Below are positions 1 through 35,231 of a stretch of 35,231 bases of DNA, piece by piece. The stretch lies in contig JAJDNL010000210.1 in assembly GCA_022340745.1 (NCBI GenBank), positions 1 to 35,231 on the forward strand, in the 5' to 3' direction. Below the pieces are notes generated by a model. The model did not search any database and was not told the DNA's origin. It was given only the letters and a program-made list of their open reading frames with translations. The translations under genes and the position numbers were made by a program. Origin of the DNA: Deltaproteobacteria bacterium. GTDB lineage: Bacteria; Desulfobacterota; Syntrophobacteria; BM002. Position 1 is the first letter of the stretch. Every line of letters begins with the position of its first letter.

Positions 1-618
1 CTGGGTAAAGGTACGAGAGGGTGTCCGGTGGCATTCATCTACCACCAGATGGCCGATCCTGTCACGCACCTCTCGCACCCGGCGGTACAGGGCGCTTACA
101 TGGGCCACCGTAACCCGGGGACCCACATTAAATTTTCCCTCTCCAACAATTCCGACTTCTTCTGCTGGCACCTCGAGGAAGCGAACAAGCTTCTCCTTCC
201 AATGGCCAAGCAGCGCCACATTCGGCACGATAATCATGGTGGGCTGTCTACGTTGGGCTATCAAATAGAGCGCGATGACTGTTTTTCCGCTCTTGGCGTC
301 ACCGACCAGAGTCCCATGGTCTCTGGCAATCACATCATCATATGCCAGTTCCTGATAATCTTTTAGCACGCCGTGAAATTGGAACTCAACAGGTTCGAGG
401 TTCCGCTGGCGGTCAACCACCCGGTATTTCACCTTGAATTGCTGGCAGAGAACCAACAATTGGGAGAGAAATCCGCGTGGAATAAAGTAATGATGTCTTT
501 GTTCGTAGAGGCAGTGTATCTGAGGGGGAACGTTACCAAGCCACTCCCCGCGACTCTGACGAAACTCATATTCGGGATTCGTAAAGATGAGGCGATCAGA
601 TAGCTTTTTTTTAAGCAT
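1..618 (-). CDS. SF2 DEAD/DEAH-type helicase, N-terminal part (runs off the left edge)
   Basis: Hand translation of the minus strand from ATG at 618 stays open to base 1: MLKKKLSDRLIFTNPEYEFRQSRGEWLGNVPPQIHCLYEQRHHYFIPRGFL...LKDYQELAYDDVIARDHGTLVGDAKSGKTVIALYLIAQRRQPTMIIVPNVALLGHWKEKL...HLVVDECHRTPSRTFTQ. It has Walker A (GDAKSGKT) and DExH-like (DECH) motifs. Absent from the ORF track because its stop lies outside the window. Confidence 0.82.
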   Translation of the reverse strand, partial: MLKKKLSDRLIFTNPEYEFRQSRGEWLGNVPPQIHCLYEQRHHYFIPRGFLSQLLVLCQQFKVKYRVVDRQRNLEPVEFQFHGVLKDYQELAYDDVIARDHGTLVGDAKSGKTVIALYLIAQRRQPTMIIVPNVALLGHWKEKLVRFLEVPAEEVGIVGEGKFNVGPRVTVAHVSALYRRVREVRDRIGHLVVDECHRTPSRTFTQ

Positions 619-1113
619 CGGTGGCAGGGGCGCAGTGGGTACTTTGATGCGCTCTGAGACCACTATGTTCACTGTTCTTTGCATACCCTTCATGGTACCC
701 ATATTATGATGGCTCAATCCAGGACGCAAACTCCCCTCCCTCCTCCGAGTCAGGCCAAGAAATTGTCTACGGCACCCCTATAGTCCGACGAACTAAAGCC
801 ATACATTAGCCCACGCATCGCTCTCGGCGCAGCAACTCCATCCAAGAGTGGGCGTCGACATTTCTATTATCGGCAATGTGCCAGCAAACCGCAAAAAGAA
901 TAGGAGAAAACCTGGTATCCGCCCGATAACTACGGCTAGGGGCAAACATCCCCGGAAAGAAATGATGGTTTCACGTACAAAACTTCGTGTATTATGGCAC
1001 CGCAACATAATAAATTCAAGGGCAAAAAACTACTTGGCCAAAAGCCAGAGTCCATTTACAATCGGACCATCACTACAGCCTAGCCACCGTAATAAGAAAG
1101 GAGTTCTCCGTTT

Positions 1114-1425
1114 ATGAATGAGGTTCCGACTCTTGTTGAGCATTTGAAAAATCTTGCCCAAGGCTATCTAGACGCTCACCTGGCTTTACAGGCGCAGTAC
1201 CGTGAAATGGAATCACCCCAAGAGTTTTTTGTCGAACTCAGGCATCGAGAGGAGGCCTTACTAAGTCGTTTCCGGCGAGTGCAAAAGCACTTACTAGCCT
1301 CCCTAGAGGATGATGAATTGGAAAAGGCAATTGAACTTTCAAAGATATTCGACGAGATTAGGGTTATCAATGAGTTCGTCATCCAGACGCTGGTTGGGGA
1401 GGAGAGCGAAACAAAAACAGATTGA
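1114..1425 (+). CDS. Hypothetical protein, predicted mostly helical (103 aa)
   Basis: ORF preceded by AAGGAG-type RBS (gaaaggagttctccgtttatg); charged/helical composition; one of only two credible plus-strand genes. Confidence 0.6.
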   Translation: MNEVPTLVEHLKNLAQGYLDAHLALQAQYREMESPQEFFVELRHREEALLSRFRRVQKHLLASLEDDELEKAIELSKIFDEIRVINEFVIQTLVGEESETKTD

Positions 1426-1457
1426 AGATTGCGGATTGTGGATTGGGAAGGCATGGG

Positions 1458-1535
1458 GCATAGAGCATAGGGCATAGAGAAAGAAAGTTTTGACTTTCGT
1501 TTTTGACCCTATGCTCCATGCTCTTTGCTCTATGC
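1458..1535. terminator. Imperfect hairpin between convergent genes with nested GAAAG-TTTTGA-CTTTC-GTTTTT stem
   Basis: GCATAGAGCATAGGGCATAGAG ... CTATGCTCCATGCTCTTTGCTCTATGC form an inverted repeat between the 1114-1425 ORF (+) and mltA (-). Confidence 0.55.
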
Positions 1536-1576
1536 TTTGTTTTCCTTACACCTGAAACCTGAAACCTAACTCTTCA

Positions 1577-2824
1577 CTACTGGCTACTGGATTCTTTGAT
1601 GAGCAAGAAATACAGGGCCCCCGGATGTTTAAGATGTCCCGCGGCAATGCGGCTGAAAGGACCACTGCCCCAGAATAGATCCACCCGTCCGGGACCACGT
1701 ATGGCACCGCCGGTGTCCTGATTCAGAGAATAGCGAGCAAAGGGAGTCCAGCCCAGAATCACACCATCTTTGGCAAAGATCGGTTTCTGACACTGGATGA
1801 ATGCAAGCGCTCCCTTGGGAAAAAGTGATGAATCGGTGGCGATGGAGCGGCCCGGGGTGAGGGGAACCGCAATATTTCCGAAAGGACCGCCCTCAACTTT
1901 GCTAAAAAATACGTAGCTCTGATCGTAGGAAAAAATCTCTGCCATCTCTTCAGGATGTTGTTCTAGGTAGCGGCGGATAGCCTGCATTGACATTGCTTCT
2001 TTGGGTATCAGGCCTTTTTCTATCAGCAACCGCCCAATGGGTCCCCACGGCCTGCCGTTCTTGGCCGCATATCCCAGTCGAATGTATTCGCCGTCCAACA
2101 AGCGAATACGCCCGGAACCCTGGATGCGCAAGAAAAAACGTTCCACCGGATCCGCCACCCAGACCAACTCATAACCCTTCCCGGCTAACTTGCCATCAAA
2201 CTCGATATCCTCCCTGCTGTAGTAGGGAACCACCCGGTTTCCCTCAGTGCGCCCCACCAACCTGGTCCCCTCGTATTGTTTCCCAAAGAGCCCCAGATCG
2301 ATCTTGAGCAAATCATCCGGAACACCATAGATGGGAAAACGGTAGTGGTCGTCCGGGGTCAGGCTACCCTGGATGGTGGGCTCGTAGTATCCGGTGAACA
2401 AAACCTCTTGCTCAACATTCCGACCCACAGAACGGTAAATTATGAATTTCTCTCGGACTATGTCCGCAAGTTCCTTCCAGGAACGAGTTTCAGTCAGCAG
2501 TTCCAGAAAGGTCTCCAGGGTTCGCTTCATTCGGCTGACAGGAACTTCCTCGGGACCGAATTTGACAAGTCTGTCCTCAGGCAACCGTTCGTAATAGAGC
2601 AGGCTGTTTTGAACCGCCTGCACTAACAACTCTCGGCTCAAATCGTCTCTTTCCAGCTCCACCGATTGGGGATCTACCTCCTGGAGGGGTTGCTCCAGCC
2701 TACTAACGGGAGTTGCCAGCCGCGACGGTCCGCAGGCTGAGGCGAGCAATATCGTCAGAGACAAAAAAAACACCAATACCGATTTGGCACTAGTGTTCAG
2801 GTCATCATTTCGGGCGAGTCGCAA
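1577..2824 (-). CDS. mltA: Membrane-bound lytic murein transglycosylase A (MltA family)
   Basis: N-terminal signal/lipobox-like LLASACG; MltA-domain motifs FTGYYEP, YYSREDIE, FFLRIQGSGRI, and C-terminal 3D-like region (DTGGAIRGPGRVDLFWG). Confidence 0.9.
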   Translation of the reverse strand: MRLARNDDLNTSAKSVLVFFLSLTILLASACGPSRLATPVSRLEQPLQEVDPQSVELERDDLSRELLVQAVQNSLLYYERLPEDRLVKFGPEEVPVSRMKRTLETFLELLTETRSWKELADIVREKFIIYRSVGRNVEQEVLFTGYYEPTIQGSLTPDDHYRFPIYGVPDDLLKIDLGLFGKQYEGTRLVGRTEGNRVVPYYSREDIEFDGKLAGKGYELVWVADPVERFFLRIQGSGRIRLLDGEYIRLGYAAKNGRPWGPIGRLLIEKGLIPKEAMSMQAIRRYLEQHPEEMAEIFSYDQSYVFFSKVEGGPFGNIAVPLTPGRSIATDSSLFPKGALAFIQCQKPIFAKDGVILGWTPFARYSLNQDTGGAIRGPGRVDLFWGSGPFSRIAAGHLKHPGALYFLLIKESSSQ

Positions 2825-3157
2825 AACGCCACCTCGCTGATCAGCTGAAAGCTCTATGAGTTTCGCGTCATATGGCTACGCCGTCATTAGGTCAGTACGC
2901 TTGCGCTGTCATTAGGCTGTGCCGTCATTTGCCTTCGGCGTCATTTGTTGTAAAGTGAAATCCGCAATAAAAAAATCAAGTAGTCAGAAGTCAGCAGACA
3001 GGAGTTGATGGAAATTACATATCACAATGATTAAGATTTTAAGCTGTGTGTTTTTTCCCTGACACCTGAAACCTGAAACCTTTCATTCCTCAATCTACAA
3101 TCTAGAATCTAAAATCTTCTCTCTTCCCTATATGCTCTATGCCCTCTGCTCTATGCT

Positions 3158-4513
<1,356 letters not shown>

Positions 4514-4571
4514 TTATGTTTCAATGGGCAATGATACATGCACATTGAGAAATGACAAATGGCGCGTAGCG

Positions 4572-5741
4572 CTACAGTCCCGCTTTTTCCTTCAGTTCGT
4601 CGGCTTTGTCAGTATGTTCCCAGGTGAAATCGGGATCATTGCGACCAAAGTGCCCGTAGCAGGCGGTCTTCTTGAAAATCGGTCGCAGCAGCTTCAGGTG
4701 GCTGATCATATTAGCCGGTTTGAAACTGAAGGTATCACGCACGATTTCCACCAGACGCTCAGGTGCGATTTTGCCGGTGCCGAACGTATCTATCATCAAG
4801 CTCACCGGCTCTGCCACTCCGATACAATAGGCAATCTGCACCTCACACTTGTCTGCCAGCCCTGCGGCAACAATGTTTTTGGCCGCGTAGCGGGCCATGT
4901 AGGAGCCGCTCCGGTCCACCTTGGAAGGATCCTTACCTGAAAAACAACCACCACCGTGGCTGCCCTGGCCACCATAGGTATCCACGATGATTTTGCGTCC
5001 GGTGAGACCACAATCACCCATGGGTCCACCGATGACAAAACGACCCGTGGCATTGATGTAGTATTTGGTCTGATCGTCCAGCATATCTTCAGGGATCGCC
5101 TTGCGAATCACCTCTTCAATGATTCCCTCCCGCAGGGTATCGTACTTCACCTGGGGTATATGCTGGGCTGCCACCACCACGGTGTGAACCCTTTTGGGAC
5201 TACCGTTGTCATATTCCACGGTGACTTGCGACTTGCCGTCGGGGCGGAGAAAGTCCAAGGCTCCACTCTTGCGAGCTTCCGCCAGACGTTTGGTGATCCG
5301 GTGGGCGTAGTAGATGGGCATGGGCATGAGAACCGGGGTCTCGCTGCAGGCAAAGCCGAACATCAGCCCCTGGTCTCCGGCGCCCTGCTCTTCGAAAAGA
5401 CCTTCGCCTGCGGTGACTCCCTGGGAGATATCCGGTGACTGCTTGTCGATGGAAGTCAACACCGCACAGGTCTCCCAGTCGAATCCCATCCCCGAGTTGT
5501 TATAGCCGATCTCCTTGATGGTTTCTCTAACAATCTGCGGCATATCCACCCAGGTGCTGGTGGTGATCTCCCCGGCAATAATGGCCGTACCGGTAGTAAC
5601 CATGGTCTCGCAGGCAACTCGACATTGTTTGTCCTCGGCCATGATGGCGTCCAGAATAGAATCAGAAATCTTATCGGCTATTTTGTCCGGGTGCCCTTCC
5701 GTGACCGATTCAGAAGTAAATAGATAGTTGGTTGTAGACAT
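4572..5741 (-). CDS. metK: S-adenosylmethionine synthetase
   Basis: [76 protein letters not shown]. Confidence 0.97.
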
Positions 5742-5857
5742 GGAAAACGCCTCCTTATTTCAACTTACAGCTATGAGCTTGTCAGCTTCAGAAGTGCCTT
5801 TGCTCAACCGCAAACTGCATATAGTGCAGCAAGTTTAACCTATTATGAAAAATTAGC

Positions 5858-5915
5858 TAGCCCGGATACTCACGAATTGCCTGTTTCGACGGCAATGGAT
5901 GAAAGATCCGGGCTA
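5858..5915. repeat. REP/MITE-like palindrome with TAGCCCGGAT termini, copy 1
   Basis: TAGCCCGGATACTCACGAATTGCCTGTTTCGACGGCAATGGATGAAAGATCCGGGCTA: terminal 10-bp inverted repeat plus inner ATTGCC/GGCAAT stem. Confidence 0.75.
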
Positions 5916-6752
5916 ACCTTCATCTGTGCTTTTCCCCGACTCACCACTTTGTCCTGACTGTCCCGCCTCTGATGGCGGGGGGTCTACCTGCCCTGAACTT
6001 TCCTGCCCTGATCCTGTCGAAGGGGTCGCATGGGTCGAAGTGGGGGCCTTGGCTTCCAGCTCTGAAATTTGCCTAGCAAGTTCTGCATTTCTCGCATTGC
6101 GCTGTCTCCGGCCAAAGGGGAACTGGGGCACGTTTTTTTCCGGTTCAACAACACCACCCGAGATCAGGAGCTTGAACGCCTCTTCCACGCTCATGGCCAA
6201 AGGGATCGTCTCTTTCTCTGGCAACACCAGAAAAAATCCTGAGGTGGGATTAGGTGTCGTTGGAAGAAAAATGCTGAGCATCTCGGTGCCCACTTGCTCC
6301 TTGATCTCCCCCGATGTCCGTGCGGTCACGAACGCCAAGGAGTAGACCCCCTTTCTGGGATATTCCACCAGAACAACCCGCTTGAATGCATCATGAGCGT
6401 CACCGAAGATCGCCAGAATAAGCTGCTTTACCGCTACATAAAGGGGTCGCACCAAAGGGATCTTGGAAACCACGTACTCGCCGAAGTCAACTACCCGTCG
6501 TCCAACGTAGTTCTTCACCAGAACCCCGGTTACCAGCACCACCGTAACAAATAATACCAGCCCGAGACCCGGAATCTTGAGGGGAAGATAAATTTCAGGA
6601 TGAAATCTTTGGGGGATAAAGCCGAGAGCTCGGTCCATCAGCTTCAGAATGGCTGAGATCACAAAAATAACCGCGCCCAATGGGAGGATGACGAGGAGGC
6701 CGGCAAGAAAGTAGCCGCGAATTATGGATCTAATCCAATAAATGAATCTCAT
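5913..6752 (-). CDS. DUF502 family membrane protein
   Basis: RGYFLAGLLVILPLGAVIFVI..., KIPLVRPLYVAVKQL, FLPTTPNPTSGFFLVLPE typical of DUF502; low-complexity Ser/Gly/Gln tail. Confidence 0.88.
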   Translation of the reverse strand: MRFIYWIRSIIRGYFLAGLLVILPLGAVIFVISAILKLMDRALGFIPQRFHPEIYLPLKIPGLGLVLFVTVVLVTGVLVKNYVGRRVVDFGEYVVSKIPLVRPLYVAVKQLILAIFGDAHDAFKRVVLVEYPRKGVYSLAFVTARTSGEIKEQVGTEMLSIFLPTTPNPTSGFFLVLPEKETIPLAMSVEEAFKLLISGGVVEPEKNVPQFPFGRRQRNARNAELARQISELEAKAPTSTHATPSTGSGQESSGQVDPPPSEAGQSGQSGESGKSTDEG

Positions 6753-6759
6753 GTTCTGG

Positions 6760-7131
6760 TCATCTGCTGGTCATCGCTATCACCTGCCGAGATCGATTGT
6801 TCTCGTCTACCAGTATGACCTTCGGCTGGTGGTCTGCCAACTCCTCTTCATCCAGCAAAGCGTAAGTGGTTATGATGATCAAATCACCTGGTTGGCCTTT
6901 GCGAGCAGCAGCGCCGTTGAGGCAGATTTCCCCGGATCCTTCGGGCCCAACTATGGCATAAGTGTCAAAGCGTTCCCCGTTGGAGAGATTATAAACCCCC
7001 ACCTGCTCGTACTCATCGATATCTGCCTGAATCATGAGGCTTTGATCGATGCTCAGGCTACCCTCATAATCCAAGCACGCAGCCGTAATCCGAGCCCGAT
7101 GTATTTTGGCTTTCAGAAAAATACGCTGCAT
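6760..7131 (-). CDS. panD: Aspartate 1-decarboxylase
   Basis: MQRIFLKAKIHRARIT...DYEGSLSID with the Gly-Ser self-processing site, NGAAARKGQPGDLIIITTY. Confidence 0.96.
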   Translation of the reverse strand: MQRIFLKAKIHRARITAACLDYEGSLSIDQSLMIQADIDEYEQVGVYNLSNGERFDTYAIVGPEGSGEICLNGAAARKGQPGDLIIITTYALLDEEELADHQPKVILVDENNRSRQVIAMTSR

Positions 7132-7207
7132 AGCCTGATCTCCTCCGTGTCTACAAAATTTTTCCTTCCATTCCAGTGAACTCGGACACGGTAACCAGGC
7201 ATGTAAA

Positions 7208-7353
7208 AAGCCTCCAAGACGGCTGTCCAGAAGGCTTAACCACTTTCCGGATCTGGTTGAGACATTGACCGCGTTTGCGTAGGCTTAATCGACTGGCTCA
7301 CCACCGTCTCAGTCCACTAGATGGATCCAAGCGGATTATGCTGTCATTGTAAC
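7208..7353 (-). promoter_or_regulatory. Candidate cis-regulatory leader RNA of panD with intrinsic terminator
   Basis: Between a sigma70-like promoter and panD. Minus-strand RNA has nested stems GGAUC/GAUCC and UGAGAC/GUCUCA, then a terminator hairpin AAGCCUUCUGGACAG-CCGUCUUGGAGGCUU-UUU (7208-7237). Confidence 0.5.
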
Positions 7354-7359
7354 CTATTA

Positions 7360-7388
7360 CGTATACCACGAACACCATCTAACGTCAA
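7360..7388 (-). promoter_or_regulatory. Sigma70-like promoter of panD
   Basis: Minus strand TTGACG-17 bp-TATACG. Confidence 0.5.
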
Positions 7389-7432
7389 CCGCTTTTGCTA
7401 CTAATCAGTCGAGCATTGCCTCCCCTTTTCAT

Positions 7433-8317
7433 TTACCTTTTCCCACTTGCTTTAGCCAGGGTATGAGTCAGCCTGAGAAAATCTTGGAGCTCAAGATTCT
7501 CGGGCCTCAATCTCGGTTCGATGGCAGCCTCGGCCAGAACCGCACGAACAGTGTCAGATGTCAAATTAGGAAAATTACTGGCCAGAAGGCTGTTTCTCAG
7601 AGTTTTACGCCGATGAGAGAAAGCCGCCTTCACCACTTCCAGAAGGTAGTGGGGTTCTACCTTGGGAGTCAACGGACAGGCTCGAAATTGCAGAGATATA
7701 ACCTGAGAATCCACTTTTGGGGTGGGGTGGAACTGCGATGGCTTGACCCGCATGAAACGTTTGCATTCGGTATGATAGCCGACCATTACTGACAGGATAC
7801 CGTTGTTCCTGCTGCCTGGAGCGGCCAGGACTCTTTCTGCCACCTCATCTTGCAGCATGAGAACCGCTTCCTGAATGAAGTGGGCCACCCCCATGAGCTT
7901 GAACATGACGGGGCTGCTGATGTTGTAGGGAAGATTGCCGATGATCTTCAGTTTTGTTTGAAACCGATTATGCAGACCACTAAAATCAAGCTGCAATATG
8001 TCAATACACTCAACGCGTAAGGTTTCCTCTCTGATTTTTGTCTGAAACTCCCTCCATAGAAATGCCGCCAGTGCTGGATCGATCTCGACCGCAATCACTC
8101 GGGCCCCACTCCGGCTCAACGGTACGGTCAAGGCCCCAAGTCCCGCCCCGATTTCCACCACCACATCGCCAGGTTTCGGATTAATTGCGGCCGCAATTTT
8201 TTCCGCGGTTGCCTGGTGAATGAGGAAGTGCTGGCCCAGGCTTTTGCTCGGCCTCCTGCCGAGTGTTTTCAGCGCTTGTTGAGGCGAGATCATGTTCCCC
8301 GCTCCCAAGCCCAACAC
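7433..8317 (-). CDS. rsmA: 16S rRNA (adenine1518-N6/adenine1519-N6) dimethyltransferase
   Basis: KSLGQHFLIHQATAEKIAAAI, VVEIGAGLGALTVPL, IGNLPYNISSPVMFKL, AFSHRRKTLRNSL. Confidence 0.95.
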   Translation of the reverse strand: MLGLGAGNMISPQQALKTLGRRPSKSLGQHFLIHQATAEKIAAAINPKPGDVVVEIGAGLGALTVPLSRSGARVIAVEIDPALAAFLWREFQTKIREETLRVECIDILQLDFSGLHNRFQTKLKIIGNLPYNISSPVMFKLMGVAHFIQEAVLMLQDEVAERVLAAPGSRNNGILSVMVGYHTECKRFMRVKPSQFHPTPKVDSQVISLQFRACPLTPKVEPHYLLEVVKAAFSHRRKTLRNSLLASNFPNLTSDTVRAVLAEAAIEPRLRPENLELQDFLRLTHTLAKASGKR

Positions 8318-8334
8318 GGGGCTTTACGGTCTAT

Positions 8335-8844
8335 CTATTCGCCCGGGTCAACAGTATCTTCGGCGGTGGTACTGGGTTCTCTCTGAAAACGAGGCGAACT
8401 AGTGAACTTGTAAGTCAAAAAATAGGCCAGCACAGCAGGCAGAATTCCCAAAAGCACACCGCCATGCAACATCGCCACCGTCACATTCCCACCCAGCTTC
8501 ATGAGAGAAAACACCGAGTATGTCGTGGGCAAGGTCAGCTCGGGCATTCCCAGGACGAAACTCCCCAGACGATAGCTGCCATAGTAAAAAATAGGAATGG
8601 TCAATGGATTGGCCACCCAAACCCCCAGCGCCGCCGCGAGCTTGCTACCCCGCAGGGCCACGGCCAAGGCCACGGCCAGCACGGTGTGTAGAGGAATGGT
8701 TGGTGTGATGCCAACGAAAACCCCTATGGCGATCCCCAGAGATAGATCACGGGGTCTACCGCGCAACTCCTGGAGCTTGCGCACAAACTCCCTCCACCAG
8801 TAGAGTGGACTCAGCATTTCCTTTGTCAGTCTTGGTATTGACAT
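8335..8844 (-). CDS. DUF2062 domain membrane protein
   Basis: SLGIAIGVFVGITPTIPLHTVLAVALAVALRGSKLAAALGVWVANPLTIPIFYYGSYRLG. Confidence 0.88.
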   Translation of the reverse strand: MSIPRLTKEMLSPLYWWREFVRKLQELRGRPRDLSLGIAIGVFVGITPTIPLHTVLAVALAVALRGSKLAAALGVWVANPLTIPIFYYGSYRLGSFVLGMPELTLPTTYSVFSLMKLGGNVTVAMLHGGVLLGILPAVLAYFLTYKFTSSPRFQREPSTTAEDTVDPGE

Positions 8845-9031
8845 GAGAGAAACAGCAAGTGTGGTGTACTCTATCTAACTGAACACATAACAACGCACAT
8901 TTTGCATTTCTTATCTGGCACTGCGCATCTGGTATTGCACCTTGGGAGATAAAAGCAATAATGGCATTTTATCATACTGAGAAATGCGAAAGGCACAATG
9001 CGAATTGTTACATGAGAAATGGCGCTCGGCG

Positions 9032-9895
9032 CTACGCGCTTTGAGCTATGGGCCCAAACACTGTGTGTTCAACAGTTGCGGCAATATCTTCAAGCTCGAA
9101 GACTACGGCGTACAGCTCTTCAGTGGACTGTCCCGGATTAAGGCAAATGGTCTTTCCGATCCTATCCCAGTAGGTCCCGCTGATCTCTGACGATTCGTGA
9201 ATATGGCCGTGTAGGGTCAGATAGGGCTGATATTTCTCAACGAATGCCCGTATGGCCCTGCTCCCAATCCAGCGGCCATCAAAAAGTCTATCCAAATTGG
9301 TGCGAAACGGCGGAGAATGCATAACGTATACGGTCTTACGATAATCTCGAACCGTTGGCAGCCGCTCCAGTTCTTCCTCCATTGAATCCATACTGGCAAA
9401 GTATCGACGCGGGTCAACTACAATGATCTTCGGCCCCTGGCTTACGCAGGCAGTGCAGCGTTGTTCATCAACAACATCGTCCAGGAGATCTCTACGTTCG
9501 CCGTCTTTGATGGTAAAAGGTGTAGGTGGAACATGAGCATAGCCGACTAATTCATAACCAGACCCCAGCTCATGCTTTTCACCGTGAAGCAGCCGCAGTA
9601 TGCCCCTTTTTCCCAATTTCTTGAGGTGGGCGTTGCTCGCCTGCCAATCATCATTGCCGAGCATAGCATAGATGATGGTTTGTGGAACTCTGGAACGAAA
9701 ATCCTGCATCATGGGCTCTAAATAAGAAAAGATGAAATTTTGTTGCTCTTGCAGGGAGTGTCTAAAGGGGCTGTGGATCGGCAGCATGTCGCCACCAATG
9801 ATGATCGTTTGAGCTTTTTTTTGTTCAGCCAGCTCAAATAGTTCTTGATAGTGCTCCTTGTTTCCATGGAGATCGGAGGTGTAGATAACAACCAT
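9032..9895 (-). CDS. Metallophosphoesterase (calcineurin-like)
   Basis: VIYTSDLHGN, IIIGGDMLP, MLGNDDW, VMHSPPF, TLHGHIHES motifs. Confidence 0.9.
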   Translation of the reverse strand: MVVIYTSDLHGNKEHYQELFELAEQKKAQTIIIGGDMLPIHSPFRHSLQEQQNFIFSYLEPMMQDFRSRVPQTIIYAMLGNDDWQASNAHLKKLGKRGILRLLHGEKHELGSGYELVGYAHVPPTPFTIKDGERRDLLDDVVDEQRCTACVSQGPKIIVVDPRRYFASMDSMEEELERLPTVRDYRKTVYVMHSPPFRTNLDRLFDGRWIGSRAIRAFVEKYQPYLTLHGHIHESSEISGTYWDRIGKTICLNPGQSTEELYAVVFELEDIAATVEHTVFGPIAQSA

Positions 9896-9948
9896 AGCCG
9901 CTTGCCAATGGCGAATTCTGGTGACTGAAGGTCTCTTCGGTATCTCTA

Positions 9949-10017
9949 GGTTTCAGGTGTCAGGTGTCAGGAAAAAGAAATAGAGAAGCTGAAATCTGAA
10001 CACTGAAACCTGAAACC
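9949..10017. repeat. Dispersed GGTTTCAGGTGTCAGG repeat/hairpin, shared with 29750-29804
   Basis: GGTTTCAGGTGTCAGGTGTCAGGAAAAAGAAATAGAGAAGCTGAAATCTGAACACTGAAACCTGAAACC. Confidence 0.75.
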
Positions 10018-10076
10018 TTCTTCCCAGTGCCCAGTCCCTGGTGCCCAGTTGTTTTCTGCCAGCTGCTTGCTGTGCT

Positions 10077-10997
10077 TTACAGCTCGAGCATCCTTTCTAC
10101 CGCTGCCAAAGCCCGTTGTCTCACCTCTTCCGGAATTTCAATAGTGGGCTCCATCTTCTCCATGGACCAGAGCACCTTCTCCAGAGTGATGCACTTCATA
10201 TTGGGACACACCCCGCGTTTCGTTACAGGCACGTATTCCACCGCGGGATTTTCTTTCCGCAGTCGATGCAAAATACCGGTCTCCGTCCCCACAATCAGCG
10301 TACTGCCCTGGTAGGATTTCGCATAACGAATTATGCCACCAGTGCTGAGCGCCTCATCTGCCGCATCGATTACATCGGGCCGGCACTCGGGGTGAACCAG
10401 CACCTTGGCCCCAGGGTATCGTGCTCTTTGTCTGCTCACATCATCAACCCCGATCTTCATGTGAGTCGGGCAATATCCGGGCCAGAGATGCATTTCTCTA
10501 CCGGTCTTGCGCATGGCGTAATGCCCCAGATACTGGTCGGGGATGAAAAGAACGGGCCGATCCCTGTCCATGGTCTGCACCACTTGCACCGCATTGGCGG
10601 AAGTGCAGCAGATGTCGGAGCCTGCCTTTACCGCAGCGCTGGAGTTAACATAGCAGACCACTTGAACCCCGGGATACTTGGCCTTCTCCTGCTCCAATTG
10701 GTCGGCAGTGATCATATCAGCCATGGGGCAGCCGGCCGCTTCATCGGGAAGCAGCACAGTCTTCTGAGGTGACAAGATCTTGGCGGTCTCGGCCATAAAA
10801 TGGACCCCGCAAAAGACGATCACCTCGGCGTCGGTTCCGGCTGCCTTGCGACTTAATTCAAGGGAATCTCCGGTATAATCAGCAATATCCTGAACTTCGG
10901 GACGTTGATAATTATGGGCAAGAATAACTGCGTTGAGTTTCTCTCTTAGCCTTGCGATCTGTTCCTGTAAACTTTTGCTCATTCCTACTCCCTGCAA
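10077..10997 (-). CDS. nadA: Quinolinate synthase
   Basis: VILAHNYQRPEVQDIADYTGDSLELSRKA, VFCGVHFMAETAKIL, CYVNSSAAVKA, VHPECRPDVIDAAD, CPNMKCITLEKVL. Confidence 0.96.
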   Translation of the reverse strand: MQGVGMSKSLQEQIARLREKLNAVILAHNYQRPEVQDIADYTGDSLELSRKAAGTDAEVIVFCGVHFMAETAKILSPQKTVLLPDEAAGCPMADMITADQLEQEKAKYPGVQVVCYVNSSAAVKAGSDICCTSANAVQVVQTMDRDRPVLFIPDQYLGHYAMRKTGREMHLWPGYCPTHMKIGVDDVSRQRARYPGAKVLVHPECRPDVIDAADEALSTGGIIRYAKSYQGSTLIVGTETGILHRLRKENPAVEYVPVTKRGVCPNMKCITLEKVLWSMEKMEPTIEIPEEVRQRALAAVERMLEL

Positions 10998-11131
10998 TCA
11001 CAAACTCAGATTCGATGCGATTCTAATAGCAAAAGAGTCAAATAGTCAAATCGTTCATTGAGCATCCCAATGATTGCCATCATTACCGTTATTCGCTGCT
11101 GTGCGCTAAGAAATGAGAAGGAGCAAAAAAA

Positions 11132-11169
11132 GGCCCCATCGGCCCAACCACACCAAAGCCGATGGGGTC
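11132..11169 (-). terminator. Intrinsic terminator upstream of nadA
   Basis: Minus strand GACCCCATCGGC-loop-GCCGATGGGGCC followed by TTTTTTT. Confidence 0.75.
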
Positions 11170-11594
11170 AAGAGAAAAGGGAGGGAACATTATGGGAGCG
11201 ATATGCTCATTTTTGTATTCATGCAAACAAAGTGCCAACATAACAGAGAAACAGGAATATGGTCCTGCACATCTGTAGAAAAGAAGCCCCCGCTGACCCG
11301 GCACATAAAAGACAATGGGTCCTGAGGAGACTGGCAGGTACTTTATAAACCCATCCAGGAGTTTATCGAGGTTTGCACCCAATCAAGTTTTCAAAACGAT
11401 GCCACGAATGGGGAGAACAGTCGAACTCGCTGTGGGGTTTTGTGTTCGCAGGTATTCTACCTGGAGAGCAAGGCCGTGCTAGAGTTTATCTCAAAGTTGC
11501 ACTATGTTTGGAATGAATCAGTGGATTTTTTTCTTTGATCTGGAGTGTTTTCTGGTCATTTTCCTCCATTCCCTTGGCTAGGTGAATGTTGGCT

Positions 11595-11939
11595 CTACCC
11601 TTGGTGATATTCTTTCATAATTTCGTAAAGGTACTGCAGGTCACCTTCTGAGATTTCTGTGAATTCTATCCCAACCCCCAAACGTGTTCCACTCTCACTG
11701 GCGTCAAGAATAGTGGACCACATAACCTTGCCAGCAGCATTCATAGTTGGACGACCAGGAATTTTGATGACCATTCGAAAACTACCCTCTATTTGTGGAA
11801 ACTGGTCACAAGAAATAAACAACCCCTTAGGAGTGAAATTCTCTACTACCCCTTCGATTTGAGTTTCGGCGATCAGCAAAGTCACAGTCCATTTTGCTTG
11901 AGCCCTGGGATACTCTCTTTTTTCTGTTGGGTGAGACAT
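11595..11939 (-). CDS. PilZ domain protein 1
   Basis: KREYPRAQAKWTVTL...VENFTPKGLFISCDQFP...MVIKIPGRP...GKVMWS...GTRLGVGIEF. Confidence 0.83.
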   Translation of the reverse strand: MSHPTEKREYPRAQAKWTVTLLIAETQIEGVVENFTPKGLFISCDQFPQIEGSFRMVIKIPGRPTMNAAGKVMWSTILDASESGTRLGVGIEFTEISEGDLQYLYEIMKEYHQG

Positions 11940-12063
11940 ATATGAGAACCCCTTTCAATTCGAGTAGCAAGGATTTCGGGAAGGCGGCAGGGCCACACTG
12001 ACCCTGCCGCTACAATCATACTATTTGTTTATGAGCTTCGTTCTTGAATTCCCACTTGCACTC

Positions 12064-12247
12064 TAGCCCGGATATTTCGTGAATTGCTGTCGCGAGACCA
12101 CGCAAATGGGCGTGCCACCTGGCAACCGCAGGGTGTTGGTTCCGAGGCGTACCTGAACGGTACGTCGCAGGGGCCAGCACCCGAGGACGCCAGGAAGGAC
12201 GACCATAACCGTGGTCGCAGCAAGTGATTCATGATATATCCGGGCTA
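12064..12247. repeat. REP/MITE-like palindromic element with TAGCCCGGATA termini, copy 2 (long form)
   Basis: TAGCCCGGATATTTCGTGAATTGCTGTCGCGAGACCACG ... CGTGGTCGCAGCAAGTGATTCATGATATATCCGGGCTA, with an internal GGGTGTTGG.../...CCAGCACCC and GCGTACC/GGTACG structure. Confidence 0.72.
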
Positions 12248-12251
12248 CGGC

Positions 12252-13547
12252 CTAACGAAGTCTTTTCAATTCCACCCTTCTATTCTGGGCCCGTCCTTCC
12301 TCGGTACTATTAGATGCCACCGGCTGCGTAAGGCCATAGCCCCTTGCCTCAAGCCGGCTGGGATCAATACCTTTACTCACCAGGTAATCTTTCACTCTCT
12401 GGGCGCGCTTTTCAGACAGCCACTGATTGTATTTTGCGCTCCCCGTGTTGTCCGTATGACCCTGGAGTTCCACCTCCATTTCGGGATTTTTCTCTAGAAT
12501 AATAACCACCTCATCTAGTAATGGATAGGCCTCAGCCCTTAGGTAAGAGCTGTTGCTATCATATAAAGTCGTCGCCTCGAGACTCCAACACCCTGCTTCG
12601 TTTACGGTAGCTCCCTTGGGAGTATTGGGGCATTTGTCCATATGGTCAGCTACGCCGTCACCATCACTGTCAAAAGGACAGCCAGAGTTGTCTACAGCCA
12701 CCCCCGGCGGTGTGTTAGGACACTGATCCAGATAGTCAGGCACCCCATCACCGTCACTGTCTGGTGGGCAACCCCGCGCGTCCACGGTAATCCCTCTCGG
12801 TGTATTGGGACATTGATCCCTCTCGTCCACCACCCCATCGCCGTCACTGTCCAAGAGAACTTCCACATCATAAAAAACGTCTTTGACAAAACGATCTAGT
12901 GCAACTTCATCAGAAGCTAATTCACTTCCCTCAACAGCGATTCCATCGCTTACTCTGCTGACTTCTTCAAGAACCGTTTTTCCTTCCTTTTTGTCCGCCA
13001 AAGAAACCGTGTGAAAATGTATTTCTCGCTGTTTAGCGCTCAGCGTCTCTTGTGCTTTCAATGCTTCTATATCCAGGTTCTCCTCACCATCGGAGAAAAT
13101 GATTATCGCCGTTTTCCCTGGGGGCATCTCTTGCAGAACTTCGACTAGATCTATAATGCCCCTGCCCAAAGGTGTCTGATTTCCAAAAATTTTTCCCTTT
13201 TCTTGGAGGTTTTCAATGGCGCCTTCAAATGACGTACGATTGTATCTTTCCGGCCCAATCAGGGTTTTACTTGGTGGAAATATTCGGATTGCCCCCACGT
13301 AGCCCAGTTCAGGAATACGTCTGTTCATGGCAGACAATATGTCCTTGGCTTGTTTCGCTTTCGTTGGAACCGCACCCTGGTCTGACAGAAACATTGACCC
13401 TGAATGATCTATGAGAATGATAAAGCTATCGATCTTGGGTACCAGCCTCTCTTCCGCCAAGGCAACCCCAGCCACCGATATCAACCCAAGCAGAATCAAA
13501 CTAATGAAGCTTACTATTCTCGTGCTATTCATGATAAACCTCTCCAT
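12252..13547 (-). CDS. VWA domain - thrombospondin type-3 repeats - OmpA C-terminal domain protein
   Basis: Signal peptide; MIDAS LIDHSGSM; repeated DSDGDGVxDxxDxCPNTPxG; OmpA-like VELQGHTDNTGSAKYNQWLSEKRAQRVKDYL. Confidence 0.92.
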   Translation of the reverse strand: MERFIMNSTRIVSFISLILLGLISVAGVALAEERLVPKIDSFIILIDHSGSMFLSDQGAVPTKAKQAKDILSAMNRRIPELGYVGAIRIFPPSKTLIGPERYNRTSFEGAIENLQEKGKIFGNQTPLGRGIIDLVEVLQEMPPGKTAIIIFSDGEENLDIEALKAQETLSAKQREIHFHTVSLADKKEGKTVLEEVSRVSDGIAVEGSELASDEVALDRFVKDVFYDVEVLLDSDGDGVVDERDQCPNTPRGITVDARGCPPDSDGDGVPDYLDQCPNTPPGVAVDNSGCPFDSDGDGVADHMDKCPNTPKGATVNEAGCWSLEATTLYDSNSSYLRAEAYPLLDEVVIILEKNPEMEVELQGHTDNTGSAKYNQWLSEKRAQRVKDYLVSKGIDPSRLEARGYGLTQPVASNSTEEGRAQNRRVELKRLR

Positions 13548-13676
13548 TTCTCACAGGTTAATGCGGTACGTTTCTTCTCTCCACAAAAAGCGGTTTAGAC
13601 CGCACCGATCATTGGGTTGTGGAAAACCGCATAGTGTAGCCCAAGCTAAAAGCAAGGCTCCAAATTAATTACAAAA

Positions 13677-13705
13677 ACGATACGTCCAGAATGAGAATTT
13701 GTCAA
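13677..13705 (-). promoter_or_regulatory. Sigma70-like promoter upstream of the VWA-OmpA gene
   Basis: Minus strand TTGACA-17 bp-TATCGT. Confidence 0.42.
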
Positions 13706-13829
13706 TCTTCAAAATGAGACTTCTTCTTAACTGTGGGCCGACCTCAAAGTAATGCCAGTGGGAGATCGGACCAAGCAATCTCAGATTGGTCTCATCCTGG
13801 AAGCGTTTGAAGCTAGAAACTTAACTTTT

Positions 13830-14057
13830 TTATGGTGAGGGTGTGATATTCTTGCTTGAGAAGCGAATCGCGCTTTTTTCTTTCTCGTCTTCCTCGTGCT
13901 GCTCTTCCGCTCCCCAGAGGATGCCTTTGGCTGTGAGGTGGTCTTGGATAATGGTCACAAGATAATTGCTGAGGGTGCGGGTATCCTCTTCCGCTAACTT
14001 CTGGAGAATTTCCTTTATTCTGGAGTCGATTTTGAATGAAACCACTGCCTTGCTCAT
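13830..14057 (-). CDS. Ribbon-helix-helix/CopG-like small protein
   Basis: MSKAVVSFKIDSRIKEILQKLAEEDTRTLSNYLVTIIQDHL resembles an RHH fold (beta strand plus two helices). Confidence 0.6.
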   Translation of the reverse strand: MSKAVVSFKIDSRIKEILQKLAEEDTRTLSNYLVTIIQDHLTAKGILWGAEEQHEEDEKEKSAIRFSSKNITPSP

Positions 14058-14271
14058 AGTCTAAGGAGTATAGCGATTCTTCAAGGTATTGCAATAAAAA
14101 ACCTTGGAATATTCTGTATTACCTATAAATAAATAGTAGACCACTTAATACTATTTTCCCTACGCTGAGTTGTAAAGCAAGAGTCAGAATATGAAATAAC
14201 TTCCAAAAATCGGCTTGGAGGTCAGTAAACCCTAATGTGGAGGGTGGAGTTGAGCTTCAGATATCCTGAGG

Positions 14272-14490
14272 CTATTCTAGCAGTTCCTTACAAAGCTGGT
14301 AACACTGGTCGAGTTCTTCGTTGCATGCGGAGGTAGGCGAGTTACACTCATCGTGTATTGTCTGACATTTGAGAGCACAGTTTTTCCCTTCATCTGTGGA
14401 GAACTCAGGCTTATCGGGCAGAGGATAATCAGGAGCGTGGGCGCAGCCAATTACAGTAAACGTAAAGAGAACCAGTAAGAATTTCTTCAT
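14272..14490 (-). CDS. Small Cys-rich lipoprotein
   Basis: MKKFLLVLFTFTVIGCAHAP has a lipobox VIGC; mature part contains CALKCQTIHDECNSPTSACNEELDQCYQLC. Start at 14490 has an AGGGAG RBS. Confidence 0.68.
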   Translation of the reverse strand: MKKFLLVLFTFTVIGCAHAPDYPLPDKPEFSTDEGKNCALKCQTIHDECNSPTSACNEELDQCYQLCKELLE

Positions 14491-14829
14491 GGATAACTCC
14501 CTAAAAACAACGATTGCCAACCCAGTTCGGCAGCTTCCTTCAAATTGCAGGAACTATGCCATGAGTCTCAATTGGTTTGGCGGAGATGGACGGCGCTGTC
14601 CAGAGGGCAGCGGCGCAGATATCCCGTTGATAGAGTGCTTGCTATACATAGATTCGATTCGCAGCTTAAAACTGCAAACACCTAAACTGAAACAATCACC
14701 TACTCAGGCGATATCAGAAAGCAGTATCCTCCCACTGGAAAATGTAAAACATGGATCGATTTCATCCAGCAATCTCGGATACAGTAATTTTTTGGCCTTT
14801 TTCAGTTTGTAAGGCAGGGGTGGGCTTAC

Positions 14830-14982
14830 CTATCCACCATCGATGGCCATCTGGCGCAGACAAGCGATAATCTCGCACGCTTTGACCGTCTGGGTACAGA
14901 CTTTACCTCAGCGACCGCAACCGATACAAGGCCAAATGGATGGCGAACGCAGAAGTTCCTTGGTAAGGCCCAGGTTAACCAT
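14830..14982 (-). pseudogene. HdrC/4Fe-4S ferredoxin-like fragment with an in-frame UGA (decayed gene or, less likely, Sec codon)
   Basis: Hand translation: MVNLGLTKELLRSPSIWPCIGCGR*GKVCTQTVKACEIIACLRQMAIDGG*. The in-frame TGA (14908-14910) is where CxxCxxCxxxC would place the third Cys. Confidence 0.5.
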
Positions 14983-15014
14983 GCGGATCAAGGAGAGGAG
15001 GTTGTTGAGAGGTG

Positions 15015-15407
15015 CTAGTCGATTTCCAAGGTATCAAACATCGAAGCTTGCAGATCTTCAGACTCCGTAACTTCACTGAGGTGTTCAACTACCGCTTTAG
15101 CAATGATTCTTCTGTCTTCACTATCGATATTCAGAAAACGAACACCCATTCCCCGTGGAGTAATCTCGTCATCAAGGCCGGACATACTCGACCACACCAC
15201 CTCAGCTTTAACATTCAGTGGTTTATCTGGAGCATTTATGACCATATCAAGAACTTCCTCTGGCCCCATTGGGTTCGCACAGCACACGTAGGCACCCCCT
15301 TCGCTGATGTCTTTCGTCACCCCTTCAGCGACTGAACCACCAAGTTGAACGGAAACAGACCATCTGAGGTTTGCCCTGGGATGTGAGCGCTGGTCTTCAA
15401 ATGCCAT
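15015..15407 (-). CDS. PilZ domain protein 2
   Basis: MAFEDQRSHPRANLRWSVSVQL...GVTKDISEGGAYV; RxxxR and DxSxxG intact. Start chosen at 15407 (ORF extends to 15668). Confidence 0.83.
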   Translation of the reverse strand: MAFEDQRSHPRANLRWSVSVQLGGSVAEGVTKDISEGGAYVCCANPMGPEEVLDMVINAPDKPLNVKAEVVWSSMSGLDDEITPRGMGVRFLNIDSEDRRIIAKAVVEHLSEVTESEDLQASMFDTLEID

Positions 15408-15770
15408 TTTGTCCGCCTCTCTTGTTGATTTCCCCCACCCGCAAATGTTGGCGCGAGGGTTTTTGAAAAGAGAGCTTGGTGTACGAAAAAGTAAAGCGTA
15501 CAGTCTCTTCTCCTCGCAGTAATGAAGACTGCAGGAAATATGCCACTGGGTTCTTAATCTCACCATAAGCCGAGGACTACCACGCAAACGAGCAATAGCA
15601 GGAATGCAAACCGCTCGCAAGATAGAAAAACTAATCACCCAGGACATGAGAAAGTGGATGTGAGGCAAGGCGGGACGGTCAGGAAATTATGATCTTGTCT
15701 AACAACTTTGTCTGGTCTCAAGATGATGGACTCTAAGGACATAGAAAGCGATTTGGCGCAACCCACCGCA

Positions 15771-15953
15771 TCACTTGGAAGATTCAAAAGGAGTCTTGCG
15801 CTCAGCCTTCAACGCATCCATGATAGCAAATCTGTGGCACTTGTCACAGAGAAAGTAAGATCCCCAAGGAATGAAATAATCTCTTTTCCCTTTCACCACG
15901 TAGGAATAGGTGGCTCCACAATTGGCACACTTCGTCTGAGAGTTCGTTTTCAT
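15771..15953 (-). CDS. Zinc-ribbon-like mini-protein
   Basis: MKTNSQTKCANCGATYSYVVKGKRDYFIPWGSYFLCDKCHRFA; paired CxxC knuckles. Confidence 0.62.
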   Translation of the reverse strand: MKTNSQTKCANCGATYSYVVKGKRDYFIPWGSYFLCDKCHRFAIMDALKAERKTPFESSK

Positions 15954-16021
15954 TTTCCGTGTTCCTTGTTCTCAGAGGAGTGAATGCAGGCAGTCCAGCG
16001 GGAAGCCATTTAGCTTACGTG

Positions 16022-16085
16022 GGTATTCGCTAGCGCGAGGAATACTACATCTTTTAGAGTAATGTAAGGGTGCTGACTATGTCAA
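16022..16085 (-). promoter_or_regulatory. Sigma70-like promoter (TTGACA-18-TACTCT) with adjacent inverted repeat GTATTC...GAATAC
   Basis: Minus strand TTGACA at 16080-16085, TACTCT at 16056-16061, and palindrome GTATTCCTCGCGCTAGCGAATAC at 16022-16044. Confidence 0.4.
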
Positions 16086-16287
16086 TCCGTAAAACCACCA
16101 TTTTGCTCAGGCAGGCAGCATGGAGAGGAAGAAGTGTTGCCCAGCCTCATTATTGTGGGCGGCGCTCAAGAGGGAAAGCTTAGCCTACATTGTGATAGAA
16201 AAATACTCAAGAGACTGAAAAAGTGCGGTAAATAGAGGCACCTCTCTTGTGACAAGAGTGGGCCCACCTCGCGGCGCCGGGACGGCG

Positions 16288-17061
16288 CTACGAGATTGAC
16301 CCGCCTTTCTGCTTGGCACCAAGTAGTACATAGCGGCAGTGGAAGAGGCCGTTGAACAGCCACTCATTCAAGCGGGCAAGCCAGTTGGTCTTCAGGTTCA
16401 CCCGGCGCGCCCAGAAGCTGAACCCCGCTTTCTCGAATGCGGTACGCCATTCCTTAATCGGATACATATTCTCCGTAACACCCGCCGCAATCAGCCGCCT
16501 CCGCGTCGAACTCGTCCGCTTGAACCACAGCGGCGGTGTGATCATCTCACGTATGGCAACGTGCTCCCCGCCCGGCTTCAGTACACGGAAAACCTCGGCA
16601 AGGACCGCAGAAAGGCAGACCGCATGATGCAAACCCCCGTCGACCGTTACCAAGTCAAAGCTCTCGTCTTCGAACTCGAGACGATGAAAGTCCCCGACCA
16701 CGCGTGTGATCTTGTCCTCCTGCGCCCGAAGATAGAGAAAAATATTCGGCGCGATCTCCTGCAACAGTGTCTCTGACGCATCGAGTGTGAACACCTCCGT
16801 AACCTCTGGCATGCGGCTCATTTCTGCCGACATCCAGCCACTACCGGCGGCTAGCTCCAGCACACGGCCTGAAAATTTCACGCCACATTGGTCGCGAAGG
16901 AACGGGATATAGTGCCGCCGGCCATCATCGACCTGCGCGTACCACTTCTCGAGCGAATCGAATTCCGCTTCCTGCAACTGTGAATCGCGGCGGTATTCAA
17001 CCTCTGCCACGTTAAGATACTCAGAGAACTCCTTGAATCGCTGCAATTTGGAGGGCGGCAA
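16288..17061 (-). CDS. Class I SAM-dependent methyltransferase
   Basis: VLELAAGSGWMSAEMSR, VTVDGGLHHAVCL, EVFRVLKPGGEHVAIREM. Confidence 0.83.
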   Translation of the reverse strand: MPPSKLQRFKEFSEYLNVAEVEYRRDSQLQEAEFDSLEKWYAQVDDGRRHYIPFLRDQCGVKFSGRVLELAAGSGWMSAEMSRMPEVTEVFTLDASETLLQEIAPNIFLYLRAQEDKITRVVGDFHRLEFEDESFDLVTVDGGLHHAVCLSAVLAEVFRVLKPGGEHVAIREMITPPLWFKRTSSTRRRLIAAGVTENMYPIKEWRTAFEKAGFSFWARRVNLKTNWLARLNEWLFNGLFHCRYVLLGAKQKGGSIS

Positions 17062-17127
17062 GACATACTCCCAACAGACGCCCTATCGCTTAAACGGCGA
17101 AAACGGCGCGCAAGGCAGTATCATAGG

Positions 17128-17304
17128 TCATGAGTCAACAATACGACAAATCAGAGCGATGATCTCGTAGATGAGCGGGGACAGAAGACCAAACGGATTG
17201 CATACTAGGTTAACGAGTCCGTCCATGTCAAGGAAAAGCACGGTGTGAGGATTGCTTTGGCTAGCTCCACAGGCGGGGCACATCTTGTCGGTCGGCGATA
17301 CCAT
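17128..17304 (-). CDS. CxxC mini-protein with hydrophobic C-terminus (58 aa; absent from the supplied ORF track)
   Basis: Hand translation: MVSPTDKMCPACGASQSNPHTVLFLDMDGLVNLVCNPFGLLSPLIYEIIALICRIVDS*. It has a CPAC knuckle and lies beside similar Cys-knuckle ORFs. Confidence 0.5.
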   Translation of the reverse strand: MVSPTDKMCPACGASQSNPHTVLFLDMDGLVNLVCNPFGLLSPLIYEIIALICRIVDS

Positions 17305-17360
17305 TGCAGTGAGTTTTCACTTCGGCCATTTGCCGGGGGACTTCGACTCGTCCGCTTTCG

Positions 17361-17711
17361 TCAGGATCCAGATGGCTCATCATTACTGCTCTTTTCAATC
17401 AAGGCGGCAAGGTAGTTTCGGTCTTCAGTTGATATGTGGATGAACTGCACACCCATACCGAATACTTCTTTATTGTCAATAGTAAAACTACCTGACCAAA
17501 TCTTTTCGCCAACTACGGAAATGGTTCGCTGTTCGGAAGGCTTCAGAAGAATAGAGAAGTTTTCTCCAATCTCAGGCTCCTGTGTACAGAAGATGAATAC
17601 ACCGTCGACGCTAATGTCCTTTGTCTCTCCTTCCACTGAACCTTGCGCAGTTTCCACAACAACGGACCACTTCACCAGGATTCTGGGATAGAGTCGTCTT
17701 TCGATACCCAT
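17361..17711 (-). CDS. PilZ domain protein 3
   Basis: MGIERRLYPRILVKWSVVVET...GETKDISVDGVFIF...VFGMGVQFIHI; RxxxR and DxSxxG intact. Confidence 0.85.
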   Translation of the reverse strand: MGIERRLYPRILVKWSVVVETAQGSVEGETKDISVDGVFIFCTQEPEIGENFSILLKPSEQRTISVVGEKIWSGSFTIDNKEVFGMGVQFIHISTEDRNYLAALIEKSSNDEPSGS

Positions 17712-17824
17712 ACTTTTTACAGCGGGACCACTTCGCCGCCTCTTCCTCTCTCTAGTCTATACTTCAGTCTTGCTCCCCACCGGAACCGTTGGGGTTACCG
17801 ATAGGGCTGTGATATGGTTTGTTC

Positions 17825-18040
17825 TCAATTGATGTCGATACAAACGAATTCCCCACTTTCGTCGCGGATACATATATTTTTTTTATCGTAACTCGTCATA
17901 TCTCCGCATCTGGGGCATTCAGGCCGGTTCTTAATGAGGGCCTCCATATCAAAGCTCTTCTTGTCCTTGAAGCTAATAGACGAAGGAACCAATTGTTGGC
18001 AACGCATGCAGCGAACATGGATTTCTTTGCCTTTGGCCAC
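17825..18040 (-). CDS. Zinc-ribbon-like mini-protein
   Basis: HVRCMRCQQLV...ECPRCGDMTSY; two CxxC pairs. Confidence 0.62.
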   Translation of the reverse strand: MAKGKEIHVRCMRCQQLVPSSISFKDKKSFDMEALIKNRPECPRCGDMTSYDKKNICIRDESGEFVCIDIN

Positions 18041-18212
18041 GTTGAACCTCCCACTTCTTGTTTACCAGCACCCAGACGCTTCCGTCTTCGCTAGGCTCGA
18101 AACAGCTTTGTATTCAAAAAGTAACCATACCATAAGCCAAGACAAAAAAGAAAGCCCCCCGGTACTCAGCTTCCACAGCACCGAAGGCCTAACACTGATA
18201 ATTGAAGATTCC

Positions 18213-18282
18213 CTGCAGCAAGACCTGTCGACGAGACTTGTCGACGAGCTCAAGTCGTGTCGCTCAGGTCGAGTTGCTGCAG
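18213..18282. repeat. 70-bp near-palindrome
   Basis: CTGCAGCAAGACCTG...ACTTGTCGACGAGCTCAAGT...CAGGTCGAGTTGCTGCAG; stems CTGCAGCAA/TTGCTGCAG, GACCTG/CAGGTC, ACTTG/CAAGT. Confidence 0.8.
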
Positions 18283-18298
18283 TCCCGCTAAAGCGGGA
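18283..18298. repeat. Short REP-like hairpin TCCCGCT-AA-AGCGGGA
   Basis: Perfect 7-bp inverted repeat directly adjoining the 70-bp palindrome. Confidence 0.7.
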
Positions 18299-18350
18299 TT
18301 CGAAATGTAAAGAAGTGATTCCATTTTATTGTAGTTCGCTCGCCAACCCC

Positions 18351-18367
18351 GTCCGCCTCCGGCGGAC
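18351..18367. repeat. Short REP-like hairpin GTCCGCC-TCC-GGCGGAC
   Basis: Perfect 7-bp inverted repeat just downstream of the dehydrogenase stop. Confidence 0.7.
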
Positions 18368-18395
18368 TAAGGGGAATGCACTCGCTGAAGCATTT

Positions 18396-19751
18396 TCACG
18401 CCTTGACCACATTGGGTTCATCGCTGCGGTAGACACCACGGGTGTCAACTATGAGCGATGCGTGGGCGGTAATGAGATCATACGGAAAACCGTCGTGATC
18501 GGTAATCAGCAGCACACAATCAATCTCTTGAAGCGCTTCCGGAGTCAGCTCCACCGACTGCAGTGCAAATCGGTGCCGACGCATAGGGGGAAATACCGGA
18601 ACGTGGGGATCACTGTAACATAGATCGGCTCCCTTGCTCCTGAGGATTTCCATAATCTCCATGGCCGGCGACTCTCGAGGATCATCAACATTCTTCTTGT
18701 AGGCCAAACCCAACACCAGTATCTTTGCTCCCTTGAGCGACTGACCCTTTTCATTCAGGGCATCTATCACCTTCCCCACCACCCAGTGGGGCATAGCCGT
18801 ATTCACCTCACCGGCAAGTTCTATGAAACGAGTGTTAATCCCGTATTCTCGGGCCTTCCAGGTCAGGTAAAAAGGGTCAATGGGAATGCAGTGGCCTCCC
18901 AAACCCGGACCTGGATAGAATGGCGTGAATCCGAACGGCTTGGTGGCAGCAGCATCAATGACCTCCCGGATGTCGATTCCCATCCGATCCGCCACGATTT
19001 TGAGCTCGTTTACCAGCCCGATATTCACTGCCCTGTAAATGTTTTCCAATAGTTTGGTCAATTCAGCTGCCCGGGTAGAAGACAACGGCACAACCTGACT
19101 CACCACCATACTGTAAAGGACCTGACCCACCTCCAAACACTCTTTGGTTGAACCACCGCAAACTTTCGGGATGTTCTCGGTATTGTAGGTGGGATTGCCA
19201 GGATCCTCCCGCTCTGGTGAATAGACCAAGAAAACGTCCTTGCCGACTTCAAAACCAGACTTCTCGATTCTGGACCGAAGTTCCTCTTCCGTGGTGCCCG
19301 GATAGGTAGTGCTCTCCAAGCTGATCATCTGTCCCCGCCGCAGGTACGGCTGCAATGACTCAATGGTACAGCGCACAAAAGATAAATCAGGTTCACGATG
19401 CCTGTTGAGAGGGGTTGGCACACAGAGAATGAGCACGTCTGCATCAGAGGCCTTACTGTAGTCATTGGTGGCATCAAGAAGAGGCACGGTTTTCCCTCCT
19501 ACTAGCTGCACCTCCTGCCTCCGCTTCTCAGCAATGGCTGCCGATGGGATATGGCCGATATAGCTTTCTCCATTGTTGAGCTTGTCCACTTTAGTTTCAT
19601 CAATGTCAAAACCCAGAACAGGAAACCCCACCTCTGTAAAACGTAACATCAGGGGGAGACCCACATATCCCAACCCCACAATCCCTACTACGGCCTGATA
19701 TTCCTTGATCTTTCGGATGATCCCTTCTTTCATACTATCCCTCGTAATCAA
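18396..19751 (-). CDS. Nucleotide-sugar dehydrogenase (UDP-N-acetylglucosamine/UDP-hexose 6-dehydrogenase family)
   Basis: [94 protein letters not shown]. Confidence 0.93.
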
Positions 19752-19806
19752 TCCAGTAGTTTATAGTCTTAAGGAAGCAAAGTGCGTGCCGCAATGAGCA
19801 AACAAA

Positions 19807-19857
19807 GAATCCAGTAGCCAGTAGTCAGGAATTAGGTTTCAGGTGTCAGGTGTCAGG
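19807..19857. repeat. Dispersed repeat GAATCCAGTAGCCAGTAGT...TTAGGTTTCAGGTGTCAGG; inverted copy at 1544-1594
   Basis: Direct comparison with the reverse complement of 1544-1594 (GAATCCAGTAGCCAGTAGTGAAGAGTTAGGTTTCAGGTTTCAGGTG). Confidence 0.75.
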
Positions 19858-20143
19858 AGCAAATGGTAAATCGGTATCAAACATCCAATAGCCCAAATAC
19901 CTAAATTTTTCAATTTCTCAATTCCGCAATCCCCTAATTCCTTATTCCGAAATCCGCAATCCGCAATCGAAAGCGGTTGCATTCTTTACCACCAGTGGTT
20001 ATATTTCCTCTTGCGTTTGCATACTCTAGCGCGGCAGACCGTTGGTACCTGCTGGAGTGACCCTTGGACCAGACGGAGGGCTTGAGCCGAGCGGTTTTCC
20101 ATGGCGTAGATTCTAACAGGTTCTGCCCCTACAGGAGGATAGG

Positions 20144-20365
20144 ATGAAGGAACAAATTGAACAAGCTTTGGACAAAATCCGGCCTGCTCTTCAACGCGAC
20201 GGCGGCGACATCGAGCTCGTTGATGTGGAAGAAAACGGCGTGGTGAAAGTGCGACTTACTGGTGCCTGCAGCGGTTGTCCCATGTCACAAATGACCCTTA
20301 AGCAGGGTGTAGAGCGCATCGTCAAGCAATTGGTACCTGAAGTAAAAACAGTGGAGGCCGTATAA
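20144..20365 (+). CDS. NifU C-terminal domain-like Fe-S scaffold protein
   Basis: [46 protein letters not shown] with CxxC; AGGAGG RBS. Confidence 0.92.
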
Positions 20366-20370
20366 CCAGG

Positions 20371-20841
20371 CTATTTGTGGTACTTTTCCCCTCGCATGAT
20401 CGTGCAGGCCCTGTAGAGCTGTTCCAGGAGAATGAGCCTGCTCATCTCATGGGTGTAGGTCATTCTGGAAAGGGCCAGCACGGTTTGGGCCTGATTCCGC
20501 AATTCGTTGGAAAATCCCAGGACCCCTCCCACAGCAAAGCACAATTCCCTGCAGCCAGCCTGCTCCAATCTTAGCCACCAATGGGCCAGCCCTTCCGAGC
20601 TCATCTGTTTTCCCTGCCGATCCAGAACTACAAAGTGAGCGTTCCTGGGGACTGCGGCTGCCACCTTCTGGCTTTCAGCGGTCACCACCCTGGTTGCCTG
20701 GCTCTCTCGAGCCAAACGTTCGGCACGGACGGTTTTCACCTCCACCTGCACATAGCGGCGCAATCGCCCCAGAAAGTCCTCTATACCCTCTCGTAAATAA
20801 GCCTCGCGGGTTTTACCAACAAATACAAGATGGATCTTCAT
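20371..20841 (-). CDS. rlmH: 23S rRNA pseudouridine1915 N3-methyltransferase
   Basis: VGKTREAYLREGIEDFLGRL, FVVLDRQGKQMSSEGLA, CFAVGGVLGFSNELR, THEMSRLILLEQLYRACTIMRGEKYHK. Confidence 0.94.
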   Translation of the reverse strand: MKIHLVFVGKTREAYLREGIEDFLGRLRRYVQVEVKTVRAERLARESQATRVVTAESQKVAAAVPRNAHFVVLDRQGKQMSSEGLAHWWLRLEQAGCRELCFAVGGVLGFSNELRNQAQTVLALSRMTYTHEMSRLILLEQLYRACTIMRGEKYHK

Positions 20842-21581
20842 TGTTGAGATTTCACAGCGTAGATGAAGAACTCACGGTTTCCTTTGGGGCCCAGCAGGCT
20901 TGACTCAGCGACCCCCTCAAATTCCAGTCCCTGTCTGCGGCAGAAATCTTCCAATTCTCCCACCACCTGCCGATGCAGCATGGGATCACGCACGACTCCT
21001 CCCTTGCCCACCTGGTTTCGCCCAACCTCAAACTGGGGTTTGATGAGTGCCAGTAGCTGACCACCACTTTTGAAAAACTCGAGGACCTTGGGAATAATTT
21101 TTTTGAGGGAGATGAAGGAGACATCGATAACTGCCAGATCAACGAACTCTGGAACGTGTTCACGGGTCAGGTAACGAACATTACACCGTTCCAGTACCAC
21201 TACCCGAGAATCTTGGCGAAGCTGCCACGCCAGCTGGCCATAGCCCACATCAATGGCGTATATTTTTTGAGCCCCTCTCCGAAGAAGACAATCGGTGAAA
21301 CCACCCGTGGAGGCGCCCACATCCATGGCCACTAGCCCAACCACCTGCAATGAAAAAGTATCCAGAGCGGAGGCCAACTTGAAGCCACCACGGCTTACAT
21401 AACCTTCTCCCGGATCGAGCACCTCCACCTCAACGTGCGGGGCTACCCGCTGGCCTGCTTTAAGGGCTTTGCGCCCTTCGACCAGAACTTTTCCGGCGAG
21501 AATCAAGGCGGCGGCACGTTGGCGGCTCTCAACCAATCCTCTCTCTACGAGCAGTACATCAAGGCGCAAGCGTTCAGCCAT
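20838..21581 (-). CDS. tlyA: TlyA family RNA methyltransferase
   Basis: S4-like RLDVLLVERGLVESRQRAAALILAGKVLV, then VAMDVGASTGGFTDCLLRRGA and LIKPQFEVGR. Confidence 0.92.
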   Translation of the reverse strand: MAERLRLDVLLVERGLVESRQRAAALILAGKVLVEGRKALKAGQRVAPHVEVEVLDPGEGYVSRGGFKLASALDTFSLQVVGLVAMDVGASTGGFTDCLLRRGAQKIYAIDVGYGQLAWQLRQDSRVVVLERCNVRYLTREHVPEFVDLAVIDVSFISLKKIIPKVLEFFKSGGQLLALIKPQFEVGRNQVGKGGVVRDPMLHRQVVGELEDFCRRQGLEFEGVAESSLLGPKGNREFFIYAVKSQQ

Positions 21582-21715
21582 TGGCTTTCAGCCTTCAGTG
21601 TAAACAAATCGTAAAGCACATCCACCGCATTTGTCAAAGCAGTCCCTGAATGGCGACTCTTTCTGGTTGACTCTTTAGATCGCTGGAAAGACCGTTGAAT
21701 ACTGACGGCTGGAAG

Positions 21716-23722
21716 CTATCTCTGAGATGCAGCTTGTTTGACGCCATCGCCTGTAACCATGGCACGGGCAGCCTCTACAATTCCCGGAGTATCAATGCCG
21801 CAGGCGGAGCGTTGCACTTGTTGAGAGCCGTGCTCCACGAATTGATCACTGATACCGAGGCGAACAATCTGAACCCCGGCATGGCCCTCTTCAGATAGCA
21901 ATTCAAGCACAGCAGTGCCAAACCCACCTTGCAAGGCATTTTCTTCTACTGTGATCAATCGATTGCTCTGGTTAGCCAATTGAATAATCAGATCTCGGTC
22001 CAGCGGCTTTACGAAACGGCAATTAACAACAGCTGCCTTGACACCTTCTTTTTCCAGTTTCTTAGCCGCCTCAAGCGCTGGCCACACCCTGTTTCCTATG
22101 GCGAGAATGGCCAGGTCCTTGCCCTCACACAACAACTCCCCTTTGCCAATGGGAATCGTCTGGATCTCACTGTCCATGGACACTCCTTCCGCAGTGCCCC
22201 GGGGGTAGCGTAAGGCTATGGGGCCATCATGTTCCAAGGCGGTTTTCAGCATTCGCTGCAATTCATTTTCATCGGCCGGGGCCATGAGCACCAGGTTTGG
22301 AACGTGCCGCAGGTAAGAAAGATCGAAAACACCATGATGCGTAGGGCCGTCTTCACCCACCAGCCCACCCCTATCCATGACAAAGGTAACTGGCAAATTC
22401 TGCAGACATACATCATGAACCACCTGGTCGTAGGCTCGCTGCAAGAAGGTGCTATAGATGGCCGCTACCGGCTTGAAGCCCTCCGATGCCAGGCCGGCCG
22501 CAAAGGTCACTGCATGCTGTTCACAGATTCCCACGTCAAAAAAGCGCTCCGGATACAAAGCGGCGAATTGACTCAAACCGGTGCCCTCGGGCATCGCTGC
22601 TGTGATAGCTACTATCTTGTTGTCTTTCTCCGCCAGTCTCACCATGGTCTGTCCAAAGATTTTCGTGTAGGAAGGCGCCCCCGGCTTGGTTACGGGCTCG
22701 CCGGTACTCACCACGAACTTGCCCAGGCCGTGAAACTTGGAGGGATCACATTCTGCAGGCTTGTAGCCCTTACCCTTGATGGTCAGGGCGTGTACTAGCA
22801 CCGGCCCCTTAAGGTTCTTGGCATTGGTGAAGGCCTCAATGAGACGGTCCAGCCGATGTCCATTGATGGGACCAACGTACTCGAATTTCAAGGCTTCAAA
22901 GAGCATGCCGGGAGTAAAGAAACTCTTGAGCGAGTCTTCACCTCGTCTCGCCAATTGCAGGATGTCATCACCTATCCCCGGAATACTGGTGAGAACATTA
23001 GCCACATCCCTCTTAAGGCGGACGGCCAGCTTGGTAGTCATCTTACGGCTCAAAAAAGATGACAACGCGCCCACATTGGGAGCAATGGACATCTCATTGT
23101 CGTTGAGCACAACTATGAGGTCGCGCTCCAGATGCCCGGCCTGGTTGAGTCCTTCGAAGGCCATCCCTCCGGTCATGGAACCGTCGCCGATGACAGCGAT
23201 TACCCTGTCGGTATCGCCCTTCATGAATTTACCGGTGGCCAGGCCCAGACCCGCAGAGATGGAAGTACTGGCGTGGCCAACACCAAAGGCATCGTATGGG
23301 CTTTCGCTCCGTTTGGGGAAGCCGCTGATGCCCCCATGCGTTCTGATCGTGTGAAACCGTTCCCTTCTCCCCGTTATCAGTTTGTGAGCATACGCCTGAT
23401 GGCCAACATCCCAGACAATCAAGTCTTCAGGGGCATCAAATACATAGTGCAGAGCCAGGGTCAGTTCCACTGCTCCCAGATTGGGCGCCAGATGACCGCC
23501 ATTGCTGGAAACAGTACAGATAATTTCATCTCGGATCTCTTCAGCCAACTGGTAAAGTTCTTCGATTGACAAAGACTTGAGATCCGACGGACTGTCTATC
23601 CGAGGCAGAAGCGGCTGTCGTTCCTGTTCAGACTGGGAACTTTCTTGAGTTGTATCCCTACTCAACCTAGTACTCCTTTCTAAAGACGCCGAGCGCAAAG
23701 CGTCTCTAGACCTTGTGTTCAA
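21716..23722 (-). CDS. dxs: 1-deoxy-D-xylulose-5-phosphate synthase
   Basis: [78 protein letters not shown]. Confidence 0.96.
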
Positions 23723-23801
23723 GTCGTTGAAAATGCCACAATCGATAACTATGTTACTTTCTACGTCCGCAAGCAGAGATATCCCTGCTTACTGCGCCAT
23801 G

Positions 23802-24695
23802 CTACTTCTTCCTCGTTATTATATAATGTGCCAACGAACGCAAGGGGTAAGCTCTATCATCAAATCCCTCTAACGCTGCCAAGGCATCATTTATCATCTC
23901 GTTCGCTGCTTGCCGCGAGCGTTCCAGGCCAACGGCCGCAGGATAGGTCACCTTACCCCTGGCCTCGTCTGCACCTGTGGTCTTGCCAAGCAACTCGGTA
24001 TCCCCCTCGATATCCAGAATATCGTCTGCTATCTGAAAGGCGAGACCTATGGCCCTGCCATATCGGGCCAAAGCAGCAACCTGGGCTTCAGAGCCTCTTC
24101 CTGCCAGCGCTCCTGATTCGGTCGCCGCGGCAATAAGCGCTGCAGTCTTGCGCTTGTGCATCTGCTGTACAGTTTCCAGATCGGCTGGCTTGTTTTGTGA
24201 GAGCATATCCACCACCTGGCCACCCACCATGCCACGGTAGCTTGCCGCCTCGGCAATGACCTTTATAACCTGTATCATTCTTTCTGGCAGCAGAGAACTA
24301 TAGTCGCTAAGTAGCACAAAGGCTTCGGTGAGTAAAGCGTCACCCGCGAGAATGGCGATGGCTTCTCCAAAAACCTTATGGTTGGTTGGCTTCCCACGCC
24401 GCAAGTCGTCGTCATCCATGGCAGGGAGATCGTCGTGGATGAGAGAATACGTGTGTATCATTTCCAGAGCGCAACCAGCTGGCATGGCAGAGCGAGTCTC
24501 GCCACCCACAGCTTCGGACGCAGCCAGACAGAGGATCGGACGCAGTCTCTTGCCTCCGGCAAAAAGGCTGTAGCGCATGGCTTCAACAACTCTGGATTCA
24601 GGCCCATCTTGTTCTGGTAAGGCAACCTCCAGAGCCTCTTCAACCACCAGGCGGCGAGCCTCCAAATAGTGCCTTAGGTCGAACTCAGGAGTCAT
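23802..24695 (-). CDS. ispA: Polyprenyl (farnesyl/geranyl) diphosphate synthase
   Basis: GGKRLRPILCLAASEAVGG, YSLIHDDLPAMDDDDLRRGKPTNHK, FQIADDILDIEGD; start chosen at MTPEFDLRHYL. Confidence 0.94.
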   Translation of the reverse strand: MTPEFDLRHYLEARRLVVEEALEVALPEQDGPESRVVEAMRYSLFAGGKRLRPILCLAASEAVGGETRSAMPAGCALEMIHTYSLIHDDLPAMDDDDLRRGKPTNHKVFGEAIAILAGDALLTEAFVLLSDYSSLLPERMIQVIKVIAEAASYRGMVGGQVVDMLSQNKPADLETVQQMHKRKTAALIAAATESGALAGRGSEAQVAALARYGRAIGLAFQIADDILDIEGDTELLGKTTGADEARGKVTYPAAVGLERSRQAANEMINDALAALEGFDDRAYPLRSLAHYIITRKK

Positions 24696-24927
24696 CTTCC
24701 TCCTCACTGAATGAAGTGGCTTGCAGTTTGCCGGCTTGATCCCGCATCAACTTCTCCACTTTACGCTCAGCCTCGTCTAGTTTACTGGCGCAGTACCTGG
24801 CAAGCCTCACCCCCTCCTCAAATGCTTTCAGCGTCTCTTCCAGGGGGAGATCTCCCTCTTCCATCTGAGTGACGATGGCCTCCAGTTTCTGCAAGGCCTC
24901 TTCGAACTTTTCTTTCTTTTTAGCCAC
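24685..24927 (-). CDS. xseB: Exodeoxyribonuclease VII small subunit
   Basis: FEEALQKLEAIVTQMEEGDLPLEETLKAFEEGVRLARYCASKLDEAERKVEKL. Confidence 0.95.
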   Translation of the reverse strand: MAKKKEKFEEALQKLEAIVTQMEEGDLPLEETLKAFEEGVRLARYCASKLDEAERKVEKLMRDQAGKLQATSFSEEEDDS

Positions 24928-24936
24928 TTCTTTCCC

Positions 24937-25860
24937 TCATCCGCTTGTCGCCCTCAAAAGGGCGAAGGGATCCACCCGGGCGCCTCCAAGCCGTACACCC
25001 CAGTGAAGGTGCGGCCCGGTGGCTCGTCCCGTGGAACCAGCAAGCCCAATGACTGCGTTTTTCCCGACAAAATCTCCCTTGGAAACATTCAGTTGGGATA
25101 GATGAAAATACATGGAGTATAATCCCCAACCGTGATCAATAACCACGGCCTTGCCGTGAAAATAGAAGTCACCCACCAGAACGACCTTGCCATGATTGAC
25201 CGCTCTTATTGGCTCGCCCTCAGCTGCACGCAGATCAACTCCCGAGTGCGGACTTCTCGGTTCACCATTCAGAATGCGCTTGAGCCCGAATGGTGTGTTG
25301 AGTTTGCCTGGAACTGGACGAACAAAATTACCCCTCCAGTAACGTCTGGGGTTTTGTTTGTACCATAGTCTGCTGAATTGCGCGCCTTCTTTTTTCACCC
25401 GCTCGAGCGTGGCAGGGTCCAAGGTAACCATCTTTTTTGGCAAGGTCAGACGCTGTACCCCATAGTCTTTTTCCACCACCTTCACGGTTATCCGTTTGGT
25501 GAGAGGACTGTTTCCTGGAGAGCTAACTTCCACCTTCAAAGGGTACGTCCCGGGAGCCAGTCTCAGATCAATACCCACCAGAGAGCCGTAATTGTTCTCA
25601 TCGGTCCTGAAGAACTCAAGGGGTTGCCCTCGCCAGAAGCCTAACACTTCTGAGCCGTCCGTCGCCCCTTTGAGTACGATTTGTACAACTTCTCCCTGGG
25701 CCACTGGCTGTTGCGGTCCAATCAGTTCTAAGGTATTTGCCATTACTTTCGCTGTTAGAGAAAAAATTACAAGTGTAATTACGATCAGAAACACTCTTTT
25801 CAAAATCGCCACTCCTGGCCAGATATGCATCAAATCTCTCCGAAATCTAGCGGGCGTCAA
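24937..25860 (-). CDS. M23 family metallopeptidase
   Basis: FGLKRILNGEPRSPHSGVDLRAAEGEPIRAVNHGKVVLVGDFYFHGKAVVIDHGWGLYSMYFHLS, RATGPHLHWGVR. Confidence 0.93.
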   Translation of the reverse strand: MTPARFRRDLMHIWPGVAILKRVFLIVITLVIFSLTAKVMANTLELIGPQQPVAQGEVVQIVLKGATDGSEVLGFWRGQPLEFFRTDENNYGSLVGIDLRLAPGTYPLKVEVSSPGNSPLTKRITVKVVEKDYGVQRLTLPKKMVTLDPATLERVKKEGAQFSRLWYKQNPRRYWRGNFVRPVPGKLNTPFGLKRILNGEPRSPHSGVDLRAAEGEPIRAVNHGKVVLVGDFYFHGKAVVIDHGWGLYSMYFHLSQLNVSKGDFVGKNAVIGLAGSTGRATGPHLHWGVRLGGARVDPFALLRATSG

Positions 25861-25865
25861 AGTTA

Positions 25866-27242
25866 TCAGTTAGTTTCCTCTATGTCGGTCACATTACATT
25901 GCATCGCTCCCTCGTGAAGGCGCACTCTCACCGTGTCACCCTTTTTCACCTGACTCACCGAGCGCACCACCTTCCCCTTCGGCCAGGTAGATGTAATACT
26001 GTAACCACGTGCCAGTACCCCAAGGGGGCTCAAGCCATCCAGCTGTGTCAGGCTGCGCTCCAGGGTCTGGCGTTTTCTCTGTAAACTCTGCTTGGCGAAG
26101 AGTCCAAGATCTCGCCAACACTGGTCCAGAAGACTTTGTAACTCGGAAATTCTGCGGCCTGGGCTGAGGTGGAGTAAATGATCTCTGAGCCGAAGAAACT
26201 TTTGAGCCTCGGAATGCAGCCTTTGACCACTGGCGAAATCCAGTCGTTGCGCATGTTCATCGAGACGCAGGCGAAGATCAGCCAACCGTGCGGCAGGATG
26301 CCGCAATCGCTGTTTACGGTTGCTCAAACGCTCTCCGGCAAGGCTCAGTACTTGACGAACGCGGCCCTGCAACCGCTGCAGCAGATCGGCCGCATATGCT
26401 TCGAGGGTTTCTTTGTGCTGGGCCACCAGTTCAGCAGCAGCCGAGGGGGTAGGTGCGCGGACGTCTGCGACCAGATCGGCCAAGGTGGTGTCTATTTCAT
26501 GGCCCACCGCAGAAATAATCGGAATTTGTGACTTGAAAATAGCCCGAACCACGGCTTCTTCGTTGAAAGCCCACAGATCCTCCCAGGATCCTCCACCGCG
26601 GCCGACGATCAGAGCATCGACAGGAAACTCAGCGTTAAAGGTATCAATCGCTGCAGCTATTTCCTCTGCAGCCCCTTTCCCTTGAACCCTGACCGGGTAG
26701 AGGTAGATCTCCAGGTTGCTGTACCGCTCCCTGGCCACCCTAATGATGTCCCTGATGGCAGCACCTGTAGAGGAAGTAACGACACCGAGGCGCTGGGTCA
26801 GGAATGGGATGGATTTTTTGTGTTCGGGATCGAAGAGTCCCTCTGCTTCAAAGCGTCGCTTCATCTGCTCATAGGCAAGCTGGAGCGCCCCCACACCCCG
26901 GGGTTCCATCACCTCCACCAGGAGCTGGTATTCACCGCGAGGCTCGTAAACGCTGACCCTGGCCTGACATAGCACGTGCAGGCCATCTTCCGGCTGAAAG
27001 CGCATCCACCGCTGCTGGGAGCGGAACATAACACAGCGCACCTGGCTTTCGACATCTTTGAGCACGAAGTAGTAGTGGCCGGATGTAGGCACCCTGAAAT
27101 TGGAGATCTCGCCTTCCACCCAAATGAAGGGGAAGTGATCCTCCAGCAGACCGCGTATTGCTTTGGTGAGTTCGCTCACCGAGAAGATACGGCGTTGGCT
27201 TGGCTCCTCTAATGGAAATGGGGTCGGGTCGTTGAGATCCAT
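25866..27242 (-). CDS. xseA: Exodeoxyribonuclease VII large subunit
   Basis: FSVSELTKAIRGLLEDHFPFIWVEGEISNFRVPTSGHYYFVLKD, VGRGGGSWEDLWAFNEE, SAVGHEIDTTLADLVADVRAPTPSAAAEL. Confidence 0.96.
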   Translation of the reverse strand: MDLNDPTPFPLEEPSQRRIFSVSELTKAIRGLLEDHFPFIWVEGEISNFRVPTSGHYYFVLKDVESQVRCVMFRSQQRWMRFQPEDGLHVLCQARVSVYEPRGEYQLLVEVMEPRGVGALQLAYEQMKRRFEAEGLFDPEHKKSIPFLTQRLGVVTSSTGAAIRDIIRVARERYSNLEIYLYPVRVQGKGAAEEIAAAIDTFNAEFPVDALIVGRGGGSWEDLWAFNEEAVVRAIFKSQIPIISAVGHEIDTTLADLVADVRAPTPSAAAELVAQHKETLEAYAADLLQRLQGRVRQVLSLAGERLSNRKQRLRHPAARLADLRLRLDEHAQRLDFASGQRLHSEAQKFLRLRDHLLHLSPGRRISELQSLLDQCWRDLGLFAKQSLQRKRQTLERSLTQLDGLSPLGVLARGYSITSTWPKGKVVRSVSQVKKGDTVRVRLHEGAMQCNVTDIEETN

Positions 27243-27470
27243 GGGCTTAAATGCCTAAAATGAGCTAAAGTGCCTCCTAGTAGCATAATTTGGGGTCAAG
27301 ATCAAATAAAGCCAGCGTGCAGCCAGCAGCCGTGTCAACTAAACACTAGGAACTAGGCACAGGGAAGATTGCAGATATGAGATGTGGAATACTGCTCACT
27401 GCTTACTGCTAACCTCTTTCTCCTAGCTCCTTGCTTTATGTCCTTACGCAATGCGCTCTGCGCTTTGCGC

Positions 27471-28466
27471 TTAGCGCCCCAACACCTTCCAGCAACGTAC
27501 CCGGTGGGTACCATTTACCTCATAAAGCTCAATCTCTCCTTTCCGGCAGCGGTCCTCAACCAGAGGACAGCGGTTCTGAAACTTGCAGCCGGGGGGAGGA
27601 TTGAAAGGGCTCGGTACATCGCCGGCAAGCGGTGTCCAAGAACGCTTGGCCGAAGGCTCGGGCACCGGGGCCGCCTCCAGCAGAGCTGTGGAGTATGGAT
27701 GCAGGTGTTGGTCGTATACCACCTCAGAGGGGCCGCACTCCATAACGTGTCCAAGATACATGATGGCCACGTTGTCGCTCACGTACTCGACCACATTCAA
27801 GTCGTGGGCTATAAAGAGATAACTCAGGCCTAGCCTTTTTTGTAAATCTTGAAGAAGATTGAGGATCTGGGCCTGGATGGAGACATCGAGGGCCGAAATC
27901 GGTTCGTCACAGATGATCAACTCTGGCTCCACGCTGAGTGCCCGGGCAATGCCCACTCGCTGTCGCTGACCCCCGCTGAATTCATGAGGATAGCGCTGGG
28001 CGGCCCAGGCCGGAATTCCCACCATTTCCAACAGCTCGGCCACACGGTTTTGCCTCTGCTTCCGGCCTGCCATTCGGATGGTGCGCACCCCCTCCTCAAT
28101 GGACTGCCCTACGGTCATCCTGGGGTTGAGAGAGCCGAATGGATCCTGAAAGATAATCTGCATCCTCCGACGGTAGGATTGCATTTCAGCCCGAGAAAGT
28201 TCGGTAAGATCCTCTCCCTGGAATAAAATCTTGCCTGCATCCGGCTCTATCAGCTTGAGGATAAGACGTGCCAAGGTTGATTTGCCACAGCCGCTCTCGC
28301 CCACCAATCCAAGTGTTTTGCCGGCTGACAAACCCAAATCCACCCCATCCACCGCTTTTATCCATCCCACCACTCGCTGGAGAAAGCCCCGGTAAACCGG
28401 GAAGTACTTCTTCAGCCCCTCGACTCTGAGGATCTCGTTATTATTTGTGCCGCTTCGTTCTTGCAT
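27471..28466 (-). CDS. oppF: Oligopeptide/dipeptide ABC transporter ATP-binding protein (OppF/DppF type)
   Basis: GLVGESGCGKSTLARLIL, FSGGQRQRVGIARAL, ICDEPISALDVSIQAQILNLL; C-terminal oligo_HPY-like region. Confidence 0.92.
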   Translation of the reverse strand: MQERSGTNNNEILRVEGLKKYFPVYRGFLQRVVGWIKAVDGVDLGLSAGKTLGLVGESGCGKSTLARLILKLIEPDAGKILFQGEDLTELSRAEMQSYRRRMQIIFQDPFGSLNPRMTVGQSIEEGVRTIRMAGRKQRQNRVAELLEMVGIPAWAAQRYPHEFSGGQRQRVGIARALSVEPELIICDEPISALDVSIQAQILNLLQDLQKRLGLSYLFIAHDLNVVEYVSDNVAIMYLGHVMECGPSEVVYDQHLHPYSTALLEAAPVPEPSAKRSWTPLAGDVPSPFNPPPGCKFQNRCPLVEDRCRKGEIELYEVNGTHRVRCWKVLGR

Positions 28467-28545
28467 CTACTCAAGGTCCAAATGATGCGAGATGTGTGAT
28501 GTAACTCAAGGCAACAGTCAATCCCACATCTCATATCCCATTGCG

Positions 28546-29580
28546 CTAAGCGCTATACGCTTTACGCTTTGCGTATATTATTGGACACCTTGCCAGGTGG
28601 CTGCTAGCAAAGGTGCACATTTCTGGAAACTGACTGTGACAACTATCTTGGACATAGGGACAACGAGGATGGAACGGGCATCCTGGAGGTTTCCTGGTAG
28701 GATCAGGAACTGCCCCGGGGATGGTGGCCAATTCTTGCCCCCTTTCCCTGCGACCAGGTAATGATTCCAGTAACCCCATGGTATAAGGATGACAAGGTTC
28801 ATGGAAAATCTGCCCTACGGAGCCCATCTCCACCACGATCCCAGCATACATAACGTAGATCCGGTTGGCCACACTCGCAACCACACTGAGATCGTGGGTT
28901 ATCTGCAAGATGGCCATTTTTCTTTTTTCCTGGAGTTCTCCAAAAAGGCGGAGGATCTGGGCCTGAATGGTCACGTCCAGGGCCGTGGTGGGTTCATCTG
29001 CAATAACCAGATCAGGGTTGCAGGCGAGAGCCATGGCTATCATCACCCGCTGACGCTGCCCACCGCTCAGGTTGTGAGGGTAGTCGTGGATGCGTTCCTC
29101 CGGCGAAGGAATACCTACATCGTGCAACAGCTTAATGATCCTCGCCTCCGCCTCGTTTCGGCTCACTTCTCCGTGGGTGGTGAGTACTTCCTCAATCTGG
29201 TACCCTATGGTGAAAACCGGGTTCAGCGAGGTCATGGGTTCCTGGAAGACCATGGAGATCTCCCGCCCCCTGATCTTTTGCAGATCCTCTTCAGCCAAAT
29301 CAAGCAGATTCTGCCCCTTGAACATCACAGTGCCGCCGGCGATCCGTGCCGGCGGCTGCGGCAGAAGGCCAAGAATGCTGAGGGCGGAGACTGTTTTGCC
29401 GCATCCGGACTCACCCACCAAACAAACGGTCTCCCCTCGCTCCACCTGGTAACTCACTCCGTCCACCGCCTTTGCCACACCCAGGTCAGTGTCGAAATAC
29501 ACTTTTAGATCTTCAACAATGAGAAGAGGTTCACTTGACATTGTCTTTTGAGTTTCTGGTGGGCAGTGCCCACCCTTCAC
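28546..29580 (-). CDS. oppD: Oligopeptide/dipeptide ABC transporter ATP-binding protein (OppD/DppD type)
   Basis: CLVGESGCGKTVSALSILGLL, LSGGQRQRVMIAMALACNPDLVIADEPTTALDVTIQAQIL, PGCPFHPRCPYV. Confidence 0.92.
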   Translation of the reverse strand: MKGGHCPPETQKTMSSEPLLIVEDLKVYFDTDLGVAKAVDGVSYQVERGETVCLVGESGCGKTVSALSILGLLPQPPARIAGGTVMFKGQNLLDLAEEDLQKIRGREISMVFQEPMTSLNPVFTIGYQIEEVLTTHGEVSRNEAEARIIKLLHDVGIPSPEERIHDYPHNLSGGQRQRVMIAMALACNPDLVIADEPTTALDVTIQAQILRLFGELQEKRKMAILQITHDLSVVASVANRIYVMYAGIVVEMGSVGQIFHEPCHPYTMGLLESLPGRRERGQELATIPGAVPDPTRKPPGCPFHPRCPYVQDSCHSQFPEMCTFASSHLARCPIIYAKRKAYSA

Positions 29581-29669
29581 TATTAAATGCCTAAAATGTC
29601 TAAAGTGTACTAAAATGCCTAAAATACAATAAAATCTGCAATCTAAGATCCCTCAAGCCCCAAACCGGG

Positions 29670-29740
29670 GCCCCGCCCAGAGGGTGGGGACTCCGAAGGA
29701 GAAACCGGGAACCCACCAGAAGGGTGGGAGTCCGAAGGAC
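29670..29740. repeat. Tandem REP-like hairpin module (two copies)
   Basis: CCGGGGCCCCGCCCAGAGGGTGGGGACTCCGAAGGAGAAA followed by CCGGGAACCCACCAGAAGGGTGGGAGTCCGAAGGACAAA; each contains a CCCxCC/GGxGGG hairpin and TCCGAAGGA. Confidence 0.75.
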
Positions 29741-29749
29741 AAATCTCAG

Positions 29750-29804
29750 GGTTTCAGGTGTCGGGTGTCAGGTGTCAGGAAAAAGAAACAGAGAATCTGA
29801 AACC
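29750..29804. repeat. Dispersed GGTTTCAGGTGTC(A/G)GG repeat/hairpin, shared with 9949-10017
   Basis: GGTTTCAGGTGTCGGGTGTCAGGTGTCAGGAAAAAGAAACAGAGAATCTGAAACC. Confidence 0.75.
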
Positions 29805-29878
29805 TTATTCCTTGTGCCTTGCACCCTGCACCTTGTGCCTTTCTTTAATCTGCAATCTAAAATCTACAATCTACAATC

Positions 29879-31036
29879 CTAGTGTCTCTCTCTAAGCTTC
29901 GGATTGAGAATATCCCGCAATCCTTCACCAAATAGGTTGAAAGACAGCACCACCACCAGTATGGCTATGCCTGGGATAAAGGTCAGCCAAGGTGCATCGA
30001 ACAAGTAATTTTTGCCATCCGAGAGGATATTGCCCCAGGTAGCATGGGGGGGCGGCACTCCAAAACCGAGAAAGCTTAGACCAGCTTCGGTCAAGATTGC
30101 CCCGGCAATGCCGATGGTGGCTGAGACCAGAACTGGAGCAATGGCATTGGGCACCATGTGGCGAAAAATGATCCGCCAGTCCGAAACACCCAGGGCTCTA
30201 GCTGCAGTAACGAAATCCTGCTCTCGCAGGGAAAGAAACTCAGCCCTGACAAAACGAGCCGCTCCCATCCAGCTGGTGAGACCGATGACAATCATGATGT
30301 TGTAGATGCTCGCCGGCAGAAGGGCAACCACGGTTAGAATGAGAAAAAAACTGGGGAAACAGAGCATGATGTCAATCAGGCCAGTAATCAGAATGTCCAC
30401 CGACAGAAGCTGAGCGTCCATAAAAGCCAGAGGCCCTTGGGACTGCTTCTTCCGTTGAAGTACCATAATTACAGCAAGGCCAATGGATGCAATGACTAAT
30501 ACGATAGGAAGGCCGCTTGGCAGTATGCTCCAATTCACAACCCCAAGGAATAATAGAAATACGATGGCTACTTGTCCCAGCCGCACTGGGTTTTCGCCGT
30601 AGTATCCGGATAGTCCACCAAGTATTACCCCAATTATTACAGCGATCCCCACTGCTACAAATCCCACGGTCAAAGACACCCAGGCTCCTTGAAGCATTCG
30701 AGCAAATACGTCTCTACCGAGTTCGTCGGTCCCAAGGAGATACCTGCCCAGAGGCGGTATCTCCTCAGGAGCCAAATCTTCTAATTTAGCTCGTGAGAGC
30801 GGCGGTCGAAGCTTTTCTTCTAGCCTCACGAGGCTCGGATCCAATCTGGGAGAGGTTCCCGTGGTGAGAAGCATGCCGACCACCGCAACCACAAAGAAGA
30901 CTACAAATATGACCAGGCCCGCCAGAGCCAGACGATTTTTGCGAAGCTGGGCCCATAACTCTTGCAGCCGGGTTTGCTGCGGCGGCAGTTCAAAGGCTTC
31001 AGCTGAGAAGCTATGTCCCGTGGCGGTATCTTGCAT
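29879..31036 (-). CDS. oppC: Oligopeptide ABC transporter permease (OppC type) with an extra internal segment
   Basis: LGTDELGRDVFARMLQGAWVSLTVGFVAVGIAVIIGVILGGLSGYYG ... VRAEFLSLREQDFVTAARALGVSDWRIIFRHMVPNAIAPVLV ... EAGLSFLGFGVPPPHATWG. Confidence 0.92.
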   Translation of the reverse strand: MQDTATGHSFSAEAFELPPQQTRLQELWAQLRKNRLALAGLVIFVVFFVVAVVGMLLTTGTSPRLDPSLVRLEEKLRPPLSRAKLEDLAPEEIPPLGRYLLGTDELGRDVFARMLQGAWVSLTVGFVAVGIAVIIGVILGGLSGYYGENPVRLGQVAIVFLLFLGVVNWSILPSGLPIVLVIASIGLAVIMVLQRKKQSQGPLAFMDAQLLSVDILITGLIDIMLCFPSFFLILTVVALLPASIYNIMIVIGLTSWMGAARFVRAEFLSLREQDFVTAARALGVSDWRIIFRHMVPNAIAPVLVSATIGIAGAILTEAGLSFLGFGVPPPHATWGNILSDGKNYLFDAPWLTFIPGIAILVVVLSFNLFGEGLRDILNPKLRERH

Positions 31037-31232
31037 GTTCTCCGTTCTTTGTATTTGTTGTAAATTATCCGTTACTTATTAGTAGCCAGAATCCAGAGAG
31101 GCATGCGGCTTAAGGCTCAGTCCGCAAGAGAAATAACTCTTTACCTCCGTGTGCCTTGCGCCTTTCCGCAATTCGAAATTCGCAATCCGAAATCTCCTCC
31201 TGCCTGCTCTCATTTCGCCTTGCACCTTGCAC

Positions 31233-32192
31233 CTATAGCTTAATCCTCGGATCCACCACCATATAGAGTAGATCGGAGAGGAAAGTCCCCACTAGTACCA
31301 AGATCGCCGAGATGAAGTTCACCGTAATAATTATCGGATAATCTCGGGCAAGAATAGCCTCATAGGCCAGGCGACCGATTCCGGGCCAGGAAAAAATGTA
31401 CTCGATAATTACTGCGCCTCCGATGAGTCCCGGCAAGACCAGGCCGAACATGGTCACAAAAGGCAAAAGCGCATTCCGTAGAGCGTGTTTGTAATGCACC
31501 TGTTCGTCGGGGAGCCCTTTGGCCCGGGCGGTACGAACGTAGTCTTGGTTTTCCACCTCCAACATCTGACTACGCACATACCGAGAAAGAATTGCGATGC
31601 CTCCGGTGGCCCCCAGAATGGACGGCAGCAGCAGGTGCCAGACTCGATCCATCATCCTGGTGACCACTCCAGCGCCGCTCAGTCCGAACGTACGCATGCC
31701 AATGACTGGCACCTGGAAAGTATTCACCACAAATATGATAAGCATATAGGCAAAGAAGAATCCCGGAATGGAGATGAGCAGGTAAGCCAGAAATGTTGTA
31801 GTACGATCGTAGCCGCCGCCTCGCCGTATTGCCGCCTGGATGCCCACCGGAAATGATAGGGTCCAGGTAATTAGGGTACCGACTATGAAGAGCGGCAGGC
31901 TATTGAGAAAACGCTCGAAAAGCTTTCCCAGCACCGGAGCACCGTCTTTCCACGACACCGTCTTGCCGGCGAAGAGGTCCCGGTAGAATAGAACAAATTG
32001 TTCATGAAGGGGTTTGTCCAAATGAAACTGTTGGCGAAATCGCTCCACCATCTCCTTGGTGAACTTGGGATTCAATGGGTCCACCTGACTTGGTTCACCG
32101 GGAGCCAGGTGAACTACGGCAAAAGAAATAACCATGATAAAAAATAGCGTCACCATTTTTTGCACAAAACTTCTAGCCAGAAAAGCTGACAT
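31233..32192 (-). CDS. oppB: Oligopeptide ABC transporter permease (OppB type)
   Basis: VVHLAPGEPSQVD, YVRSQMLEVENQDYVRTARAKGLPDEQVHYKHALRNALLPFVTMFGLVLPGLIGGAVIIEYIFSWPGIG. Confidence 0.93.
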   Translation of the reverse strand: MSAFLARSFVQKMVTLFFIMVISFAVVHLAPGEPSQVDPLNPKFTKEMVERFRQQFHLDKPLHEQFVLFYRDLFAGKTVSWKDGAPVLGKLFERFLNSLPLFIVGTLITWTLSFPVGIQAAIRRGGGYDRTTTFLAYLLISIPGFFFAYMLIIFVVNTFQVPVIGMRTFGLSGAGVVTRMMDRVWHLLLPSILGATGGIAILSRYVRSQMLEVENQDYVRTARAKGLPDEQVHYKHALRNALLPFVTMFGLVLPGLIGGAVIIEYIFSWPGIGRLAYEAILARDYPIIITVNFISAILVLVGTFLSDLLYMVVDPRIKL

Positions 32193-32195
32193 CGA

Positions 32196-34343
32196 TCAAC
32201 CCTCCGCCGCAAAATTCGGAACCTCCGGCAATTTGATCCATTTGTTGAAATAAAAAGTGTAACTGCCTGTCTTGGTGGGCTTGATCTTCTCGTAATGCAC
32301 CTGCCCTGCCTTGTCTCTCTCCATTATGACGATTCGCTTGTCCAGAAGAGCCGTCCACTTGCCCACGTAAAGAAAAGTGTAGGGCTGCTCTTGCGCGATA
32401 ATTTCGTGCAGCCGGTGACAATAGGCAACCTGGCGTTCACGGTTGTACTCCTGCCTGATTTTGATGATCAACTCATCCGCCTCCCTGTTTTTAAAACCCA
32501 CGAAGTTGAGCTGATAGGGGCCAATCTGGCTCGAGTGCCAGATCTGGTAGAGGTCCGGCTCGATTCCCATTGACCATCCCAGAATCAAGGCATCGAAGTC
32601 CAACTTGTTAACCCGTTCTTGAATGAATACGGCCCATTCCAGCAAATCTGTCCGCACATCTACACCAATTTTTCGCCAATAGTTCTGGATTATGGCCAGG
32701 AGTTGCTTGCGAATATTGTTGCCTTGGTTGCTAATCAAGGTGAACTGGAGACGTTTGCCCTCCTTTTGCAGCCAGCCGTCCTCGTCGCGCTTCCAGCCAG
32801 CCTCGGCCAACAGCCGCAAGGCTCCCGCGGGATCGTAAGGAAGTGGCTGGATGGCATAATCGTAGAAGTCGGTCTGTTTTGGAAAAGGGCCAGTAATCCG
32901 CTCCCCTTGGCCGTAGAGAACATGGCGGATGATCTTATCCACATCTATAGCCATGCCCAACGCCTTTCGCACCCTAATATCATCGAAGGGTTTACGGCGC
33001 TGATTATAACCCACATAGGTGTAACCAAAACTCAGGCCAGAGAAGTTTTGGTACCGAGGATCACTTTTGAACCGGTGGACTTGATGGGGCTCCGCCCCGT
33101 AGTTGTCCACGGTGCCGGCATAGAATTCCATTTCCTGCGTTAGTTTGTCCGGCACGATGCGGTAGGCATACTCTTTATAGTTGGGCGGACCTTCCCAGTA
33201 TTTTGGAAATCGATCCAGGAGGATGTACTGGTCGGACTTCCATTCCCTGAAGCGAAAAGGCCCGCATCCGATAGGGTTTCGGTTGAAATTGCTCTGCCGA
33301 ATTGACATGGTTTCGGGATCCAGGCCGCGTCGCCTGGCCTCATCCCTCAGCGCCTCATGATCCAGCAGGTGTTCCGGCAGCATGCCCATCATCCAGGTTC
33401 CCAGTGCCGGCGAGTAAAGACGCTTGTAAACAATGCGGACGGTTAAAGGATGCAGCACTTCCAGGGATTTGACCGGCTCGTAATCAGCATACCGGGGGGA
33501 GGCATTGGCAGGATTCATGATGGCATCGTAGGTGAACTTGACGTCGTATCCGTCGAAGGTGTGGCCGTCATGAAATTTTACCCCGGGCCGCAGTTCAAAC
33601 AAAATAACAGGATTGTGCTCCACCACCGGCAGCAGCGCCTTAGCGTCCTCCTTTTTCCTGGTACCAAAACTCGCAGGTTCGACTTCAATGAACCGCTCAG
33701 GCCGAAAGGAGGTGAAATACGAAGTCCCCAGGAGTTCTTCCAGATTGCGAAAGAGGTCCTGATCAACGCGTTTCAACTGCAGCTTGATTCTCGCCGGAGC
33801 GGACACCTGCAGTCGCACCTTGACCTTTTCGCCATCGGCCTGGGTCTCCATGACATCTTGCCGCAACTGTTGCGGTGATAACACCTCGATTGCCTTGATG
33901 TTTTTCAGGGACTCGGACAATGCATCGGTTCCGTCAGTATTCTCTCGCCTGGCCTGAACAATCAGATTAGCCACCTCGTCAGCATCAACCCGTCCGCGGC
34001 CGGGAATCTCTGCCTGATCATTCACATAGAAGTAGGCCTCCTCGTGAATCTCCCAACGTGTTGCCAGGCGTGGACGGAAATGAAGATTTTCGTCATAATC
34101 AAGCAGTCCCTCAAATACCAGCCCATTGATATCACTGCTGGCACTGTCCGCTGAAAGCACGGGATTGAGCAGCTGTGCGTCACCAATGGAGGCGGTGACA
34201 TATTCTGCCAACCGCTGGGGATTTCCCTTGGTCTGCTCTTCATAGGTGGGCACCCAGAAGTAAGACTGCAGCAGGAAAAGGAGGACTATAATAGGAAGAC
34301 CTATGAGTAAGCGTTTGGTGGTCAAGTATTCACCCTTTTTCAA
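32196..34343 (-). CDS. Extracellular solute-binding protein family 5 (peptide binding) with N-terminal TM anchor
   Basis: SADSASSDINGLVFEGLLDYDENLHFRPRLATRWEI, LRPGVKFHDGHTFDGYDVKFTYDAIM, NPIGCGPFRFREWKSDQYILLDRF, RVRKALGMAIDVDKII. Confidence 0.92.
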   Translation of the reverse strand: MKKGEYLTTKRLLIGLPIIVLLFLLQSYFWVPTYEEQTKGNPQRLAEYVTASIGDAQLLNPVLSADSASSDINGLVFEGLLDYDENLHFRPRLATRWEIHEEAYFYVNDQAEIPGRGRVDADEVANLIVQARRENTDGTDALSESLKNIKAIEVLSPQQLRQDVMETQADGEKVKVRLQVSAPARIKLQLKRVDQDLFRNLEELLGTSYFTSFRPERFIEVEPASFGTRKKEDAKALLPVVEHNPVILFELRPGVKFHDGHTFDGYDVKFTYDAIMNPANASPRYADYEPVKSLEVLHPLTVRIVYKRLYSPALGTWMMGMLPEHLLDHEALRDEARRRGLDPETMSIRQSNFNRNPIGCGPFRFREWKSDQYILLDRFPKYWEGPPNYKEYAYRIVPDKLTQEMEFYAGTVDNYGAEPHQVHRFKSDPRYQNFSGLSFGYTYVGYNQRRKPFDDIRVRKALGMAIDVDKIIRHVLYGQGERITGPFPKQTDFYDYAIQPLPYDPAGALRLLAEAGWKRDEDGWLQKEGKRLQFTLISNQGNNIRKQLLAIIQNYWRKIGVDVRTDLLEWAVFIQERVNKLDFDALILGWSMGIEPDLYQIWHSSQIGPYQLNFVGFKNREADELIIKIRQEYNRERQVAYCHRLHEIIAQEQPYTFLYVGKWTALLDKRIVIMERDKAGQVHYEKIKPTKTGSYTFYFNKWIKLPEVPNFAAEG

Positions 34344-34450
34344 AATTCCCCGAATCAGCTCTCGCTCCAGGGAAATGTTGTCGAGGACGAGTGGTGTATT
34401 CTAATCTTTTTATCAAGAAAGAGTCCAGACCCCTGCTGCCTCCTGCCTGT

Positions 34451-35056
34451 TTATGGATTCTTCATGGCTCGCTTTGAGCTAATTTTAAGAAACCAGAACC
34501 CCAGAAGCAGCAGTACTATGAAGAGGATGCTGAGAAGGTTGAAGTATCGGGAGATGAACTGATTTATACTCGGACCAAAGAAATAAAAGAGCCCAGCCAC
34601 CAGGAAAAATCTGGCACTTCGGCTCAGAATAGAAGCGATTACAAAACGAAGAAAGTCAAGAAGAAAAGCGCCGGCACTGATGGTAAATACCTTGTAGGGA
34701 ATGGGGGTGAATCCCGCCACTGCCACCGCCCACACATCCCAACGCTGATAATGGCGTTCCACCAACTGAATACGCTCGGCCCGCACCCAGCGCTCCAGAA
34801 GAGGCCGGCCACCGATACGGCCAATCCCATAGCCAAGCATACCCCCCAGGGTGGATCCCAGGCTGCAGATCAGTGCGTACCAAAAGGACATAGGTGAATT
34901 CACCATACACAAAGTTATGAGAAGAACATCCGGGGGGATAGGAAAAAAAGAAGACTCGCAAAAGGCAAGCACAAAAAGAGCCAGCCCTCCATACGGGGTA
35001 TTGGCCCAGTGTATCACCCAGATGCTCAAATCTTTTACCCAGTCGAAGATTTCCAT
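34451..35056 (-). CDS. DedA/VTT (SNARE-associated) family membrane protein, YqaA-like
   Basis: LALFVLAFCESSFFPIPPDVLLITLCMVN, GSTLGGMLGYGIGRIGG, VAVAGFTPIPYKVFTISAGAF. Confidence 0.87.
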   Translation of the reverse strand: MEIFDWVKDLSIWVIHWANTPYGGLALFVLAFCESSFFPIPPDVLLITLCMVNSPMSFWYALICSLGSTLGGMLGYGIGRIGGRPLLERWVRAERIQLVERHYQRWDVWAVAVAGFTPIPYKVFTISAGAFLLDFLRFVIASILSRSARFFLVAGLFYFFGPSINQFISRYFNLLSILFIVLLLLGFWFLKISSKRAMKNP

Positions 35057-35231
35057 GATAACTCAAAGGTCCAAGGTACAGGGTACAAGGCAGAAGGGTT
35101 GAGGCAAGAACTGATAGTTATTTTAATCCTTGTCCTTGCGCCTTACGGGGTTGTTTTGAAAGATGAACGTCGAACATCGAACATCCAACCTTGAACATCG
35201 AATAATTATGTCGCTCCGCTCCGCAAGGTAA

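What the first reader, a model, noticed from the sequence alone, without database searches (positions are those of the whole stretch)
7203..7388. panD leader with promoter, nested stems, terminator and a duplicated terminator arm
TTGACG-17-TATACG precedes a ~220-nt leader. The RNA has GGAUC/GAUCC and UGAGAC/GUCUCA stems with small bulges, then a terminator AAGCCUUCUGGACAG/CCGUCUUGGAGGCUU-UUU. The word UUAAGCCU occurs twice (7281-7290 and 7231-7240 on the reverse strand), so the upstream copy could compete for the terminator's AGGCUU arm, a classic attenuation layout. The known 'pan' RNA motif is reported upstream of pantothenate genes including deltaproteobacteria, so this may be a member, a divergent version or something new.
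Basis: partly seen in the sequence, partly recalled or inferred. Interest (0 to 1): 0.68.

Follow-up and report, generated by a model that had tools for sequence, protein, structure and literature searches.

The report
Pan-RNA attenuator before panD
The stretch before the vitamin-B5 gene panD in this Desulfobacterota genome carries a real but overlooked single-hairpin member of the 'pan' RNA family, built as a switch that stops transcription early, and the same hairpin in related genomes points to an unexpected replacement for the standard vitamin-B5 enzyme PanB.

Summary
The panD leader is real and is a single-hairpin member of the pan RNA motif (RF01749). The hairpin, minus strand 7334-7304, has 11 of 11 pairs and both bulged A's. 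It is missed by Rfam's cut-off (25.5 against 36.2 bits), probably because that model holds two hairpins. A model trained only on other families finds it at 45.2 bits, and finds just one other site in this genome. Promoter, hairpin and terminator are conserved in 11 of 11 leaders.

About half of 395 sampled phylum genomes have the hairpin; in 95 of 96 loci examined the first recognised gene downstream is panB, panC, panD or hxlB. Most leaders carry a terminator whose 5' arm is complementary to the hairpin's 3' base, and this covaries (0/5000 permutations). The panD leader has lost this and instead can pair the hairpin's 3' arm with the terminator's 3' arm.

Unexpectedly, the genome's other pan hairpin precedes an operon of hxlB, an HPS/RraA fusion and panE. 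That fusion and PanB never co-occur (0 of 24 against 343 of 371 genomes), suggesting a PanB replacement.

The parts
7383..7388 (-). promoter -35 (TTGACG)
   Evidence: read directly; TTGAC invariant in 11 of 11 panD leaders
7360..7368 (-). extended -10 (TGGTATACG), 17 nt from the -35; start of transcription expected near 7353 (inferred)
   Evidence: TGnTA invariant in 11 of 11 leaders
7304..7334 (-). single pan hairpin CCG-CUUGG-A-UCC-(AUCUAGU)-GGA-CUGAG-A-CGG, 11 pairs and two bulged A's
   Evidence: Rfam RF01749 25.5 bits; model R2 built without this family 45.2 bits, whole-genome E 6.8e-13; phylum-wide pair counts
7304..7312 (-). pan 3' arm CUGAGACGG, candidate antiterminator strand in this leader
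   Evidence: 9 contiguous pairs with 7222-7214, duplex -12.7 kcal/mol
7208..7237 (-). intrinsic terminator stem-loop AAGCCUUC-U-GGAC-AGCC-GUCU-U-GGAGGCUU
   Evidence: 12 of 12 pairs in 11 of 11 leaders; found by the terminator search
7205..7209 (-). terminator U-tract (its first two U's also close the stem)
   Evidence: read directly
7214..7222 (-). CCGUCUUGG in the terminator, a mimic of the pan 5' arm CCGCUUGG
   Evidence: 8-pair core 98.9% paired over 11 leaders, slid versions 27-58%; shuffle p 0.003-0.04 in all 11
7168..7183 (-). post-terminator segment GAGUUCACUGGAAUGG, able to pair with the pan loop and 3' arm
   Evidence: 14 pairs, 90.9% of cells paired, 3 pairs with compensatory change, covariation score reached by 3/500 shuffles; mostly lost in G011 (4 of 14 pairs)
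7141..7146 (-). Shine-Dalgarno sequence GGAGGA
   Evidence: read directly
6760..7131 (-). panD, aspartate 1-decarboxylase, 123 aa
   Evidence: PF02261 4e-48, TIGR00223 above cut-off

Best explanation
This is a cis-acting transcription attenuator of panD: promoter, then one pan hairpin near the 5' end of the RNA, then an intrinsic terminator, then panD. Proposed working: when the pathway product is plentiful, a regulator (more likely an RNA-binding protein than a metabolite bound directly) clamps the pan hairpin, the terminator forms and transcription stops. When the hairpin is not clamped, its 3' side pairs with part of the terminator and RNA polymerase reads into panD. In most of the phylum the antiterminator is the hairpin's 3' base plus the next nucleotides (ACGGAAGG) pairing with the terminator's 5' arm (CCUUCUG-like). 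In the panD leader of this lineage it is the pan 3' arm CUGAGACGG pairing with CCGUCUUGG in the terminator. Shown by sequence: the hairpin, its family, the terminator, conservation, the gene association, and covariation of the common antiterminator. Inferred: that termination is regulated, the signal, the direction of the response, and the rewired antiterminator of this particular leader.
For: Rfam pan hit at the right place. Model R2, built from 28 hairpins of other families, finds exactly two sites in this genome, the panD leader and the hxlB-HPS/RraA-panE operon. Hairpin 11/11 and terminator 12/12 pairs in 11 of 11 leaders. 204 of 395 phylum genomes carry the hairpin at E up to 0.05. First recognised gene downstream in 96 fetched loci: panB 59, panC 27, hxlB 8, panD 1, and one contig that is cut with a weak panB match at its end. 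On 89 distinct hairpins 99.6% of cells pair, 5 pairs show changes on both sides and 8 cells do where shuffles give 1.1 (0/500). Intrinsic terminators detected in 78 of 95 leaders. Hairpin 3' base x terminator 5' arm: own duplex -12.5 against -10.9 kcal/mol when swapped between 36 families, 0/2000; with G+C controlled 0/5000, control segments not significant. This leader and L133 (a related operon, pan-panC-panD-DUF502-metK) lack that pairing (p 0.78 and 0.96) but have the two strongest 3'-arm pairings of 78 by shuffle test.
Against: No experiment: no transcript, termination or binding data. The rewired antiterminator has only one-sided changes within the family, is weaker in G006 and G011, and needs most of the pan hairpin opened, which costs about 10-13 kcal/mol. 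Competing pairings exist: AUCCGGARAG with the terminator's 5' arm and the post-terminator helix. RNAalifold prefers the post-terminator helix over the pan hairpin. These pairings were picked after looking at many.
Confidence: 0.75

Rival explanations
1. The leader works mainly on translation: the segment after the terminator (CCGUGUCCGAGUUCACUGGAAUGG) pairs either with the pan 3' half or, through CCGUGUC x GACACGG, with the Shine-Dalgarno region, so that the pan hairpin sets ribosome access.
For: Post-terminator helix 90.9% paired with 3 compensatory pairs; preferred by RNAalifold; CCGUGUC/GACACGG keeps 6-7 of 7 pairs in 10 of 11 leaders.
Against: A strictly conserved intrinsic terminator lies in between; the pairing is mostly lost in G011; phylum-wide, the terminator is the common partner.
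Confidence: 0.15
2. The hairpin sequence is a DNA operator for a transcription factor of pantothenate genes, and the terminator is a constitutive attenuator or the end of an upstream transcript.
For: It is an imperfect palindrome close to a promoter; the genes form a regulon.
Against: The two bulged A's and a U-G pair kept in 87 of 89 distinct sequences make sense in RNA, not in a DNA palindrome; the loop varies widely; the hairpin lies downstream of the promoter; its 3' base covaries with the terminator.
Confidence: 0.06
3. One reading: the upstream UUAAGCCU copy is the antiterminator of a new RNA unrelated to pan.
For: The word does occur twice in the window.
Against: Only 61% of pairs kept, no compensatory change, hardly better than slid versions; the pan hairpin identity is clear.
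Confidence: 0.03

Closest known systems
pan motif, Rfam RF01749 (Weinberg et al. 2010, PMC2864571)
   Same: Stem with two highly conserved bulged A's; upstream of panB, panC or aspartate-decarboxylase operons; reported in three phyla.
   Different: One hairpin instead of the usual tandem pair, so below Rfam's gathering score (25.5 against 36.2; only 3 of 20 phylum loci pass). Adds a terminator and a covarying antiterminator, which the main-text passage read here does not mention, and a panB-less operon among its targets. The paper's supplements were not read.
Transcription-terminating riboswitches and protein-controlled attenuators
   Same: Hairpin that shares nucleotides with an antiterminator, followed by an intrinsic terminator and the regulated gene.
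   Different: The 31-nt hairpin has no conserved loop, junction or pseudoknot that I could see, so a bound protein is at least as likely as a metabolite; the signal is unknown.

Membership tests
[quoted passage not shown]
   Both A's and 11 of 11 pairs in the window and in 10 of 10 relatives
pan motif (RF01749) | Upstream of panB, panC or aspartate decarboxylase operons | tested here: met
   Upstream of panD here; 87 of 96 loci in the phylum precede panB, panC or panD and 8 precede hxlB-HPS/RraA, the last contig being cut
pan motif (RF01749) | Conserved pairing by covariation in relatives | tested here: met
   5 of 11 pairs with changes on both sides, 99.6% paired, 0/500 shuffles
pan motif (RF01749) | Rfam gathering score (36.2 bits), an operational cut-off of a two-hairpin model | tested here: not met
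   25.5 bits; the model's first hairpin has no counterpart here (a 24-position stretch of it shrinks to 7 nt, which overlap the promoter). Not counted as a defining biological feature.
pan motif (RF01749) | Tandem arrangement (said of most, not all, pan RNAs) | tested here: not met
   One hit per locus in 96 of 96 loci at E up to 0.001
Terminator-type attenuator or riboswitch | Intrinsic terminator between sensor and gene | tested here: met
Terminator-type attenuator or riboswitch | Antiterminator exclusive with both sensor and terminator | tested here: inconclusive
   Met for the phylum-wide set; in this leader a different, conserved but not covarying pairing
Terminator-type attenuator or riboswitch | Binding of a metabolite or protein that shifts the balance | not testable with these tools
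   Needs in-line probing, binding or transcription assays

The most novel reading that the evidence does not exclude
The pan RNA regulon exposes a PanB-free route to vitamin B5. In genomes without panB, the pan hairpin controls an operon of hxlB (6-phospho-3-hexuloisomerase) and a fused hexulose-6-phosphate synthase/RraA-type aldolase, in this family followed by panE. The synthase domain, run backwards, would release formaldehyde, and the RraA-type aldolase domain would join it to 2-ketoisovalerate, giving ketopantoate without folate; PanE would reduce it to pantoate.
Probability: 0.5. Interest if true: 0.85.

Novelty: new variant of a known kind. Interest (0 to 1): 0.62.

Why it matters
The pan motif was described in 2010, and no validated ligand or mechanism for it was found in the open-access library searched here. 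A covarying antiterminator across 36 families says how it most likely acts (premature termination) and gives exact bases to mutate. A 31-nt single-hairpin model finds it in about half of the sampled Desulfobacterota genomes, where Rfam's two-hairpin model passes few. Because the hairpin marks vitamin-B5 genes so faithfully, it also nominates a replacement for the missing PanB enzyme, which can be tested directly in a laboratory E. coli panB deletion strain.

Tried and rejected
UGAGAC/GUCUCA nested stem: 0-4 of 6 pairs in relatives. Folding-energy signal for the whole leader: none. Other Rfam families in the window: none at gathering score; weak eukaryotic snoRNA and lncRNA matches taken as chance. 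A second pan hairpin making a tandem in this leader: none found. Pan hairpin on panC of this family: none found by pattern and none among the strong hits of the whole-genome model search. In-frame stop codons in the HPS/RraA gene of G013 and G053: they lie at the third codon of the aligned stretch, before a second plausible start, so taken as trivial. Literature on a PanB replacement by HPS/RraA or on a pantothenate or CoA riboswitch: no relevant paper beyond the original pan description and one genome that lists it; subscription journals not covered. One count on the hairpin plus terminator failed for a structure of wrong length; the counts stand in.

Full report
WHAT IS THERE. panD (6760-7131, minus strand; PF02261 and TIGR00223) is preceded by a leader of about 220 nt. 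On the minus strand the order is TTGACG (7388-7383), a 17-nt spacer, TATACG (7365-7360), a 31-nt hairpin (7334-7304), a terminator (7237-7205), GGAGGA (7146-7141) and ATG. Close relatives are metagenome-assembled Desulfobacterota (titles). In 11 of 11 panD leaders of the family TTGAC and TGnTA are invariant, the hairpin keeps 11 of 11 pairs and the terminator 12 of 12. The energy of the whole leader is ordinary, so the case rests on comparison.

IDENTITY. Rfam's pan model (RF01749) hits 7370-7300 at 25.5 bits, below its cut-off of 36.2. The alignment shows why: that model holds two hairpins, and only the second has a counterpart here. The second matches fully: CCG-CUUGG-A-UCC, loop, GGA-CUGAG-A-CGG, with both bulged A's. 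12 of 13 genomes of the order have a hit with that model, and in the 11 panD leaders of this family the hairpin sits about 200 nt upstream of panD. A single-hairpin model from this family (R1) finds hits in 204 of 395 genomes sampled from the phylum at E up to 0.05. I worked with 96 such loci. The first recognised gene downstream is panB in 59, panC in 27, hxlB in 8 and panD in 1; the last contig is cut and has a weak panB match at its end. On 89 distinct hairpins 99.6% of cells pair and five pairs have changes on both sides, which no shuffle reached. To avoid circularity I built a second model (R2) from 28 hairpins of other families only: it finds the window hairpin at 45.2 bits and, in the whole genome, exactly two sites.

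HOW IT LIKELY WORKS. An intrinsic terminator was detected between hairpin and gene in 78 of 95 leaders. The bases at the 3' foot of the hairpin plus the next few (typically ACGGAAGG) are complementary to the terminator's 5' arm (typically CCUUCUG). Swapping terminators between 36 families weakens the pairing from -12.5 to -10.9 kcal/mol; no permutation in 2000 matched the real pairs, nor in 5000 after removing the effect of G+C and length, while control segments showed nothing significant. Single examples are telling: in L162 the foot is ACGAAAGG and the terminator CCUUUCGU; in L148 GACGGGAG and CUCCCGUC. The foot (CGG) is shared with the basal helix of the pan hairpin, so clamping the hairpin should block the antiterminator and let the terminator form. 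That is the standard logic of an attenuator; the direction and the signal are inferred.

THIS LEADER IS A VARIANT. In the window the AAGG is gone and the common pairing is weak (p 0.78). Instead the terminator carries CCGUCUUGG, a mimic of the pan 5' arm, which pairs with the pan 3' arm CUGAGACGG over nine bases. Of 78 leaders, this one and L133 have the strongest such pairing by shuffle test and are among the four with the weakest common pairing. L133 heads pan-panC-panD-DUF502-metK in another family of the class, and the window has pan-panD-DUF502-metK-ahcY, so the two leaders look orthologous. Within the family the eight-pair core is 98.9% paired, slid versions 27-58%, but it changes on one side only, so this is a candidate, not a demonstrated helix. 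A further pairing of the pan loop and 3' arm with a segment after the terminator shows some covariation and could add translational control.

THE SECOND SITE. The genome's other pan hairpin (contig C270, 7749-7718 minus) precedes hxlB, a 438-aa fusion of hexulose-6-phosphate synthase and an RraA-type aldolase domain, and panE. PanB (PF02548) is missing from 12 of 13 genomes of the order, the 12 that have Rfam pan hits, while PanC is present in 12 of 13. Over 395 phylum genomes the fusion (E up to 1e-80) occurs in 24, PanB in 343, and never together (Fisher p about 3e-24; the 24 fall in five families, so independent events are fewer). Pan hairpins precede hxlB in four of those families. The RraA domain aligns to the aldolase 3noj with its Arg-Asp pair kept (that this pair is catalytic is from memory). 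I therefore propose that the fusion makes ketopantoate in place of PanB. Against it: G002, G004 and G005 have neither enzyme, the chemistry is inferred, and 28 sampled genomes lack both. No paper on this was found in the library searched.

VERDICT. It is a single-hairpin variant of a known, still unexplained RNA family. The new points are the covarying antiterminator, the rewired form before panD, and the link to a PanB-free operon.

Noticed in passing
Own genome G000:C270 (L053), 7749-4147 minus: Second pan hairpin, upstream of hxlB - HPS/RraA fusion - panE; the leader has its own terminator and the common antiterminator pairing (GGGAAGGC with GCCCUCUC).
   Followed up: yes
395 phylum genomes: HPS/RraA fusion and PanB are mutually exclusive: 0 of 24 against 343 of 371 genomes; 28 genomes lack both.
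   Followed up: partly
G002, G004 (single-contig assemblies) and G005: Have PanC and PanD with the pan leader but neither PanB nor the HPS/RraA fusion, so the source of ketopantoate there is unexplained.
   Followed up: no
window 3158-7131: panD, a gene called here DUF502-like (name from memory, not scanned), metK and ahcY lie in one direction behind the pan leader; the order is kept in relatives and, up to metK, in L133 (with panC), so the leader may also influence S-adenosylmethionine genes.
   Followed up: partly
L214, L215, L218-L220, L223-L230, also L167 and L169: In several families the model matches only positions 3-29: the outermost two pairs of the pan hairpin are absent or changed, which is where the antiterminator overlaps.
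   Followed up: no
hxlB leaders of this family: A short hairpin (CCCCUUGUGGGGG-like) sits just upstream of the pan hairpin, between promoter and pan hairpin.
   Followed up: no
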